A stretch of DNA of 64,000 bases from Dolomitihabitans soli (GTDB taxonomy: Bacteria; Actinomycetota; Actinomycetes; Streptosporangiales; Streptosporangiaceae), in the NCBI RefSeq assembly GCF_022213955.1, contig NZ_JAKNTW010000009.1:124001-188000 (forward strand). The letters are read 5' to 3'. The position numbers and the translations under genes are program-made. The notes beneath the pieces were generated by a model that was not told where the DNA came from, did no database searches, and saw only the letters and a program-made list of their open reading frames with translations. Below are positions 1-64,000 of this stretch, piece after piece (position 1 is the first letter of the stretch; the number at the start of each line of letters is the position of its first letter).

Positions 1-629
1 TTCTTGGTTCCCCCGAAACTCAGCACATCGACCCCGGCGTCGGTCGTGAACTCACGGAGCGAGCAGCCGAGGAAGGCGGCCGCATTGGCAAGCCTCGCAC
101 CATCCATGTGAACGAGCAGCCCCCCGGCATGTGCGACCTCCACCAACCGGGCGACCTCGTTGGCCGTGTAACAGGTTCCCAGTTCCGTCACCTGGGAGAT
201 GGAGACGACGCGCGGCTGGGACACCATGACATCACCGATGGCGTGCAGTTGGTCGGTGACATCGTTGGGGCTGAGCTTGCCTGAGGCGGTAGGGGCGGTG
301 AGCAGTTTGACGCCCAACAGACGTTCCGCGGCGCCGGCCTCATGGGTCGCGATATGTGCGGTGTCCGGGCAGATGATCGCGTCGTAGCGTCCCAGCATCG
401 CGGCGAGCCCCACCATGTTGGCTCCCGCACCGTTGAGCACGGCGAAACCGGTCGCCTCGTGCCCGAATATCTCCTTGATCTGCTCCTCGAAGACGTGGGT
501 CCAGCGGTCGTCGCCGTACGCGGGCGCGTCGCCGTCGTTGGCTGCGGCCATGGCGGCGAGCACGGCAGGATGCACTCCAGCGTGGTTGTCACTGGCGAAA
601 CTCTTGGGATATGAGGATTCGATCAGCAC
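1..629 (-). CDS. Low-specificity L-threonine aldolase, partial (3' end outside window)
   Basis: This is the N-terminal 209 codons of a PLP-dependent beta-eliminating lyase that cleaves L-threonine or allo-threonine to glycine and acetaldehyde. The family signatures are SDNHAG near the start, NGAGANM, HMDGARLANAAA, and SFGGTK at the very edge of the window; the Lys of SFGGTK should be the PLP Schiff-base lysine. I chose the GTG at 629 because the reading begins with the usual threonine-aldolase N-terminus (LIESSYPKSFASDN). An ATG at 639 is out of frame. The missing part is the C-terminal third. The family assignment is firm; substrate specificity is inferred. Confidence 0.88.
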   Translation of the reverse strand, partial: MLIESSYPKSFASDNHAGVHPAVLAAMAAANDGDAPAYGDDRWTHVFEEQIKEIFGHEATGFAVLNGAGANMVGLAAMLGRYDAIICPDTAHIATHEAGAAERLLGVKLLTAPTASGKLSPNDVTDQLHAIGDVMVSQPRVVSISQVTELGTCYTANEVARLVEVAHAGGLLVHMDGARLANAAAFLGCSLREFTTDAGVDVLSFGGTK

Positions 630-854
630 GCCGCCACATTACGCCGCCGTCCCGAGCGCCCGACTCGCCACCCTCCGTCGGAGACTGCCCGGGGAGTAAG
701 CAGAACGGGCATGGCAGGCCGCCATGTCACTGGGGATCACCCCGTGGCGACTCTCTTCGGCGCTTGGACGCTCCGGCTAAAGCGGTCTCCACGAACCTTC
801 GCCGAGGTCCAAGCCGGCTCCCAATCTCGGTGATCACGACTCCTGGAGCCGGAG

Positions 855-897
855 AACGTCTCTGGGCATCGCACTAGCTGTACTGCCCAGAGACGTT
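855..897. repeat. Perfect 14-bp inverted repeat at the end of an IS481 remnant
   Basis: AACGTCTCTGGGCA at 855-868 is perfectly mirrored by TGCCCAGAGACGTT at 884-897, with a 15-nt loop that contains the transposase stop codon. It could be a relic of the element's 3' end or an intrinsic terminator that uses the end of the transposase gene. No matching left end is visible. Confidence 0.6.
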
Positions 898-1080
898 GGC
901 CAACCTGGTGATAGGTGACTTGCCGTCGGTAGCGGTGTGGGGTGGGTGGTGCTTGTAGCGATGGAGCCAGGCGGGTAGTGGGTTGCGGGGTGCTTGTTCT
1001 GAGTTGCAGAAGCGTTCCAGTGCCCAGCCGTCGGCCAGAGTGAGGTTGAAGCGTTCGACCCTGCCGTTGGTCTGGGACCA
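874..1080 (-). pseudogene. IS481-family transposase, C-terminal remnant
   Basis: About 69 codons of the extreme C-terminus of an IS481-type DDE transposase survive, in frame to a TAG. The reading TNGRVERFNLTLADGWA contains the NGxVERF segment that carries the third catalytic residue (Glu), and the tail (RYKHHPPHTATDGKSP, then a short end) is typical of the family. Nothing upstream of about 1080 continues the gene, and no start codon or N-terminal HTH is present. It is a dead fragment. Confidence 0.75.
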
Positions 1081-1235
1081 CGCTTACCCGCTGGCGCAGA
1101 GGGCGCCGACCCACTCAGAGCGGAGCAATGCTTGAAACCTGTGGATCTGCCGGGAAGGGGTGTACCTTCCCGGATCTGAGATGAGGTTCTCAAGTAGGCC
1201 GATGTTGGCGCATCGGTCGGGAAGGCACACCCGGA

Positions 1236-1641
1236 ATGCTCACCAGAGTTCCCGAGCTGCCCGCTGACGGCGGCGACGGCTCGGCTGGCCCCTCGTCGGT
1301 CTCGCTGATCGACCAACTGGTGCGCGAGGGCGCCCGCAAGATGCTCGCCGCCCGACGACCTGGACGAACTGCTCGCCTTCTACGACTTCCCGGCCGAGCA
1401 CTGGGTGCATCTGCGCACGATCCACCCCATCGAGAGCACCTTCGCCACGGTCCGGCATCGGACCAAGGTGACCAAGGGGCCGGGCTCACGCGCTGCCGGG
1501 CTGGCCATGGCCTTCAAACTGATCGAGTCCGCCCAGGCCCGCTGGCGGGCGGTCAACGCACCCCACCTCGTCGCCCTGGTCCGTGCCGGAGCCCGCTTTG
1601 AGAAAGGACGACTGGTCGAACGTGAGGAGCGGGCAGCCTAA
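1236..1641 (+). pseudogene. IS256-family transposase with internal deletion and frame change
   Basis: The first part (1236 to about 1352) reads as an N-terminal segment of an IS256/Mutator transposase (SLIDQLVREGARKMLAA). It then jumps directly to a C-terminal segment in another frame from about 1352 (LDELLAFYDFPAEHW, HPIESTFATVRHRT, AFKLIESAQARWR). The central DDE core is missing, so the gene is inactive. A short hairpin (CCGGGAAGG at 1150-1158 and CCTTCCCGG at 1165-1173) lies upstream and may belong to the element's left end. The final TAA overlaps the ATG of the next gene by one base. Confidence 0.75.
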
Positions 1642-2003
1642 TGACAACTCCCGAGCCGCTGACCGATGAGGAACTGGCCGCAATCGAAGAACTCGCTGAG
1701 GCGGCAACTCCAGGGCCGTGGTTCATCCGGCACCTCGACGACGAGGTGGCCATGAGCCTCGTGGCCATCAGCACCGTTCCCGACACCGGCCACGGTGAAC
1801 GGTGGCCGGACTTCGATCATCACGAGATCGTGGCCGCAACCCTCATCCAGCACCCTCGCTACGTCGACGTCGCCGACGAACGCTGGGATGAGAACGCCCA
1901 GTTCATCGCGAACGCCCGCCAAGATATCCCTCGGCTGATCGCCGAAATCAAACGACTCCGTCAGCTACTCACTCCAAAGGGCCACCAAGACCTCGAGGGG
2001 TAA
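1641..2003 (+). CDS. Conserved small hypothetical protein (120 aa)
   Basis: The function is not recognised. It is a very acidic, soluble protein with an N-terminal AATPGPW motif, a middle part rich in His/Asp/Glu, and a C-terminal helix (FIANARQDIPRLIAEIKRLRQLL). This layout of TPGPW followed by FIxxARxDxPxLIxEIxRLR recurs in small actinobacterial and actinophage proteins of unknown role. The ATG overlaps the TAA of the dead IS256 transposase (TAATG), so it may have come in with the mobile DNA or be read by coupling. No promoter or terminator is obvious. Confidence 0.6.
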   Translation: MTTPEPLTDEELAAIEELAEAATPGPWFIRHLDDEVAMSLVAISTVPDTGHGERWPDFDHHEIVAATLIQHPRYVDVADERWDENAQFIANARQDIPRLIAEIKRLRQLLTPKGHQDLEG

Positions 2004-2078
2004 TAACGCTCACCACCAATCCACAGGCGTTGACAATTGCTCCTCAGGGCGGAGCGTACGACACAGAGGATCAGTACG

Positions 2079-2092
2079 GTTTCACGTGAAAC
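2079..2092. promoter_or_regulatory. parS: parS centromere-like site (ParB binding)
   Basis: GTTTCACGTGAAAC is a perfect 14-bp palindrome identical to the bacterial parS core bound by chromosomal ParB. Established knowledge: actinobacterial chromosomes carry clusters of such sites near oriC, next to parAB. Its place here, a few kilobases from the conserved trxA-sigM-murJ block that normally adjoins parAB, fits an origin-proximal centromere site. parA and parB themselves are not in the window. Confidence 0.85.
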
Positions 2093-2437
2093 ACGTGGAA
2101 GTAGTGACGGAATCCAACAGGGACACCGAGTTCTTCTGCGAAGGTGTGCGCAAGGAGGGCCCACATCCAGCGGTGCGCCGACTGTAGGCGAGTACGACAC
2201 GCAGCGAGCGGCCCGTCGGCGGATTCAGCGATGTGAGATGAAGACACCGAGACCCTGACCGCTCGAATCATCGCCGACGATGGCGGTGTTACGGGACCGG
2301 CATCCTCCCCAGCCATGAACATGGAGAACCAGAGGATGCCCCCGCAGCGGATACGCAGAAGGCCGTGCCCAGCCATTCCCCGCCCAGTGAGATGCCGGCC
2401 GATGACCTGTCCCGGCGGGCATGAGGGTCCGGAATCC

Positions 2438-2472
2438 TGCCCGGTGCCCGGTGCCCGGTGCCCGGTGCCCGG
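2438..2472. repeat. Five tandem copies of TGCCCGG
   Basis: The heptamer TGCCCGG repeats five times without interruption, then decays to TGGCGGG. It lies in non-coding DNA and is probably a slippage repeat; no function is evident. Confidence 0.85.
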
Positions 2473-2580
2473 TGGCGGGCTCCGGCGAAGTGGCGGGCGG
2501 ATGCCGCCGGGCGATCCCCCCGGAACCACCCGGCCAAGGGAAGCGCACACCGGCGGCAGGCCGTCCCCGTGTTGCATCTG
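2473..2580. repeat. Diverged duplication, copy A
   Basis: The segment runs GGCGGGCTCCGGC, then GCCGCCGGG, then GGAACCACCCGGC, AAGCGCACACCGGC and CCCGTGT. The same landmarks occur in the same order in copy B at about 2750-2866, so the two are diverged direct repeats of about 110 bp. Confidence 0.65.
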
Positions 2581-2706
2581 GTGTCATGTTGCGGCAGGAA
2601 GTGAAGGTCTGATTCGTGCCGGTGGTGCCGAGCCCGGTGGTGGACGTGCAGTGGCGGTTAACCGTAAGAACGGCATCGTGGCCACGGAGGGGGTGCCTCA
2701 TGGCCG

Positions 2707-2748
2707 GCGGCGGACTTGAGGCGGCGGACTTGAGGCGGCGGACTTGCG
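2707..2748. repeat. Three tandem copies of a 14-bp unit
   Basis: GCGGCGGACTTGAG occurs at 2707-2720 and 2721-2734, and with one change (ending in CG) at 2735-2748. It lies immediately upstream of duplication copy B. Confidence 0.8.
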
Positions 2749-2749
2749 G

Positions 2750-2866
2750 TGGTGGGCTCCGGCAAGGGTGGGCAGAGGCCGCCGGGTGCTCCTCGGAACC
2801 ACCCGGCGTTCCGGAACCACCCGGCTAAGGAAGGCGCACACCGGCAGACCGCACCCGTGTCGCAAT
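2750..2866. repeat. Diverged duplication, copy B
   Basis: This is the partner of the segment at 2473-2580, with the same ordered landmarks. It carries an extra internal GGAACCACCCGGC, so that 13-mer occurs once in copy A and twice here. It ends just before the ddl stop codon. Confidence 0.65.
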
Positions 2867-2874
2867 GTCGGCGG

Positions 2875-3822
2875 TCAGCGGACGGCGGCGGATTCCAGGA
2901 GGAAGCGGCAGACGGTGCCCAGATCCTGACCGGCGGCTTCGACGGACATCGGGAGGAGGGAGGTCTCCGTCATGCCGGGTGCCACGTTGACTTCGAGGAA
3001 ATGGGGCAGGCGGGAGGAGTCGACGATGAGGTCGGTACGGGAGATGTCGCGGAGGCCCAGCGCGGTGTGGGCGGTCACGGCCATCTCGGCGCAGGCGGCG
3101 GCGGCTTCGGAGGAGAGGCGGGCGGGGGCGAAGAACTCGGTGTGCCCGGCGGTGTAGCGAGCGGCGTAATCGTAAACGCCCTCGTCGGGCACGATCTCCA
3201 CCGCGGGCAGGGCCACCGGCCCGTCACCGAGGTCGAGGACGGAGACCGCCACCTCGATCCCCTCGACGTAGCGTTCGATCAGCGCGGTGTCGCCGTAGGC
3301 GAAGCAGCCGACCATCGCGGCGGGCAGTTCTTCGGCGGTGCGGACGATGGAGGCGCCCAGGGCGGACCCGCCGCGGGCGGGCTTGACGAAGAGAGGCAGT
3401 CCGAGGCGCTCCACGATGCGTGTCAGCATCGCCGAGGCGCCGAGGTCGTGGAAGGTCTCCTTGGGAAGCGTCACCGAGTCGGGCGTACGCAGGCCGACGG
3501 AGCGGACGACCGCCTTGGCACTGGGCTTGTCGAAGGCCACCCGGCAGGCGTCGGGACCCGCGCCCACATAGGGAACGCCGAGCAGTTCGAGGACCGAGCG
3601 GATCGCCCCGTCCTCTCCGGCGCCACCGTGCAGCGTCACGAACACCGCGTCAGGCGGGTCGGCGAGCACGGAGGGGATGAGGGAGGAGTCGGTGTCGCGC
3701 GTCTCGACGTCGATACCGGCGGCGCGGAGCACCTCGCTCACCCGGCGCCCCGATCGCAGGGACACCTCCCGCTCATATGACAGTCCGCCGGCCAGAACCA
3801 GCACATGGCCGAGATCGCTCAT
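2875..3822 (-). CDS. ddl: D-alanine--D-alanine ligase family protein
   Basis: This ATP-grasp ligase (315 aa) is expected to make D-Ala-D-Ala for peptidoglycan precursors in the cytoplasm. Visible signatures are HGGAGEDG (family HGxxGEDG), VPYVGAGPDA, KPARGGSALGAS in the ATP-grasp core, an omega-loop-like YDYAARYTAGHTEFFAP whose Tyr residues suggest the D-Ala rather than the D-Lac type, and EVNVAPGMT near the C-terminus. I chose the ATG at 3822, which has AGAGGGA upstream, over an upstream in-frame extension of 14 residues. Actinomycetes often carry a second Ddl elsewhere, so this may be a paralogue. The following PLP aminotransferase is on the same strand, upstream. Confidence 0.85.
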   Translation of the reverse strand: MSDLGHVLVLAGGLSYEREVSLRSGRRVSEVLRAAGIDVETRDTDSSLIPSVLADPPDAVFVTLHGGAGEDGAIRSVLELLGVPYVGAGPDACRVAFDKPSAKAVVRSVGLRTPDSVTLPKETFHDLGASAMLTRIVERLGLPLFVKPARGGSALGASIVRTAEELPAAMVGCFAYGDTALIERYVEGIEVAVSVLDLGDGPVALPAVEIVPDEGVYDYAARYTAGHTEFFAPARLSSEAAAACAEMAVTAHTALGLRDISRTDLIVDSSRLPHFLEVNVAPGMTETSLLPMSVEAAGQDLGTVCRFLLESAAVR

Positions 3823-3895
3823 CGGGAAGGTCCCTCTTCTCTCACGTTCGTGTACGGCCGGCACCCCAGCGAAGGGCGCCGGCCGTACGGAAAAC

Positions 3896-5224
3896 TCAGG
3901 CGAGGTCGGGACCGGGGGTGTCGACCCCGATGTGATCGGGGGCTGAGCCGGTTCCGAAGGTGTCGCGTAGCCGTATCTCCTGCTCGATCACTCCCGACAG
4001 GCGACGGACGCCTTCGCGGATGCGATCGGGCTGGGGATAACAGTAGGACAGCCGCATGTTCCCGGCACCTTGCGCGTCGGCATAGAAACCTGTGCCGGGC
4101 ACGAAGGCGACGCGTTCGGCGACGGCCCGCGGCAGGATCGCCTTGGAGTCGAGGCCCTCGGGCAGGGTCATCCAGACGAAGAAGCCGCCTGCCGGGCGGG
4201 TCCACGTGCAGCCGGGCGGCATGAGCGCCTCCAGCGAGGTGAGCATGGCGTCCCTGCGCTCACGGTACAGCTCGCGGAAGGTTTTGATCTGCTCGCGCCA
4301 CGGCTGGGTGGCGAGATACTGACCCACGGCGAGTTGGGAGAACGAGGAGTGGGACAGCACGGCCGACTCCATGGCCAGCACGAGTTTGTCACGCACCGCG
4401 TGCGGGGCGAGCGCCCAGCCGACCCGGAATCCGGGGGCCAGCGTCTTGGAGAAGGAGCCGAGGTAGACGACGCCCTCGGGGTCGTCGGCCCGGAGCGCGC
4501 GCATCGGCTCGCCGTCGAAGCCGAGCAGGCCGTACGGGTTGTCCTCGACGACGAGCAGGCCCGCGCGCTGGCAGATCTCCAGGACCTCGCGGCGGCGCGC
4601 CAGGTTCAGCGTCACTCCGGCGGGGTTCTGGAAGCTCGGAATCGTGTAGAGGAACTTCAGGCGTCGCCCTGCCCGCTCCAGCCTGGCGATGGTCTCGGCC
4701 AGGTCGGCGGGCACCAGCCCCTGGTCGTCCATCGCGATGTGCACGACGGACGCCTGGTAGGCGGCGAAGGTGCCGAGCGCGCCCACGTAGGAGGGGCCTT
4801 CGGCGAGCACCACGTCGCCGGGGTCGATGAAGATCCGGGTGATCAGGTCGAGGGCCTGCTGGGAACCCACGGTCACGACGACGTCGTCGGAGCCGGCGTC
4901 GATGCCCTCCAGCCGCATGACCTCGCAGATCTGCTCGCGCAGGTGCGGGTCACCCTGGCCCGAGCCGTACTGGAGGGCGACGGGTCCGCGCCGCGCCACC
5001 AGGTCGGCGACGAGCTCGCCGACGACGTCGAGGGGAAGGGCCGTGACGTACGGCATGCCGCCGGCGAGTGAGACCACCTCGGGCCTCGACGCGACGGCGA
5101 ACAGAGCTCGGATCTCGGAGGCGACCATCCCGGTAGCTCGCGCGGCGTACCGATCGACATAGGCGTCGATGCGGGACCCTTGGGTCGCCGCAGTCTGACC
5201 GTGATCCATCGTCTCCTCAGTCAC
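3896..5224 (-). CDS. PLP-dependent class I/II aminotransferase
   Basis: This 442-aa fold-type I aminotransferase resembles the 2-aminoadipate/aromatic aminotransferase group and has no MocR-type DNA-binding domain. Motifs are LAGGMP near the N-terminus, LQYGSGQGDPHLRE, SFQNPAGVT, EDNPYG (aspartate/Asn region contacting PLP), SFSKTLAPGFRVGW with the PLP lysine, and FVPGTGFYAD near the end. The GTG at 5224 is supported by a strong GAGGAGG at 5231-5237, six bases upstream. The natural substrate cannot be read from the sequence. It is followed after 73 bp by ddl, so the two may be co-transcribed. Confidence 0.85.
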   Translation of the reverse strand: MTEETMDHGQTAATQGSRIDAYVDRYAARATGMVASEIRALFAVASRPEVVSLAGGMPYVTALPLDVVGELVADLVARRGPVALQYGSGQGDPHLREQICEVMRLEGIDAGSDDVVVTVGSQQALDLITRIFIDPGDVVLAEGPSYVGALGTFAAYQASVVHIAMDDQGLVPADLAETIARLERAGRRLKFLYTIPSFQNPAGVTLNLARRREVLEICQRAGLLVVEDNPYGLLGFDGEPMRALRADDPEGVVYLGSFSKTLAPGFRVGWALAPHAVRDKLVLAMESAVLSHSSFSQLAVGQYLATQPWREQIKTFRELYRERRDAMLTSLEALMPPGCTWTRPAGGFFVWMTLPEGLDSKAILPRAVAERVAFVPGTGFYADAQGAGNMRLSYCYPQPDRIREGVRRLSGVIEQEIRLRDTFGTGSAPDHIGVDTPGPDLA

Positions 5225-5434
5225 GGTCCACCTCCTCGCTCGATAGCCTGCAAAAAGCAGTCGGATACATCAGAATACGTCACCATCTGTGACAGACATC
5301 TCCGGGGAAGTCATTTGGCCGACCCTGCACATTTCAGCCACCTGGCGTTACCCCACCTGAGCTACGATGCCACCTGGAGACGTCGTGTTCGCGGGGTTTT
5401 CCACTAAGAGCCACGTCAGGAATGGGGCCAGCTG

Positions 5435-6052
5435 TTGTCGCGTCGCCTCGCCAACATCACTCTGGACAACCTTGACGATCTTCCGCGTCGGTGCCGGCGG
5501 TGTGTCTTCTGGGAGCTCGATCCCGTCAACGGCGAGCGTGCGGCCGAGGTGGGCGAGCCGGGGCTGGAGAAGGAAGCGTGGATCTCGGCCACGCTCCTCG
5601 AATGGGGTAGCTGCGGAAAGATCGTCTACGTCGACGGCGTGCCGGCGGGATTCGTGCTCTACGCTCCGCCACTCTACGTGCCGCGTTCGGTGGCCTTCCC
5701 CACCTCGCCGGTGAGCGCCGACGCCGTGCTGCTGATGACGGCCCATGTCATTCCCGAGTTCACCGGGGGCGGCCTGGGCCGGATGCTCATCCAGGGAGCG
5801 GCCAAGGATCTCACTCGGCGGAGTGTCAAGGCGATCGAGGCGTTCGGCGATCTGAAGTGGGAGCAGCCCGGATGCGTGCTTCCCGCCGATCATCTGCTTG
5901 CGGTGGGATTCAAGACGGTTCGCCCCCATCTCCGTTACCCCCGTCTCCGCCTTGAGCTCAAGACGGCCATCTCGTGGCGTGAGGACGTCGAGGTGGCCCT
6001 GGAGAGGCTCCTGGGGTCCATGAGCCCTGAGAGGGCTCTGCGCCCCGTCTGA
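5435..6052 (+). CDS. GNAT-family N-acetyltransferase
   Basis: This is a 205-aa single-domain acetyltransferase. The middle contains LLMTAHVIPEFTGGGLGRMLIQGAAKDL, which matches the beta4-alpha3 acetyl-CoA binding region (a variant of the R/QxxGxG/A loop). An acceptor substrate is not evident. The N-terminus (NITLDNLDDLP, then a Cys-containing CRRCVFWELDP) is typical of the GNAT gene that sits between parB and trxA in many actinomycetes. The start is taken as TTG at 5435 because the conserved N-terminus begins there. Transcription runs toward trxA and ends at a shared terminator. Confidence 0.75.
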   Translation: MSRRLANITLDNLDDLPRRCRRCVFWELDPVNGERAAEVGEPGLEKEAWISATLLEWGSCGKIVYVDGVPAGFVLYAPPLYVPRSVAFPTSPVSADAVLLMTAHVIPEFTGGGLGRMLIQGAAKDLTRRSVKAIEAFGDLKWEQPGCVLPADHLLAVGFKTVRPHLRYPRLRLELKTAISWREDVEVALERLLGSMSPERALRPV

Positions 6053-6074
6053 GGGCATCTGAGAGCTTCAACAA

Positions 6075-6117
6075 CAAGCGGCCCCTTCGCCCGGCAATAG
6101 GGCGAAGGGGCCGCTTG
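6075..6117. terminator. Bidirectional intrinsic terminator
   Basis: There is a perfect 18-bp inverted repeat (arms 6075-6092 and 6100-6117) with a 7-nt loop, lying between the convergent GNAT and trxA genes. The AACAA before it and TTGTGTT after it give modest U-rich tails in both directions. Confidence 0.9.
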
Positions 6118-6209
6118 TGTTGGGTGGGTGCCGCTCAGGGAGCGGTGGTACGGCCGGCCCCGGGGTGCCGTGCCGCAGGGGGCCACCCGGAGCTCCGTGG
6201 GGACGAGCT

Positions 6210-6533
6210 CTAGATGATGCCCTCGAGCTCGCGAAGCAGCATGGCCTTCGGCTTGGCGCCGATGATCTGCTTGACGACCTCTCCACCCTTATAGACGTTC
6301 AGGGTCGGAATCTGGAGTACGCCGTAGTCGCGAGGAACCTGAGGATTCTCGTCGATGTTGAGCTTGACCACGGTCAGCTTGTCGGACTGCTCCTTGGCGA
6401 TTTCTTCAAGGATGGGCGCGACCTGACGGCAGGGACCGCACCACTCGGCCCAGAAGTCGACCAGCACCGGCTTGTCACTCTTCAGGACGTCGGTCGCGAA
6501 GCTGGCGTCGGTGACGCTGTTGATGGTGCCCAC
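6210..6533 (-). CDS. trxA: Thioredoxin
   Basis: This 107-aa thioredoxin reduces protein disulfides in the cytoplasm, recycled by the adjacent reductase. It has the classical WCGPC redox motif at residues 31-35, and the cis-Pro region IPTLNVYKGG. The GTG start at 6533 has GGAGA upstream and lies 13 bp after the trxB stop, so the two form an operon trxB-trxA. Length is normal for the family. Confidence 0.97.
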   Translation of the reverse strand: MGTINSVTDASFATDVLKSDKPVLVDFWAEWCGPCRQVAPILEEIAKEQSDKLTVVKLNIDENPQVPRDYGVLQIPTLNVYKGGEVVKQIIGAKPKAMLLRELEGII

Positions 6534-6546
6534 GGTTCGGTTCTCC

Positions 6547-7479
6547 TTAGCTTTCCTGGTGGGACAGCCAGCGCTCGGCGTCGAGAGACGCCTGGCAGCC
6601 GGTGCCCGCGGCGGTGATCGCCTGACGGTAGATGTGGTCGACGACGTCTCCGCAGGCGAACACACCGCTGATCGCGGTCCCCGTACCAGGGGACTTGACC
6701 TGGATGTATCCCTCGTCGTCGAGGTCCAGCTGGCCCTTGACCAGCTCGTTGCGCGGGTCGTGACCGATGGCGACGAACAGGCCGGTCACCTCCAGCTCGC
6801 TCTCCTCGCCGGTCACGAGGTTGCGCAGTCGTACGCCGGAGACGCGGTCGTCCCCGAGGACGTCGGTCACCTCGCTGTCCCAGACGAAGCGGATCTTGTC
6901 GTTGGCGAAGGCGCGGTCCTGCATGATCTTGCTGGCGCGCAGTTCGGAACGGCGGTGGATCACCGTGACCGAGCGGGCGAAGCGGGTGAGGAAGGTGGCC
7001 TCCTCCATCGCCGAGTCGCCGCCGCCCACGACCACGATGTCCTGGTCGCGGAAGAAGAACCCGTCACAGGTGGCACACCAGGAGACGCCGTGGCCGGACA
7101 GGCGCTTCTCGTTCGGCAGGCCCAGCTCGCGGTAGCGCGACCCGGTGGCCAGGATGACGGTCTTGGCGTAGTAGGTGTCGGTGGTGGTCTTGACCACCTT
7201 GGGCTCGACGTTCAGGTCGACCTCGACGACGTCGTCGGTGACCAGCTCGGCGCCGAACCGCTCCGCCTGCTTGCGCAGGTTGTCCATGAGGTCGGGACCC
7301 ATGATCCCGTCAGGGAAGCCCGGGAAGTTCTCCACGTCTGTGGTGTTCATGAGGGCGCCGCCAGCGGTCACCGAGCCCTCGAAGACCAGCGGCCTCAGGT
7401 CGGCGCGGGCGGAGTAGACGGCGGCGGTGTAGCCTGCCGGGCCCGACCCGATGATGATCACATTACGGACGTCGCTCAC
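6547..7479 (-). CDS. trxB: Thioredoxin-disulfide reductase
   Basis: This 310-aa FAD/NADPH flavoenzyme transfers electrons from NADPH to thioredoxin. It shows GSGPAG (FAD, residues 11-16), the redox-active CATC (135-138), the NADPH fold [13 protein letters not shown], and GVFACGDV near the end. It is the first gene of the trxBA unit. A promoter of the SigR/SigH type lies upstream (7518-7544), which fits thiol-oxidative-stress control. An intrinsic terminator separates it from the sigma/anti-sigma genes. Confidence 0.97.
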
Positions 7480-7517
7480 GCTCTACGCCTTTCCCGTCTG
7501 CTGTTGCCAGTGGCGAC

Positions 7518-7544
7518 AACAGATCCTAGGCGCAGGTGATTCCC
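7518..7544 (-). promoter_or_regulatory. SigR/SigH-type promoter for trxBA
   Basis: On the minus strand the sequence reads GGGAAT, then exactly 18 bp, then GTT. This matches the GGAAT-N18-GTT consensus of the thiol-stress sigma factor SigR (Streptomyces) / SigH (mycobacteria). The GTT lies 39 bp upstream of the trxB start. Established knowledge: trxBA is a core member of that regulon. Confidence 0.7.
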
Positions 7545-7563
7545 GGCCTGTGGTGGAACGCGA

Positions 7564-7587
7564 AAGAGCCCGCCGAAGCGGGCTCTT
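7564..7587 (-). terminator. Intrinsic terminator after the sigma/anti-sigma operon
   Basis: The arms AAGAGCCCGC (7564-7573) and GCGGGCTCTT (7578-7587) are perfectly complementary around a CGAA loop, followed on the minus strand by a TTTCG tail. It lies 13 bp beyond the anti-sigma stop and separates it from trxBA. Confidence 0.85.
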
Positions 7588-7599
7588 CGCACTACGGTG

Positions 7600-8481
7600 C
7601 TACCACTTCGCCAGGGCAGGCTTCCTGAGGCTCCTGCACTCCGGGTCGACCACGCGGACCTGGACCGAGTTGGCCGCCTTGTCCTTCCAGAACAACATGA
7701 TCGTTGCTTCCTGGCCGTTGTACATGGCCTGATCGACGTGGAAGGGGTTCGTCTTGACCTTCCCCGCGACCTTGCCGATGCACTTCGTCAGCTCGGTCTT
7801 GCTTGATTCCGGCCCCTGGAAGATCGGAGCCGGCGCGAGGTAGTCGCTCAGCGAGCCGCTCAGTGCGCGGTTGGTGAAGTTGTAGTTCGTATCTGTGACC
7901 TTGTAGGCCAGCGCGCTGGCGTAAGTCTTGGACTCCTTAGATGCGACTGCCGGCACCGAGGGCCCCGAGGAGCCGCCCGAAGCAGCGATCATGGTCGTCG
8001 CCACCGCCGCCGAGCCGATGACCACAGCCGCTGCCGCGGCTGCCGTCAGTGGCATGACCAACCGACGTCGCCTGCTCGACCTGGACCGTCTCGCCCGGAC
8101 GACGCTGCCGTCGTCGGCGACCACGCCCAGGCGCACCGGCTCCGGCTCCGCGGGCTCCTCCTGCGGGGAGGTCTCCCATGGAGCGTCGGCCATCAGCCGG
8201 TCCCAGTCGGGGGCCTCGGCGAGCGCGACGGCGGTCCTGGAACCGCTTCTCGCTGCCTCGGCGGCGATTGCCTGGTCGATTCGCAGCGCGACTCCCATCG
8301 GCATGGCCGGTGTCGGAGTCGCCGCGAGCACTTCACGTACCGCCGCAAGATCAGCCAGATGCTCCCCGCATGGGACGCATACCGCGAGATGCTCGCGTAC
8401 CGGCTGAGCCGAGGCGGCGTCGAGGAGTCCCTCGGCCAATTCGGCCAGGATCTCCAAATCGTAGTGCGTGTCACCCGTCAC
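7600..8481 (-). CDS. Zinc-binding anti-sigma factor, membrane anchored
   Basis: This 293-aa protein has an N-terminal ZAS-type zinc motif in EHLAVCVPCGEHL (HxxxCxxC), an acidic linker, an Arg-rich stop-transfer followed by one Ala/Val-rich membrane helix, and an extracytoplasmic domain of about 125 residues. It should hold the adjacent ECF sigma factor inactive at the membrane. The GTG at 8481, preceded by AAGGGAG, overlaps the end of the sigma gene by 11 bp, so the pair is translationally coupled. The signal sensed by the outer domain is unknown. Confidence 0.85.
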   Translation of the reverse strand: MTGDTHYDLEILAELAEGLLDAASAQPVREHLAVCVPCGEHLADLAAVREVLAATPTPAMPMGVALRIDQAIAAEAARSGSRTAVALAEAPDWDRLMADAPWETSPQEEPAEPEPVRLGVVADDGSVVRARRSRSSRRRRLVMPLTAAAAAAVVIGSAAVATTMIAASGGSSGPSVPAVASKESKTYASALAYKVTDTNYNFTNRALSGSLSDYLAPAPIFQGPESSKTELTKCIGKVAGKVKTNPFHVDQAMYNGQEATIMLFWKDKAANSVQVRVVDPECRSLRKPALAKW

Positions 8482-9115
8482 GAAGTTCTGCTCCCTTCGC
8501 GGATGAGACGCGACTGAGATCGGATCGGTTCCGCAGATGGGAAAGAATCGGGGCAAGTTTCGCGCGGCCTCGCGCACAGCGGCTCTTCACGGTGCCGCTG
8601 GGAACCTGAAGGACATGGGCGGCGTCCTCGACGGAGTAGCCCATCATGTCCACCAGTACGAGCGCCGCGCGCTGGTCGGTGGGCAGTAATTTGAGGGCGG
8701 CGGAGACCTCCATGGAGACCTCGCGCTCGCCGGTCTGATCAGGCATCGGGGTTTCGCGTTCGGCGGCTTCGATGAGCTCGTCGTCGGCGACCGGTCGTAC
8801 CGATTTCCGGCGCATGCGGTCGAGACAGGCGTTGACCACGATCCGGTGCAGCCACGTCGTGACGGCCGCCTCGCCGCGGAAGCTCTCCGCCTTGCGATAG
8901 GCCGAGACGAAGGCGTCCTGCACCGCGTCGGCCGCCTCGTCGGGATCGCCGAGCGTGCGCAGGGCGACCGCCCACATGCGGTCTCGATGACGTTTGACGA
9001 TCTCGCTGAACGCGTGCGGGTCCCCGCTGGTATGGCGCGTCAGCAGTTCGGCGTCGGGCATCGTGGCCCGCGCCGTCTGATCCGCCGTGGGCGGGGTCTC
9101 GGATGGGGAATTCAC
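8471..9115 (-). CDS. sigM: ECF RNA polymerase sigma factor, SigM-like
   Basis: This 214-aa protein has sigma region 2 (DPHAFSEIVKRHRDRMWAVALRTLGDPDEAADAVQDAF, including the core-binding and -10 recognition segments) and region 4 (LLPTDQRAALVLVDMMGYSVEDAAHVL, the -35 HTH). Its place between the pseudokinase/murJ genes and trxBA, with a coupled ZAS anti-sigma, matches SigM loci. The GTG at 9115 has no good ribosome binding site. An ATG at 9061, just before the conserved DAELL, is a plausible alternative. SigM commonly responds to envelope or osmotic stress; that role is inferred here. Confidence 0.9.
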   Translation of the reverse strand: MNSPSETPPTADQTARATMPDAELLTRHTSGDPHAFSEIVKRHRDRMWAVALRTLGDPDEAADAVQDAFVSAYRKAESFRGEAAVTTWLHRIVVNACLDRMRRKSVRPVADDELIEAAERETPMPDQTGEREVSMEVSAALKLLPTDQRAALVLVDMMGYSVEDAAHVLQVPSGTVKSRCARGRAKLAPILSHLRNRSDLSRVSSAKGAELRDG

Positions 9116-9128
9116 AAGGAGAGTCCTG

Positions 9129-10625
9129 CTATGCCGTTCCGGTAGAGGAGACCACTACGTCATAGATGGTGCCACGAAACTTCCCTTGATCCATCGGAAG
9201 TCGGGTAAACCAGATCAAAACGTACTGACCGCTTGCGGCGGTCTCCGGCGTCAGAGTGACCTTGCCCGAGACGTTCCGTTGCCGGGCGACGGTCTTGAGG
9301 GAACTCAGTTCCCGCGAGTCGCCGACCTTGAGCTCGACGGTCGCGCCCGACGCCTTGGACAGCGTGGCGATCACGTCGGCGACCTTGACCGGCTTGCCCA
9401 TGTCGAGCAGCAGGCCCACGCCGTCCTTCAACCGACCGAGGTCGGCGCTGTTGTAGTTGGTCGTGTGCCATTCGGTGTCGGGCTTGCCGTCGATCGCGAA
9501 GCGGGCGAGCTCGGGATGCTCCTCCCTGTCGTCGCCCAGCGGGTCGAAGCCGGACGCGCTCTCCGCCTTGACGATCTTCGGCTCGACGGCCACGGAGGGG
9601 GTCGGGGTCGATTCGGCCTGGGTGTCGCCGGGTGAGCCGATGTTGCGCCCGAGAGTCCACGCGCCGAGGCCGACGGCGGCCATCACCAGCAGCACCACGG
9701 CCGCCATCAGCACCCGGTTGACCATCCCGCCCTGCTTGTGCGGCGGTCGCGGCGCGGGGATCATGCCCGTGAACTCGGGGCGCGGCCGGGTCATCTCGAA
9801 CCGGACGTCCTCGTCGGCGGCGATCGGGACCGAGGGGGGCACCGCGGAGACCGCCACCGGCGTGGGGCGGGGCACCCCGCCGAGCGCGTCCGCGACCTCG
9901 GCCGGGTTCGCCAGCGGCGTCAGCCCCCGCCGCGCCTCGGGAATGACCGCCCGGCAGGTGATCGTGTCGAGGTAGCCGGGCACGCCGGCGGTGACCTGGC
10001 GCGGCGTGCAGACGTGACTGTCGGTCATCGGAGCGGCGGGCAGGCCGCTCTCGTCGCCGCCCGGCCAGTGACCTGTGAGCCCGGCGTAGAGCAGCCTGCC
10101 GAGGCCCTCCGCGTCGGTGCGGGCGGGGTCGTCGCTCTCCAGGCCGGCCAGCGCGGCGTCGACGCCCAGGCCGAGCACCTTGACGGTGCTGCCCGAGGTC
10201 CAGATGAGCCGGTCGGGAGTGAGGCAGAGATGCGCCAGCCCGGCCTCGTGGGCGTGGACGAGCGCCTCGGCCGCTTCGGCGACGAAGCCGGCGGCCCTCT
10301 CGGGGTCGAGCGGGCCCGCCGACAGCAGGTCGGCCAGCGTCTCGCCGGTCACCCACTCGCTGACGACGTAGGAACGCCCGTCTTCCTCCGCGGCGTCGAA
10401 CACCTGCGTCAGCCGCGGGTCGGACAGCCGGCTCGCCGTCCTGGCGGCGGTCACCACCTCGCTGACCCGCGGGAACTCCGGGGTGAAGGTGTGCACGGCG
10501 ACCGGACGGGCAAGCACCTCGTCGATCGCCTTCCACAATGTCGCGCCACCCTGCTCGGTGACGCGGTCCTCCAGACGGAACCGGTCAGCCAGCTTGGTGC
10601 CGGGCTCCACTGCGGGGGCGCTCAT
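9129..10625 (-). CDS. Membrane pseudokinase of the MurJ/MviN locus
   Basis: This 498-aa protein has an N-terminal Ser/Thr-kinase-like domain (residues about 12-260), one membrane helix (NRVLMAAVVLLVMAAVGLGAW) and an extracytoplasmic discoidin-like domain. The kinase is dead: the VAIK lysine is His45 (VAVHTF), the HRD motif reads AHLCLTPDR, and DFG reads LGLG. In mycobacteria the equivalent pseudokinase is fused to MurJ (MviN) and, when phosphorylated by PknB, recruits the FHA protein FhaA. Here it is a separate gene, as in Streptomyces, directly downstream of murJ. A role in regulating lipid II export is inferred. Confidence 0.85.
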   Translation of the reverse strand: MSAPAVEPGTKLADRFRLEDRVTEQGGATLWKAIDEVLARPVAVHTFTPEFPRVSEVVTAARTASRLSDPRLTQVFDAAEEDGRSYVVSEWVTGETLADLLSAGPLDPERAAGFVAEAAEALVHAHEAGLAHLCLTPDRLIWTSGSTVKVLGLGVDAALAGLESDDPARTDAEGLGRLLYAGLTGHWPGGDESGLPAAPMTDSHVCTPRQVTAGVPGYLDTITCRAVIPEARRGLTPLANPAEVADALGGVPRPTPVAVSAVPPSVPIAADEDVRFEMTRPRPEFTGMIPAPRPPHKQGGMVNRVLMAAVVLLVMAAVGLGAWTLGRNIGSPGDTQAESTPTPSVAVEPKIVKAESASGFDPLGDDREEHPELARFAIDGKPDTEWHTTNYNSADLGRLKDGVGLLLDMGKPVKVADVIATLSKASGATVELKVGDSRELSSLKTVARQRNVSGKVTLTPETAASGQYVLIWFTRLPMDQGKFRGTIYDVVVSSTGTA

Positions 10626-10794
10626 GCGGCGATCACCAGTCCATGCCTAGATAGCGAGCCACGCGGGCACAGCACCATGCCATGCATCGCGAGATGCCGG
10701 GTGGATCCGCCCACGCCCCTCCTGCTTCCATTCCGCCGCGTGTAGGGCACCATGGTAGTGCCGAGCCGGTTCCTCCCGTGTTCCCAATCGTCGT

Positions 10795-12399
10795 TTAGCG
10801 GCTTCTTACCCGCCCTGCCACGAGTCCAACGATCGAGCTGACCTCGGGTATCCGTGCCCGGTGGGCGATCGCGAGATACAGCAGAAGGCCGAGTCCGCCA
10901 CCGGCCGCGAGCATGATCAGCGAGCTGAGAACGGTAAGCCCCGCGAACCGCTCCACCACCCACAACACCCCCAGCGCGAACACCGCCGACGGGATCGCGG
11001 CGAGATGCATCCGGGTGAGCGCCGCGGCGACCCGCCGCCCGTCGAGGCCGCCCACCCTGCGGCTGGCCATGATCCAGGTGACCCCCGCCCCGACGATGTA
11101 GGTGAGGGTGAAGGCGAAGGCCAGCCCCATCACGACGTACTCGGGCGGCAGGGTGAAGTGGACGAGAAGGCTGATCGCCGAGGTGACCAGCACGTTCCCG
11201 GCGGCGATGAAGGCGGGCGTGCGCGTGTCGCCGAAGCTGTAGAACACCCGCAGCAGCAGCTGGAAGATCGAGAACGGCACCAGCGCGAGGCCGAAGACCT
11301 GCAACACGTTGCCGATGTAGATGGCGTCGGAGATCGTCATGTTGCCGTGCCCGAAGATCAGCACGGTCACCGCGGGGCCGAGCACCATCAGCAGCAGCCC
11401 GGCGGGCACGATCAGCGAGCTGACCAGCCGTACGCCGGAGGAGAACTCCTCCCTGACGGTGTCGAACGCGCCGTCGGCGACCGACCGGCTCATCCGCGGC
11501 AGCATCGCCGTGATCACCGAGACCGCGATGATGCCGTACGGAAGCTGGAAGAGCTGGAACGCGTAGGAGTAGGCGGCGTTGCCCGCGCCCTGCACCTCCT
11601 CGCCCGCGCCGGTGGCCAGCTTGGTGATGACCCAGTAGCCGATCTGGCTGATGACCACGTAGGCGATGGTCCAGCTCGCGGTGCGGCCCATCTCGCCCAG
11701 GCCGACGCCCCGCACGTCGAACCTCGGTCGAAAGCGGAACCCGGCCCGGTGCAGCGAGATGACGAGGGCGATGCACTGGACGACGATGCCCGCGGTCGTG
11801 CCGATCCCGAGCAGGAGGAGGTCGGAGCCGGTCGCCGCCTCGACGTCGGCTCCCGCGTCGCTCATCGACAGATAGAGCAGCCCGACGAGGATCACCACGA
11901 GGTTGTTCAGCACCGGCGCCCACATCGGCGCCGCGAACCGGTCGCGCGTGTTGAGGATCGCGCCGGCCAGCGCGCCCACGCCGAAGAAGGCGATCTGCGG
12001 CAGGATGTAACGGGCCAGCACGATGGCCGCCTCGCGCTGCTCTCCCGTCCAGTCGTCGGTGTAGAGGTCGATGATCTGTGGGGCGAGCAGCACCGCGACC
12101 GCCGCGACCACGATGAGCAACAGGCTCGCCAGCGTCATGAGCCGCTGCTCGTACGCCTTCCCGCCGTCCGGATCCCGCTGCTGCGCGCGCACGATCATCG
12201 GCACCACCACGCTGCTCAGCACTCCGCCGATCAGCAGGTCGAACAGGATGAACGGGATGGTGTACGCCACGTTGTAGGCGTCGCCGAGCGCCGCGGTGCC
12301 GATCGCCGCCGCGAGCACCGCCGTACGCAGGAAACCCGTCACGCGTGAGACCATCGTGCCCGCGGCCATGATCGCGCCCGCGCGGAGCACCCTACTCAT
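10795..12399 (-). CDS. murJ: Lipid II flippase MurJ
   Basis: This is a 534-aa polytopic MOP-superfamily protein with about 14 hydrophobic segments, beginning with MSRVLRAGAIMAAGTMVSRVTGFLRT, which is typical of actinobacterial MurJ/MviN. It should flip lipid-linked peptidoglycan precursor across the membrane. The ATG at 12399 overlaps the stop of the DUF6049 gene by 8 bp, so the two are coupled. The pseudokinase gene follows after 169 bp in which I see nothing notable. Confidence 0.95.
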   Translation of the reverse strand: MSRVLRAGAIMAAGTMVSRVTGFLRTAVLAAAIGTAALGDAYNVAYTIPFILFDLLIGGVLSSVVVPMIVRAQQRDPDGGKAYEQRLMTLASLLLIVVAAVAVLLAPQIIDLYTDDWTGEQREAAIVLARYILPQIAFFGVGALAGAILNTRDRFAAPMWAPVLNNLVVILVGLLYLSMSDAGADVEAATGSDLLLLGIGTTAGIVVQCIALVISLHRAGFRFRPRFDVRGVGLGEMGRTASWTIAYVVISQIGYWVITKLATGAGEEVQGAGNAAYSYAFQLFQLPYGIIAVSVITAMLPRMSRSVADGAFDTVREEFSSGVRLVSSLIVPAGLLLMVLGPAVTVLIFGHGNMTISDAIYIGNVLQVFGLALVPFSIFQLLLRVFYSFGDTRTPAFIAAGNVLVTSAISLLVHFTLPPEYVVMGLAFAFTLTYIVGAGVTWIMASRRVGGLDGRRVAAALTRMHLAAIPSAVFALGVLWVVERFAGLTVLSSLIMLAAGGGLGLLLYLAIAHRARIPEVSSIVGLVAGRVRSR

Positions 12400-14548
12400 G
12401 CTGTTTCCCTGCCTTCGCTTCGGGCTGTTGTACGGCTCGCGCCTCGCTACGCGCCTTGCCCGAGCGGCGGGTCCGCCTGCGTACCACCCGCAGCACCACG
12501 GCCGCCAGCATCACCGACAGCGCGGCGCCCACGATCACCAGTGCGATGCCGGTGTATCCGGTCGTGCGGACCACCAGCTTCACCGGCGGGCCGTACTTCT
12601 TCCCGTCGGCGGTCCTGAGCTGGACGGTGACCATCGTCTCGCCGTCGGTGCTCGCGGTGAGCGGCACGTTGACGGTCTGGTTCTGGCCCCTGAGGATCGG
12701 CGGCGGCGGATCGAACGCGCCGATCTGGAGCAGTTTGGGGCTGGTCGACTTCACCTCCACCTTGAGCGTGATGGTCTTGTCGAGGGCGTTGTGCACGCTG
12801 ATCGGGATCACCCCGTCGCTGCCGGCGAGCGTGCGCGGCTGGTCGGTGCCGGTGATCGCGACCTGGCCGACGCGGTCGGCGACGGAGGCCGCCACATGCT
12901 CGACGGCGGCGCGGGCCGTACCCGTCTTGCCCCGCCAGGCGGCGGAGGACAGGCGCAGCAGCGACCGCTCGAAGCCGTGCCGGTCGTCGGCCTCGGTGAT
13001 GTCGGCGGTCAGTTTGGCCTGGGCGACGGCCCGCTTGACCGTCGCGAGGTAGCCCTTGCCCAGCTCGTCGCGGCGGTTCTGCTCGGTGTAGGTGAGGCCG
13101 GCGCGGGGCTCGGGCGCGGCCGGCCGCTTGAGCGAGGTGATCGGCGTCGGCGCGAGCCAGGGCAGCCCGGCGGCGCTCTTCAGCAGCCCGGAGACGAACG
13201 CGGGATCGGGACTCCACCGCCGGAACGGCGCGACCACCACGTTCTTCGCCGTGTCGGGCCGCTCCCCGCTGATCATCGCCGTCTCGGCGATGAACCGCTG
13301 CCTGGCCAGTACGGCGGAGCCGGGCACGCTGACGTCGCTGCCGACGAGCTCGCTGAGCCCTTCGTCGGCCACCATCGCGTCGACGTCGCCGGAGACGCTG
13401 GTGAGGGAGGCGGCCGCGTCGGGGGTGCCGAGGGGCGTCTGGGCGGGTGGCAGGTTCTGGTGGCTCAGCACCACGGTCTTCACCCCGCCGACGGCCAGCT
13501 CGTCGAGCGCGTCGTGGTCGAGCAGCCCGGTGACCGGCCAGTTGAGGGTGGTCGGCACGTCTCTGCCCAGGTTCGCCTTGGCGGCCTCCGCCGAGGCGGT
13601 GAGCGCCATCGCCGTCATCCCGTCGAGGCCCTGGTGCGCCAGCGCGGCCACATCGGGGTCCGCGTACGGCGTGGCGGCGACGGACGCTGATCCGAGGGCG
13701 GCTCGCATGCCGTCCAGCCACGGCGTCGCGGCGGCCTCGGCCGGGCGCTCCTTCCGGTCGCCGCCCGTGCCGACGACGTACGGCTTGGTCATCGCCCGCA
13801 CGTCGTCGAGCAGCGCCGGATCGACGAGCCAGGTGACGCCCTTGGCGTTCGCGGACTGCTTGACCAGGGCGAGCATGTCGGCCAGCCGGCCGTCACCGGT
13901 CAGCGCGCCGCGCAGGCCGTCGTCGAGGAAGGTCCGGTCGTCGCTCCTGCGCGGCTGCTGGTCGAGCAGCGGCAGGACGACCGCCATCTTGGTCCGCTTG
14001 ACCTTGGTGTTCTTGGGGGCGAAGGGCAGGAAGGTGCGTTGCCGGGCCAGGGTCTGGTTGGTGGCGTCGACCACCTCGACGGCCAGCGGGTAGACGCCGA
14101 ACCCCCACAGGTCCATCGCGGCGGGCGTCACGGTGAAGCTCCACGCCTGCTTCGCGCCGGGCGCGAGGGCGGGGATGTCCAGCGACTGCGACAGGGATGC
14201 CCGGTCGCGCCACGGGTCCTGCCCGGCCTGGTACGCCTCCATCTCGGCCCGGGAGGTCAGGGCCCTGTTGCTGTAGCGGAGACGGAGACGCAGGCTGCTC
14301 AGCGGGGTGCTGCCGGTGTTGACGTAGGTGCCGGAGAGCTTGATCTCGGTGGACCGCTCGCGCGGGGCGTCGGGCGTGATCGAGGACACCACGAGCGAGG
14401 GAGTCTGGCGGGCCGCCGCCGTGGTCGCGGCAGCCGAATCTCCTGCGGCCACGCCCATCGGGGCGAGCAACATGGCAGTGAGGACCGTGAGCAGCGCGGT
14501 TTTTCTGATCACGTGCCGGCCCGGGCTGGAGTACGGCGCACGCGGCAA
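12392..14548 (-). CDS. DUF6049 family secreted, membrane-anchored protein
   Basis: This is a 718-aa exported protein with an N-terminal signal sequence (IRKTALLTVLTAMLLAPMGVAA), a long extracytoplasmic region with an Ig-like N-terminal part and a central Ala-rich domain, and a C-terminal membrane helix with an Arg-rich cytoplasmic tail. This arrangement is the DUF6049 protein regularly encoded directly upstream of murJ in actinomycetes. The biochemical function is unknown; the strict linkage suggests a cell-wall role. The TTG at 14548 has GGGAGG eight bases upstream. A GTG at 14512 would remove 12 residues. Confidence 0.85.
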   Translation of the reverse strand: MPRAPYSSPGRHVIRKTALLTVLTAMLLAPMGVAAGDSAAATTAAARQTPSLVVSSITPDAPRERSTEIKLSGTYVNTGSTPLSSLRLRLRYSNRALTSRAEMEAYQAGQDPWRDRASLSQSLDIPALAPGAKQAWSFTVTPAAMDLWGFGVYPLAVEVVDATNQTLARQRTFLPFAPKNTKVKRTKMAVVLPLLDQQPRRSDDRTFLDDGLRGALTGDGRLADMLALVKQSANAKGVTWLVDPALLDDVRAMTKPYVVGTGGDRKERPAEAAATPWLDGMRAALGSASVAATPYADPDVAALAHQGLDGMTAMALTASAEAAKANLGRDVPTTLNWPVTGLLDHDALDELAVGGVKTVVLSHQNLPPAQTPLGTPDAAASLTSVSGDVDAMVADEGLSELVGSDVSVPGSAVLARQRFIAETAMISGERPDTAKNVVVAPFRRWSPDPAFVSGLLKSAAGLPWLAPTPITSLKRPAAPEPRAGLTYTEQNRRDELGKGYLATVKRAVAQAKLTADITEADDRHGFERSLLRLSSAAWRGKTGTARAAVEHVAASVADRVGQVAITGTDQPRTLAGSDGVIPISVHNALDKTITLKVEVKSTSPKLLQIGAFDPPPPILRGQNQTVNVPLTASTDGETMVTVQLRTADGKKYGPPVKLVVRTTGYTGIALVIVGAALSVMLAAVVLRVVRRRTRRSGKARSEARAVQQPEAKAGKQHE

Positions 14549-14578
14549 TGCTAAGGCCTCCCCATGGCCGCGACGGGC

Positions 14579-15121
14579 TCAGCGCGTCAGCGGGCGTGTG
14601 TGAGGGGAGGTGTGCGAGATCGGCAGGCGTGACCGTGGGGCCAGGTCAAGGCGCTTGCCGGGGACCAGCGCGAGCAGGTCGGGGGCGCGCAGGGAAAGGG
14701 CGGTCCGGCGCTCTCCGGTCGGGGTGTGCAGGAGGCGATCGGCCGACATGTCATCGAAAAGTCGCTCGTCGATCAGCAGCGTGAGGTTCTCGGGGAGCAG
14801 CAACGGGCACACCAGGCCCGCGGCGTACTCGGTGGCGGCGTTGACCAGGAACGCCGAGGCCGGCCGTACCTTCCTGGCGCCCAGCAGGCCGCCGAGGAGG
14901 CCGAGCGCCGGCGGCGCGGCGACGGAGGCGACGACCGCCACGGGTTCGATGCCGATCCGGGTGTCGACCTCGTAGACCGACACCTCCAGGCAGTCGGCCG
15001 GCGCGGCTCGGATGACCTCGGGAAGCTCGGCGGCGCACGTCAACACGCGTGGAAGGCGTACGATCTCATGATGGACCTGGTGTGCGAGGAGCCAGCGGTG
15101 GATTGCGAGGGCATCCTTCAT
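14579..15121 (-). CDS. YbaK/EbsC-type aminoacyl-tRNA deacylase
   Basis: This 180-aa protein has the YbaK fold. The start (MKDALAIHRWLLAHQVHHEIVRLPR) and the later AAFLVNA-type and ALSLRAPDLL segments resemble the deacylases that hydrolyse mischarged tRNAs such as Cys- or Ala-tRNA(Pro). The ATG at 15121 has AAGGAG seven bases upstream; open frame further upstream is not needed. It is divergent from cca with 147 bp between. The exact mischarged substrate cannot be told. Confidence 0.75.
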   Translation of the reverse strand: MKDALAIHRWLLAHQVHHEIVRLPRVLTCAAELPEVIRAAPADCLEVSVYEVDTRIGIEPVAVVASVAAPPALGLLGGLLGARKVRPASAFLVNAATEYAAGLVCPLLLPENLTLLIDERLFDDMSADRLLHTPTGERRTALSLRAPDLLALVPGKRLDLAPRSRLPISHTSPHTRPLTR

Positions 15122-15268
15122 GTATGCGCTCCTTGCCTCGTCGCACGGCCCCCGATGGTCCTCTGTTCGACCGTAACCTGGTGATCGCTGACGGTGTAGC
15201 TCCCGCAGGGTTACACCAGGTATGGCCCGGGGGAAAAACATCCTCCGTAACCAAAGGACCTACCCAGC

Positions 15269-16699
15269 TTGTCCGATTCAAATCTGACCGACAGCCAACA
15301 GCGCGGCGTGCTGGCTCTCTTCCGCCGCATCGCCCCGGTGGCGAACGAGCTCGGCGCGCTCTTCGCCGATCGCGGCCATGAGCTCGCCCTGGTCGGCGGG
15401 TCGGTGCGCGACGTGTTCCTCGGCCGGATCGGCAACGATCTCGATCTGACGACCGACGCCCACCCCGCGCGGGTGCTGGAGATCGTCCGCGACTGGGCCG
15501 ACTCCGTGTGGACGATCGGCATCGACTTCGGCACGGTGGGCGTGCGCAAGGGCGGGTGGGTGCTGGAGATCACCACCTACCGCAGCGAGTCCTACGACCC
15601 CAAGTCGCGCAAGCCCGAGGTGGTGTACGGCGACAACCTCGAAGACGACCTCGCCAGGCGTGACTTCGCGGTCAACGCGATGGCGGTGCGGCTGCCCGGC
15701 CACGAGTTCGTCGACCCGCACGGCGGCCTGGGCGACCTGTCGGCCAAGGTGCTGCGCACCCCGGGGCCGCCCGAGCGGTCGTTCGACGACGATCCGCTCA
15801 GGATGCTCCGCGCCGCGCGGTTCGTCTCCCAGCTCGGGTTCACCGTGGAGCAGGCGACGCTCGCCGCGCTGACCGACATGGCGGAACGCATCGAGATCGT
15901 GTCCGCCGAGCGGATCCAGGGCGAGCTGGACAAGCTGATCTGCGGCGCGCGTCCCAGGGAGGGGTTCACCCTCCTCGTCGACTCCGGCCTGGCCGCGCAC
16001 GTGCTGCCGGAGCTGCCCAAACTCCGCCTGGAGATCGACGAGCACCACCGGCACAAGGACGTCTACGAGCACACGCTGATCGTCCTCGAGCAGGCCATCG
16101 CGCTGGAGGAGAACGGCCCCGACCGGGTGCTGCGCTGGGCCGCCCTGCTGCACGACATCGGCAAGCCGAAGACCCGCAGGCACGAGTCGGCCGGCCGGGT
16201 CTCCTTCCACCACCACGAGGTGGTCGGCGCCCAGATGACGAAGAAGCGGCTGGTCGAGCTGAAGTTCCCGAAGGACGTCGTGTCCGACGTGTCGCGGCTG
16301 GTCGAGCTGCACCTGCGCTTCCACGGGTACGGCACGGGCGAGTGGACCGACAGCGCGGTGCGCCGCTACGTGCGGGACGCGGGCCATCTCCTGGACCGCC
16401 TGCACAAGCTCACCAGGGCCGACTGCACGACCAGGAACAAGCGCAAGGCCCAGGCGCTCTCACGCACCTACGACAACCTTGAGCAGCGCATCGCCCGGCT
16501 CGCCGACGAGGAGGAGCTCGCGAAGATCCGTCCCGAGCTCGACGGCAACGAGATCCAGCAGGTCCTCGGCGTCGCCCCGGGGCCGGTCGTCGGCAAGGCG
16601 TACAAGTTCCTGCTGGAGATGCGCCTCGACAAGGGCATGATCGGCAAGGACGCCGCCACCGAGGCGCTGCGCGTCTGGGCCGAGGAGAACCTGTCATGA
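15269..16699 (+). CDS. cca: CCA tRNA nucleotidyltransferase
   Basis: This 476-aa enzyme adds or repairs the 3' CCA of tRNAs. Signatures are [24 protein letters not shown] (nucleotidyltransferase GGxVRD and DxD metal site), [10 protein letters not shown], the ERxxxE-like [10 protein letters not shown], and an HD domain ([18 protein letters not shown]). The TTG start at 15269 has AAAGGA upstream. The last four bases overlap the start of bioA (ATGA). Whether it adds the whole CCA or only A cannot be decided by eye; a single such gene usually does both. Confidence 0.95.
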
Positions 16700-17922
16700 C
16701 CGACGTGGCGTCATGGGACCGCGAGCACGTCTGGCACCCGTACGCCGCGACGCCGGCCGACGTGCACGTGGTCACCGGCGCCAAGGACGTGCGGATCACC
16801 CTGCAGGACGGCCGCGAGCTGATCGACGGGATGTCGTCGTGGTGGGCCGCCATCCACGGCTACAACCACCCGCTGCTCAACCAGGCGCTGACCGACCAGG
16901 TAGGCACCATGGCGCACGTCATGTTCGGCGGGCTCACCCACGAGCCCGCCGCCCGCCTGGCCCGCACCCTCGCCGACCTGACGGGCCTGCCCAAGGTCTT
17001 CTTCGCCGACTCCGGCTCGGTCTCCGTCGAGGTGGCCATCAAGATGGCCCTCCAGTACGGCAGGCCGCGGGGCCGCAGGAGGCTGATGACGGTCAAGGGC
17101 GGCTACCACGGTGACACCTTCGGCGCGATGGCCGTGTGCGACCCGGTCAACGGCATGCACCACCTGTTCACCGGGGCGCTGCCCGTGCACGTCTTCGCCT
17201 CCCTGCCGCCGCGTGAGCTGAGCGACGCCTACCTCGACGAGCTGACCGTGACGGTCGGGGCGCACGCCCGCGAACTGGCCGCGATCATCGTGGAGCCGGT
17301 GGTCCAGGGGGCCGGTGGGATGCGTTTCTACCATCCGGCCTACCTGCGCAGGCTCAGGGAGCTGGCCGACGAGCACGACATTCTGCTCATCGCCGATGAG
17401 ATCGCCACCGGCTTCGGCCGTACCGGTGAGCTGCTCGGGTGCGACCACGCGGGGATCAGGCCCGACATCATGTGCCTGGGCAAGGCGCTGACCGGCGGCT
17501 ATCTGAGCCTCGCGGCGACGCTGTGCACCGAGCGGGTGGCCGAGGGCATCGGGGTCCTGATGCACGGGCCGACGTTCATGGGCAACCCGCTGGCGACCGC
17601 CGTCGCGCAGGCGTCGCTGGATCTGCTGGCGGCGCGGCCGTGGCGCGAGGAGGTCCGGGGGATCGAGGCCGGGCTGACCGAAGGGCTGGCCGAGGCCGCG
17701 GGGCTCGCGGCGGTCAAGGAGGTCAGGGTGCTCGGCGCGATCGGCGTGATCGAGACCCGCGAGCCGGTCGACGTGCGGCGGGTGCAGGACGTCGCGATGG
17801 CCCGCGGCGTCTGGCTCCGCCCCTTCAACCGGCTGATCTACGCCATGCCGCCCTACTCGATCACGCCTGGCGACCTGGCCGCCGTCACCGGCGCGATGGT
17901 CGCCGCCGCTCAGGCGCTCTGA
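16696..17922 (+). CDS. bioA: Adenosylmethionine-8-amino-7-oxononanoate aminotransferase
   Basis: This 408-aa class III PLP aminotransferase makes 7,8-diaminopelargonate in biotin synthesis, with SAM as amino donor. The start [14 protein letters not shown] is characteristic of BioA, followed by [41 protein letters not shown] (PLP Asp) and [10 protein letters not shown] (PLP lysine). Its ATGA overlap with cca implies coupling. No other biotin genes are nearby, so it is separated from bioFDB. It meets the MFS gene tail to tail with a 13-bp overlap. Confidence 0.93.
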
Positions 17923-19196
17923 GGCACCTGCCGCGTCGGCGTGATGATCCGGTAGAGGATCGCGCCGCCGATGTAGCCGCCTGAGATGAGGCCGAGCACC
18001 AGGAACGACTTGCCGTCGGGCGGCAGCAGGGTGGCGGCCAGCGCCGCGGCCAGGACGTACATCCCGTTGAAGAGCATGTCGTAGATCGAGAACACCCGGC
18101 CCAGGTAGGCGTCCTTGATGTCGCGCTGCACCGTGGCGTCCGCGCAGATCTTCACGCTCTGCCCGGCGATGCCCAGCACGAAGCCGCCGGCGATGAAACC
18201 CCACTCCTGGAACGAGAAGCACAGCACCAGCGTCAGCACGCCCGAGGTGACCAGCATCGCCGGCACCCAGTTGGTCAGCCCGAACCGCTCGGTGGCCCAC
18301 GGGGTGATGAGGGCGGCGCCGAAGAACCCGACTCCCGAGACGGCCACGACCACGGCCGCGCCGGACAGGGCGGCTTCGGCGTCGTCGGTGAAGTAGTAGC
18401 GGTAGAGCATGATCAGCATGGCGGTGCACATGCCGTACATGAACCGGTGGGTGGCCATCGCGCCGAGCGCCGCGGCCGCCGCGCGGTGGTGGATCACGTG
18501 CCGCACGCCGTCGGCGAGGCCGCGCACCACGTTGCGTACGGCCTCGCGGGTCTGCGGGCGGTCCGGATCGTGGGCGGGGCCGAGCAGCGAGCGCTCCATC
18601 GTGCCGGCGACCAGCGAGGTCAGCATGAGCACCAGGCCGGAGGTGACCAGCAGCAGTGCCGTGCCGCCGGCCTCGGAGCCGAAGACGAACCGCAGCAGAT
18701 AGCCGGCGCCCACACCGACGAACGTGAGCATCGTGCCGGAGGTGGGCGTGACCGCGTTGGCCATCATCAGCTTGTCGCGGGAGACCACGTGCGGCAGCGA
18801 CGCGCCCAGCGCGGCGAGGAAGAACCGGTTCACCGCCAGCGCGCCCAGCGCGGCCCCGTAGAACCACGTGTCGGACGCGCCGCCCGCCACCAGCGCCGCC
18901 GCGACCAGCAGCAACACCCCTCTGACGATCGGCACGACGACCAGGATCTGACGCCTGGACCACCGGTCGATGAAGACGCCCACGAAGGGCCCGAGGATGG
19001 AGTACGGCAGGAGCAGGACGGCCAGCCCGGCGGCGATCTCGGCCGCGGTGGTCTTCTGCTCGGGGTTGAAGAAGGCGAAGCCGATTACCGCGAACTGGAA
19101 GATCCCGTCGGAGAACTGCGAGACCAGACGGGTACCGAACAGACGTCTGAAGTCACGCTCTTCGAGGACGGCACGGAGATCGGAGACGAAGGACAC
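17910..19196 (-). CDS. MFS transporter
   Basis: This 428-aa, 12-helix major facilitator begins [37 protein letters not shown]. It contains the loop motif [14 protein letters not shown] between helices 2 and 3 and a central cytoplasmic loop around residue 190. It resembles drug/proton exporters of the MdfA/enterobactin-exporter type, but the substrate is unknown. It converges on bioA and shares no obvious operon. Confidence 0.88.
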
Positions 19197-19352
19197 CCGG
19201 TCAGCCTAAGGGGCGGCGGGGGTGCGGGCCATCCGGAGCAACCCCGAGACTTCCCCCGGTCGTCTCGCTTCGGCCTACGGTGAGCGATGGCGTGACCACA
19301 TTGAGATACCGATAGTCGGTGTGACGCACCATGGTCTCGTATCCTCAGGCAC

Positions 19353-19940
19353 GTGACAGGTGACGAGCTAGTGGTGCTGGTCGACACTGCGGGCAATGCG
19401 ACCGGGGTCTCCTCCAAGGCGTCGGTGCACGGTTCCGAGACCCCTCTGCACCTTGCCTTCTCAAGTTATGTCTTCGACGAGGCCGGGCGGGTGCTGCTCA
19501 CCAGGCGGGCCGCCCACAAGACCACCTGGCCCGGCGTGTGGACCAACAGCTGCTGCGGCCACCCGCTGCCCGGCGAGCCGATGGAGCGTGCCGTCGAGCG
19601 CCGGCTGGCCTACGAGCTGGGCCTCGGCACCGAGCGGATCGACCTGTTGCTGCCCGGTTTCGCCTACCGCGCCGTGATGGACAACGGCATCGTGGAGAAC
19701 GAGATCTGCCCGGTCTATCGGGTGGTCGTCGCCGCCGAGGCCCTGCCCAACCCGGAGGAGGTGGGGGCGGTGCGCTGGCTGCCGTGGAAGGAGTTCGCCG
19801 AGGGCGTGCAGAGCGAGCTGCTCGCGATCTCTCCCTGGTGCAGGGAACAGGTCCCGCTGCTGGCCGAACTGGGCGCCGATCCGCTCAGCTGGCGGCCCGC
19901 CGATCTCGCCACGCTGCCGCCCGCCGCGCGCCTGGCCTGA
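19353..19940 (+). CDS. idi: Isopentenyl-diphosphate delta-isomerase, type I
   Basis: This 195-aa Nudix-fold enzyme interconverts IPP and DMAPP for isoprenoid synthesis. The active-site cysteine lies in TNSCCGHP, the Nudix-like helix in EPMERAVERRLAYELGL, and the catalytic Glu region in ENEICPVY. The GTG at 19353 opens a normal-length protein. A hairpin at 19942-19963 follows the stop. Confidence 0.95.
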   Translation: MTGDELVVLVDTAGNATGVSSKASVHGSETPLHLAFSSYVFDEAGRVLLTRRAAHKTTWPGVWTNSCCGHPLPGEPMERAVERRLAYELGLGTERIDLLLPGFAYRAVMDNGIVENEICPVYRVVVAAEALPNPEEVGAVRWLPWKEFAEGVQSELLAISPWCREQVPLLAELGADPLSWRPADLATLPPAARLA

Positions 19941-19941
19941 A

Positions 19942-19963
19942 GGAGCCCTCGGGCGAGGGCTCC
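19942..19963. terminator. Bidirectional intrinsic terminator between idi and ino1
   Basis: GGAGCCCTCG and CGAGGGCTCC are perfect inverted arms (10 bp each, almost touching), located in the 37-bp gap between two convergent genes. Confidence 0.75.
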
Positions 19964-19977
19964 CGCATCGGGCGGAC

Positions 19978-21057
19978 TCAGCGGTCGACCTCGCCGCGGA
20001 TGAACTTCTCGACGTAGTCGCGAGCCTCGTCGTCGGAGTACTGCTCCGGCGGCGACTTCATGAAGTAGGACGAGGCCGACAGGATCGGGCCGCCGATGCC
20101 GCGATCCTTGGCGATCTTCGCGGCGCGCACGGCGTCGATGATGATGCCCGCGGAGTTGGGGGAGTCCCAGACTTCCAGCTTGTACTCCAGGTTGAGCGGG
20201 GTGTCGCCGAAGGAGCGGCCCTCCAGGCGGACGTAGGCCAGCTTGCGGTCGTTGAGCCACGGGACGTGGTCGGACGGGCCGATGTGCACGTCGGCCTTGC
20301 CCATCTCGTGCGGGATCTGCGACGTGACCGCCTGGGTCTTGGAGATCTTCTTGGACTGGAGGCGCTTGCGCTCCAGCATGTTCATGAAGTCCATGTTGCC
20401 GCCGACGTTGAGCTGGTAGGTGCGCAGCAGCTCCACCCCGCGGTCCTCGAACAGCTTGGCCATCACGCGGTGCGTGATCGTGGCGCCGACCTGCGACTTG
20501 ATGTCGTCGCCCACGATCGGCACGCCCGCCTCGGTGAACTTCGCCGCCCACACGGGGTCGGAGGCGATGAACACCGGCAGGGCGTTGACGAAGGCCACGC
20601 CCGCGTCGATGGCGCACTGGGCGTAGAAGCGGTCGGCCTCCTCCGAGCCCACGGGCAGGTAGGAGACGAGCACGTCGACCTGCGACTCGCGGAGGACCTG
20701 GACGACGTCGACCGGCTTGTCGTCGGACTCCTCGATGATCTCGCTGTAGTACTCGCCGAGACCGTCGTAGGTGTGCCCGCGCTGGACGGTGAGCCCGGTC
20801 GGCGGCACGTCACAGATCTTGATGGTGTTGTTCTCCGAGGCGACGATGGCCTCGGAGAGGTCGCGCCCGACCTTCTTGGCGTCGACGTCGAACGCCGCGA
20901 CGAACTCGATGTCGCGCACGTGATACTCGCCGAACTCGACGTGCATCAGGCCTGGCACTCGGCTCGCCGGGTCGGCGTCCCTGTAGTAATGCACGCCCTG
21001 CACCAGCGACGAGGCGCAGTTGCCGACTCCGACAATTGCTACGCGCACCGAACCCAT
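19978..21057 (-). CDS. ino1: Inositol-3-phosphate synthase
   Basis: This 359-aa NAD-dependent enzyme converts glucose-6-phosphate to inositol-1(3)-phosphate, feeding phosphatidylinositol and mycothiol. It begins [22 protein letters not shown] (Rossmann GxGNCAS) and carries [36 protein letters not shown] and [13 protein letters not shown], all typical of actinobacterial Ino1. The upstream padR gene ends 23 bp before its start, and padR-ino1 is a conserved pair (Rv0047c-Rv0046c in M. tuberculosis). Confidence 0.96.
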
Positions 21058-21080
21058 GGCACTCGCTCCCTTACGTATCG

Positions 21081-21725
21081 TTATTCAGCGGTCCTCTGCG
21101 GACCTTCATCCGGGGGCCGAATGCCTATGCCGTCCCCGGTTTCGATGATTTCTTCTGGTACGGCCCGCGCTCCGCTTCGCTCGGTGGCGATGAGCTCGTT
21201 GAGCCAGCGCACCTCGCGCTCGACCGATTCCAGGCCGTGCCGCTGGAGCTCCAGCGTGTAGCTGTCCAGGCGTTCGCGCGTGCGCGCGAGTGCCGTGCGG
21301 ACTCCCTCCAGCCGCTCCTCGAGCCGGCTGCGTCGCCCTTCGAGAATGCGCAGGCGCACCTCGGCCTCGGTGTGGCGGAAGAAGGCGAAGTGGACTCCGA
21401 AGCTTTCGTCCTCCCAGGCGGACGGGCCCGACTGGGTGAGGAGCTCCTGGAGCCGTTCCTTGCCCTCCGCGGTCAGCTTGTAGACGATCTTCGACCGGCG
21501 GCCCGTGAGCGCCGTGACGCTCTCCGCGGGAGTGGGCGGCTCCTCCATGATGAGCCCGTCGTTGAGCAACGAGCGCAGGCACGGGTAGAGCGAGCCGTAG
21601 GAGAAGGCCCGGAACATGCCCAACAGCGCGTTGAGCCGTTTGCGCAGCTCGTAGCCGTGCAGCGGGGTCTCGTGCAGCGATCCGAGGACGGCGAGCTCCA
21701 GCACGTTGCCCTTCCCGACAGCCAC
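21081..21725 (-). CDS. PadR-family transcriptional regulator
   Basis: This 214-aa protein has an N-terminal winged HTH ([24 protein letters not shown], then [19 protein letters not shown]) and a long C-terminal helical coiled region ([45 protein letters not shown]) for dimerisation. It is followed immediately by ino1. An operator-like palindrome sits 24 bp upstream of its start, so it probably represses itself and ino1. The effector is unknown. Confidence 0.9.
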
Positions 21726-21749
21726 TGGAAATCACCCCCTCTCGCGCCG

Positions 21750-21768
21750 ATGTATCGACTCGATACAT
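21750..21768. promoter_or_regulatory. Putative PadR operator
   Basis: ATGTATCG-ACT-CGATACAT is a perfect 8-bp-arm palindrome with a 3-bp spacer. It is strikingly AT-rich for this genome and sits just upstream of padR. PadR proteins typically bind such ATGT-N8-ACAT-like sites. Confidence 0.7.
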
Positions 21769-21870
21769 CTGAAGGATACGTCGGCTCGGCATACCCTGCA
21801 ACGTGGGGTGAGGGTCATGACTTCCTCAAGAGGTTGGGTCGAATCCGTAAAAAGCCGTAGTCTGGCGCGT

Positions 21871-22251
21871 ATGTGGTCACAGCGGGCGGTCGTCGATTAC
21901 GGCCTCGCGAAGCGGGCGACGGTCGGTTCGCTCCGCGCGGGCCGGGCGACGACGCATGACATCTGCGACGCGCACCCCGATCTGCTGCGCGCCGCTCGGT
22001 ATCACGGTGAGGCGACCGAGCGCCTCTGCCCGGTGTGCGAACGGCAGAATGTGACCAACGTTACCTACGTCTACGGAGACGAGCTCGGCCGCTCCGTGGG
22101 CAGGGTAAAAGCGTCGTCAGACCTTGTCGAGATGGCACACGAATACCGCGAATTCCGCGTCTACGTGGTCGAGGTCTGTCAAGGTTGTGCTTGGAACCAC
22201 CTGACGGTCTCGTTTGTCCTCGGGAATGGAGATCCCCCGACGGAGACCTGA
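21871..22251 (+). CDS. DUF5318 family protein
   Basis: This 126-aa protein starts MWSQRAVVDYGLAKRATVGSLRAG and carries two Cys pairs (CPVC and CQGC) that suggest a zinc ribbon. The family is restricted to Actinobacteria and is encoded directly upstream of ponA (Rv0049 in M. tuberculosis). The role is unknown. I chose the internal ATG at 21871 rather than longer readings because the conserved N-terminus begins there. It is divergent from padR, and the ponA start lies 77 bp downstream. Confidence 0.8.
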   Translation: MWSQRAVVDYGLAKRATVGSLRAGRATTHDICDAHPDLLRAARYHGEATERLCPVCERQNVTNVTYVYGDELGRSVGRVKASSDLVEMAHEYREFRVYVVEVCQGCAWNHLTVSFVLGNGDPPTET

Positions 22252-22328
22252 GGCCGGAAGCCGGGTGGGATCTCACTCACCGGGCCGGCCGTCGACACTT
22301 CCCATCGCCGATGACTGAACGAGGACGC

Positions 22329-25268
22329 GTGAGTTACAGCAGCAATGACCCGGAGCCGACCGGAGGTTCCGCCCGTGAGGGCTCTTCGGCGCGGCAGGGG
22401 CGTCGCCGTCGCTCTAACCCGGCAAGCGCCCCCCGTACTGTCTCCAGCCGGCAACCCTCCGCACCGCAGCCGCCCCCGCGTGGCGAGGCGAACAGAGGCG
22501 CGCCGCCCGCGAGTCGCCCGGCGCGCGAACCCGCCGACGGGCGGCAGCCGGCCCGCCGGCCCGATCCCGCGGGCGGTCGCAGGGCCGAACCCGCGGGCGA
22601 TCGCAGGGCCGAGGCGGAGTTCGAGGACACCCAGGCGATGATGGCCGCGGCGGCCGGCGGCTCACGCAACGGCGACACCCCGCGAGCCGAGGGCGGCAGG
22701 CGGGCCCAGCGCCCGCGTGAACTCCAGGACCCGCGCGGCCCGCGTGGTCCCGAGGCCACCCAGAGCGGCGCCGGCGGCGGCAGGACTCGCTCCTCCCGTA
22801 CGGCGCGCAGCGGCATGGAGGCCGACGGCCCGCAGGGCCCCGGCAGACGCGGCCCCGGCGGCCCTAGTGGTCCCGGCGGCCCAGGTGGACCTGGCGGCCC
22901 TGGCGGCCCTGGTGGCCCTGGTGGACCCGGTGGACCCGGCGACGACGGCCCCGGACGCCGCCGCGCCAAGAGCGACAAGCACGACAAGGGCGACTGGAAG
23001 CGGTTCCTGCCGAACTGGAAGCTCGTCATGGCGGGCATCGTGGTGGTCGCCGCGGGCGTGTTCGGCATGATCGCCGTCGCCTACTCCAACACCGTGCTCC
23101 CCAGCGAGAACGACGCCCAGGCACAGGCCATCGCCCAGGGCAGCGTGTTCCAGTACCGCGACGGCACGACCTTCGCCCGGGTCGGCACCAAACGCACCTC
23201 CATCAAGATCAACCAGGTCCCCCAGCACGTGCAGGACGCCGTGATCGCGGCGGAGAACCGCAGCTTCTTCCAGGACAACGGCATCGACCTGCCGAGCCTC
23301 GCCCGGTCGGTGTGGATGACCGCGACCGGCCAGCAGACGCAGGGCGGTTCGACGATCACGCAGCAGATGGCCCGTAACTACTTCGAGGGCCTCAGCACCG
23401 AACGCGCGATCACCAGAAAGGTCAAGGAGATCTTCGTCGCGGTCCGGCTCGACCGCGAGTGGGACAAGAAGAAGGTCCTCGAGTTCTACCTGAACACGAT
23501 CTCCTTCGGCCGCGACACCTACGGCATCGAGGCGGCGGCGCAGGAGTTCTTCCGCAAGCCCGCCGCGAAGCTCACCATCGCCGAGGGCGCCTACCTGGCC
23601 GGGCGCATCCAGTCTCCGGGTGACTTCGACAAGCTGGAGGCGAACGGCGACTACGCCAAGACCACGGAGCGCTTCACCTACGCGCTCAAGGGCCTGCCCG
23701 TGGTCAACCCCGAGTACACCGCGAAGATCCAGGGCGCGAAGTTCCCCAAGCCCAAGCCGCAGCGCACTTCCCAGGACTACAAGGGCATGCGCGGCTACAT
23801 GCTCAACATCGTCGAGCGCGAGCTCGGCCAGCGTGGCATCAGCAAGGACATGCTGAAGTCCGGCGGGTACACCATCCGCACGACCTTCGACAAGGCCACG
23901 ATGACGGCGGCCAAGGAGGCGGTCGAGGCGCGCACGAAGGTCTACCCGAAGACCGTGCACGCCAGCCTCGCCGCCGTGCATCCGAAGAACGGCCGGGTGC
24001 TCGGCTTCTACAGCGGCCGGGACTACCTCACCGACTTCAACAACCGGGCCTTCGACGCGGCCAAGCAGGCGGCCTCCGCCTTCAAGCCCTACGTGCTGGC
24101 CGCCTGGCTGGACGCCGGTTTCAGCCTGGACAGCTACATCAGCGGCAAATCCCCTTACAAGGCGGAAGGCACCACGCCCATCGGGAACTCGGGCAACCAG
24201 TCCTTCGGTTCCATCAACCTGGTGAAGGCCACCGCCAGCTCGGTCAACACGGTCTTCGTCCAGATGGGCGAGAAGCTCGGGCTCGACGCGGTCGCGGAGA
24301 TCGCGAAGGCCGCGGGTCTCGGCGAGCGGGGATCGCAGAAGGGGAAGAACGCCGTCGACGTGGCGGTGGCGAGCCAGCGCTACCAGACGACCATCGGCAG
24401 CGCCTCGGTGACCGCCGTCGAGCAGGCGGCCGGCTACTCCATCTTCGCCAACGCCGGCAAGCACACCCACTGGCACACCGTGCTGTGGGCCAAGAAGAAG
24501 GACCGGGCGACGGGCACGCAGCTCACGGTGGTCAAGGAGGTCCAGGCCGACCGGCAGGTGATCTCGCCGGAAGCCGCGGCCGACGCGACCTACGCGCTGA
24601 CCCAGGTGGTCAAGGCCGGCACCGGCACCGCGGCCAACCTGGGCACCCGCCCGGTGGCGGGCAAGACGGGCACCAACAACGACTCCAAGGACGCCTGGTT
24701 CGTCGGTTTCACGCCGCAGCTCTCCACCGCTGTGGGGATGTACCAGGAGGTGCCGGTCAGCCTGAAGTCCGGCGCGAAGCTCAAGGTCAACCCCAAGACG
24801 GGCAAGGCGATCAACGGCAAGACCGGCAAGCCGATCAACCCCGACAAGTACTTCTTCAAGGAGGAGGCGCTGCCGGGCGAGATCGGCGGTGGCGGCGTGC
24901 CCACCCAGATCTGGCACGACTTCATGGCCAAGGCCCTGGAGCGCGCCGAGATCGAGCAGTTCCCCGAGCGGGTGAACGCGGGCACCCCGGAGAACATGGC
25001 TCCCAAGCCGACTCCGACCCCCAAGCCGTCCGAGACCGTGGAACCCGACGTGCCGATCGACGACGAAGGCTGGCCGCCGGAGGACGAGAACCCGTTCCCC
25101 GACGACCCGCAGGACGAAGGCGACGAGGCGGAGACCTGCGAAGAAGGGGACCTCTCCTGTGGCACGCCGGACGACATGAACGGCAACGGAAACGGCAACG
25201 GCAACGGGTTCGGCGGCAAAGCGAAGCCGAACACCGTGCCGAGCGGACGTGACCCGGCGGACGGATGA
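22329..25268 (+). CDS. ponA: Bifunctional class A penicillin-binding protein
   Basis: This 979-aa peptidoglycan synthase combines a GT51 transglycosylase and a transpeptidase. It has a long cytoplasmic Arg/Pro/Gly-rich tail with a collagen-like GPG tract (residues 1 to about 228), a membrane helix at about 231-253, GT51 motifs AAENRSFF (catalytic Glu near 308) and GGSTITQQMARNYF, and transpeptidase motifs SAFK (Ser near 583), SVN and KTGT (near 778). The C-terminus is a disordered Pro/Glu/Asn tail. The GTG at 22329 follows GAGGA; an ATG at 22311 is an alternative. The stop overlaps the next start (ATGA). Confidence 0.95.
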   Translation: MSYSSNDPEPTGGSAREGSSARQGRRRRSNPASAPRTVSSRQPSAPQPPPRGEANRGAPPASRPAREPADGRQPARRPDPAGGRRAEPAGDRRAEAEFEDTQAMMAAAAGGSRNGDTPRAEGGRRAQRPRELQDPRGPRGPEATQSGAGGGRTRSSRTARSGMEADGPQGPGRRGPGGPSGPGGPGGPGGPGGPGGPGGPGGPGDDGPGRRRAKSDKHDKGDWKRFLPNWKLVMAGIVVVAAGVFGMIAVAYSNTVLPSENDAQAQAIAQGSVFQYRDGTTFARVGTKRTSIKINQVPQHVQDAVIAAENRSFFQDNGIDLPSLARSVWMTATGQQTQGGSTITQQMARNYFEGLSTERAITRKVKEIFVAVRLDREWDKKKVLEFYLNTISFGRDTYGIEAAAQEFFRKPAAKLTIAEGAYLAGRIQSPGDFDKLEANGDYAKTTERFTYALKGLPVVNPEYTAKIQGAKFPKPKPQRTSQDYKGMRGYMLNIVERELGQRGISKDMLKSGGYTIRTTFDKATMTAAKEAVEARTKVYPKTVHASLAAVHPKNGRVLGFYSGRDYLTDFNNRAFDAAKQAASAFKPYVLAAWLDAGFSLDSYISGKSPYKAEGTTPIGNSGNQSFGSINLVKATASSVNTVFVQMGEKLGLDAVAEIAKAAGLGERGSQKGKNAVDVAVASQRYQTTIGSASVTAVEQAAGYSIFANAGKHTHWHTVLWAKKKDRATGTQLTVVKEVQADRQVISPEAAADATYALTQVVKAGTGTAANLGTRPVAGKTGTNNDSKDAWFVGFTPQLSTAVGMYQEVPVSLKSGAKLKVNPKTGKAINGKTGKPINPDKYFFKEEALPGEIGGGGVPTQIWHDFMAKALERAEIEQFPERVNAGTPENMAPKPTPTPKPSETVEPDVPIDDEGWPPEDENPFPDDPQDEGDEAETCEEGDLSCGTPDDMNGNGNGNGNGFGGKAKPNTVPSGRDPADG
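22856..22944 (+). repeat. Collagen-like GPG repeat in the ponA N-terminus
   Basis: Imperfect 9-bp units encoding Gly-Pro-Gly repeat about ten times inside the cytoplasmic tail of the PBP. Codon choice alternates between GGC/GGT and CCC/CCT/CCA, so the DNA is less repetitive than the protein. Confidence 0.85.
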
Positions 25269-26596
25269 CCGACACCCGTTCCGTGCCCGCCACCCTGAGC
25301 GCGCGCGCCCTGCCGTACGTCCCGCTCGGGCTGTTCGCGGTGATGGGGGCGCTGCTCGCCTACCTGTGGAAGTGGCCCTGCCGGTTCGGCGGGGCCTGGA
25401 ACGACGGCACTCTGCAGTTCACGAACTTCTGCTACACCGACATCTACCCGCTCTACTACGACCGGGGCTTGGCGGAGGGGAAGATCCCCTACTTCGCCGA
25501 CGTGCCGTTCGAGAAGGCGGTGGAGTATCCCGTCGTGCTCGGCGGGGTGATGGAGGCGGTCTCCCGGTTCGTCGGCACCGTGACGGAGGCGGCGGCGCGG
25601 GGCGAGCGGTTCTATGACGTGACCGTGCTGCTCATGGCGGTCTGCCTGGTGGTCGGCGTGGTGCTGATGGCCGTGCTCGCCGGGCCGGAGCGCCGGTGGG
25701 ACGCGTTGTGGTACGCCCTGGCCCCGGGCGTGATCCTGGCGGGCTACATCAACTGGGACCTCGCCGCCGGCGCCCTCTCCCTCGGTGCGATGCTCGCGTG
25801 GTCGAAGCAGCGGCAGTGGCTGGCGGGCATCCTGCTCGGGCTGGCGATCGCCACCAAGTTCTATCCGCTGATGTTCATCGGCGCGCTCTTCCTGCTCACC
25901 CTGAGAAGCGGCGTGTGGCTCCCGTTCCTGCGGACCATGGCCGCGACCGCGGGCGCCTGGCTGGTCGTGAACGTACCGATCATGATCTTCGCGTTCGACG
26001 GCTGGAAGCGGTTCTACGTCTTCAGCCAGGAGCGCGGCGCCGACTGGGGTTCGCTCTGGTTCTACTTCCAGCAGCGGCAGTGGCCGGTCCTGGGCGACCC
26101 CGACAGCCTGAGCATCCTGGGCATCGCCTCGCTGGCCCTGCTCTGTCTCGGTATCGCGGTGCTCACCCTGATGGCCCCGACCCGTCCGCGTCTGATGCAG
26201 CTCTGCTTCCTCGCGCTGGCCTCGTTCATGCTGACCAACAAGGTGTGGTCGCCGCAGTTCGTGCTCTGGCTGGTGCCCTTCGCCGTGCTCGCCCGGCCCA
26301 ACTGGAAGCCGCTGGCCCTGTGGCAGCTCGCCGAGATCTGGTACTTCTTCGCCATCTGGCTCTACCTGGTCGGTCTCCAGCCCGGCAATGAGCAGCTGGG
26401 GATCACCGACACCACCTACTTCACCGCCGTCTGGGGCCGTGCCCTCACCATCGTGCTCATGATGGCCCTCGTCGTCCGCGACATCCTCCGTCCCGAACAC
26501 GATCTCGTACGGCAGGCGGGAACGGATGACCAGGCCGGCGGGGTCCTCGACGGCGCACCCGACAAATTTCGCCTCCTGCCCGCCGCGACTCGCTGA
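25265..26596 (+). CDS. GT87/DUF2029-like membrane glycosyltransferase
   Basis: This 443-aa protein has roughly 10-12 membrane helices. An extracytoplasmic loop after helix 1 (FTNFCYTDIYPLYYDRGLAEGKIPYF) and VEYPVVLGG resemble the catalytic first loop of GT-C enzymes, and TNKVWSPQFVLWLVPF is typical of the group. It occupies the Rv0051 position after ponA. It probably transfers a sugar from polyprenyl-phosphate on the outer face of the membrane; donor and acceptor are not known. The ATGA overlap with ponA implies coupled translation. Confidence 0.75.
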   Translation: MTDTRSVPATLSARALPYVPLGLFAVMGALLAYLWKWPCRFGGAWNDGTLQFTNFCYTDIYPLYYDRGLAEGKIPYFADVPFEKAVEYPVVLGGVMEAVSRFVGTVTEAAARGERFYDVTVLLMAVCLVVGVVLMAVLAGPERRWDALWYALAPGVILAGYINWDLAAGALSLGAMLAWSKQRQWLAGILLGLAIATKFYPLMFIGALFLLTLRSGVWLPFLRTMAATAGAWLVVNVPIMIFAFDGWKRFYVFSQERGADWGSLWFYFQQRQWPVLGDPDSLSILGIASLALLCLGIAVLTLMAPTRPRLMQLCFLALASFMLTNKVWSPQFVLWLVPFAVLARPNWKPLALWQLAEIWYFFAIWLYLVGLQPGNEQLGITDTTYFTAVWGRALTIVLMMALVVRDILRPEHDLVRQAGTDDQAGGVLDGAPDKFRLLPAATR

Positions 26597-26622
26597 TCGT
26601 CTGGCCCTTATTCTCTAGTTTT

Positions 26623-27777
26623 GTGTCTCTCTCAACCCGGCAGACCACTTACCAGACACTCGCCCTGTGGATCGGTTCCCGCCTCGGAATCGTGATCCTC
26701 TCGGTCGTGGGCGCTGGAGTCTTCCTGGAGGAGAACGCCAAGCCGCTCCTCGAACGCTGGCGCAACTGGGACGCCAACCTCCTCATCGTCATCGCCGAAC
26801 ACGGTTACGGCGGCGATCCCGCGGGCAAGCCCGACGCCGGGCTGCCCGCCTTCTTCCCCGGCATGCCGGCTCTGCTGCGCGTGGTCCACATGGTCATCCC
26901 TGACTGGACGGCGAGCGGGCTGCTGATCTCGCTGGTCGCCGGCGGGGTCGCGATGGTGGCGCTGGCCCGGCTCGGCGACTTCGAAGGGCCGGTGGGCACC
27001 GGCAGGCGGGCCGTACTCCTGCTGCTGTTGTGCCCCACGGCGGTCTTCCTGTTCGCGGGCTACAGCGAGGCGCTCTTCCTGGCCTTCGCCATACCCGCGT
27101 GGCTGGCCGCCCGCCAGGGCAACTGGACGGCGGCCGGGCTGCTCGGCGCCGGGGCGGCCTGCGTGCGTATCACCGGCCTGTTCCTGGCGCTGGCGCTCAT
27201 CGTGGAGTATTTCACCGGCCCCTGGCGTACGGCGGAGGGGGAGCGTGACCGTTACCGGACGCACCCGGGCTGGTTGCTCGTGCCGTTCGTGCCGCTCGCG
27301 CTCTATTCGGCCTTCCAGTACGCCAGGACCGGCGACTGGCTGGCCTGGAACCACGCGCAGGAGGCCGGCTGGGGACGCAGCCTGGTGTGGCCGTGGGAGT
27401 CGCTCGCCACGACCTGGCAGTCGGCGTCGGGCGACGGGCAGTTCGCGTGGGCGTTCCGGCTGGAGATCGCCGGGGCGCTGGTCGGACTGCTGCTGGCGCT
27501 GTGGCTGCTGGCCATGGGCCGGTGGAGCGAGCTGGTCTACGTGGGGCTCCAGGTCGGCGCGCTGCTCTGCTCGGCCTACTACCTGTCGATCCCGCGCTCG
27601 GCCCTGCTGTGGTGGCCGCTCTGGCTGGCGCTGGCCAGAGCGGGCACGCCCCGGCCGGACGAGCAGGGCCGGCGGGCGCTGGTACGGCCGGCCGTGGTGC
27701 CGGTCTACGGACTGGTGATCGGCCCGTTGATGGTCGTCAACGTGCTGACCTTCCTGAAAGGCGGCTGGGCCGGGTGA
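26623..27777 (+). CDS. PIG-V-like mannosyltransferase family membrane protein
   Basis: This 384-aa polytopic protein begins TYQTLALWIGSRLGIVIL and continues with RWRNWDANLLIVIAEHGYGG, whose W-D-A-N segment matches the acidic GT-C loop of PIG-V-type mannosyltransferases. FFPGMPALLRVV and SGYSEALF-like residues (FAGYSEALFLAF) are also family features. It likely uses polyprenyl-phosphomannose outside the membrane. The GTG start at 26623 lies 27 bp after the GT87-like gene, so they probably form one unit with ponA. Confidence 0.75.
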   Translation: MSLSTRQTTYQTLALWIGSRLGIVILSVVGAGVFLEENAKPLLERWRNWDANLLIVIAEHGYGGDPAGKPDAGLPAFFPGMPALLRVVHMVIPDWTASGLLISLVAGGVAMVALARLGDFEGPVGTGRRAVLLLLLCPTAVFLFAGYSEALFLAFAIPAWLAARQGNWTAAGLLGAGAACVRITGLFLALALIVEYFTGPWRTAEGERDRYRTHPGWLLVPFVPLALYSAFQYARTGDWLAWNHAQEAGWGRSLVWPWESLATTWQSASGDGQFAWAFRLEIAGALVGLLLALWLLAMGRWSELVYVGLQVGALLCSAYYLSIPRSALLWWPLWLALARAGTPRPDEQGRRALVRPAVVPVYGLVIGPLMVVNVLTFLKGGWAG

Positions 27778-27798
27778 GCGCCCAAGGCGGCCGGAGCG

Positions 27799-27819
27799 GG
27801 TCGCCTGCCGGAGGCGACC
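27799..27819. terminator. Intrinsic terminator between convergent genes
   Basis: GGTCGCCT and AGGCGACC form perfect 8-bp arms around GCCGG, between the PIG-V-like gene and the endonuclease gene. No U-run is present, as is usual in such GC-rich genomes. Confidence 0.6.
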
Positions 27820-27879
27820 ACCCCGGGCAGCCGGACGGCTGAGGTCGGTCGCCTGTTGGAGGAGGCCGGGCCTCGGCGG

Positions 27880-28635
27880 TCAGAGATTCTTGCGCAGGAA
27901 CGCGATGTCGTCGGCGTGACCCGCGCCGGGCGTCTCCACCACGACCGGCGCGCCCGCCTCGCGGCACACGCTGAGGATGAGCTCGGGGTCGATCTGCCCG
28001 GTGCCCAGGTTGGCGTGCCGGTCGGCCCCCGAGTCGAACGTGTCGCGCGAGTCGTTGCAGTGCACGAGGTCGATCCGCCCGGTGATGGCCTTGACCCTGC
28101 TGACCAGGTCGACCAGCTCCTCGCCGCCGGCGTGCGCGTGACAGGTGTCGAGGCAGAAACCCACGTCGAAGCCGTCGAGCGCGTCCCAGAGCCGGGCGAT
28201 GCGGTCGAGCCTGCGCGCCATCGCGTTGCCGCCGCCCGCGGTGTTCTCGATGAGCACGGGGATGGGGCTCTCCATCCGCTCGAACACCTTGCGCCAGTTG
28301 TCGAACCCGCCCTGCGGATCGTCGCCCGCGTTGACGTGGCCGCCGTGCACGATCAGGCCCTTGGCGCCGATGCCGGCCGCGGCCTGGAGGTGCTGGGTGA
28401 GCAGCTTGCGGCTGGGGATGCGGATCCGGTTGTTCGCCGTCGCGACGTTGATCACGTAGGGGGCGTGGATGTAGACGTCGATGCCGGAGCCTTCGAGGTC
28501 GGCCGCCTTGTCCGGGACCTTCGGCCCTTTCCACCCCTGGGGGTCGCCGAGGAAGAACTGGACCACGTCGGCGTCGATAGCCGTCGCGTGGGCCCGCGGG
28601 TCGTCCTGGTCGACGTGAGCTCCGATGCGCACCAT
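27880..28635 (-). CDS. nfo: Endonuclease IV (apurinic/apyrimidinic)
   Basis: This is a 251-aa TIM-barrel zinc enzyme of the AP endonuclease 2 family, acting in base-excision repair. It starts MVRIGAHV and contains [44 protein letters not shown] (zinc ligands Asp/His) and [24 protein letters not shown], all characteristic of Nfo. It stands alone, convergent with the membrane-protein genes. Confidence 0.93.
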
Positions 28636-28730
28636 GGGTTCGAGGGTAGCCGACGCGGGTCGTGGCGTTTCGAAAGTACGCCCGTGGGCAGTCGTGGGGC
28701 GCGAAACCCCCCAGCCCCAAGGAGACGGAC

Positions 28731-28913
28731 GTGGCCTACTACCGCCGAGGGATCAGCCTGATCGGCCTGATCTACATCCTGGTCGGGTTGTACGTGGCCT
28801 GGGTCTACGACTACATCACCCCCGCCCTGCTCAAGGACGTCGCCGAGGCGCTGCTCGCGGTCCTGCTCTGGTTCCTGGTCCTGCTCGGGGTGGACCTGCA
28901 CATCGGCGGCTGA
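28731..28913 (+). CDS. Small membrane protein (60 aa)
   Basis: A GTG at 28731 with AAGGAG six bases upstream opens a 60-aa protein with two hydrophobic segments ([18 protein letters not shown] and [15 protein letters not shown]) and short charged ends. Proteins of this type are widespread in actinomycetes without known function. It is divergent from nfo and ends at a strong hairpin. Confidence 0.7.
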
Positions 28914-28924
28914 GCGTGCGGCAA

Positions 28925-28952
28925 CTCCACAGGGCTTGGCGGCCCTGTGGAG
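28925..28952. terminator. Bidirectional intrinsic terminator
   Basis: CTCCACAGGG and CCCTGTGGAG form perfect 10-bp arms with an 8-nt loop between the small membrane gene and the convergent 103-aa gene. Confidence 0.8.
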
Positions 28953-28963
28953 GAGTCGTCCCA

Positions 28964-29275
28964 CTACGGCATGAAACCGCCGTGGTAGATGCCGAGGGTC
29001 GCGCCGACGAACGAGGCGACGATCCCGATGACGTTGAGCGACCTCTCCGCGGTCGTGGCCGAGACGTACTGCGACCACAACCCTCCGACGAAGCCGAGCA
29101 TGCCGGCCCAGCTGGCGATCACGTGGGCGTCGGTGATGAAGCCCGCGACGATCGCCACCAGGCCGCACACCAGCGTGGCGACGCTCAGGAGGTTCTCGAT
29201 GGGATGTGAGCGGCCGTCACCGCCCCAGGACAGGCGGAACGGCTGGGTCTCCACGGGGCCGAACACGTGTGGCAT
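28964..29275 (-). CDS. Small integral membrane protein (103 aa)
   Basis: The start at 29275 ([19 protein letters not shown]) is preceded by a G-rich ribosome binding region. The protein has about three hydrophobic segments ([55 protein letters not shown]). It resembles small actinobacterial membrane proteins of unknown function. It is divergent from rpsF. Confidence 0.7.
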
Positions 29276-29513
29276 CGGCGCCACCCCCTCAAGGATGCGT
29301 GTGCTAAAGGATTTCCCTGGTTGGAGGCGTCGCAATCCTGCGCCGGGCACTCGGGCCGCCCTGATAGCCTGGACCGGCTGCGTTGTGATGGGTGCCTTGT
29401 CACCCTCATCGTGGAGAACCGCCGCTCAGAGGCGTTCCCGCGAAGACGTCAGCGTCCTCCTGTCACGGCACGGTGTCGTGACCGCAAGAGTCCAGAGGAG
29501 GTTGGAAGTCCGC

Positions 29514-29804
29514 ATGCGTCGATACGAAATGATGGTCATTCTCGACCCGTCGCTCGATGAGCGCACCGTGGCTCCCTCGCTCGACCAGTTCCTGGCCGTC
29601 GTCCGCAATGACGGTGGCACCGTGGAGAAGGTCGACGTCTGGGGCCGCCGCCGGCTGTCTTACGAGATCATCAAGAAGCCCGAGGGCATCTACGCGGTGA
29701 TCGACCTGACGGCGGAGCCCGCCACGGTGAAGGAACTCGACCGTCAGATGAACCTCAACGAGGGCATCCTGCGGACCAAGGTCCTGCGCCCGGACGCGCA
29801 CTAG
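29514..29804 (+). CDS. rpsF: 30S ribosomal protein S6
   Basis: This is a 96-aa S6, starting [16 protein letters not shown] and containing [10 protein letters not shown] and EGIYAVIDL, which is diagnostic. It is the first gene of the rpsF-ssb-rpsR-rplI operon. A GAGGAGG-like site lies about 12 bp upstream, slightly far for a ribosome binding site. Confidence 0.98.
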
Positions 29805-29889
29805 AGGGGCAACCCGCTTTTTTGTCGGGCGGCAGCCGTACTCTGAGCCGTAACCAACGCGAAACCGTGCAGGAAGGCAAACGGGAGCC

Positions 29890-30447
29890 ATGGCAGCAGG
29901 CGACACCCAGATCACAATCGTCGGCAATCTCGTCGACGACCCGGAGCTGCGCTTCACCCCGACGGGGACGGCCGTGGCCCGATTCCGCATCGCGTCCACT
30001 CCGCGGTTCATGGACAAGCAGACCAACGAGTGGAAAGACGGCGAGGCGCTCTTCCTGACCTGCAACATCTGGCGGCAGGCAGCGGAGAACGTCGCAGAGA
30101 GCCTCCAGCGGGGGATGCGCGTCATCCTCCAGGGGCGGCTCCGCCAGCGGTCGTATGAGACCAAGGAAGGCGAGAAGCGCACCGTCTACGAGGTCGAGGT
30201 CGACGAGGTCGGCCCGTCTCTGCGCAACGCCACCGCCAAGGTCAACCGCACCACCCGCCAGGGTGGCGGCGGTGGCGGTGGCTTCGGCGGCGGTCCCGCC
30301 GACGACCCGTGGGCGTCCGCCTCTCCCGCCCCCTCCGGTGGCGGCGGCGGCGGTAGCTACGGCGGCGGTGGCGGTGGCGGTGGTTTCGGCGGCGGCCAGC
30401 AGCAAGGCGGCGGCGGCGGAGACTTCAGCGACGAGCCTCCCTTCTGA
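29890..30447 (+). CDS. ssb: Single-stranded DNA-binding protein
   Basis: This 185-aa protein has the OB fold ([31 protein letters not shown], then [26 protein letters not shown]), a long Gly-rich linker, and the acidic tail DFSDEPPF that recruits replication and repair partners. It lies between rpsF and rpsR as in most bacteria. The Gly-rich part consists of repeated GGCGGCGGT-like codons. Confidence 0.98.
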
Positions 30448-30485
30448 TCACGTTCCATCACTGTCCAATATCCGAACTGACCATT

Positions 30486-30502
30486 CCCGCCCCTTCGGCG
30501 GG
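30486..30502 (+). terminator. Short hairpin in the ssb-rpsR gap
   Basis: CCCGCC and GGCGGG form a 6-bp stem with a CCTTC loop, 20 bp before the rpsR start. It is too weak for a clear terminator. It may attenuate transcription or stabilise the 3' end of a processed ssb message. Confidence 0.4.
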
Positions 30503-30522
30503 GCTCTGAAAGGAGCACCACG

Positions 30523-30759
30523 ATGGCCAAGCCGGCACTGCGCAAGCCGAAGAAGAAGGTTTGCCTGTTCTGCCACGACAAGATCTCCTACGTCGACTAC
30601 AAGGACACGGCGCTGCTGCGGAAGTTCATCTCCGACCGCGGCAAGATCCGTGCCCGCCGGGTGACGGGCAACTGCACCCAGCACCAGCGTGACGTGGCGA
30701 CCGCGATCAAGAATGCTCGTGAGATGGCCCTGCTGCCATACACGAGCACCGCTCGCTAG
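30523..30759 (+). CDS. rpsR: 30S ribosomal protein S18
   Basis: This is a 78-aa S18 with [20 protein letters not shown] as family signature. It retains Cys residues in CLFC and CTQHQ, so it appears to be the zinc-binding (C+) form. AAAGGAG lies seven bases before the ATG. It sits between ssb and rplI. Confidence 0.97.
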
Positions 30760-30772
30760 GAGGTCAGGACCG

Positions 30773-31219
30773 ATGAAGCTCATTCTCACCAGCGAGGTCT
30801 CCGGCCTCGGCGCCCCCGGCGACATCGTCGAGGTGAAGAACGGCTACGGCCGTAACTACCTGCTCCCGCGCGGTTTCGCGATGCTGTGGAGCCGTGGCGG
30901 CGAGAAGCAGATCGCCTCGATCAAGAAGGCGCGCGACGCGCGTCAGATCCGCGACCTCGGCACCGCCAAGGAAGTCGCGGGCCAGCTCAAGTCGCTCAAG
31001 GTGACGCTGAAGACCCGCGCCGGCGACACCGGCCGGCTGTTCGGCTCGATCACCACGGGCGACATCGCCGACGCGGTCAAGGCCGCCGGCGGCCCGCAGC
31101 TCGACCGTCGTCGCATTGAGATCAACAACGCGATCAAGAGCCTCGGCGCGCACCGGGTCTCGGTCAAGCTGCACCCGGAGGTCTCCGCCGCCCTCGAAGT
31201 CGAGGTCGTCGCGGGCTGA
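30773..31219 (+). CDS. rplI: 50S ribosomal protein L9
   Basis: This 148-aa L9 has the N-domain start MKLILTSEVSGLGAPGDIVEVKNGYGRNYLLPRGFA and the C-domain HRVSVKLHPEV. AGGAGG lies seven bases upstream, just after the rpsR stop. It is the last gene of the operon and is followed by a terminator. Confidence 0.98.
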   Translation: MKLILTSEVSGLGAPGDIVEVKNGYGRNYLLPRGFAMLWSRGGEKQIASIKKARDARQIRDLGTAKEVAGQLKSLKVTLKTRAGDTGRLFGSITTGDIADAVKAAGGPQLDRRRIEINNAIKSLGAHRVSVKLHPEVSAALEVEVVAG

Positions 31220-31248
31220 GCCACACCGGCTCGGCGTTCCCTTCGCGA

Positions 31249-31283
31249 TCAGGCCCTTCCCCGGTTTCCGGGGGAGGGCCTGA
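31249..31283 (+). terminator. Terminator of the rpsF-rplI operon
   Basis: TCAGGCCCTTCCCC pairs with GGGGGAGGGCCTGA apart from one extra T, giving a long GC-rich stem about 30 bp after rplI. Confidence 0.75.
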
Positions 31284-31378
31284 CGCGTTGATAAGTCCTG
31301 GTCAAGTGATCGGGAAATAATGGGATACGCATACAATCTTCACGTTCACCAGGTTGGACGTCCCCGCTGGAGGCTGTC

Positions 31379-32242
31379 ATGGTCCGTCCCTCGATGCTGC
31401 TCGCGCTGGGCGCGCTCGTGACGGCGGCGGTCGCCTGTGCCCCGGTGAGCGACACCGGTACGGCCGGCACGGCGAGCCCGTCCGCCCCGGCCTCCTGCGC
31501 CAAGGACCAGCTCCCCCTGAAGACCCCGGGCAAGCTGACCATCGCCACCGACAAGCCCGCCTACGAGCCGTGGTTCGCCGACGACGACCCCGCGAACGGC
31601 AAGGGCTTCGAGAGCGCCGTCGCCTACGCCGTCGCCGGCGAGCTCGGCTTCACCCGTGACGAGGTCGAGTGGATCACCGTGGCGTTCGACACCGCCTTCG
31701 CCCCGGGCGCGAAGAAGTTCGACTTCGACCTCAACCAGGTCTCCATCACCCCTGACCGGGCCAAGGTCGTCGACTTCAGCAAGGGCTACTACAAGGCCAA
31801 GCAGGCCGTGGTGGCGGTCGAGGGGTCGAAGTTCGCCTCCGCCACCGACCTGGCGGGCCTCAAGGACGCCGTCATCGGCGTCCAGGTCGGCACCACCTCG
31901 CTGCAGGCGGTCACGGACGTCATCCAGCCGGCCACCCAGCCCAAGGTCTACAGCCAGCAGGTCGACGCGGTGAACGCGCTGAAGAACAAGCAGGTCGACG
32001 CCATCGTGGTGGACCTGCCCACCGGCTTCTACGTGACGGCCGCCCAGGTGGAGAAGTCCAAGATCGTCGGTCAGTTCGGCGCGCCGGGCGCGGCCGAGGA
32101 GTTCGGGATGGTCTTCGAGAAGGGCAACCGCCTGGTCTCCTGCGTCGACGAGGCGATCGGGAAGGTGGCCTCCTCCGGCGACCTGGCGAAGATCGAGACC
32201 GAGTGGCTGGGTTCGGCCGCGGGCGCGCCGGAGCTGAAGTGA
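31379..32242 (+). CDS. Polar amino-acid ABC transporter substrate-binding lipoprotein
   Basis: This 287-aa family 3 solute-binding protein has a signal peptide ending at a lipobox-like AVAC (Cys20), and a mature part with KLTIATDKPAYEPWF, GKGFESAVAYAVAGELGF and KFDFDLNQVSITPDRAKVVDFSKGYY, typical of polar amino-acid binding. The exact ligand is unknown. GGAGG precedes the ATG. The stop overlaps the permease start (GTGA), so the three ABC genes form a tight operon. Confidence 0.9.
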   Translation: MVRPSMLLALGALVTAAVACAPVSDTGTAGTASPSAPASCAKDQLPLKTPGKLTIATDKPAYEPWFADDDPANGKGFESAVAYAVAGELGFTRDEVEWITVAFDTAFAPGAKKFDFDLNQVSITPDRAKVVDFSKGYYKAKQAVVAVEGSKFASATDLAGLKDAVIGVQVGTTSLQAVTDVIQPATQPKVYSQQVDAVNALKNKQVDAIVVDLPTGFYVTAAQVEKSKIVGQFGAPGAAEEFGMVFEKGNRLVSCVDEAIGKVASSGDLAKIETEWLGSAAGAPELK

Positions 32243-33090
32243 CCCAGCAGGTCGACGGCTGGGTCAAGAGCGAGCGGCAGGTCGAGCGGGAGCGGCAGCG
32301 CGGCAGACGGGCGTTCCGCTCGGGGTCCGTGGCCTCCGCCTCGACCCTGGTCTGCCTGGTGGCGTTGGCGGCACTGGTCACCAACGCCCCCGGCTGGGCC
32401 CGGGTGCGGGAGACCTTCTTCAACGTCGAGGCGTTCACCGAGGCCCTGCCCGACGTGTTGTCCGGCTTCTGGACGAACATCCAGATCTTCCTGATCGCCG
32501 AGCCGCTGATCCTCATCGTCGGCCTGCTCATCGCGCTGGTCAGGGAGTTGAAGGCGCCGGTGTTCTTCCCGCTGCGCGCGCTGGCCGTGGCGTATGTGGA
32601 CGTCTTCAGAGGGGTCCCGACCCTGCTGGTGATCCTGCTCGTCGGCTTCGGACTGCCCGCGCTCGAACTGCAGGGCGTGCCCAAGGACGAGGTCACGCTC
32701 GGCGTCGTCGCGCTCACCCTGTCGTACAGCGCCTATGTCGCCGAGGTCTTCCGGGCGGGGATCGCCACGGTGCACCCGAGCCAGCGGGCCGCCGCGCGTT
32801 CGCTGGGGCTCGGGCACGGTCAGACCATGCGCTACGTGGTGTTGCCCCAGGCGGTGCGCCGGGTCATCCCGCCGTTGCTCAACGACTTCGTGTCGCTGCA
32901 GAAGGACACGGCGCTGGTGTCGACCATCGGCGTCGTCGAGGCGCTGCGGCAGGCGCAGATCTACGCCAGCGGTACGTTCAACTACACCCCTTATCTGGTG
33001 GCGGCCCTGTTGTTCATCCTGCTCACCATCCCGATGGCCCGCCTCACCGACCATCTGGCGGCCCGTTCGCAGCGGCGGCGAGGCGCGTGA
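32239..33090 (+). CDS. Amino-acid ABC transporter permease
   Basis: This 283-aa HisM-type permease contains FRGVPTLLVILLVGFGLP, YSAYVAEVFRAGI and AARSLGLGHGQTMRYVVLPQAVRRVIPPL, which includes the EAA loop that contacts the ATPase. It has five or six membrane helices and a longer than usual charged N-terminus. Both ends overlap the neighbouring ABC genes by four bases. Confidence 0.93.
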   Translation: MTQQVDGWVKSERQVERERQRGRRAFRSGSVASASTLVCLVALAALVTNAPGWARVRETFFNVEAFTEALPDVLSGFWTNIQIFLIAEPLILIVGLLIALVRELKAPVFFPLRALAVAYVDVFRGVPTLLVILLVGFGLPALELQGVPKDEVTLGVVALTLSYSAYVAEVFRAGIATVHPSQRAAARSLGLGHGQTMRYVVLPQAVRRVIPPLLNDFVSLQKDTALVSTIGVVEALRQAQIYASGTFNYTPYLVAALLFILLTIPMARLTDHLAARSQRRRGA

Positions 33091-33830
33091 CGATGCTGAC
33101 GATCGAGAATGTCTGGAAGCACTACCACGGGCACAGCGTGCTGCGCGGGGTGGACCTCACCGTGCGGCCGCACGAGGTCGTCTGCCTGATCGGGGCCTCG
33201 GGCTCGGGCAAGTCGACCCTGCTGCGCTGCGTCAACCTGCTGGAGACCGTGGACGACGGCGCGATCTACCTGGACGGGGAGGAGATCACCGCGGTCCGCA
33301 CCGATCCCGACGACGTGCGCAAGCGGCTGGGCATGGTCTTCCAGGCGTACAACCTCTTCCCGCACATGACGGTGCTGGAGAACATCTGCCTCGCGCCCCG
33401 CAAGGTCCACGGGACCGGCCGCGCGGAGGCCGAGCGGCAGGCCCGCGACCTGCTCGCCAGGTTCGGCCTGGCGGACAAGGCGACCGCCTACCCCGACCGC
33501 CTCTCGGGCGGCCAGCAGCAGCGGGTGGCGATCATCCGCGCGCTGGCCACCGGGCCGCGGCTGCTGCTGCTCGACGAGGTCACCTCGGCGCTCGACCCCG
33601 CGCTGGTCACCGAGGTGCTAGGCGTGATCAGAGAGCTCAAGGAGGGCGGCATGACGATGATCCTGGCCACCCACGAGATGGGCTTCGCCAAGGAGATCGC
33701 CGACACCGTCTGCTTCCTCGACGGTGGCGTCCTGCTCGAACGCGGCTCTCCCGAGCAGATCTTCACCGCGCCGCGCGAGCCGCGCACCCAGGAGTTCCTG
33801 CGCAGCGTTCTGGAGAGCCGCCGCCTGTAG
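33087..33830 (+). CDS. Amino-acid ABC transporter ATP-binding protein
   Basis: This 247-aa ATPase of the GlnQ/HisP type has Walker A GASGSGKST, signature LSGGQQQRV, Walker B LLLLDEVTSALDP, and the H-loop ATHEMGFAKEIAD. It energises the importer encoded upstream. Its stop abuts the end of the convergent permease gene with no gap. Confidence 0.95.
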   Translation: MTMLTIENVWKHYHGHSVLRGVDLTVRPHEVVCLIGASGSGKSTLLRCVNLLETVDDGAIYLDGEEITAVRTDPDDVRKRLGMVFQAYNLFPHMTVLENICLAPRKVHGTGRAEAERQARDLLARFGLADKATAYPDRLSGGQQQRVAIIRALATGPRLLLLDEVTSALDPALVTEVLGVIRELKEGGMTMILATHEMGFAKEIADTVCFLDGGVLLERGSPEQIFTAPREPRTQEFLRSVLESRRL

Positions 33831-35354
33831 TCAGCGTCGGTGCCGTCCCGGCTCGGTTCTGTCGGGTCCGGCGCCGATGGCCAGGACACTGTGGCTTCTG
33901 CCGTACAGGAGGTAGACGACCAGGCCGAAGATCATCCAGCCGGTGAAGTAGACCCAGGTGATGAGCTGGAGGTTCATCATCAGCCAGAGCGACGCGGCCA
34001 CGGAGAGCATCGGGACGGCGGGGGAGAGCGGCACCCGGAAGCCGCGGTCCAGGTCGGGCATCGTCTGGCGCATCATGATCACGCCGGCGGCCACGAACAT
34101 GAAGGTGAAGAGGGTGCCGATGACGACCATCTGCTCCAGGGTGAGCACCGGCACGGTCTGGGCGAGGAGCACGGCGACCGCGCCGATCACCAGGGTGGCG
34201 CGCGAGGGCGTGTGGTAGCGGCGGCTCAGGGTGGCCAGGCCGCGCGGCAGCAGGCCGTCCCTGGCCATGGAGAACAGCACGCGGGTCTGGCCCACCAGGA
34301 GCACCAGCACGACCGTGGTCAGGCCGAGCACCGCGCCGATGTTGATGACGTGCACCATGAAGCCCTCGCCGACGTGGCGGAAGGCGGCGGACAGCGGCGC
34401 GGCCGGATCGATCCGTTCGTAGGGGATCATGCCCACCATCACCAGGGCGACCGCGATGTAGAGGACGGTGGCGAACACCAGGCTGCGGATCATCCCCCTG
34501 GGGATGGTGCGAGACGCGTCCTCGGCCTCCTCGGAGGCGGTGGCCACGATGTCCCAGCCGATGTAGGCGAAGGCGATCGCCGGGGCCGCGGCGAACACGC
34601 CGAACCAGCCGAACGTGTGCGGTTCGCCGAAGGCCGCGCCCAGCACGGTCGTGTGCAGGAAGTCGGTCTCCACCGGCGCCGGGCCGCTGGGCGCGGGCAC
34701 CTTGCCCTCCAGGTTGGCCGGGTCGAAGTGGAGGGCCCCGACGACGATCACCGCGCCGATGGCCAGCAGCTTGGCCGCCACGAAGATCCACAGCGCGCGC
34801 AGCCCGACCCGAGCGCCGAGCGCCACGACGGCGGTCAGCGTGACCAGGATGACCAGCGTGAACAGGTCGAACCCCGAGGTCTGGCCGATCATCCCGGCCA
34901 GCGGCTCGGGGACGCGTACGCCGAAGTCGCTCAGCGTCTGCGCGGCGTAGAGGGACCAGGCGCGGGAGACGACGGCGGCGGCCAGTTCCATCTCAAGGAT
35001 CAACGCCCAGCCGATGACCCAGGCCCATACCTCGCCGAAGATCACGTATGTATAGGTGTAGGCGCTCCCGGAGGTCGGCATGGTGGACGACAGTTCGGCG
35101 TAACAGAGCGCGGCGAGCAGGCTGGCGATGCCGGCGATCATGAAGGACAGGACCACGCCGGGCCCGGCGACGGCCGCGGCCTGCCTGCCCGCGATGCTGA
35201 AGATTCCGGCGCCGATCATGACGCCGAGTCCGAGCACGACGAGGTCGCGTGGCCGGTACACGAGAGGGAGCCGGCGGCGGGCTCCGGTGCGTAAGCCCGT
35301 CGCGGCGGTGGCGGGTAGCCGGCGCCCGATCGACGTGGAGCGGTCTGCGGACAC
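33831..35354 (-). CDS. APC-family amino acid permease
   Basis: This 507-aa, 12-helix transporter resembles cationic amino-acid permeases (YfnA/CAT type). It has VVLGLGVMIGAGIFSIAG in helix 1, ALCYAELSSTMPTSGSAYTYTYVIFGEVWAWVIGW, and AFAYIGWDIVATASEEAEDASRTIPRGM. The GTG at 35354 gives a normal N-terminus; the frame stays open for 30 more codons upstream, so the start is not certain. The substrate is unknown. Confidence 0.88.
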   Translation of the reverse strand: MSADRSTSIGRRLPATAATGLRTGARRRLPLVYRPRDLVVLGLGVMIGAGIFSIAGRQAAAVAGPGVVLSFMIAGIASLLAALCYAELSSTMPTSGSAYTYTYVIFGEVWAWVIGWALILEMELAAAVVSRAWSLYAAQTLSDFGVRVPEPLAGMIGQTSGFDLFTLVILVTLTAVVALGARVGLRALWIFVAAKLLAIGAVIVVGALHFDPANLEGKVPAPSGPAPVETDFLHTTVLGAAFGEPHTFGWFGVFAAAPAIAFAYIGWDIVATASEEAEDASRTIPRGMIRSLVFATVLYIAVALVMVGMIPYERIDPAAPLSAAFRHVGEGFMVHVINIGAVLGLTTVVLVLLVGQTRVLFSMARDGLLPRGLATLSRRYHTPSRATLVIGAVAVLLAQTVPVLTLEQMVVIGTLFTFMFVAAGVIMMRQTMPDLDRGFRVPLSPAVPMLSVAASLWLMMNLQLITWVYFTGWMIFGLVVYLLYGRSHSVLAIGAGPDRTEPGRHRR

Positions 35355-35489
35355 AGTGAACCATTCCTGAGGGATGACCAGATTTGGCGGCCTTGCCCCG
35401 GGAGGCCGGACGCCCACCATCCCCCGAAGGGTTCGGCTCGACAAGGGCCGCGAAGGTCACGGCGTCGTCAAATGATGGACAAGAGCAGG

Positions 35490-36809
35490 TCACGCCCCCG
35501 TGATCAACCACGCTGTGCCGTACGCCCGCCAACCCAGCGTGAGCAGGCGCGCGACCATCCACACCCCGAAGGCCAGCCACAACGCCACCAGCCCGCCGCC
35601 CAGAGCCACCACCAGCAGCGCGGCGGGCAGATAGGCGAGCGTCGTCCACACCCCCGCCCAGGCCAGGTAGGAACGGTCGCCTGCGCCGATCAGGACACCG
35701 TCGAGCACGAACACCACCCCGGCGATCGGCTGGAAGAGCGCGACCGGCCACAGTACGGCCAGCAACTCGGCGGCGACCGCGGGCTCGGCGTCGAACAGGC
35801 CGGGTGTGACCGGGCGCAACAGGAGTACGGCGAGTCCGAACAGCACGCCGCAGACGACGCCCCACCCGATCATGCGCCGGGTCGCGGCACGGGCGGCCGC
35901 CACGTCGCCGGCGCCGAGCGCGCGGCCGGTGATGGCCTGACCGGCGATGGCGATGGCGTCGAGGGCGAAGGCGAGCAGGGTCCAGATCTGGATGGCGATG
36001 GCGTGCGCGGCGATCTGCGCGTCGCCCATCCGGGTGGCCACCACGGTGGCGATGATGATGACGATGCGCAGGCAGAAGGTCCGGATCAGCAGGGCGATGC
36101 CGGCCGTGCCCGCCGTCTTGATGCCGGACAGGTCCGGCCGCAGCGGAGCCCCGTGCCGGCGCGCGCCCCTGACGACGACCACGACGTAGACGGCCGCGCC
36201 GAGCGCCTGGGCGAGCACGGTGCCCCAGGCGGACCCGGCGATGCCGAAATCCAGTACGAGCACGAACCAGGCGTTCAGCAGCGCGTTGAGCGCGAAGGAG
36301 CCGATCGAGACGGCGAGCGGGGTGACGGTGTCCTGGAGACCGCGCAGCACGCCGGTGCCGGCCAGGATGACCAGTAGCGCGGGGGTGCCGATCAGGCTGA
36401 TCCGCAGATAGGTCACCGCCTGGGCGGCGACTTCGGGGGAGGCGCCGAACATGGTCACGATCGCGGGGGCCAGCGGCCAGGCCACCGCGATGACCGCCAC
36501 GCCGATCCCGGTGGCCAGCCAGAGCCCGTCGACCCCCAGCTTGATCCCCCGCCGGGTGTCGCCCGCGCCGATCTGCCTGGCGACGGCCGCCGTGGTGCCG
36601 TACGCCAGGAACACACAGAAGTTCACCAGCGCGGTCATCGCCGCCCCGGCGATGCCGAGCGCGCCCAGCGCGGTGGTGCCCAGCCGCCCCACGATGGCGT
36701 AGTCGGTGAGCAGGAAGAGCGGTTCGGCGACCAGCGCGCCGAACGCGGGGACGGCCAGGCGGAAGATCTCGCGGTCGTGTTGACGGCCCGCGCGGGAGGT
36801 AAGGGGCAT
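35490..36809 (-). CDS. MATE-family efflux transporter (DinF-like)
   Basis: This 439-aa protein has twelve hydrophobic segments in two similar halves and begins REIFRLAVPAFGALVAEPLFLLTDYAIVGRLGTTALGALGIA, a typical DinF/MATE start. It is expected to export cationic compounds using Na+ or H+. The same gene precedes dnaB in Streptomyces, so it belongs to the conserved block. It is divergent from dnaB. Confidence 0.92.
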   Translation of the reverse strand: MPLTSRAGRQHDREIFRLAVPAFGALVAEPLFLLTDYAIVGRLGTTALGALGIAGAAMTALVNFCVFLAYGTTAAVARQIGAGDTRRGIKLGVDGLWLATGIGVAVIAVAWPLAPAIVTMFGASPEVAAQAVTYLRISLIGTPALLVILAGTGVLRGLQDTVTPLAVSIGSFALNALLNAWFVLVLDFGIAGSAWGTVLAQALGAAVYVVVVVRGARRHGAPLRPDLSGIKTAGTAGIALLIRTFCLRIVIIIATVVATRMGDAQIAAHAIAIQIWTLLAFALDAIAIAGQAITGRALGAGDVAAARAATRRMIGWGVVCGVLFGLAVLLLRPVTPGLFDAEPAVAAELLAVLWPVALFQPIAGVVFVLDGVLIGAGDRSYLAWAGVWTTLAYLPAALLVVALGGGLVALWLAFGVWMVARLLTLGWRAYGTAWLITGA

Positions 36810-36875
36810 ATGGGTATTCTGCCTATTACGTCGGGCCGAACGACACGCGGCCCCCCAGATAACTGCGACTTTCTT

Positions 36876-37015
36876 TCATCCACAGGCGGTGGATAACGTT
36901 TTTGCTGACAGGGCGGGGTTCTCGTGATCTGTGGAAGAGTTATCCACAGTCTCGTCCCCAGGCTCTCCCCACTCTTCGGGGAGTAGTACACACGTTAGCC
37001 ACAGGCTCATCCACA
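36876..37015. promoter_or_regulatory. Cluster of DnaA-box-like 9-mers upstream of dnaB
   Basis: Compared with TTATCCACA: a perfect box at 36940-36948 (+); 8/9 matches at 36876-36884 (+), 36888-36896 (-), 36995-37003 (+) and 37007-37015 (+); and a 7/9 match at 36930-36938 (-). The cluster fills the gap between the MATE gene and dnaB. No AT-rich unwinding element or dnaA gene is adjacent, so a regulatory or DnaA-titrating role is more likely than an origin. Confidence 0.6.
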
Positions 37016-37112
37016 GGCCGCGTTGCGACCATGCTCATCAAGCCGCGAAACTGTCTCACTGGTCGACTACATGTGGGGAAGTGGGCCGGCCGCGAGAGCA
37101 AGGGGGTGCGCG

Positions 37113-40100
37113 GTGGACGGAGAGTCGCCGGGTTTCGCGGCAGGTTTCGAACGCACCCCGCCGCACAGCATCGAGGCGGAACAGTCGGTGCTGGGCGGCA
37201 TGCTGCTGTCCAAGGACGCCATCGCCGACGTCGTGGAGGCACTGCGCTCCGACGACTTCTACCGCCCGGCCCACCAGATCATCTACGACATCGTCACCGA
37301 CCTGTACGGCAGAGGCGAGCCCGCCGACGCCATCACCGTCATGGACGAGCTGCAGAAACGCGGCGAGTTCGGCCGGGTCGGCGGCGGCGCCTACATCCAC
37401 ACCCTCACCGCCGTCGTCCCCACGGCGGCCAACGCCGGCTACTACGCGAAGATCGTCAGGGAGCAGGCGATCCTGCGCAGGCTCATCGAGGCCGGCACCC
37501 GCATCGTCTCCTACGGCTACGGCGGGCAGAACGAAGAGGTCGACGAGCTGGTCGACCGCGCCCAGGCCGAGATCTACAAGGTCACCGAGCGCCGCACCTC
37601 GGAGGACTATCTCCCGCTCGCCGACATCATGCCCGGCGCCCTCGACGAGATCGAGGCCATCGGCAGCCGATCCGGCCAGATGGTCGGCGTCCCCACCGGC
37701 TTCCAGGACCTCGACTCGCTCACCAACGGCCTGCACCCCGGCCAGATGATCGTCGTGGCGGCCCGGCCGGCGATCGGGAAGGCCCTCGCGCTAGACACGC
37801 CGCTGCCTACCCCCACCGGCTGGACGACCATGGGCGAGGTCGCGGTCGGTGATCATCTGATCGGCGCCGACGGGAAGCCCACCCGGGTCGTCGCGGCGAC
37901 CGAGGCGATGCGCGGGCGGCCCTGCTACGAGGTCGAGTTCAGCGACGGCACGGTGATCGTCGCCGATGCCCGGCACCAGTGGCGGACCAGCGCGCGCGTG
38001 AGCCGCCGGCAGCCGTCCCGTTCCTGGCCCGCCGAGTCGGCCGCCCGCGTCACGCAGGCCTCCGTGGCGTCGAGCAGCGGGGTGCGTCTCTCGATCGCGA
38101 GGGAGTTCCGTCCTGTTCTCCGCACCGTGGAGACGGGGATCGGGCCGATGTCCTCCGCCCTGGCCGGCCCTGGCCGGCCCGACGGTTCCCGGCGGCTCCT
38201 CGAAGCACCGGTTCTCCGGCCGGAGAACACCGCCACGACGGCGATGCACGGCGAGATCGTGACCACCGAGGAGATCGCCGCCACCCTGCGCCGCTCCCCG
38301 GCCGACGCCCGGCCGAACCACGCGGTCGGGGTCGCGATGCCGTTCGATCTGGACGAGCAAGACCTACCTCTGCCGCCGTACGTCCTCGGGATATGGCTCG
38401 GCGAAGGTCATCGCGAGGACGCGAGGTTCACGACCGTCGACCCGGAGATCGTCGCCAATGTCGAAGCGGAGGGTCTGTGGGTCACCCGTGCCGGCGACGG
38501 CGTCACCCACTCCATCGGGTTCCCCGGTCCGGAGGGTCCGGTGTCGCGTGGCTGTGCGGTCTGCGAGGCGATGGTCGCTCCCCGGTCGGGTGATCCCGTT
38601 CCGTCGCCCGCCTGCGCCGACTGCGGGGACCGGCCTGACACCGTGCGGGCGACCCTGCGGTCCTTGGGGGTTCTCGGTGACAAGCACATTCCGCGGCGAT
38701 ACCTGCGTGCCTCCGAGGAGCAGCGGAGGGCCCTGCTGGCCGGGCTGCTGGACACCGACGGCTACGTGAGCCGTGCCGGCCGCATCCAGTTCGCCGTGAC
38801 GAACGAGCGGCTCGCCAACGACGCCCTGGAGCTCGTCCTGAGCCTCGGCTACCGGGCGACCATGCGGACCAGGGCGGTCGAGGGCCGGGCCGCCGGCTCC
38901 TCGGTCTGTCACATGATCGATTTTACGGCGGCGGAGACGGTGTTCCGTCTTACGCGCAAGGCCGTCCGGCAGGCGGCCACGGCGCGCCCCGCGAGCCTGG
39001 TCCGGTACATCGTCGACGTCCGGGCCGTGCCCTCGACGCCGGTGCGATGCGTCGAGGTCGACAACGCCGATCACATGTACCTGGCGAGCAGGGCCTGTAT
39101 ACCGACGCACAACAGCACCCTGGGCTTGGATTTCGCGAGATCTGCCGCTATTAAGCACGGAATGACCACCGTCGTGTTTTCGCTGGAAATGTCGCGAAAT
39201 GAGATCACGATGCGCCTGTTGTCCGCGGAGGCGCGGGTGTCACTGCAGTCGATGCGGTCCGGTCTGATGAACGACGACGACTGGACCAGGCTGGCGCGCC
39301 GGATGAGCGAGGTCGCCGAGGCGCCGCTGTTCATCGACGACTCGCCCAACATGTCGATGATGGAGATCCGGGCCAAGTGCCGCCGGCTCAAACAACGCAA
39401 CGACCTGCGCTTCGTGATCGTCGACTACCTCCAGCTGATGAGCTCGCCGAAGAAGACGGAGAGCCGCCAGCAGGAGGTCTCCGAGATCTCCCGGGCCATG
39501 AAGCTGCTCGCCAAGGAGCTTGAGGTCCCGGTCATCGCGATCTCGCAGCTCAACCGTGGCCCCGAGCAGCGGACCGACAAGCGGCCCATGGTCAGCGACC
39601 TGCGTGAGTCCGGCTGTCTCACGGCGGCGACCCGGATCCTCCGCGCCGACACCGGCGCGGAGGTGTCGATCGGCGACCTGCTGGCGAGCGGTGAGCGTGA
39701 CGTCCCGGTCTGGTCGCTCGACGAAGGGCTCCGGCTGGTCCCCCGCACCCTGACGCATGCCTTCTCCAGCGGGGTCAAGGAGGTCTTCCGGCTGCGGCTC
39801 GCCTCCGGGCGGGAGATCGAGGCGACGGCCAACCATCCGTTCCTGACCTACGACGGCTGGCGTCCGCTGGGAGAGGTCCAGGCCGGCACGCGACTGGCGG
39901 TCGCCCGCCACGTGCCCGCGCCCCTGGAGACCGGAGAAGTGTGGTCGCCGGAGGAGATGACCGGCGACCCGGCAGGCGTGCCCCCGGGCGTCTTCGCCCT
40001 GCCCAAGCACCGGATCGCCCGCTTCCTGCGCCACCTGTGGGCGGCCGACGGCCGGATCCGGTGGGACGAGACGACGGGACAGGCCCAGGTCCACTACGCG

Positions 40101-40760
40101 TCGGCCGGTCGCCGGCAGGCCGACGACGTCGCCCGTCTCCTGCTGCGTTTCAACGTGCTGGCCCGGGTCGGGGAGTCCGGGAGCGGCGACCGCCGGCACC
40201 GGTTGTCGATCGACGACGCCGAGAACCAGTTGCGCTTCCTCGACGGCGTCGGCGAACGATCGGCCGAAGCCGCCCGGTGCACGGCCGGACTGCGCGCGGC
40301 GAGGGGCGGCGCCGACCGCGACGCCGTACCCGGTGCGGTCTGGGATCGGGTCGGTGGCGCCCTCGCGCATCACCCGTCCTCGACGGTGAGGCACGCCCGG
40401 CAGAGCCTCGGCGAGGTGGCGGCGATCCTGGACGACGCCGAGTTGGAGATGCTCGCGACCAACGATGTGTTCTGGGACGAGGTAGCCTCGGTTCAGAGTC
40501 TGGGAATGCAACCCGTTTACGACGCCACGGTCCCCGGCACTCATAACTTCGTGGCGAACGGCATCAATGTCCACAACTCGATCGAGCAGGATGCCGACAT
40601 GGTCATCCTTCTGCACCGCGAGGACGCATATGAGCGGGAATCGCCGAGAGCCGGTGAGGCAGACCTGATCGTGGCCAAGCATCGTAACGGCCCAACAGCC
40701 ACCGTTACGGTCGCTTTTCAGGGCCACTACAGCCGTTTCGTCGACATGGCTGCACACTGA
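37113..40760 (+). CDS. dnaB: Replicative DNA helicase DnaB with two inteins
   Basis: The 1215-residue precursor consists of a 450-residue helicase interrupted by inteins at residues 224-667 and 835-1155. Extein parts: the N-terminal domain (TPPHSIEAEQSVLGGMLL), linker and Walker A (ARPAIGK/S, split by intein 1); Walker B and helicase motifs (FVIVDYLQLM, VIAISQLNRGPEQR); and the C-terminal SIEQDADMVILLHRE and LIVAKHRNGPT. Splicing of both inteins is required for an ATPase. I chose the GTG at 37113, preceded by AAGGGGG, because actinobacterial DnaB starts just before FERTPP. In-frame readings further upstream are unlikely. DnaA-box-like sites lie upstream. Confidence 0.97.
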   Translation: MDGESPGFAAGFERTPPHSIEAEQSVLGGMLLSKDAIADVVEALRSDDFYRPAHQIIYDIVTDLYGRGEPADAITVMDELQKRGEFGRVGGGAYIHTLTAVVPTAANAGYYAKIVREQAILRRLIEAGTRIVSYGYGGQNEEVDELVDRAQAEIYKVTERRTSEDYLPLADIMPGALDEIEAIGSRSGQMVGVPTGFQDLDSLTNGLHPGQMIVVAARPAIGKALALDTPLPTPTGWTTMGEVAVGDHLIGADGKPTRVVAATEAMRGRPCYEVEFSDGTVIVADARHQWRTSARVSRRQPSRSWPAESAARVTQASVASSSGVRLSIAREFRPVLRTVETGIGPMSSALAGPGRPDGSRRLLEAPVLRPENTATTAMHGEIVTTEEIAATLRRSPADARPNHAVGVAMPFDLDEQDLPLPPYVLGIWLGEGHREDARFTTVDPEIVANVEAEGLWVTRAGDGVTHSIGFPGPEGPVSRGCAVCEAMVAPRSGDPVPSPACADCGDRPDTVRATLRSLGVLGDKHIPRRYLRASEEQRRALLAGLLDTDGYVSRAGRIQFAVTNERLANDALELVLSLGYRATMRTRAVEGRAAGSSVCHMIDFTAAETVFRLTRKAVRQAATARPASLVRYIVDVRAVPSTPVRCVEVDNADHMYLASRACIPTHNSTLGLDFARSAAIKHGMTTVVFSLEMSRNEITMRLLSAEARVSLQSMRSGLMNDDDWTRLARRMSEVAEAPLFIDDSPNMSMMEIRAKCRRLKQRNDLRFVIVDYLQLMSSPKKTESRQQEVSEISRAMKLLAKELEVPVIAISQLNRGPEQRTDKRPMVSDLRESGCLTAATRILRADTGAEVSIGDLLASGERDVPVWSLDEGLRLVPRTLTHAFSSGVKEVFRLRLASGREIEATANHPFLTYDGWRPLGEVQAGTRLAVARHVPAPLETGEVWSPEEMTGDPAGVPPGVFALPKHRIARFLRHLWAADGRIRWDETTGQAQVHYASAGRRQADDVARLLLRFNVLARVGESGSGDRRHRLSIDDAENQLRFLDGVGERSAEAARCTAGLRAARGGADRDAVPGAVWDRVGGALAHHPSSTVRHARQSLGEVAAILDDAELEMLATNDVFWDEVASVQSLGMQPVYDATVPGTHNFVANGINVHNSIEQDADMVILLHREDAYERESPRAGEADLIVAKHRNGPTATVTVAFQGHYSRFVDMAAH
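37782..39113 (+). mobile_element. Intein 1 of DnaB (Walker A site), class 3 signature, with LAGLIDADG endonuclease
   Basis: This 444-residue intein is inserted between Lys and Ser of the Walker A motif (AIGK/S). It starts with Ala (ALALDTPLPTPTGWTTMGEV), not Cys or Ser, so it lacks the N-terminal nucleophile. It carries the class 3 WCT set: Trp two residues after the block B His (ADARHQW), Cys in block F (PVRCVEVDNADHMYLA) and Thr before the final His-Asn (PTHN/S). An endonuclease domain is present: LGIWLGEG (first motif, Glu for the usual Asp) and LLAGLLDTDGYV (second motif, intact), with Cys pairs (CAVC, CADC) between. Confidence 0.92.
39615..40577 (+). mobile_element. Intein 2 of DnaB (DLRESG/S site), class 1
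   Basis: This 321-residue intein lies between DLRESG and SIEQDADM. It has the canonical N-terminal Cys1 (CLTAATRILRADTG), block B TANHPFL with the TxxH motif, block F VYDATVPGTHNFVANG, and the terminal NVHN followed by Ser. The central part contains FLRHLWAADGRI, a divergent LAGLIDADG-like motif, and a weaker second one (FLDGVGERS). The endonuclease may be degenerate. Confidence 0.92.
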
Positions 40761-41082
40761 GTTTTCGCAGGTCAGCATCATCTGGTCGGACAATGGGGAC
40801 GAAACCTCCCGCGTCCGCTACTCTTTGCGGTCACGGACCAGACAGATCCCACGCGGGAGTCGTAACACGTGATCGTCTACACCGCTTCGAAGGACTGGCT
40901 CGTCGCCGATACCCCCATGGTCGCCCGCACGCGGCCGAATCAGGCGTGAGTCATGGTGGGGTCAGCACTACCAAGAGCCGGGGTGGCGACGGGATTCCCG
41001 CAGGCCGGGGTGGTTCCGAGACTAGAGAGACCCGCAACCGGTACGGCTGAGGCCATCGTCAAGGAACCACGTGAGGAGACCC
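40761..41082. other. 320-bp gap between dnaB and the desaturase gene
   Basis: The only coding candidate here is a 26-codon ORF (40869-40949). The rest has a repeated GCCGGGGTGG (about 40979 and 41004) and no clear terminator after dnaB. A longer open frame at 40793-41050 has no family features and looks non-coding. Confidence 0.5.
40869..40949 (+). CDS. Possible 26-aa small ORF
   Basis: A GTG at 40869 preceded by GGGAG at a normal distance opens a short peptide beginning VIVYTASKDWLVADTPMVAR. I recognise no family. The composition is protein-like rather than Arg/Pro-shadow-like, so it could be a leader peptide or a remnant, but the evidence is slim. Confidence 0.3.
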   Translation: MIVYTASKDWLVADTPMVARTRPNQA

Positions 41083-42126
41083 GTGACCAGCTCAATCGCG
41101 ATCGAACCCACCGGTCGGTCAGAGGACGCCAGAGGCAGTGACTTCGCACGGCTGTCCCGAAGGATCGCCAAGGCGGGTCTGATGGAGCGACGGCCCGGCT
41201 ACTACGCCGCGCGGTTCACCATCGTCGCCTGCCTCTACGTGGGCAGCTGGGCCGCGGTCGTGCTGGTCGGGGAGTCGTGGCTGCAGTTGGTGGTCGCGGC
41301 GCTGCTGGCGGTGGCGTTCTCGCAGGCCGCGCTCGTCGCGCATGATCTCGCGCACCGGCAGGTGTTCCGCACCAAGCGCATCACCGAGGTCTCCGGCTGG
41401 CTGGTCGGCAACCTGCTCATCGGCATGGGCTACGGGTGGTGGACCGACAAGCACACCCGGCACCACGCCAACCCCAACCACGAGGACCACGACCCCGACG
41501 TCTCGCCCGACGTGCTGCTCTGGTCGGAGCGGCAGGCCAAGGTGAGCCGCGGGCTGCCCAAGCTCATCGGCCGCTGGCAGGCGTATCTCTTCTTCCCGCT
41601 GCTGACGCTGGAAGGCATGAACCTGCACGTCGCCAGCTTCCGCTCGTTGTTCAAGTCGACCATGAAGAACCGCCCCATCGAGGGGGCGCTGCTCGTCGCG
41701 CACGTCGTGATCTACCTTGCGGTGATCTTCACGCTGCTGCCGTTCGGCATGGCGCTGGCGTTCGTGGTCGTGAACCAGGCCGTCTTCGGCGTCTACCTCG
41801 GCATGACGTTCGCCCCCAACCACAAGGGCATGCAGATGCTCTGCGGCGACGACGAGAAGCTCGACTTCCTCCGCAAGCAGGTGCTGACCTCCCGGAACGT
41901 CACGGGCGGCCGGGTCATCGACGTCGCGCTGGGCGGGCTCAACCACCAGATCGAGCACCACCTGTTCCCGAGCATGCCGTCGGTCAACCTGCGCAAGGCC
42001 AAGCCCATCGTGAGCGAGTTCTGCGCGGAGATCGGCGTTCCCTACCATGAGTGCGGCCTGGTCGACTCCTACCGCCAGGCGCTGGGCCACATGCACGAGG
42101 TCGGGGCGGGACTGCGCGCTAAGTGA
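41083..42126 (+). CDS. Fatty acid / acyl-lipid desaturase
   Basis: This 347-aa membrane di-iron desaturase introduces a double bond into acyl chains. The three histidine boxes are HDLAHRQ, HTRHHANPNHEDHD and HQIEHHLFPSMP, with about four hydrophobic segments between them. The GTG at 41083 follows GAGGAG; the GTG at 41071 is equally possible and adds four residues. The regiochemistry (delta-9 or front-end type) cannot be decided; QIEHH is common in front-end desaturases, but no cytochrome b5 domain is present. Its end overlaps the convergent phosphoesterase by 8 bp. Confidence 0.88.
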   Translation: MTSSIAIEPTGRSEDARGSDFARLSRRIAKAGLMERRPGYYAARFTIVACLYVGSWAAVVLVGESWLQLVVAALLAVAFSQAALVAHDLAHRQVFRTKRITEVSGWLVGNLLIGMGYGWWTDKHTRHHANPNHEDHDPDVSPDVLLWSERQAKVSRGLPKLIGRWQAYLFFPLLTLEGMNLHVASFRSLFKSTMKNRPIEGALLVAHVVIYLAVIFTLLPFGMALAFVVVNQAVFGVYLGMTFAPNHKGMQMLCGDDEKLDFLRKQVLTSRNVTGGRVIDVALGGLNHQIEHHLFPSMPSVNLRKAKPIVSEFCAEIGVPYHECGLVDSYRQALGHMHEVGAGLRAK

Positions 42127-42868
42127 TCACACGGGTGTGCGTGACGAGGCTGCCGTCGTCGTAGAGGTGCAGATCGACGGCGGGCGGCAGGTCGTAGTCG
42201 ATCGGCGCCCGTTCCGCCGACTCCACCGGGAGCAGCAGCGTGGAGACCACGCCGGGCGCCACCCGTAGCGGGAGCCCGGCGAAGGTGCCGCTGGCGGCGG
42301 TGTGCGCGTGCCCGACCAGGAGCGCCGCCGCCGAAGGGTGGCGGCCCAGCACCTCGGCCAGCCGGTGCGCCTCGCCCAGCCGGATCTCGTCCACGTACGG
42401 CAGGCCGAGCGGAATGGGCGGGTGGTGCATGCCGACGAAGACGGGCACCCGGCTGGCGGCCAGCACGTCGTCGAGCCACGCCAGGGTCTCGTCCGCGAGG
42501 AGACCGTCAGGACGGCCGGGGATGCTGGAGTCGCACAACGCGATCGTCGCCGCCGCCAGATGCAGCACCTGGTTGACCGGCCCGTTGGGTGGGCCGTCTC
42601 CCTGCTCGCCGAGGAGCACCTTGCGGAACTCCGGCCTGGAGTCGTGGTTTCCCGGGCAGATGACTGTCGGGTAGGGCGACCGCCGCAGCAGGTCACGGAC
42701 GATTTCGTACTCCTCGACCGTTCCGTGGTCGGCCAGATCGCCGGTGACGATCAGCGCGTCGATCGGGCCGGGCAGCGCGGCGAGATAGCGCATCACCCGT
42801 TCGGCGCGTTCTACGCTCTGCGGGGAGCCGCCGATGTGGATGTCGCTGATGTGCGCGATTCTCAGCAT
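42119..42868 (-). CDS. Calcineurin-like metallophosphoesterase (CpdA type)
   Basis: This 249-aa phosphoesterase has all metal-binding blocks: AHISDIHIGG, VTGDLADHG, CPGNHDSRPEF, GMHHPP and LLVGHAHTAASG. It resembles 3',5'-cyclic nucleotide phosphodiesterases, but substrate choice in this family is broad. Its start overlaps the end of the Lrp-type regulator gene by 7 bp, so they are co-transcribed. Confidence 0.88.
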   Translation of the reverse strand: MLRIAHISDIHIGGSPQSVERAERVMRYLAALPGPIDALIVTGDLADHGTVEEYEIVRDLLRRSPYPTVICPGNHDSRPEFRKVLLGEQGDGPPNGPVNQVLHLAAATIALCDSSIPGRPDGLLADETLAWLDDVLAASRVPVFVGMHHPPIPLGLPYVDEIRLGEAHRLAEVLGRHPSAAALLVGHAHTAASGTFAGLPLRVAPGVVSTLLLPVESAERAPIDYDLPPAVDLHLYDDGSLVTHTRVIT

Positions 42869-43314
42869 GCCGACAGGCTACTCGTGGGCCGTTCGAAGAA
42901 GGTCTGCAGCACCACGATCGCCTGGGTGCCGGTGACCCCGTCGATCTGGAACAGCCGGCGCAGGACCGCCTGGAGTTCGTCGGTGCTGCCCGTACGCACC
43001 TTCACCAGCAGCGACGACGAGCCCGCGATCACATGCGCCTCCTCGACCACGGGCACGGCGAGCAGGGCCTCGGCGGTGGGCGGGTCGCCCATCCAGGCGT
43101 TGGAGTCGATCATCACGAAGGCCAGCACTCCCCGGCCGAGCGCGACCGGATCGACGTCGATGGTCGTGCGGCGGATGATCCCGCGCTCCCTCAGCTTGCG
43201 CACCCGTTCATGGGCCGCGCCGCTCGACAACCCGACCGCCTCGCCGAGCGCGGAGTACGGCCTGGCCGCGTCGTGCTGGAGGAGCTCGATGAGCTTACGG
43301 TCAATCTCATCCAT
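42862..43314 (-). CDS. Lrp/AsnC-family transcriptional regulator
   Basis: This 150-aa protein begins MDEIDRKLIELLQHDAARPYSALGEAVGLSSGAAHERVRKLRERGII (N-terminal winged HTH) and ends in a RAM ligand-binding domain (VLAFVMIDS, VEEAHVIAGSSSLLVKVRTG). The ATG at 43314 gives the standard family start. It is divergent from the SMP-30 gene across 64 bp, suggesting that it controls that gene and itself. Confidence 0.9.
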   Translation of the reverse strand: MDEIDRKLIELLQHDAARPYSALGEAVGLSSGAAHERVRKLRERGIIRRTTIDVDPVALGRGVLAFVMIDSNAWMGDPPTAEALLAVPVVEEAHVIAGSSSLLVKVRTGSTDELQAVLRRLFQIDGVTGTQAIVVLQTFFERPTSSLSAC

Positions 43315-43332
43315 AGAAACCCTGTCCTCGCC

Positions 43333-43361
43333 ATATAGAGTTCGGTCGTATCCCAATATAG
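43333..43361. promoter_or_regulatory. Putative Lrp-type operator in the divergent promoter
   Basis: ATATAG occurs at 43333-43338 and again at 43356-43361, 23 bp apart (about two helical turns), in an unusually AT-rich 64-bp gap between the lrp-like and SMP-30 genes. This fits binding by an Lrp oligomer but is not proven; parts may be -10 elements. Confidence 0.35.
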
Positions 43362-43378
43362 CGAGATAGGGTTAAGTC

Positions 43379-44269
43379 ATGATTGAGATGTTGGACCCGA
43401 GATTCAAGGATTGCCGAGGCGACGACCAGGTCGAGCGGCTCTATCAGGGGTGCCGCTGGGCGGAGGGCCCGGTCTACTTTCCCGCACACCGCTCCCTGGT
43501 GTGGAGCGACATCCCCAACGACCGGATGCTCCGCTGGGATGAGGCGACCGGCGGAGTCGGCCCGTTCAGGCAGCCTGCGGGCTACACCAACGGCAACACC
43601 CTCGACGCCGAGGGCCGGCTCGTCTCCTGCGAGCACGGCAACCGCCGGGTCACCCGCACCGAGCACGACGGCTCGATCACCGTCATCGCCGACCGCCACC
43701 AGGGCAAGCGGTTCAACAGCCCGAACGACGCCGTCGTCAGGTCGGACGGCTCCATCTGGTTCACCGACCCGTCGTACGGGATCGACAGCGACTACGAGGG
43801 CCACCGGGCCGAGAGCGAGATCGGTGGCTGCCACGTCTACCGCGCCGATCCGGCCACCGGCGAGGTGCGGATCGTCGCCGACGACTTCGTCCGCCCCAAC
43901 GGCCTGGCGTTCTCCCTCGACGAGCGGCTGCTCTACATCGTCGACACCCGCGTCAACCACATCCGCGCCTTCGAGGTGACCCCGCAGGGCACGCTCACGG
44001 GTGGCGACGTCCTCGCCGAGTGCTCGAAGGGCGTCTTCGACGGGATCCGGCTCGACGACGCGGGCCGGATCTGGGCGGCGGCCGGCGACGGCGTGCACTG
44101 CTTCGACCCGGACGGCACCCTGATCGGCAAGATCCATTTCCCGGAGACCGTGTCCAACCTGGTCTTCGGCGGCCCGAAGGGCAACCGCCTCTTCGTGACC
44201 GCGACCACCTCCGTCTACTCCATCATGCTCACCGTCAACGGAGCGCCCCGCCTGATCGACCGCCGGTGA
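43379..44269 (+). CDS. SMP-30/gluconolactonase-family protein
   Basis: This 296-aa six-bladed propeller has WAEGPVYFPAHRSLVWSDIP (metal-binding Glu), NSPNDAVVRSDGSIWFTDPSYG, RPNGLAFSLDERLLYIVDTR (Asn and Asp ligands) and VFDGIRLDDAGRIW. Such enzymes hydrolyse sugar lactones in the cytoplasm; the exact lactone is unknown. It is probably regulated by the divergent Lrp-type protein. Confidence 0.85.
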   Translation: MIEMLDPRFKDCRGDDQVERLYQGCRWAEGPVYFPAHRSLVWSDIPNDRMLRWDEATGGVGPFRQPAGYTNGNTLDAEGRLVSCEHGNRRVTRTEHDGSITVIADRHQGKRFNSPNDAVVRSDGSIWFTDPSYGIDSDYEGHRAESEIGGCHVYRADPATGEVRIVADDFVRPNGLAFSLDERLLYIVDTRVNHIRAFEVTPQGTLTGGDVLAECSKGVFDGIRLDDAGRIWAAAGDGVHCFDPDGTLIGKIHFPETVSNLVFGGPKGNRLFVTATTSVYSIMLTVNGAPRLIDRR

Positions 44270-44279
44270 GGCGTCCGGC

Positions 44280-45032
44280 TCAGAGGGAGGTGCCCCCGTC
44301 CACGACGAGATCGTTGCCCACGGCGAAGCCGGCGTCGTCGGAGGCCAGCCACAGGACGGTCCCGGTGATCTCGTCGAGCGAGCCGACCCGCCCGATCGGC
44401 ACCTGCTCCTTCATGCGCGTCTCGCGTTCGGCCTCGGTCTCGCCGGGACGCATGGACATCTCGGTGTCGTGGGGACCCGGGCTCACCACGTTGATCCGGA
44501 TGCCCTCACCGATGTGTTCGAGCGCGGCCGTACGGCTGAGCGCGGTGACCGCGGCCTTCGAGGCGGCGTAGGCGCTGAGGCCGGGGACGTGCATGTGGGC
44601 GCCGAGGTTGCTGCTCACGTTGACGATGACGCCCTTGCCCGCCGTACGCATGGCGGCCACCTGGTGCTTCATCGCCAGGAAGACGCCGGTGGCGTTGATC
44701 TCCAGCACGCGGGTCCACTCGGACTCGGGGAGGTCGGTGACGCTGCCCATGGTGAAGACGCCCGCGTTGTTGATCGCGATGTCCAGCCGGCCGTACCTCT
44801 CGACGATCTCGCCGACGAGGGCGGCCACGCTCGCGGAGTCGGTGACGTCGACGGTGGTCGCCGTGGCCCGGCCGCCTGCGGACTCGATCTGCCTGACGGT
44901 CTCCTCCAGCGGGTCGCGGGTCCTGGCGGCCACCACGACCGTCGCCCCCTGGCGGGCGAAGCCCAGCGCGACCGCGCGCCCGATGCCGGAACCCGCGCCG
45001 GTGACGAGCACCGTCTTATCCGCAAATTTCAT
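44280..45032 (-). CDS. SDR-family oxidoreductase
   Basis: This 250-aa classical short-chain dehydrogenase has TGAGSGIG (NAD(P) binding), NNAG, the catalytic Ser in VSSNLGAH, and YAASK. The charge pattern after beta2 (ARTRD) favours NADP. The start at 45032 gives the standard N-terminus (MKFADKTVLVTG). An 18-bp site shared with the promoter of the adjacent tetR gene lies just upstream, so it is a likely target of that repressor. The substrate is unknown. Confidence 0.9.
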   Translation of the reverse strand: MKFADKTVLVTGAGSGIGRAVALGFARQGATVVVAARTRDPLEETVRQIESAGGRATATTVDVTDSASVAALVGEIVERYGRLDIAINNAGVFTMGSVTDLPESEWTRVLEINATGVFLAMKHQVAAMRTAGKGVIVNVSSNLGAHMHVPGLSAYAASKAAVTALSRTAALEHIGEGIRINVVSPGPHDTEMSMRPGETEAERETRMKEQVPIGRVGSLDEITGTVLWLASDDAGFAVGNDLVVDGGTSL

Positions 45033-45047
45033 GTTCGATCCTCTATC

Positions 45048-45065
45048 TTGACCAGTCGTTCTAGA
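45048..45065. promoter_or_regulatory. Putative TetR operator in front of the SDR gene
   Basis: TTGACCAGTCGTTCTAGA here matches 15 of 18 positions of the reverse complement of the site at 45683-45700. It lies 16 bp upstream of the SDR start. Confidence 0.65.
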
Positions 45066-45087
45066 ATTACGGCACAAAAAAGCCGGT

Positions 45088-45663
45088 TCACGCAAGTACG
45101 GCAAGGGCCTGGGCGGCGGCATCCCGGAGCCTGGCGGGATCGGGGGAGCCCTTGGCCATGAGCCGCAGGCCCTGCAGGAAGACGAGAATGAAACGCCCCA
45201 GTGCCTGCGGATCCCGGTCGGCGGGCAGCTCACCCTGCGCACGAGCCCGGATGAACGCCGACGTCAGAGCCGTCTCCAGCGAACCCCAGTTGCCCTCGAC
45301 GAAACGGGTCACCGGCAGATCGCCGGGCAGCAACTCGGCGGCCGCGTTCACGATCATGCATCCGCGCTGGTCGGCCACCGACTGCTCGGTGTAGAGCTCG
45401 ACCAGCGCCCGTACGGCAGGCAGCGCGGGCCCCGGCTGTGACAGCAGTTCGATCGGTGAGGGATCGCGCTTCTCCACATACCGCCGCAGGGCCAGCACGT
45501 AGAGCTCGTGTTTGCTGCCGAAGGTGGCGTAGAGGCTCGCCCGGCCGATCCCGAGGCGCGCCACCAGGTCGGCCATCGACGTCGCCTCGTATCCCCGCGC
45601 CCAGAACAGCTCCAGAGCCGCCTGCAGGGCGGTATCCGGATCGAACTCCTTCGTCCTTGCCAT
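45088..45663 (-). CDS. TetR-family transcriptional regulator
   Basis: This 191-aa regulator has an N-terminal HTH (FDPDTALQAALELFWARGYEATSMADLVARLGIGRASLYATFGSKHELY) and a C-terminal helical ligand domain of the YcdC/AcrR-like type (RGCMIVNAAAELLPGDLPV, with a Cys). It is upstream of the SDR gene on the same strand. Operator-like sequence is found before both genes, suggesting autoregulation. Confidence 0.92.
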   Translation of the reverse strand: MARTKEFDPDTALQAALELFWARGYEATSMADLVARLGIGRASLYATFGSKHELYVLALRRYVEKRDPSPIELLSQPGPALPAVRALVELYTEQSVADQRGCMIVNAAAELLPGDLPVTRFVEGNWGSLETALTSAFIRARAQGELPADRDPQALGRFILVFLQGLRLMAKGSPDPARLRDAAAQALAVLA

Positions 45664-45682
45664 GGCCCCGACTCTAAACCAT

Positions 45683-45700
45683 TCGAGAACGATCGGTCAA
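45683..45700. promoter_or_regulatory. Putative TetR operator in front of tetR
   Basis: TCGAGAACGATCGGTCAA, centred on the palindromic CGATCG, lies 20 bp upstream of the tetR start. It is the mirror-orientation counterpart of the site before the SDR gene. Confidence 0.65.
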
Positions 45701-45702
45701 AA

Positions 45703-46437
45703 TTACTCCCACTTGAAGAACCGCACCGCCGCACCGCCCGCCAGCAGCAGGGTGGCCGTCATGACGACCAGGTTCAGCGGTGCGGGGGCGGCGCCGCCCC
45801 AGGTGTCGCGCAGCGCCTGGCCGAACGGGACCACCGGCAGGAAGTCGCCGACCTGGCGCAGCAGGTCGGCCATCGCCTCGCGGGGCATCCACATCCCGCT
45901 GACGAAGAGCAGCGGGAACATCAGCAGCGACCCGATCCCCGGCGCGGACTTGGCAGTCGGCGCCAGCGCGCCGATGAGCAGCCCGACGGCGAAGACCGAG
46001 GCGCTGCCGAGGAGGAAGACCAGCAGGAATCCGAGCGGCTGCCGCGGCATGGCGACGCCGTGCACGAGGTTGACGAGCACGATCATCAGCCCGGTGGCGA
46101 TGATCGCGACGCCGACGTTGATCAGGACCTGAGCGATGATCAGCCGGCTCGGGGAGACCGGCGTGGTCGACATCCGGCGGAGCTGACCGCTCTCCCTGCT
46201 CATCGCCATGGCCGCGGGCAGCACCGTGAAGGCCAGCATGACGACCGCGAGCACGGTCATCATCGCTGGCATGTGGGTGTCGATCACCGCCTGGCCGCCC
46301 AACTCGGGAATGGGGTCGCGCATGCTGGGGATGCTGCTCAGGCCCAGGAGCAGCACGGTGGGCAGCAGCACGGCGAAGAACAACGAGGCCGGGTCGCGCA
46401 GGAAGAGCTTGGTCTCCACCGTGAGTGTCTTCATCAT
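45703..46437 (-). CDS. ABC-2 type transporter permease
   Basis: This 244-aa permease has six hydrophobic segments, beginning MMKTLTVETKLFLRDPASLFFAVLLPTVLLLGL. It also carries AMAMSRESGQLRRMSTTPVSPSRLIIAQ, the typical cytoplasmic loop, and LLFVSGMWMPREAM. The ATG pair at 46437/46434 follows GGAGA. The ATPase gene ends 13 bp upstream of this start, so together they form an exporter of the DrrAB/daunorubicin type. The cargo is unknown. Confidence 0.88.
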   Translation of the reverse strand: MMKTLTVETKLFLRDPASLFFAVLLPTVLLLGLSSIPSMRDPIPELGGQAVIDTHMPAMMTVLAVVMLAFTVLPAAMAMSRESGQLRRMSTTPVSPSRLIIAQVLINVGVAIIATGLMIVLVNLVHGVAMPRQPLGFLLVFLLGSASVFAVGLLIGALAPTAKSAPGIGSLLMFPLLFVSGMWMPREAMADLLRQVGDFLPVVPFGQALRDTWGGAAPAPLNLVVMTATLLLAGGAAVRFFKWE

Positions 46438-46450
46438 TTCGGCGTTCTCC

Positions 46451-47359
46451 CTAGAAGTCGATCTTCTTGCCCGTGAGGGCGACGAAGGCGTCGTCGAGAC
46501 TGGCCCGCTCGACACGCAGGTCGATGGGCACGATGTCGTGCTCGGCCAGGGCGAGAGTGATCGCCGTCAGCAGGTTCCCGGTGCCCGTCACGGTGATCTG
46601 GCCGCGTGAGCTGGTCACGTTCAGCACCTCGGGAAGGGCCTTGAGCACCGGGTCCGCCACCGGCGTCGAGGTCCGGAAGGTCACTCGCTGCTCTCCGTCG
46701 ACCCGGCCGACGAGCCCCGCCGGGCTGTCGACCGCGACCACCCGGCCGGAGTCGATCACGGCGAGCCGGTCGCAGAGCCGCTCCGCCTCCTCCATGAAGT
46801 GCGTGACCAGCACGATCGTCACCCCACTCGCCCTGACCTCCTCGATCAGGCCCCAGGTGTCCCGGCGGGCCTGCGGGTCCAGGCCGGTGGTGAGCTCGTC
46901 GAGGATCGCCACCCGGGGGTTGCCGACCAGCGCCAGGGCGATGGAGAGCCGTTGTTTCTGGCCGCCGGACAGCTTGCCGTAGGCGGCGTCCCGCTTGTCG
47001 GCGAGGCCGACCTGGTCGAGCAGCGCGTCCCAGTCTCTGGGCGCGCGGTAGAAGGAGGCGTAGAGGTCGAGCGCCTCCCACACCTTCAGCTTCTCGGCGA
47101 GCCCTGAGCTCTGCAGTTGGATGCCGAGGATCTGCTTCAGCTCGGCGGCGTCCCGCCGGGGGTCCAGGCCCAGCACGGAGATCGTGCCGCTGTCGGGGGT
47201 GCGCAGCCCGGCCAGGCACTCCACCGTCGTCGTCTTGCCCGCGCCGTTCGGCCCGAGCACGCCGAAGATCTCGCCTTCCTCGACGGTGAAGGACACACCG
47301 TCCACCGCGACCATGTCGCGGTACCTCTTGCGTAGTTCGTTCACTTCGATGACTGCCAT
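46451..47359 (-). CDS. ABC-2 type exporter ATP-binding protein
   Basis: This 302-aa ATPase has Walker A GPNGAGKTTT, signature LSGGQKQRLS, Walker B VAILDELTTGLDPQAR and H-loop VTHFMEEAERL, followed by the C-terminal extension seen in DrrA-like proteins. The ATG at 47359 gives the standard start (MAVIEVNELRKRY) but has no clear ribosome binding site, so it may be leaderless. It is divergent from the histidine kinase genes; the pair may be the kinase system's target. Confidence 0.92.
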   Translation of the reverse strand: MAVIEVNELRKRYRDMVAVDGVSFTVEEGEIFGVLGPNGAGKTTTVECLAGLRTPDSGTISVLGLDPRRDAAELKQILGIQLQSSGLAEKLKVWEALDLYASFYRAPRDWDALLDQVGLADKRDAAYGKLSGGQKQRLSIALALVGNPRVAILDELTTGLDPQARRDTWGLIEEVRASGVTIVLVTHFMEEAERLCDRLAVIDSGRVVAVDSPAGLVGRVDGEQRVTFRTSTPVADPVLKALPEVLNVTSSRGQITVTGTGNLLTAITLALAEHDIVPIDLRVERASLDDAFVALTGKKIDF

Positions 47360-47492
47360 GACCACGACGGTAGGAACGCGGCGAGCCGTACGGAATCCGG
47401 TTTGACGCCCGGTGGGGGTGGGGCTAGCTCCACCTGGAAAGGTATTCAGGGCCACTACCGGCACCCCGCGGGATCACCGAGACTGGGGAACC

Positions 47493-49013
47493 ATGAGGAG
47501 ACACGCACAAGCCCTCCTCCGCACGATGGCGCTGGTTCTCGCGGCGCTGGCGGAGGCCGTGGCCACCGTCGCCGGGGCGATGTCCCTGATCCTCGTCTAC
47601 GGGCTCGGCATGGTCTTCCTCCTGACGCCCGTCGTGCGGATGCACCGGGTCCTCACCGGGCTGGCCCGCAGCAGGGCGTGGGCCTGGTCGGGCATCCGCG
47701 TCCCCGAGCCGTACGACCCGCCCCCGCCCCCGCCCGTCCTCCAGCCCGACGGCTGGTACCGGTCGGAGCGCACCCTCTACAAGACGCCCACCGTCCCGGC
47801 GTGGAACATGCGCTGGAAGTGGATGTTCGCCGATCCCGCCACCTGGCGCGACATGCTGTGGCTGGCACTCGACCCCTTCGTGTCCGGCGTCCTCGGCCTG
47901 CTCCCCCTCCTCCTGATCGGCTGCGGTGTGGCGACGCCGTTCCTCTGGCACCCGTTCGCCGCCCCGCTCGGCCTGGCTGTCGCGGCGGCAGGTGTGCTGG
48001 CGGCTCCCCGGCTGCTACAGGCCCATGCCCGGTGGACCGTCCTGCTGCTCGCCCCGACCGCGCGTACCCTGCTCGCCGGGACGATGCGCCACCTGGCCAG
48101 GACCAGGACCGAGGCCATCGACTCCCAGTCGGCCGAGCTGCAGCGGATCGAGCGCGAACTGCACGACGGGGCCCAGGCCCGGCTGATCGCGATGGGCATG
48201 ACCCTCGGCGCGGCGGAAGGGCTGGTCCGCGACGATCCGGCCGCCGCCAAGGTCCTGCTCGCCAGGGCGCGCGAGGCGTCGGCCACCGCGCTCGGCGAAC
48301 TCAGGCGGGTGGTGCGCGGCATCCACCCGCCGGTGCTCGCCGAGCGCGGGCTCGGCGACGCGGTCCGCGCACTGGCGCTGGACAGCCCGATCCAGGTGAC
48401 GGTGGAGGTCGACCTGCCGGTACGGCCCGAGCCGCCGGTGGAGTCCGCGGCCTTCTTCGCGGTCAGCGAGTTGCTCACCGACGCCGCCGGGCAACCCGGC
48501 GCCGAGCGGGTGCTGATCGACATCAGCCATCAGGGCGCCGCCCTGCGTGTCACGATCACCGGCGACGGAGACGCCGAGCCGTCCGAGGAGGTACGGCACG
48601 GCGTCGAACGGCGGCTGGCGTCCTTCGACGGGGTGCTCGCCGTCTCCGGTGTGCCCGGCAGCCCGACCACGCTGACCCTCGACCTGCCGTACGCGCTGAC
48701 CCACACCATCACCGACAAGGCGCCGAAGATGCCCGGGTGGAAGGTCTTCCTGGTGGTGTTCGGCTGGTCGCTCGGCTGGTTGCCGCTCTTCCCCCAAGGG
48801 CTGGTGTCGATGGTGTTCAAACTCTCCGGAACCGAGGAGCGCGCCTGGTTCCTCGCGCTGCACGTTCCCGAGCCGTTCCAGTGGCCGGTCATCGTCTTCA
48901 TGATCTGTCTGGGAGCGGTCATGATCGGCATGGCCGCGACCATCCCGCTCCGCCATTCGCGGGAACGCTGGCTGGCCGAGGCCACCCCCCATCGCCTGTG
49001 GCTGGAGCGGTGA
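47493..49013 (+). CDS. Membrane histidine kinase paralogue with degenerate ATPase domain
   Basis: This 506-aa protein has an N-terminal hydrophobic region, a Pro-rich segment, further membrane helices, a HisKA_3 dimerisation box with intact phospho-acceptor (IERELHDGAQARL), an HATPase-like domain, and two more C-terminal membrane helices. The ATPase is degenerate: the N-box Asn is replaced (ELLTDAAGQ against ELLTNATRH in its neighbour) and the DDGxGG loop reads GDGDAE. It is closely related to the downstream kinase and ends 4 bp before it. It may act as a phospho-acceptor or modulator in a heterodimer. Confidence 0.8.
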   Translation: MRRHAQALLRTMALVLAALAEAVATVAGAMSLILVYGLGMVFLLTPVVRMHRVLTGLARSRAWAWSGIRVPEPYDPPPPPPVLQPDGWYRSERTLYKTPTVPAWNMRWKWMFADPATWRDMLWLALDPFVSGVLGLLPLLLIGCGVATPFLWHPFAAPLGLAVAAAGVLAAPRLLQAHARWTVLLLAPTARTLLAGTMRHLARTRTEAIDSQSAELQRIERELHDGAQARLIAMGMTLGAAEGLVRDDPAAAKVLLARAREASATALGELRRVVRGIHPPVLAERGLGDAVRALALDSPIQVTVEVDLPVRPEPPVESAAFFAVSELLTDAAGQPGAERVLIDISHQGAALRVTITGDGDAEPSEEVRHGVERRLASFDGVLAVSGVPGSPTTLTLDLPYALTHTITDKAPKMPGWKVFLVVFGWSLGWLPLFPQGLVSMVFKLSGTEERAWFLALHVPEPFQWPVIVFMICLGAVMIGMAATIPLRHSRERWLAEATPHRLWLER

Positions 49014-49017
49014 CGCC

Positions 49018-50529
49018 ATGACACTCCTGAGAAGGTCCGCGACCGCTGTGGTCCGAGGCGTCGTGCTGGCCGCGATCGGCGTGGTCCAGGTCGTGGTCGC
49101 CGTCGTCGTCCTGGGGGCGCTGCTGTGCACGGTCGGTCTGGGCATGGTCTTCCTCTTCTTTCCCGCCGTCTGGCTGACCCGGGCGTGGACGGGTCTCGCC
49201 AGACGGCTGGCCGGGCGCTGGTGCGGCGTCGCCATCGCCTCGCCGTACCGGCCGAAGCCGCCGCCCCCGGTCCGCCAGCCCGACGGCTGGTACCGATCGG
49301 GCCGCAGCCTCTACAAGTCGCCCAGCCTGCCCAAGCTCTCCCTCCGCATCGACTGGACCTTCAAGGACCCCGCGACCTGGCGCGACTTCGCCTGGCTGTT
49401 CTCCTACTGCTTCGGCGGCCCGCTGCTCCCGCTGCTGCCTGCCGCCCTGCCGGTGTACGGCGCGGCGCTCGCGCTCACCGGAGAGCCGCTCATGGTCGCC
49501 ACGGGAGCGGCGCTCGCGGTGCTGGGGTTCCTCGCCGCGCCGCTGATCCTGCGCGTGCACGGTCTGTGGCTCAGAGGGCTGCTCGGCCCCACGGAGAAGT
49601 CCCGCCTGGCCGGCCAGGTGCGCCACCTTGCCGAGACCCGTACGGAGACGGTCGGGTCGCAGGCCGCGCAGCTCCGCCGGATCGAGCGCGACCTGCACGA
49701 CGGGGCCCAGGCCCGGCTGGTGGCGGTGGGCATGACGCTGAGCGCGGCGGAGGAACTGGTCGACACCGATCCGGCGGCGGCGGAGGCGCTGATCGCCAAG
49801 TCCCGTGAGGCGTCGGCCCTGGCGCTCGCCGAGTTGCGCCGGCTCGTCCGCGGGATCCAGCCGCCCGTCCTGGCCGATCGCGGGCTCGCCGAGGCCCTGC
49901 GCGCCCTCGCTCTGGACAGCCCGCTGAAGGTGACCGTACGCGCCGACCTGCCGGACCGGTGCGACGCCCCCGTCGAAGCGGCCGTCTACTTCGCGGTCAG
50001 CGAACTGCTCACCAACGCCACCCGGCACGGCGACGCGCACCAGGTCACCGTCGAGGCCGCCCTGAGCGGCAGGGCGCTCGTGGTGACCGTCACCGACGAC
50101 GGGTGCGGCGGCGCCGACCCCGAGCGGGGCAGCGGCCTGCGGGGCATCGAGCGCAGGATGGCGTCCTTCGACGGCACCCTGCTGCTGCACAGCCCGCCGG
50201 GCGGCCCGACGGCCGTCACCCTCGAAGTGCCCGAGGCGATCAGTGCCCCGGCCCCGGTCGCGACCGGCCTGCCCAGGTGGAAGAAGGTGCTGATGTGCTT
50301 CTGCTACGGGTCGTTCGCACTGCCGCTCTTCCCGCTCGGCATCGTCGCCGCGATCTTCAAGCTCACCGCCGCGCCGTACGACCGCTGGGCGGGGTGGCTC
50401 GGGCCGGCCGGGCCGCTGGGGTGGGTGACGATCACCGCGATGATCGTGCTGGGACTCGCGCTGCTCGCCACCGCTACTGTGCTGAGCGTGCAGAACACCA
50501 GGCTACGGAAGCTGGAGCCGGCCGAGTGA
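49018..50529 (+). CDS. Membrane sensor histidine kinase (NarL-type partner)
   Basis: This 503-aa kinase has the same layout as the preceding paralogue but intact catalytic motifs: IERDLHDGAQARLVAVGM (HisKA_3, phospho-His), FAVSELLTNATRHGDAH (N box), TVTDDGCGGADPERGSGLRGI (G boxes). Two membrane helices follow the ATPase domain, which is uncommon. It has no large sensor domain, so it may sense membrane state through its helices. GTGA overlap with the response regulator shows coupling. Confidence 0.9.
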   Translation: MTLLRRSATAVVRGVVLAAIGVVQVVVAVVVLGALLCTVGLGMVFLFFPAVWLTRAWTGLARRLAGRWCGVAIASPYRPKPPPPVRQPDGWYRSGRSLYKSPSLPKLSLRIDWTFKDPATWRDFAWLFSYCFGGPLLPLLPAALPVYGAALALTGEPLMVATGAALAVLGFLAAPLILRVHGLWLRGLLGPTEKSRLAGQVRHLAETRTETVGSQAAQLRRIERDLHDGAQARLVAVGMTLSAAEELVDTDPAAAEALIAKSREASALALAELRRLVRGIQPPVLADRGLAEALRALALDSPLKVTVRADLPDRCDAPVEAAVYFAVSELLTNATRHGDAHQVTVEAALSGRALVVTVTDDGCGGADPERGSGLRGIERRMASFDGTLLLHSPPGGPTAVTLEVPEAISAPAPVATGLPRWKKVLMCFCYGSFALPLFPLGIVAAIFKLTAAPYDRWAGWLGPAGPLGWVTITAMIVLGLALLATATVLSVQNTRLRKLEPAE

Positions 50530-51182
50530 GAGTCGTCATCGCCGAAGATCTCCACCTGCTCCGCGAGGGACTCGTGCATCTGTTGCGGGCCCACGGGTTC
50601 GAGGTCGTGGCCGCAGTCGAAAGCGGCCCCGAGCTGCTCAAGGCGCTCACGGAGGAGCGCCCCGAGGTCGCCATCGTCGACGTACGGCTGCCGCCCACCT
50701 TCACCGACGAAGGGCTCCAGGCGGCGCTGGAGGCCAGACGGCGGGTGCCCGGCCTGCCCGTCCTCGTGCTCTCCCAGCATGTCGAGCAGCTCTATGCCCG
50801 CGAACTGCTCGCCGACGGCTCCGGGGCGGTCGGCTACCTGCTCAAGGATCGCGTCCTCAACGCCCATCAGTTCGTCGACGCCGTTCGCAGGGTCGCCGAC
50901 GGCGGCACCGCGATGGACCCGGAAGTGATCGCCAAGCTGCTGGCCAGCAAGGCGCGCAACGAGCCGCTCGGCAGCCTGACCCCCCGCGAACGCGAGGTCC
51001 TGGAGCTGATGGCCGAAGGGCGGTCCAACGCGGCCATCTCCCAGCGGCTCTTCCTCAGCGAGAGCGCGGTCGGCAAGCACACGGCGAGCATCTTCGGCAA
51101 GCTCGCCCTCGCCCCGTCCGACGACGACAACCGGAGGGTCCTCGCCGTGCTGGCCTATCTGAATGCCGCGCAAGCAGGCTGA
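50526..51182 (+). CDS. LuxR/NarL-family response regulator
   Basis: This 218-aa regulator has a receiver domain (VRVVIAEDLHLLREGLVHLL, phospho-acceptor Asp in AIVDVRLPP, Lys in GYLLKDRV) and a C-terminal LuxR HTH (SLTPREREVLELMAEGRSNAAISQRLFLSESAVGKHTASIFGKL). The start is the GTG at 50526 overlapping the kinase stop. It probably controls the divergent ABC-2 exporter and its own operon, but that is inference from position. Confidence 0.92.
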   Translation: MRVVIAEDLHLLREGLVHLLRAHGFEVVAAVESGPELLKALTEERPEVAIVDVRLPPTFTDEGLQAALEARRRVPGLPVLVLSQHVEQLYARELLADGSGAVGYLLKDRVLNAHQFVDAVRRVADGGTAMDPEVIAKLLASKARNEPLGSLTPREREVLELMAEGRSNAAISQRLFLSESAVGKHTASIFGKLALAPSDDDNRRVLAVLAYLNAAQAG

Positions 51183-51238
51183 ATGTCGGAGCGAGCCGCT
51201 ACCTTCGGAGAGGTTGTCCGAGACGAGGGGTGGATCAA

Positions 51239-52336
51239 GTGAAGTTCCGGGTGAACCGCGATGTCCTGGCCGACGCCGTGGCGTGGACCGCCCGGGTGCT
51301 GCCCGCGCGCCCTGTCACGCCGGTGCTGTCCGGGTTGCTCCTTGAGGCGGGCGACGATCTGACGCTGTCCGGGTTCGACTACGAGGTGTCGGCGCGCGCC
51401 TCGATCGAGGCCGACGTTGCCGAGCCGGGCCGGGTCCTCATCCCGGGCAAGCTGCTCGCCGAGATCAGCAAGAGCCTGCCCGGCGAGCCGGTGGAGATCT
51501 CCACGACGGGGGCCGAGGCGCTGCTCAGCTGTGGAAGCGCCGAGTTCGCGCTGTTGACGATGCCGGTCGAGGACTTCCCGGCCCTGCCGACGATGCCCGA
51601 GCGGATCGGTGCGGTCGGCGGCGGCGTCTTCGCCACCGCGGTGGGGCAGGTGGCGCCCGCCGCGAGCCGTGACGAGACCCTGCCCATGCTCACCGGCATC
51701 CGGATCGACATCGACGGCGACAGCGTGGCCCTCGCCGCCACCGACCGCTACCGCATCGCGGCCCGTGACTTCGCGTGGCGGCCGGAGCGGCCGGAGGTGA
51801 CCGCGGCCGCCATGATCCCCGCCCGGGTGATGGTCGAGGTGGCCCGGTCGCTGCGGGAGGGCGAGGTGGTGCTGGGCCTGGGCGACAACATCGCCGGGTT
51901 CGAGAGCGTCGGCAGGAGCACCACGGCCCGTCTTCTCGACGAGCAGTTCATCGACTATCGCAAGCGGCTGACCAACGACTGGTCGGTCCGGGCCGACGTG
52001 CGGGTCGCGCCGTTCATCGAGGCGATCAGGCGGGTCGCCCTGGTGGCCGAGCGCAACACCGCCATCAGGTTGTCCTTCAGCTCCGGTCAGGTGCTGATCC
52101 AGGCCGGCGGCGGTGACATCGGCCGGGGTGCGGAGGTGCTCGACGCCGAGCTCACCGGCGACGACATGCAGATCGCGTTCCAGTCGCAGTTCCTGCTCGA
52201 CGGCCTGGGCGGGGTCACCACGGAGCTGGCCCGCATCAACATGGAGTCGCCGACCAGGCCCGCGCTGATCAGCGAGGTTCCCGGAGACGCGGCCCCCGAG
52301 TTCCGCTACCTGGTGATGTCGCTCCGCCTCGGCTGA
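51239..52336 (+). CDS. DNA polymerase III beta subunit paralogue (sliding clamp-like)
   Basis: This 365-aa protein has the three-domain clamp fold signatures: MKFRVNRDVLADAVAWTARVLPARPVTPVLSGLLLEA, LPMLTGIRIDIDGDSVALAATDRYRIAARD, and a C-terminal hydrophobic pocket ending YLVMSLRLG instead of the usual YLLMPVRL-like end. A GTG at 51230 would add three residues, but the GTG at 51239 matches DnaN starts. The main dnaN normally adjoins dnaA at oriC, so this is probably a second clamp, as found in many actinomycetes. It may serve specialised repair or replication. Confidence 0.85.
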   Translation: MKFRVNRDVLADAVAWTARVLPARPVTPVLSGLLLEAGDDLTLSGFDYEVSARASIEADVAEPGRVLIPGKLLAEISKSLPGEPVEISTTGAEALLSCGSAEFALLTMPVEDFPALPTMPERIGAVGGGVFATAVGQVAPAASRDETLPMLTGIRIDIDGDSVALAATDRYRIAARDFAWRPERPEVTAAAMIPARVMVEVARSLREGEVVLGLGDNIAGFESVGRSTTARLLDEQFIDYRKRLTNDWSVRADVRVAPFIEAIRRVALVAERNTAIRLSFSSGQVLIQAGGGDIGRGAEVLDAELTGDDMQIAFQSQFLLDGLGGVTTELARINMESPTRPALISEVPGDAAPEFRYLVMSLRLG

Positions 52337-52398
52337 CGCGGTCCGGGGCGGAGCGCGTCCGAGCGCGACCCCAGCTCTCAAGCGGATCGGAGCCCGGC

Positions 52399-52539
52399 AT
52401 GCCGAGAGGAGGAGAGGCGGCGTTCGACGCGATCGCCGCCAGCGGCAGGGACGCCATGGGGCAGCTGCGCCGGATGCTCGGGCTGCTCAAGGAGACGCAG
52501 GGATCGCTCGACCCGCAGCCTAGCCGTGGAAGTCGGTGA
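52399..52539 (+). pseudogene. Histidine kinase fragment
   Basis: A 46-residue reading (GGEAAFDAIAASGRDAMGQL, then RRMLGLLKETQGSLDPQP) matches the segment after the phospho-His helix of NarL-type kinases, where AIxxxGRxALxxLRRLLGxL is usual. Neither the upstream His helix nor the ATPase domain is present. It is a decayed or truncated copy. Confidence 0.55.
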
Positions 52540-52666
52540 TGGACAGCAGCTGCACATCACCGGCGTCACGGTGACGGAGCCGGACCACGGACGCCTCGTC
52601 AACGTGACGAGCGGGGACGTCTACGCCGGGTTCGAACTCCTCGGGCTCCGGCTGGGGACGAGGTGA
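52526..52666 (+). pseudogene. Unidentified 46-aa reading, probably a gene fragment
   Basis: A GTG-started frame (VEVGDGQQLHITGVTVTEPD) overlaps the kinase fragment and ends in a GTGA overlap with the following HAAS-like pseudogene. The composition is protein-like (beta-rich, few Arg/Pro runs). I do not recognise the family; it may be the tail of a lost gene. Confidence 0.3.
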
Positions 52667-52951
52667 CGTCAGGAACGGCCACGGCCGGCAGGACCGTGGC
52701 CGGCACGAGCGTTATCGACGACTACGTTGGCCGCCTGCACCGCAGGCTGAGAGAGGTCCGCGGGGATCGAAGCGCGATCTCGCCGCGGAAGCGCGTGACA
52801 GCCTGCTCGACGCGGCGGAGGCCCTGGAGAGAGGCGCGGTTGCGCCCGGCGGAGGGGGAACGGGCGGCCGTGCGCGAGTTCGCTCAACGAGATCGCACGC
52901 GGCTACCGGCGGGAACCGTCCGTTCACGATCAGGGGTTCATGCGCGGCTGA
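52663..52951 (+). pseudogene. HAAS-domain-like protein with several frameshifts
   Basis: The start reads SVIDDYVGRLHRRLREVRGDR. After a one-base shift near 52770 another frame continues KRDLAAEARDSLLDAAEALERGA, then the first frame returns with PAEGERAAVREF, and a third shift near 52885 gives LNEIARGYRREPSVHDQGFM and a stop at 52951. Joined together this is a HAAS (DUF1700-like) signalling domain of normal length. At least three frameshifts show it is no longer functional. Confidence 0.6.
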
Positions 52952-52954
52952 CCG

Positions 52955-53629
52955 TCATGCCTCGGTCAGTGCGATGAGGATGTGCTCCATGCACGCGTGG
53001 CCCGCGCGTTCGGCGGCGGTGGCGTCGCCGGCCGCGATCGCTCTGGCGATGGCGTCGTGCGGGATGTAGGTGCTGTTCAGCGAGGTGCCCGCGGCGGTGA
53101 TGCTGGCGCGGAGCGCCTCGGAGAAGTCTTCGTAGAGATCCAGCAGCACCCGGTTGTGGGTGGCGTGCACGACGGCCATGTGGAAGGCGAGGTCGGCCTC
53201 GACGAACGCGTTGGGCTCGCCGGCCTCCCAGGCGCGCTCCCGGTGGGCCAGCGCGTCCTCGATCAGCTTGACGTCGCTCTCGGTCCGCCGGGTGGCGGCC
53301 AGCCGGGCGGCCTCGACCTCAAGGGCGCGACGCACTTCAAGGATCTCAAGGTGCTCGGCCTGCCGCAGTCGTCGCAGCATGGCGCCGGACAACTCGTTGG
53401 TGGCCCGCACGTAGGTGCCATCTCCCTGGCGGCAGTCGAGCAGGCCGGCATGGGTCAGTGCTCGAACGGCTTCCCGCACGGTGTTACGCCCGACTCCCAG
53501 TTGTTCGGCGAGCACGGTCTCCGTCGGTATCTTGGCGTGCAACTGCCACGATCCCGATGTGATCTGCTCCTTGATCTGGTCGATCACCTGGTCGACGAGG
53601 GAAGCCCGCTGAGCCGTACGCAGACTCAC
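52955..53629 (-). CDS. GntR-family regulator, FadR subfamily
   Basis: This 224-aa regulator has a winged HTH (LVDQVIDQIKEQITSGSWQLHAKIPTETVLAEQLGVGRNTVREAVRALTHAGLL) and an all-helical FCD ligand domain (RRALEVEAARLAA, EADLAFHMAVVHATHN with metal-binding-type His residues). The ligand is likely a small carboxylate, but no metabolic genes adjoin it. An inverted repeat upstream (53650-53678) may be its operator. Confidence 0.92.
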   Translation of the reverse strand: MSLRTAQRASLVDQVIDQIKEQITSGSWQLHAKIPTETVLAEQLGVGRNTVREAVRALTHAGLLDCRQGDGTYVRATNELSGAMLRRLRQAEHLEILEVRRALEVEAARLAATRRTESDVKLIEDALAHRERAWEAGEPNAFVEADLAFHMAVVHATHNRVLLDLYEDFSEALRASITAAGTSLNSTYIPHDAIARAIAAGDATAAERAGHACMEHILIALTEA

Positions 53630-53649
53630 AGTCCGCCTCCTCCGGGGTA

Positions 53650-53678
53650 ACCAATCATCCTATGAGTCAATGACTGGT
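53650..53678. promoter_or_regulatory. Putative GntR operator upstream of the gntR-like gene
   Basis: ACCAATCA (53650-53657) and TGACTGGT (53671-53678) are inverted arms matching at 7 of 8 positions around 13 bp. They lie about 20 bp upstream of the gene, in a locally AT-rich segment. Confidence 0.45.
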
Positions 53679-53730
53679 AGAACCCTATTATTCCAGACCC
53701 GCGGGGCAAGCCCGGAGGAGGGGTCCCGTT

Positions 53731-55080
53731 TCAGCGAACGAGCGCTGAGTCGACCGTCACGCCCGTCAGCGACGAGCGTACGCCCACGGCTTCGAGCGCC
53801 TTGTTGTATGCGGCGGCCTGATCGTCGCCCGCACCCACCCTTCCGTAAAGGTCCCCCAGTTCACGCCAGGCGCGAGCTGTCTGTCTGTCGGGTTGCGCCG
53901 CCTCCGCCAACACCCGCTTGGCGTCGCCCAGGGCACCCAGTGCGTCACCCTGAGATCTGCCGAGCGCCACCTGAGCCAGCACCAGATGGGCGCCGGCGGC
54001 GGTGGCCGCGTCGGTGGTGGTCAGCAGTTCGAGCGCGGAGATCGCCAGAGTCTCCGCGGTGTCGGCATCGTCCATCGCGAGGCGCACCCGGGCGAGCACG
54101 ATCTTGCTCGCCGCGTGTTCGTGGACCGTGCCAGAGAAAACAGAAAAGATCTCCGTCGCGGCCGTCGCGTAGTCGTTCGCCTCGTTGAGGTGGTCGTCGG
54201 TGGTCACGCCGATCGCGAGCCTGGACCACTCCATCGCGATCCGCGCCAGGCGCACGGCCATCCGGGCGGGCCGCCCGGTCGCGATCGCGTCGTCGGCGAG
54301 CCGTACGGCCAGGGCGGAGTCTTCGCCTTGGGCGGCAGTGACGCTGGCCTGCCAGAGGGCGTGGATCTCCTGCTCGCGGTCGACCGCCGGTGGGACCCCG
54401 TTGTCGGCGAGCACCTGCCGTACGTAGGACAGGTTTCCGTTCTGCTGCGTGGGGATCGGGCCGGCCTCGACCAGCGCGGACGCCAGTTCGACGGCGACCT
54501 CACCATGGGTGAGACCGAGCCGGGCAACTTGACGGAGTGCATGGCCTCCCAGGTCGCGGGCACGCAGCGTGTCGCCCGCTCGCTGGTAGCAACGGCACAG
54601 CGCGACGGTGAGGGGAAGATCGGCGAGACGCTCGGGGTGCGCGGCGGCCTCCCTGCGGAGGCGCTCGAAGGCCTCCACAGCGGGACTGAGCTTGCCCTGA
54701 GCCTCAAGTGAGCGCGCCCGGCCAAGCCGTGCGTGCGCCGCGAGCATGGCGTTCTCCTCGCCCGCGGCCTTGATGATCTCTCCGAACCGGTCGGCTGCCA
54801 CCGACGGGTCACCGTGGTTGAGTTCGAGCTCGGCGTGACGCAGGCCAAGCTCGGTGTCGATGCGCTGACGCGGCTCGATGCCGTGCAACAGGAACTCGGT
54901 TGTGCAGCCGAGTCTTTCGGCCAGGAGTCGCGCGACGACTGGCGTCGGTGTGCGCTTGCCTGACTCGATCAGTGAGACGTAACTGTCGGAGAGGTCGGGC
55001 CCGGCCAGTTGGGCCTGGGACATCCGCCTGCTCAGCCGCAATCCGCGGACGCGGTCACCAATGGTTCCCTGACTCGGCAT
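53731..55080 (-). CDS. XRE-type HTH regulator with TPR-like repeats
   Basis: This 449-aa protein has an N-terminal Cro/C1 HTH (IGDRVRGLRLSRRMSQAQLAGPDLSDSYVSLIESGKRTPTPVVARLLAERLG) followed by about 350 residues of helical TPR-like repeats (AAHARLGRARSLEAQGKLSPAVEAFERL and similar). This architecture is common in actinomycete developmental or quorum-type regulators that bind peptides or small ligands. The ATG at 55080 starts just before the HTH. A 10-bp-arm inverted repeat lies 80 bp upstream. Confidence 0.85.
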   Translation of the reverse strand: MPSQGTIGDRVRGLRLSRRMSQAQLAGPDLSDSYVSLIESGKRTPTPVVARLLAERLGCTTEFLLHGIEPRQRIDTELGLRHAELELNHGDPSVAADRFGEIIKAAGEENAMLAAHARLGRARSLEAQGKLSPAVEAFERLRREAAAHPERLADLPLTVALCRCYQRAGDTLRARDLGGHALRQVARLGLTHGEVAVELASALVEAGPIPTQQNGNLSYVRQVLADNGVPPAVDREQEIHALWQASVTAAQGEDSALAVRLADDAIATGRPARMAVRLARIAMEWSRLAIGVTTDDHLNEANDYATAATEIFSVFSGTVHEHAASKIVLARVRLAMDDADTAETLAISALELLTTTDAATAAGAHLVLAQVALGRSQGDALGALGDAKRVLAEAAQPDRQTARAWRELGDLYGRVGAGDDQAAAYNKALEAVGVRSSLTGVTVDSALVR

Positions 55081-55160
55081 CTGATCTCTCAGGGCGGGGT
55101 AATGGTCAATGTTCTCGTCATGATTGCATAAAGGCGAGGAATCGGGTAACCCCAGGTGAA

Positions 55161-55199
55161 GAATCCCGAGGGTGAAGGTTTGATCACAACTCGGGATTC
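55161..55199. promoter_or_regulatory. Inverted repeat upstream of the XRE-TPR gene
   Basis: GAATCCCGAG (55161-55170) and CTCGGGATTC (55190-55199) are perfect inverted arms around 19 bp. The site lies between the regulator start and the end of the PH-domain gene. It could be an operator for the regulator or a terminator for the upstream gene. Confidence 0.5.
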
Positions 55200-55213
55200 C
55201 CGACAATCAGGCA

Positions 55214-55744
55214 TTAATCATCCGAAGCATCGCTGCCAGGGAAGAGCATCGAGCAGACCTCAAGGTAGAGAGTCTCGGGGTAGGGGAGATAGTTGATGTT
55301 CGTGAGCGCCTGATCTTGGCCTGCCGACTCCAGGACGAACTCCCCGTAACCGAGCATGCGCCCCAGCAGGGAACGCTGGAAGCTCATGTCGGTGACCTTG
55401 CCGAGCGGCATCATCGCGACCTTGCGCGTGATTAGTCCGGTGGTGAGTAGCATCCGTTTGGAAGTGACCACAAAGTAGTCGACTGACCACTCCGCGACTT
55501 TCCATACGAAGCGAATAAGCAACAGCAGCCACGCCCACCAGACGATGACCAGAGCCTCGCCGCCTGCCGTACTGCTCAGCCATCTGCTGAGCAGGCCGGC
55601 GATGATCAGGCCGCCGAAGACCTCGGCCACCGGCCGGAGCAGGATGGCAGGGTGGCGCCGGACCATGATGACTTGTTGTTCATGGGGGAGTAGGTAGCGG
55701 TTGACCGACGATGGCGCAGAGTCCCCGTGGGTCACAAGTCTCAT
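55214..55744 (-). CDS. PH domain-containing membrane protein (bPH2)
   Basis: This 176-aa protein has a cytoplasmic N-terminus (RYLLPHEQQVIMVRRHPAILLRPV), two membrane helices (VFGGLIIAGLLSRWL and ALVIVWWAWLLLLIRFVWKV) and a bacterial PH-like domain (DYFVVTSKRMLLTTGLITRKVAMMPLGKVTDMSFQRSLLGRMLGYGEFVLESAGQ). The family is common; its function is unknown, possibly a membrane scaffold. Its ATG overlaps the stop of the 52-aa gene upstream. Confidence 0.85.
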   Translation of the reverse strand: MRLVTHGDSAPSSVNRYLLPHEQQVIMVRRHPAILLRPVAEVFGGLIIAGLLSRWLSSTAGGEALVIVWWAWLLLLIRFVWKVAEWSVDYFVVTSKRMLLTTGLITRKVAMMPLGKVTDMSFQRSLLGRMLGYGEFVLESAGQDQALTNINYLPYPETLYLEVCSMLFPGSDASDD

Positions 55745-55899
55745 GACAGGTGCGCCACAAACTGGGCCAGCGAGTCGGCGGCGTTGAAAACCGACTGCAT
55801 GGCGCCTCTGACGACGCCGGCGGCGTCACCAGGTCGAGACAGCAAGAAAAACGCTACAAACCCGATGCCTGCGTACGAAAGAACCTTCTTGACCTGCAC
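55741..55899 (-). CDS. Small hydrophobic protein (52 aa)
   Basis: A GTG at 55899 with GGGAGG five bases upstream opens a peptide with one membrane-type helix (VLSYAGIGFVAFFLLSRP) and an amphipathic tail (AAGVVRGAMQSVFNAADSLAQFVAHL). It is coupled by a four-base overlap to the PH-domain gene. This type of small protein is frequent in actinomycetes, with unknown role. Confidence 0.65.
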   Translation of the reverse strand: MQVKKVLSYAGIGFVAFFLLSRPGDAAGVVRGAMQSVFNAADSLAQFVAHLS

Positions 55900-56052
55900 G
55901 GTCGCCTCCCGATACCACTCACCCACTGCACCCGCTGTATACATTACCCGCGCTTTACCTTGGGTAAAGCGCTCAGACCACGAGAGTCTCGGGCGATGCC
56001 GAGAACTGATCGTGACCGCGTCTGACCTTGACCCCGGTCTCCAGGCCGCCCC

Positions 56053-56277
56053 TCATCCGCGCTCGGTCGCGACCATGGCGAGGACCTCGAGGTGGCGGCG
56101 CGCGATGCGCTCCACCAGCCCCCGCTGTGCACCGCCCGTCACTTCCAGCGCGCCGTAGTGGGCCGCTTCCACGCATCGGGTGACCGTCGCCGGCGGATGA
56201 ACCCCGGCGAACTCGTCCCGCAGCGTGGCCTCGACCTCCGAATAGGAATCCGGCTCGACGTCCTCGGGACGCCTCAT
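56053..56277 (-). CDS. Three-helix-bundle dimerisation-domain protein (74 aa)
   Basis: The ATG at 56277 has GGAGG six bases upstream. The protein reads EVEATLRDEFAGVHPPATVTRCVEAAHYGALEVTGGAQRGLVERIARRHLEVL, matching the small actinobacterial family with an FxxVHPPxxV core and a predicted helical bundle. The role is unknown. It has no operon partner on its strand. Confidence 0.65.
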   Translation of the reverse strand: MRRPEDVEPDSYSEVEATLRDEFAGVHPPATVTRCVEAAHYGALEVTGGAQRGLVERIARRHLEVLAMVATERG

Positions 56278-56478
56278 CCTGAGCCTCCGCCGGTTCGCTC
56301 GCTCATGGTTCTCCCCGGTGCGCGCCTGTCGGGCCGACCAGGCCGCTGAAGAGATGTGTTCCTTACGCTTAGTACCCACACCGCAACAGTATGTAACGAG
56401 AAGAGGGGTGGGCGATGCTTATTCCCATCAAATTGCGCAGAAAGATGGGCCACACAGATGGGCGGGCCGGCGACCCGC

Positions 56479-57117
56479 TCAGACGACGCCGTACAGGCGG
56501 TCGCCGGCGTCGCCGAGACCCGGCACGATGTAGCCCTGCTCGTTGAGCCGCTCGTCCAGCGCGGCGGTCACCACCCGCACCGGCCGCCCCGACGACGCCA
56601 GGGCTTCGTCCAGGTGGGCGAGCCCCTCCGGCGCGGCCAGCAGGCACAGCGCGGTGACATCCTCGGCGCCACGGTCGAGGAGCAGCTGGATGGCCGCCGC
56701 CAGCGTGCCGCCGGTGGCCAGCATCGGATCGAGCACGTAACACTGCCGGCCCGACAGGTCCTCGGGCAGCCGGGTGGCGTAGGTCTGCGCGGTCAGCGTG
56801 CCCTCGTCGCGGACCATGCCGAGAAAGCCGACCTCGGCGGTCGGCAGCAGCCTGGTCATCCCGTCGAGCATGCCGAGCCCCGCCCGCAGGATCGGTACCA
56901 CCAGCGGCGCCGGACGGTCCAGCCGTACGCCGTGGGCGGGGGCGAGCGGCGTCTGCACGGTCACGTCGGTGATGCGCACGTCACGGGTGGCCTCGTAGGC
57001 CAGCAAGGTGACCAACTCGTCGGCGAGCCGCCGGAACGTCGGCGAATCGGTGCGCACGTCTCGCAGCACGGTCAGCTTGTGGGCCACGAGCGGGTGGTCG
57101 ACGACGAGGGTCTTCAT
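56479..57117 (-). CDS. upp: Uracil phosphoribosyltransferase
   Basis: This 212-aa salvage enzyme makes UMP from uracil and PRPP. It has the family start [35 protein letters not shown], the PRPP-binding loop [19 protein letters not shown] and the uracil-binding [16 protein letters not shown]. It is divergent from the tRNA-deaminase-associated genes. Confidence 0.96.
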
Positions 57118-57266
57118 GGGCCTCCACGGTAGCCGGTGAGGTGCCTGGACGGTACGGGCACGGTGGCACACCCGGTTTTGATCACAATTTGGTCGGAGGA
57201 GCCTACGGTCGTGAGAGGCTTCTGGGACGATTGAAAACCGAAAGGGACCACGTCGGTGGGGTGACG

Positions 57267-57776
57267 ATGACAGACGAAGATGCACTCGACTTCGCCATCG
57301 TGGTCTATCGCGAGGATGAGCAGTGGGAAGCCGCGATGCTTCCCATCGCACTCACCTCCGATCTCCACGGGCTCATCCACGCGTTGCGACAGCAGCCGAG
57401 CATGAGCGGCACGATTGGGCTGGTCGCCGTTGGGGATGAGTTCTTCGTGGCGTTAAGGGTCTTCGGCGAGCGGGTGAGTCTCTTTCTCTCCGACATCGCC
57501 GCGTCGTGGGAGTGGCCGCTGGCTCAGCAGGCCCTCGACCACCTCGACGTGCCGGTGCCCGACGAGGAGGAGCTCGACGCGATCACCCAGGACGAGGACA
57601 TCGCCCTGCCCGCGGGTGACCTGTCGATCTTCGCCGACCTCGGGCTCGACGAGATGGAGCTCGGCGCCCTCTCCGGCGACGTCGAGCTGCTGCCCGACGA
57701 GATGCTCTCCAGCATCGCCGCGCGGCTGGGATTCTCCGAGCCGTTCGAACGCGCCCTCGACTCGGTGTTCGGCTGA
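57267..57776 (+). CDS. tRNA adenosine deaminase-associated protein, copy 1
   Basis: This acidic 169-aa protein ([37 protein letters not shown], then [34 protein letters not shown]) belongs to the actinobacterial family encoded directly upstream of tadA. Its role is unknown; the strict linkage suggests it assists or regulates the deaminase. A GTG at 57261 is an alternative start. It is related to the next gene, which it precedes by 15 bp. Confidence 0.8.
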
Positions 57777-57791
57777 CCTCGGGAGCTAGTC

Positions 57792-58283
57792 ATGCCCTCC
57801 AGACCCTCCGGCCACAGCCTGTTCTCCGCCGCGTTCGTCAGAACCGAGGCGGGATGGAGCGGCGCGGAAGTCGACCTCGGCGACGCCGAGCTCGCCGATG
57901 ACCTGAGCGACGCCGTGCAGGAGCATCTCGGGCTCGACGGCGACGAGCTGTCCCTTCTCTGCGTCGAGGTCGAGGACGAATGGTTCGCGATCGCCCGCTA
58001 CCAGGGCGACGCGGAGCCCCGCGTCTTCGTCTCCGACGCCCAGGCCGGCCTCACCGACTCCCTCGGCGCCCTGTTCACCGAGCTCGCCGGCGTCGCCCCC
58101 GACAAGGAGGCCGCCGACCTCGGCGTACGCCCGGCCGGCGACTTCGAGCTGCTCAGCGACCTGGGGCTGAGCTCCGAGGAGCTGCTGGAGCTCAGCATGG
58201 AGGAGGGCGTCCTGCCCGCCGACACCCTCTCCGTCATCGCCGAACGCCTCTCCTTCGCCGACGAACTCGACCGCCTGCGCTGA
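57792..58283 (+). CDS. tRNA adenosine deaminase-associated protein, copy 2
   Basis: This 163-aa acidic protein is a diverged paralogue of the upstream gene (SLFSAAFVRTEAGWSGAEVDLGDAELADDLSDAVQEHLG, then WFAIARYQGDAEPRVFVSDAQAGLTDSLGALFTELAG). Both end in a similar DLGLSSEELLELSMEEG / [17 protein letters not shown] region. Its stop TGA overlaps the ATG of the next ORF (TGATG). Confidence 0.8.
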   Translation: MPSRPSGHSLFSAAFVRTEAGWSGAEVDLGDAELADDLSDAVQEHLGLDGDELSLLCVEVEDEWFAIARYQGDAEPRVFVSDAQAGLTDSLGALFTELAGVAPDKEAADLGVRPAGDFELLSDLGLSSEELLELSMEEGVLPADTLSVIAERLSFADELDRLR

Positions 58284-58585
58284 TGCCCCCCGCATCGCGC
58301 CACGCCGTCGGCCCGCGCCAGGTTGTTGGTCCCCGCCACGCCGTCGGTCCGCGCCAGGTTGTTGGTCCGCGCCATGCCGTCGGTCCGCGCCACGTTGTTG
58401 GTCCGCGCCACGTTGTCGGTCCGTGCCACGCCGTCAAGATGCGCGGTGCCAAGATGCGCGGTGTCGGCCTGCGTGATGTCCGTGTACGCGGCGTCCGTCT
58501 GCGTGGTGTTCTTCGGGGTGGCGTCCAGGAGGTTCGCGACCGGCGGTGCTCCGTGGCCGGGTCGCTCGCCGGGGACCTGGGGTGA
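58283..58585 (+). CDS. Repeat-built 100-aa ORF between deaminase-associated gene and tadA
   Basis: The ATG overlaps the upstream stop (TGATG) and the TGA overlaps the tadA start (GTGA), the layout expected of a translated gene. The protein begins MPPASR, followed by seven six-residue units (RHAVGP/RQVVGP/RHVVGP), then five five-residue units (KMRGA KMRGV GLRDV RVRGV RLRGV) that resemble a short pentapeptide repeat. No family is recognised. It may instead be tandem-repeat DNA that happens to stay open; the minus strand is also open here. Confidence 0.4.
   Translation: MPPASRHAVGPRQVVGPRHAVGPRQVVGPRHAVGPRHVVGPRHVVGPCHAVKMRGAKMRGVGLRDVRVRGVRLRGVLRGGVQEVRDRRCSVAGSLAGDLG
58298..58435. repeat. 18-bp tandem repeat, seven and two-thirds copies
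   Basis: Units of the type CGCCACGCCGTCGGTCCG alternate with CGCCAGGTTGTTGGTCCG at exact 18-bp spacing from 58298 to 58423, and a partial copy ends at 58435. The alternating types suggest duplication as 36-bp pairs. Confidence 0.9.
58436..58510. repeat. 15-bp tandem repeat, five diverged copies
   Basis: It begins with AAGATGCGCGGTGCC and AAGATGCGCGGTGTC, followed by three more diverged 15-bp units. It immediately follows the 18-bp array and encodes period-5 peptide units on the plus strand. Confidence 0.8.
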
Positions 58586-59034
58586 CGTCCTTCGAGGGGC
58601 CGATGCGGCTCGCCCTCGCCCAGGCCGGGCGGTCGGCCGCACTCGGCGAGGTCCCCGTGGGCGCTGTCGTGCTCGACACCGACGGGACCGTGCTCGCCAC
58701 CGCCGGCAACGACCGTGAGGCCGCCGCCGACCCGACCGCGCACGCAGAGATCCTCGCCCTCCGTACGGCGGCGCGCGCCCGTGGCGACTGGCGGCTCACC
58801 GGCTGCACCCTCGTCGTCACCCTGGAACCCTGCACCATGTGCGCCGGCGCCGCCGTACTGTCCCGTGTCGACCGAATCGTGTACGGCGCGATCGACGAGA
58901 AGGCCGGCGCGGTCGGTTCCCTGTGGGACGTCGTGCGCGACCGCAGGCTCAACCACCGCCCGGAGGTCATCCCCGGTGTCCTCGCCGACGAGTGCGCCGC
59001 CGTCCTCAGGGATTTCTTCGCCAGACGCAGGTAA
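58582..59034 (+). CDS. tadA: tRNA-specific adenosine deaminase
   Basis: This 150-aa zinc deaminase converts A34 to inosine in tRNA(Arg)ACG. It has the motif HAEILAL (zinc His and proton-shuttle Glu) and PCTMCAGA (two zinc Cys), plus DEKAGAVGSLWDVVRD typical of TadA. The GTG at 58582 (TSFEGPMRLALAQAGRS) is the natural start; the open frame upstream reads repeat DNA. tRNA-Ser follows 34 bp downstream. Confidence 0.95.
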   Translation: MTSFEGPMRLALAQAGRSAALGEVPVGAVVLDTDGTVLATAGNDREAAADPTAHAEILALRTAARARGDWRLTGCTLVVTLEPCTMCAGAAVLSRVDRIVYGAIDEKAGAVGSLWDVVRDRRLNHRPEVIPGVLADECAAVLRDFFARRR

Positions 59035-59068
59035 CGACCACCCCTCGTTTTCCGGTAGGCTTCTCGAC

Positions 59069-59156
59069 GGTGGAGTCGCCTAGTGGCCGAGGGCGCACGC
59101 CTCGAAAGCGTGTGAAGGGCAACCTTCCGTGGGTTCAAATCCCACCTCCACCGCCA
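59069..59156 (+). tRNA. tRNA-Ser (anticodon CGA), CCA encoded
   Basis: The acceptor stem GGTGGAG (59069-59075) pairs with CTCCACC (59146-59152). The anticodon loop CTCGAAA gives CGA, reading UCG serine codons. A long variable arm (AGGGCAACCTT region) is as expected for tRNA-Ser, and the T arm is GTGGG-TTCAAAT-CCCAC. GCCA at 59153-59156 supplies the discriminator and an encoded CCA. Confidence 0.95.
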
Positions 59157-59176
59157 CGCTCACCCGTAGTGACACC

Positions 59177-59205
59177 GAAGCCCGTTCCCCATGGGAGCGG
59201 GCTTC
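59177..59205 (+). terminator. Terminator after tRNA-Ser
   Basis: GAAGCCCG (59177-59184) pairs with CGGGCTTC (59198-59205), with further near-complementary TTCCC/GGGAG inside, followed by TTCGCG. The remaining DNA to 59436 shows nothing recognisable. Confidence 0.75.
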
Positions 59206-59436
59206 TTCGCGTCCGGGTCCCGGTGCCTTGCTGTGGTCCCGGTTACGAAGGACCAGGCCGTCAACCGCACGAAGCAAGGTCGTCCCGTCAGACTGACTGG
59301 ACGCGAACGGTGCAGCCCCGCCGCCTGCCTTGCCCGCGGAAGTCATCGGTTACGCTGCCCGATGCTTGCCGCGGGAGACCGCGGAATCGGGTGGTCACTG
59401 ACCTTTCTTCCAGGGCCGGCGTGAGGACGCTGCGGA

Positions 59437-59739
59437 TCACGGGGCAGGGGGGAGCTCCAGGACGCGGGCGTGCAGGACGGAGCGCTGGTGGAGGGCGGCG
59501 CGGAGGGCGCGGTGCAGGCCGTCCTCCAGGTAGTACTCGTCCTGCCAGAAGACCACGTGCGGAAAGAGATCCCCGTAGAACGTGGAGTCCTTGGCGAGGA
59601 GTGAGTGGAGGTCGAGCACCGCCTTCGTGGTGATCAGGGAGTCGAGCCGGACCTGTCGTGGAGGTATCTGGGCCCACTCGCGATGCGAGAGTCCGTGTTC
59701 GGGATAAGGCCGTCCGTCGCCGACCAGCTTGAAGATCAC
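59437..59739 (-). CDS. VapB-like / ParB-fold-like conserved protein (100 aa)
   Basis: The sequence MIFKLVGDGRPYPEHGLSHREWAQIPPRQVRLDSL, then STFYGDLFPHVVFWQDEYYLEDGLHRALRAAL, is a conserved actinobacterial family often labelled VapB antitoxin. The DGLHRALRAAL segment looks more like the GxHRxxAA motif of ParB/Srx-type domains. No toxin gene is adjacent, so an antitoxin role is doubtful. It stands alone between the tRNA and the metallopeptidases. Confidence 0.65.
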   Translation of the reverse strand: MIFKLVGDGRPYPEHGLSHREWAQIPPRQVRLDSLITTKAVLDLHSLLAKDSTFYGDLFPHVVFWQDEYYLEDGLHRALRAALHQRSVLHARVLELPPAP

Positions 59740-59797
59740 GCTATGAAGTTTATGAGAAGATCCGCATGCTCCGCTTCTCCGGGGGTCTTTCGGCAGG

Positions 59798-60631
59798 TCA
59801 GATCGGCTGGGAGAAGGTGTCGCAGGCGGCGGGATCGCCGCTCTGGTAGCCCGTCTTGAACCATTTCACGCGTTGCTCGGAACTGCCGTGGGTGAACGCC
59901 TCCGGGTCGATCCGGCCCTGCGTGCGTTCCTGGATCCGGTCGTCGCCGACCGCCGCGGCGGCGCTCAGCGCCTCCTCGATGTCCGCGTCGGTGAACCTCC
60001 TCGTGTAGAACCCGGTCTGCACCGCGTTGTCGGCCCAGACACCCGCGTAGCAGTCGGCCTGGAGCTCCAGCCGTACGGAGTCCTCCCTCGGGGTGCCCAC
60101 CAGGTTCTGCACGTGGTGACCGTACTCGTGGCCGATCACGTACGCCTGGGCGAACGGGCCGCCCTTCGCGCCGAAGCGGCTCTGGAGCTGGTCGAAGAAG
60201 GTCAGGTCGAGGTAGACGCGCCGGTCGCGGGGGCAGTAGAACGGGCCGACGGAGGAGTCGGCCGCGCCGCAGCCGGTCTGCACGTTGCCGGAGAACAGGA
60301 CGGTTTTGGCCGGTTGGTAAGAGCCTTGTGCGAAGGCGCCGGCCCAGTACGCCTGGATGCTGTTGACGACCCCGACGACCCGGCACTTCTCCGACTGGTC
60401 GGCGTCCTGGCCGGTTCTGCACTCGGTGTTCAGGTTGGACGTGGGTTCCAGCCCGGCCGGCTCCCCGCCCGTGAGGTCACCCGGGTCGAGGCCGAGGAGC
60501 AGGGCCGCGATCAGCGCGATGATCCCGGTGAGGCCGCCGCCGATGGCCAGTCCGCCCCTGCGGAATCCGCCGCGTCCGCCGGCGTCCTCCACCTGTGAAC
60601 TGTCGAGTTTGGCGTCGTCCCTGAAGTCCAT
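59798..60631 (-). CDS. Neutral zinc metallopeptidase, copy 1
   Basis: This 277-aa membrane-anchored protein of the YpfJ/zinicin-like family has a cytoplasmic N-terminus (MDFRDDAKLDSSQVED), one membrane helix (GLAIGGGLTGIIALIAALLLG) and an extracytoplasmic domain with GHEYGHHVQ (HExxHH zinc site), LQADCYAGVWADNAVQTGFY and four conserved Cys. AGGAGGAG precedes the ATG at 60631. It is 44 bp downstream of a paralogue. Substrates are unknown. Confidence 0.88.
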   Translation of the reverse strand: MDFRDDAKLDSSQVEDAGGRGGFRRGGLAIGGGLTGIIALIAALLLGLDPGDLTGGEPAGLEPTSNLNTECRTGQDADQSEKCRVVGVVNSIQAYWAGAFAQGSYQPAKTVLFSGNVQTGCGAADSSVGPFYCPRDRRVYLDLTFFDQLQSRFGAKGGPFAQAYVIGHEYGHHVQNLVGTPREDSVRLELQADCYAGVWADNAVQTGFYTRRFTDADIEEALSAAAAVGDDRIQERTQGRIDPEAFTHGSSEQRVKWFKTGYQSGDPAACDTFSQPI

Positions 60632-60675
60632 GGCTCCTCCTGCGAGGAAACTGCCCTGGTCAGGGGGAGGCATGC

Positions 60676-61485
60676 TCAGATGTCGCCGGAGAAGGTGTCG
60701 CAGCGCATCGGATCACCGCTCTGGTAGCCGAGGGTGAACCACTTCACGCGCTGGTCGAAGGCGCCGCGCACGAACCAGTCGGGGTCGCGCGGCGGGCCGG
60801 ACGGCCTGCCGAACATGGCCGCGCCGACGGCCTTGGCCGCCTGGAACGCCTGCCGGATGTCGTTGGACGAGAACGGTTCGACGTAGAAACCGGACTGGAC
60901 GGCATTCTTCGCCCAGGTCCCCGCGAAACAGTCGGCCTGCAGTTCCATCCTCAGGGAGTCGCCCTGCGGCATGCCGAGCTGGCCCTGCACGTGATGCCCG
61001 AACTCGTGGGCGACGATGTACGCCTCCGCGAGCGGGCCGCCCCTGACGCCGTGGTCGCGCTGGAGGGCCTCGAAGAAGGGCCGGTAGAGATAGACCCGGC
61101 GGTTGGCGGGACAGTAGAACGGGCCGCCGGTCGACGTGGTGCGCCCGCACGGCGTGTCGATCGTCTCGGTGAACAGGACGGGCTGCGCGGGCCGGTACGA
61201 CTGGTCGCCGGGCTCGTCGAAGTCCCTGGTCCAGTACGCCTGGACGTTGTCGACGATGCGCATGATCCGGCAGTCGTCGGTCAGGCACTGGCCGGCCTGG
61301 GCGCCGCTCAACCGAGCCGGCTGCGGTGGCTGTTCCTCCTCGGGGGCTGGGCCGGGGTCGAGGCCGAGGAAGGCGAGCATGACGACCCCGAGCGCGAGGG
61401 CGAGCACCTGCCCCGCCCTCGTCACCGCCTCGCCCCTCAGCCCGCGCGGCCGGGTCCCGCTCCCGGGGGTGTCATCCAGAGCCAT
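60676..61485 (-). CDS. Neutral zinc metallopeptidase, copy 2
   Basis: This 269-aa paralogue of the next gene has one N-terminal membrane helix (AGQVLALALGVVMLAFLGL) and the zinc site AHEFGHHVQG, with LQADCFAGTWAKNAVQSGFY and the conserved end RVKWFTLGYQSGDPMRCDTFSGDI. It is the first gene of the two-gene unit. Both retain the full metal site, so both are probably active. Confidence 0.88.
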   Translation of the reverse strand: MALDDTPGSGTRPRGLRGEAVTRAGQVLALALGVVMLAFLGLDPGPAPEEEQPPQPARLSGAQAGQCLTDDCRIMRIVDNVQAYWTRDFDEPGDQSYRPAQPVLFTETIDTPCGRTTSTGGPFYCPANRRVYLYRPFFEALQRDHGVRGGPLAEAYIVAHEFGHHVQGQLGMPQGDSLRMELQADCFAGTWAKNAVQSGFYVEPFSSNDIRQAFQAAKAVGAAMFGRPSGPPRDPDWFVRGAFDQRVKWFTLGYQSGDPMRCDTFSGDI

Positions 61486-61736
61486 CCTCCGACGTCCCTC
61501 ACTGTCGCCTTACGACTACCCAGGGTAACTTCCCTGAACGCCAGGAGTTACGCGGTTCCGTACGTCAAGGGGCCCGGCGTTGCCGGGGCACGCTGAACCA
61601 GTTGCCCCGAGTCGTCACGGAATCGCGTACGGGTCACGGGTTCGGTGTCGGCTCCTGCGATCGGCGAGGCATCGCCTCTGAGAGTGATCGTCCGGCTACC
61701 GTGGGTCCGGCAGGAGGCCAGGAGGAGGTGGCGGTA

Positions 61737-62324
61737 TTGCCGGACGGAGACGACTATCCACCCGGCTACTACGTTCGCAGCGGTCCCGAACCTCCGGTGG
61801 GACGAGGCGTGCCGGTCTGGCCTCGGGCGGGCCGGCGGCGGGGGCCGTTGCTCACGCCCCTCCTGCTGGCTCTGTCGGCGGGGGCCAACGTGTGGCTCGG
61901 CGTGCTGCTGCACCGCGAACAACCACCTGCGGCGGCGGCCGTCTCCTCCCCCAAGCCCCCTCCTCATGGCGGGCGGATGGCGTCGCCGGTGACCATCCCG
62001 CCGGCGGTGGCCGAACCCATGCCCAGGGCCGTCAGGGAGAAGATGTCGGCGCGCCGGGTGATGATCCCCCGCGGACGACCTCTCCCGGCCCGGCGCCCGC
62101 CCGCCGTCGGTCCCGCCGGTCCCGCGCGCGGGCGGTCCGTGGACACGTCGCTCCGGCTTGAGACGATCTGCGATGACTACGACGGGGTCATCGCCGGGGC
62201 CTGCCGAACGGCCCTCGCGGACGACGGGCCCGGACTCGGGCTCTCCATGATCCCGCGCGCCTGCCATCACGCGACCCTGGGGCTGGCCGACCGCCTCTGG
62301 CCCTTGCCCTGGTGCCACCGCTGA
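61737..62324 (+). CDS. Hypothetical membrane-anchored protein (195 aa)
   Basis: No family is recognised. A TTG at 61737 (LPDGDDYPPGYYVRSG) follows AGGAGGAGG at eight bases; a GTG at 61728 is an alternative that overlaps that site. The protein has one membrane helix (LLTPLLLALSAGANVWLGVLL), a Pro-rich linker, and a C-terminal region with four Cys (ICDDYDGVIAGACRTAL, IPRACHHA, PWCHR). An opposing long open frame is Arg/Pro-rich and looks like a shadow. The gene is only moderately certain. Confidence 0.5.
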   Translation: MPDGDDYPPGYYVRSGPEPPVGRGVPVWPRAGRRRGPLLTPLLLALSAGANVWLGVLLHREQPPAAAAVSSPKPPPHGGRMASPVTIPPAVAEPMPRAVREKMSARRVMIPRGRPLPARRPPAVGPAGPARGRSVDTSLRLETICDDYDGVIAGACRTALADDGPGLGLSMIPRACHHATLGLADRLWPLPWCHR

Positions 62325-62492
62325 GCTTGGCCGGCTGCGCATCGACCTGGAACGGGCTCGGGATGAGGCACGGGGCCTGTTGGGCGTTACCCGCCGGCTC
62401 GGGGATGAGCCGGATGGGGTCGGGCAGACGCGACCGGAGATCGTCCTGCTTGGTCGCGGCAGCGACGATCCGTGCTGTCCTAGCCTGGGCAC

Positions 62493-63332
62493 ATGTCGGA
62501 GTATGTGTGGAGGCGGGCGGCGCCGGTGCTACGCGGGCTGGTGTCCGGGTACTCGGGGTATCGCTGGTCCGGTGCGCCGGGGCTGCATCATGGGCTGCCG
62601 TCCACGCATCTGACGCTCATCATCTGCCTGTCCGGCACGCTCGACTTCGTCGGACGTCGGCCCGCGTCCTTCGTGTCCGTGGCCGGCGGGTTGCACGACG
62701 ATCCGGTCGTGATGTCGCACGACGGCCGGCAGCACGGCCTACAACTGGATGTGACCTGGCGAGGCGCCCGGACCTTGCTGGGACTGCCGGCCGGCGAGTT
62801 GGCCGGTGACGTGGTCGGTCTGCCGGATCTGCTCGGCGATCGGGCCGGTGAGCTGGTCGAACGGCTGGCCGCCGCGCCGACGTGGCGGCACCGGTTCCGG
62901 CTGCTGGACACCACGCTGTCCGGGCTGGTCGACGACGGCCGCGGCGAGCCGCCGGCCGAGGTGGTGCAGGCGTGGCGGCGGCTGACCGAGACCTCCGGGA
63001 ACCTGCGGATCGGCGCGCTTGCCCGGGAGGTGGGCTGGAGTCGCCGACACCTCAACAACCGGTTCCAGCGTGAGATCGGCCTGCCACCGAAGGCGGCGGC
63101 CCGGGTGATCCGGTTCGAACGCGCCCGGCGCCTGCTGCGCTCCCCGCCCCGGCTGTCGCTGGCCGACACCGCGGTCCAGTGCGGCTACGTCGATCAGGCC
63201 CACCTGGCGCGGGACTTCCGCGCCCTGGGCGACCTCACCGCGACGCAATGGCTCGCGGAGTTCCCATCCGTACAAGACGTGGACGCGGCCCTGGGCGACG
63301 ATGGGCCGCATGACGCAGACCAGCAGTACTGA
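62493..63332 (+). CDS. AraC-family transcriptional regulator
   Basis: This 279-aa protein has an N-terminal cupin-like domain (LHHGLPSTHLTLIICLSGTLDFVG) and a C-terminal double HTH (RIGALAREVGWSRRHLNNRFQREIGLPPKAAARVIRFERARRLL, SLADTAVQCGYVDQAHLARDFRAL). Its end overlaps the following VOC gene by about 30 bp, so the VOC proteins are likely its partners or targets. Confidence 0.92.
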   Translation: MSEYVWRRAAPVLRGLVSGYSGYRWSGAPGLHHGLPSTHLTLIICLSGTLDFVGRRPASFVSVAGGLHDDPVVMSHDGRQHGLQLDVTWRGARTLLGLPAGELAGDVVGLPDLLGDRAGELVERLAAAPTWRHRFRLLDTTLSGLVDDGRGEPPAEVVQAWRRLTETSGNLRIGALAREVGWSRRHLNNRFQREIGLPPKAAARVIRFERARRLLRSPPRLSLADTAVQCGYVDQAHLARDFRALGDLTATQWLAEFPSVQDVDAALGDDGPHDADQQY

Positions 63333-63708
63333 CCGTCCCTCAGTGTGGCCCTGCCTGTCCTTCCGCGACGCGGACGCTGCGATCGGCTTCCTCGTCGACG
63401 CGTTCGGATTCGTGGAGCGGACCCGCCGTAGCGACGACGACACCCTGCATGTGGAGATCGGCTGGCCATCCGGTGCCGGCGGGATCATGATCGGCGCGGT
63501 CGACGCGGCCGACGAGTGCGCCCAGCCGTCCGGCGGCGGCTCGATCTACGTCGTGACCGACGACCCGGACGCCGTCTACGCCCGCGCGACCGCGTCCGGA
63601 GCGAAGGTCGTACGGGAGATCAAGGACGAGGACTACGGGAACCGTATTTTCACCGTGCGCGACCTGGAGGGCAACCTCTGGAGCTTCGGTACCTATCCCG
63701 GCTGCTAG
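63301..63708 (+). CDS. VOC-superfamily (glyoxalase/bleomycin-resistance-like) protein
   Basis: This 135-aa protein has the VOC beta-alpha-beta-beta-beta pattern (VWPCLSFRDADAAIGFLVDAFGFVERTRR, then GGSIYVVTDDPDAVYARATASGAKVVREIKDEDYGNRIFTVRDLEGNLWSFGTY). It retains a terminal metal-type region. ATG at 63301 or 63310; both overlap the araC-like gene. The substrate is unknown. Confidence 0.85.
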   Translation: MGRMTQTSSTDRPSVWPCLSFRDADAAIGFLVDAFGFVERTRRSDDDTLHVEIGWPSGAGGIMIGAVDAADECAQPSGGGSIYVVTDDPDAVYARATASGAKVVREIKDEDYGNRIFTVRDLEGNLWSFGTYPGC

Positions 63709-63748
63709 GGCATGTTCACGTAGGGAGTCTCATCGTTTGGAGTCGTCG

Positions 63749-64000
63749 ATGGCCGTTCGCCGTGTCGTGCCCAACGTCCGGTCAGAGGCTGTGCCGGAGA
63801 GCCGGGAGTTCTATGGGCTGCTGGGCTTCGAAGAGGTCATGAACCTCGGCTGGATCGTCACGCTCGCTTCCCCGTCCAGCCCGACAGCGCAGGTCAGCTT
63901 CATTGCCGGCGACAAGACCGCATCGGTCACCCCCGACCTGAGCGTCGAGGTGGACGATGTCGACGCGGCCTATGCGGTCATGCGGGAGAGCGGGGCGGAG
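63749..64000 (+). CDS. VOC-superfamily protein, partial (3' end outside window)
   Basis: 84 codons are visible: MAVRRVVPNVRSEAVPESREFYGLLGFEEVMNLGWIVTLASPSSPTAQVSFIAGD, then LSVEVDDVDAAYAVMRESGAE. This is a typical VOC-domain start, distinct from the upstream copy. It probably continues for about 40 residues beyond the edge. It lies 40 bp after the first VOC gene, on the same strand. Confidence 0.8.
   Translation, partial: MAVRRVVPNVRSEAVPESREFYGLLGFEEVMNLGWIVTLASPSSPTAQVSFIAGDKTASVTPDLSVEVDDVDAAYAVMRESGAE

Follow-up and report, generated by a model that had tools for sequence, protein, structure and literature searches.

A class 3 intein with a LAGLIDADG domain in the DnaB P-loop of Dolomitihabitans soli

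The replicative helicase gene dnaB of Dolomitihabitans soli carries a 444-aa class 3 intein between the Lys and the Ser of the DnaB P-loop, as indicated by its residues, its homology and its predicted fold. The intein occupies positions 37782..39113 (+ strand) of the window, by which we mean the whole 64,000-nucleotide stretch of DNA that was analyzed. It almost certainly belongs to the family of class 3 inteins known from actinobacterial DnaB P-loops, bears a LAGLIDADG domain and is predicted to splice by the class 3 route. This chemical type is uncommon but already known, and a layout with two inteins has been published for Mycobacterium smegmatis. What is most worth a specialist's time is the invariance of a second cysteine, Cys48, in the DnaB inteins compared and the covariation of positions 48 and 62 among class 3 inteins.

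The intein begins with GCC (Ala1) at 37782, preceded by GGG AAG (Gly-Lys), and ends with AAC (Asn444) at 39111-39113, followed by AGC (Ser+1). The insertion site, ARPAIGK/S (the slash marks the junction), lies exactly inside the Walker A motif. A first-pass annotation had placed an Ala1 intein here, splitting Lys from Ser, and its frame, ends and residues proved accurate. The N-terminal splicing domain (residues 1-72, 37782..37997, + strand) includes Ala1, Cys48, Asp62, His65 and Trp67, and the C-terminal splicing domain (residues 408-444, 39003..39113, + strand) includes Cys423, Thr442, His443 and Asn444. Position 1 is Ala, not Cys, Ser or Thr. Alignment with class 3 DnaB inteins puts Trp67 at B:12, Cys423 at F:4 and Thr442 at G:5, before His443-Asn444, the correspondence on which the annotation's class 3 (Trp/Cys/Thr, WCT) assignment depended. 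In phmmer comparisons, the solved class 3 inteins 6rix, 6riy and 6bs8 matched with E-values of 1.8e-45 to 3.7e-43 and with WCT in register, over residues 1-81 (1-73 for 6bs8) and 400-444 (400-443 for 6riy). Together with the DnaB homologues and the predicted fold described below, these alignments bear out the class assignment.

The Pfam intein splicing model PF14890 and TIGR01443 were presumably built largely from class 1 inteins. At E-values up to 1, PF14890 gave no match to the class 3 intein, which also stayed below the cut-off of TIGR01443 (13.9; cut-off 15.6); these two and TIGR01445 miss or under-score it, yet find a class 1 intein in the same protein. When run over the whole genome, TIGR01445 and TIGR01443 found that second intein and not the class 3 one, and thus these models under-report class 3 inteins. 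A weak match to TIGR01445, an intein N-terminal model, was also seen at G000:C77:94940-95164 (23.7 bits; cut-off 24.5).

The host gene (37113..40760, + strand, TGA stop included) matches PF00772, PF03796, TIGR00665 and PRK07773; we chose the GTG at 37113 as its start, within a single open frame that spans 37023-40760. Besides the class 3 intein, which the first-pass annotation had found, dnaB holds a second intein of 321 aa (39615..40577, + strand) that the annotation had missed. This intein is of class 1 type with a LAGLIDADG domain, lies in DLRESG/SIEQD and is detected by TIGR01445 (44.6 bits, cut-off 24.5), TIGR01443 (also above its cut-off), PF14890 and PF14528. It has Cys1, TANH as the TxxH of block B, a VHN end and Ser+1. 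Removing both inteins by script leaves a continuous DnaB of 450 aa with ARPAIGK/STLGLD restored. A single DnaB match was reported in the organism's own genome (10.8 Mb, estimated to be 99.99% complete) when 11 of 22 first-look candidates were scored. Of eight neighboring ORFs compared with family models, six belong to ordinary families (amino acid permease, MatE transporter, fatty acid desaturase, phosphoesterase, solute-binding protein and SGL), and the other two gave no family match.

Among characterized systems, M. smegmatis DnaBi1 (6bs8) shares with the window intein the gene, the P-loop site before Ser, Ala1, Cys48, Asp62, His65, Trp67, the block F Cys, Thr, His-Asn and Ser+1, and residues 1-67 are numbered identically in the two (Cys48, Asp62, His65 and Trp67 included). 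M. smegmatis DnaB likewise has a second, class 1 intein in a later DNA-binding loop (PMC6195587). DnaBi1 is, however, a mini-intein of 139 aa without an endonuclease, whereas the window intein has 444 aa with a LAGLIDADG domain; the latter also has an extra Cys439, whereas the sole non-catalytic cysteine of DnaBi1 is Cys48 (PMC8557812). The Mycobacterium chimaera DnaB-1 intein (6rix, 6riy) is class 3 with the same residues (E 1.8e-45) and, unlike the window intein, is a mini-intein, of 145 aa. Among the best 80 of 557 stretches from the scan of named genomes described below, LAGLIDADG-bearing class 3 inteins in the DnaB of Streptosporangium, Nonomuraea, Microbispora, Actinomadura, Micromonospora, Nocardia and other genera have the same site, splicing residues and Cys48; most of them keep the motif Asp, whereas the window intein has Glu in the first motif and smaller accessory parts.

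An AlphaFold2 model of the class 3 intein (46 sequences) has a mean pLDDT of 84.4, with values of 95-98 over residues 1-70, mostly above 90 over the endonuclease core and low over residues 71-160 (blocks 51-71) and 251-280. The model superimposes on 6bs8_C with Z 22.6 and rmsd 1.2 over 125 residues (64% identity), and on both domains of PI-SceI (1ef0_A) with Z 27.1 and rmsd 3.6 over 326 residues; structures were also compared by Foldseek. PI-SceI, the VMA intein, and other endonuclease inteins thus show the same two-domain fold, HINT plus LAGLIDADG, but share only 10-19% identity with the window intein and sit in different host proteins. PI-SceI follows class 1 chemistry.

The same splicing residues recur widely at this site. 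A search of 60 genomes (that of the window and 59 relatives) yielded 30 loci, of which 25 have a class 3 intein with Cys48, Asp62, His65, Trp67, the block F Cys, THN and Ser+1 at the same position; Ala1 was part of the search pattern for these 25, and the five loci left out were inspected separately. Those five have either an empty site (L022, L023, L028 and L030) or a class 1 intein (L025). From 557 stretches confirmed by scanning named genomes we used the best 80, a choice that under-samples decayed copies, and all 80 have Ala1, the same splicing residues including Cys48, and the GK/S site. The closest named genera among these best 80 of 557 are Sphaerimonospora, Streptosporangium, Microtetraspora, Nonomuraea and Microbispora, all Streptosporangiaceae. 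The two sets share four proteins, for example that of Streptosporangium pseudovulgare (L002), and give 101 distinct DnaB P-loop class 3 inteins (25 loci and the best 80 of 557), in which the WCT residues are invariant. Because the same residues and site recur in 25 of 30 loci of the 60-genome search and in 80 of the best 80 of 557 stretches, chance is no serious alternative; with one open frame and every residue in register, we rejected chance or a frameshift artefact as the source of the intein.

Presence is patchy within the family. Out of 36 same-family genomes, 19 have the class 3 P-loop intein, 14 have an empty site (confirmed as uninterrupted GKS in each of the 14), one (G001) has a class 1 intein and two (G014 and G035) are undecided. 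The relatives found in the genome search span all stages from 501 aa with both LAGLIDADG motifs to a mini-intein of 134 aa. A survey of 1701 class 3 inteins reported LAGLIDADG motifs in 82.5% (PMC7891396), and the full-length intein is therefore the common form. The class 1 insert in G001 (L025) is a Cys1 mini-intein in the very Lys/Ser P-loop site used by the class 3 inteins of its relatives, and the second site of this dnaB is likewise occupied by a Cys1 insert. Beside the class 3 intein, a Cys1 intein occupies the second site in 17 of the best 80 of 557 stretches, with 62 empty and one undecided.

By homology, we infer the following course of splicing. One translated precursor would carry both inteins. 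In the first, the block F Cys423, assisted by His65 and Thr442, would attack the peptide bond between Lys and Ala1; the N-extein would be transferred to Ser+1, Asn444 would cyclize, and an O-N shift would restore Lys-Ser in the P-loop. The second intein would leave by the ordinary class 1 path, and normal 450-aa DnaB would appear only after both excisions. In DnaBi1, Cys118, the counterpart of Cys423, is the first nucleophile and its replacement by Ala abolishes function (PMC6195587), and a Cys-His-Thr triad has been described for the M. chimaera intein (PMC7664689). The helicase would presumably be inactive before splicing, which Kelley et al. (2018) considered reasonable to assume for DnaBi1 (PMC6195587). 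Since this is the only dnaB reported by the genome search, splicing should be intact.

A class 2-type reaction would have Ser+1 directly attacking the N-terminal junction, with Cys423 as a bystander, and class 2 inteins, too, lack a first nucleophile (PMC7664689). Trp67, Cys423 and Thr442 are nevertheless all present and do not vary across all 101 distinct inteins (the best 80 of 557 stretches included), and the nearest solved relatives are class 3 (PMC6195587); we rejected a class 2 intein on these two grounds and regard it as wholly improbable. Very unlikely too, if marginally less so, is an intein dead or crippled in splicing, of the kind published as the decayed class 3 pseudogene Arth_1007 of Arthrobacter FB24 (PMC3196547). 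Erosion of the endonuclease would fit such a fate, but the catalytic residues are all present and the splicing domain is constrained, with dN/dS of 0.08-0.15 against six relatives (synonymous sites near saturation), and the pseudogene reading was rejected for these reasons. The dnaB that holds the intein is moreover the only one reported for this genome, whose estimated completeness is 99.99%, and the DnaB helicase is essential.

For the endonuclease, the first-pass annotation had described one intact LAGLIDADG motif and one with Glu for Asp, and this reading held: the first motif is YVLGIWLGEG (residues 200-209, 38379..38408, + strand, model helix 199-208), with Glu208 in place of Asp, and the second is LLAGLLDTDG (residues 318-327, 38733..38762, + strand, model helix 312-326), which PF14528 covers with 34.7 bits (cut-off 22.5). 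The two model helices each end in an acidic residue, Glu208 and Asp326. Glu at the first acid occurs in three of the 101 distinct inteins (window, L012 and L061; the best 80 of 557 included), while several others of the 101 lack the first motif altogether. Among the best 80 of 557, in which decayed copies are under-sampled, Asp is found at the first motif in 75 and at the second in 74, and a recognizable motif in 80 and 79, respectively. I-DmoI has a natural catalytic glutamate, Glu117, and PDB entry 5a0w is its E117A variant; Glu in the first motif alone need not make that motif dead. The parts of the literature searched offered no usable statement that Glu works in a LAGLIDADG motif.

Compared with relatives whose endonucleases are fuller, the window intein has in-frame deletions in the linker and in a Cys-rich module. 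The linker (residues 73-158, 37998..38255, + strand) contains an eroded accessory part of the endonuclease, as judged from in-frame deletions, identity, dN/dS and pLDDT. A Cys-rich, zinc-finger-like module with up to four Cys pairs lies between the LAGLIDADG motifs of fuller relatives (L002, L003 and L005); it is absent in L006 and L008, and partly lost in the window intein, where two residual Cys-x2-Cys pairs remain (C258/C261 and C278/C281, 38553..38624, + strand). The linker identity of 0.390 is the lowest of seven inteins compared (0.462-0.535 for the others), and that of the Cys-rich stretch, 0.357, is undercut only by L008, which lacks the module. Splicing domain (identities 0.866 and 0.878) and core are average among the seven. 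Pairwise dN/dS between the window intein and six relatives, with synonymous sites near saturation (pS about 0.5), is 0.33-1.13 for the linker and 0.19-0.43 for the endonuclease core, against 0.16-0.51 and 0.13-0.31, respectively, for the relatives among themselves.

We read this as early decay that appears to have started in the accessory parts, with a core that is at most mildly relaxed and is predicted to be folded and constrained. Since the accessory parts are eroding, mobility of the intein is probably weakened or being lost. One could instead hold that the endonuclease is fully active and the intein a currently mobile parasite, its accessory losses and Glu208 being neutral. The modest excess of core dN/dS over that of the relatives, the prediction of both motif helices at pLDDT above 90, the Asp/Asp motifs that L006 and L008 keep without a Cys-rich module, and the distribution among same-family genomes (intein in 19 of 36, 14 empty) all speak for this possibility. 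The lowest identity of the seven and the raised dN/dS in linker 73-158, the partial loss of Cys pairs and the rarity of Glu (three of the 101, among them the best 80 of 557), which in L012 accompanies a broken second motif, speak against it, and we consider full activity rather unlikely, if a serious contender to early decay.

Cys48 (37923..37925, + strand) is the counterpart of the redox partner Cys48 of DnaBi1, in which a disulfide between Cys118 and Cys48, induced by H2O2, stops splicing (PMC6195587). That paper called Cys48 non-conserved, yet all of its substitutions abolished splicing. In our comparison Cys48 is found in 101 of 101 distinct DnaB P-loop class 3 inteins (25 of 25, and 80 of 80 in the best 80 of 557), and it is present in 6bs8 and 6rix as well. 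The window intein thus has a second cysteine where DnaBi1 has its redox partner, and under oxidative stress a Cys48-Cys423 disulfide could form and halt splicing, as homology with DnaBi1 suggests. Because Cys48 is present in all 101 (the best 80 of 557 included), redox-gated splicing of the window intein is, by this analogy, a fair prediction. The redox step was derived from one mini-intein, and the window intein has a long insert between the halves of its splicing domain and the extra Cys439.

Beyond DnaB, Asp62 tends to go with Cys48. Among ten class 3 inteins from phages and plasmids, those with Asp62 have Cys48, and those with a different residue at 62 also differ at 48. Among 95 rows (window included), 73 have Cys48 and Asp62, six Cys48 only, four Asp62 only and 12 neither, and an enlarged set of 246 inteins divides into 177, 10, 16 and 43, respectively, rare pairs being over-represented because two later viral scans were on purpose seeded mainly with inteins lacking Cys48 or Asp62. 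The enlarged set derives from 326 aligned inteins, all WCT, after removal of those at least 90% alike; both sets exclude L204, L206 and L208 as near repeats of L117 and L120, and three viral scans with single proteins gave seven loci in all. On a FastTree phylogeny of 105 columns built without the two positions, a home-made two-trait likelihood test preferred dependence (LR 24.8, 4 df, p 6e-5), with many of the rare pairs falling in one part of the tree. Cysteine at position 62 is found in 23 of the 59 inteins without Cys48 and in one of the 187 with it (Fisher p 2e-15; tree-corrected p 0.014), and 36 of the 246 have cysteine at neither position.

By corrected mutual information, the pair 48-62 ranks ninth among pairs more than four apart and 15th of all 5671, while among pairs more than four apart 1-421 ranks first and 48-421 third. 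The pair 48-62 is thus one part of a coupled active-site group. Positions 1 and 421, the latter two before the block F Cys, are the most strongly coupled pair in the splicing domain at that spacing. We tentatively propose, as a possibility rather than an expectation, that in class 3 inteins the pair 48/62 evolves as a unit (Cys48 with Asp62, otherwise often Cys62 with Ser, Ala, Thr or Leu at 48), is coupled with positions 1 and 421 and forms part of the recipe beyond WCT. We take the block position N3:7 to be position 62. Class 3 inteins were described as having no conserved residue at N3:7, and an outlier intein as having Ser65 at N3:7, its N-terminal part containing just one further cysteine, a non-conserved one (PMC7891396); by this description, the outlier would fit the 48/62 pattern. 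When a class 1 intein was equipped with WCT alone, cleavage predominated and little splicing occurred (PMC7664689). No statement of the 48/62 covariation was found in the literature searched, which includes the available text of PMC6195587, PMC7891396, PMC7664689, PMC8557812 and PMC7360933.

The window supplies a further example of a DnaB interrupted by both a class 3 and a class 1 intein, here outside the mycobacteria and with an endonuclease that appears to be in partial decay. The 48/62 pattern offers a direct mutational test of what class 3 inteins need besides WCT; if true, the pair would account for the loss of splicing by DnaBi1 upon each Cys48 substitution made (PMC6195587). From the invariance of Cys48 we predict that DnaB maturation is under oxidative control far outside Mycobacterium. 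As every DnaB P-loop class 3 intein examined has this cysteine, the redox brake that was proposed to act on replication in M. smegmatis would, if true, reach much of the actinobacteria, endonuclease-bearing inteins included.
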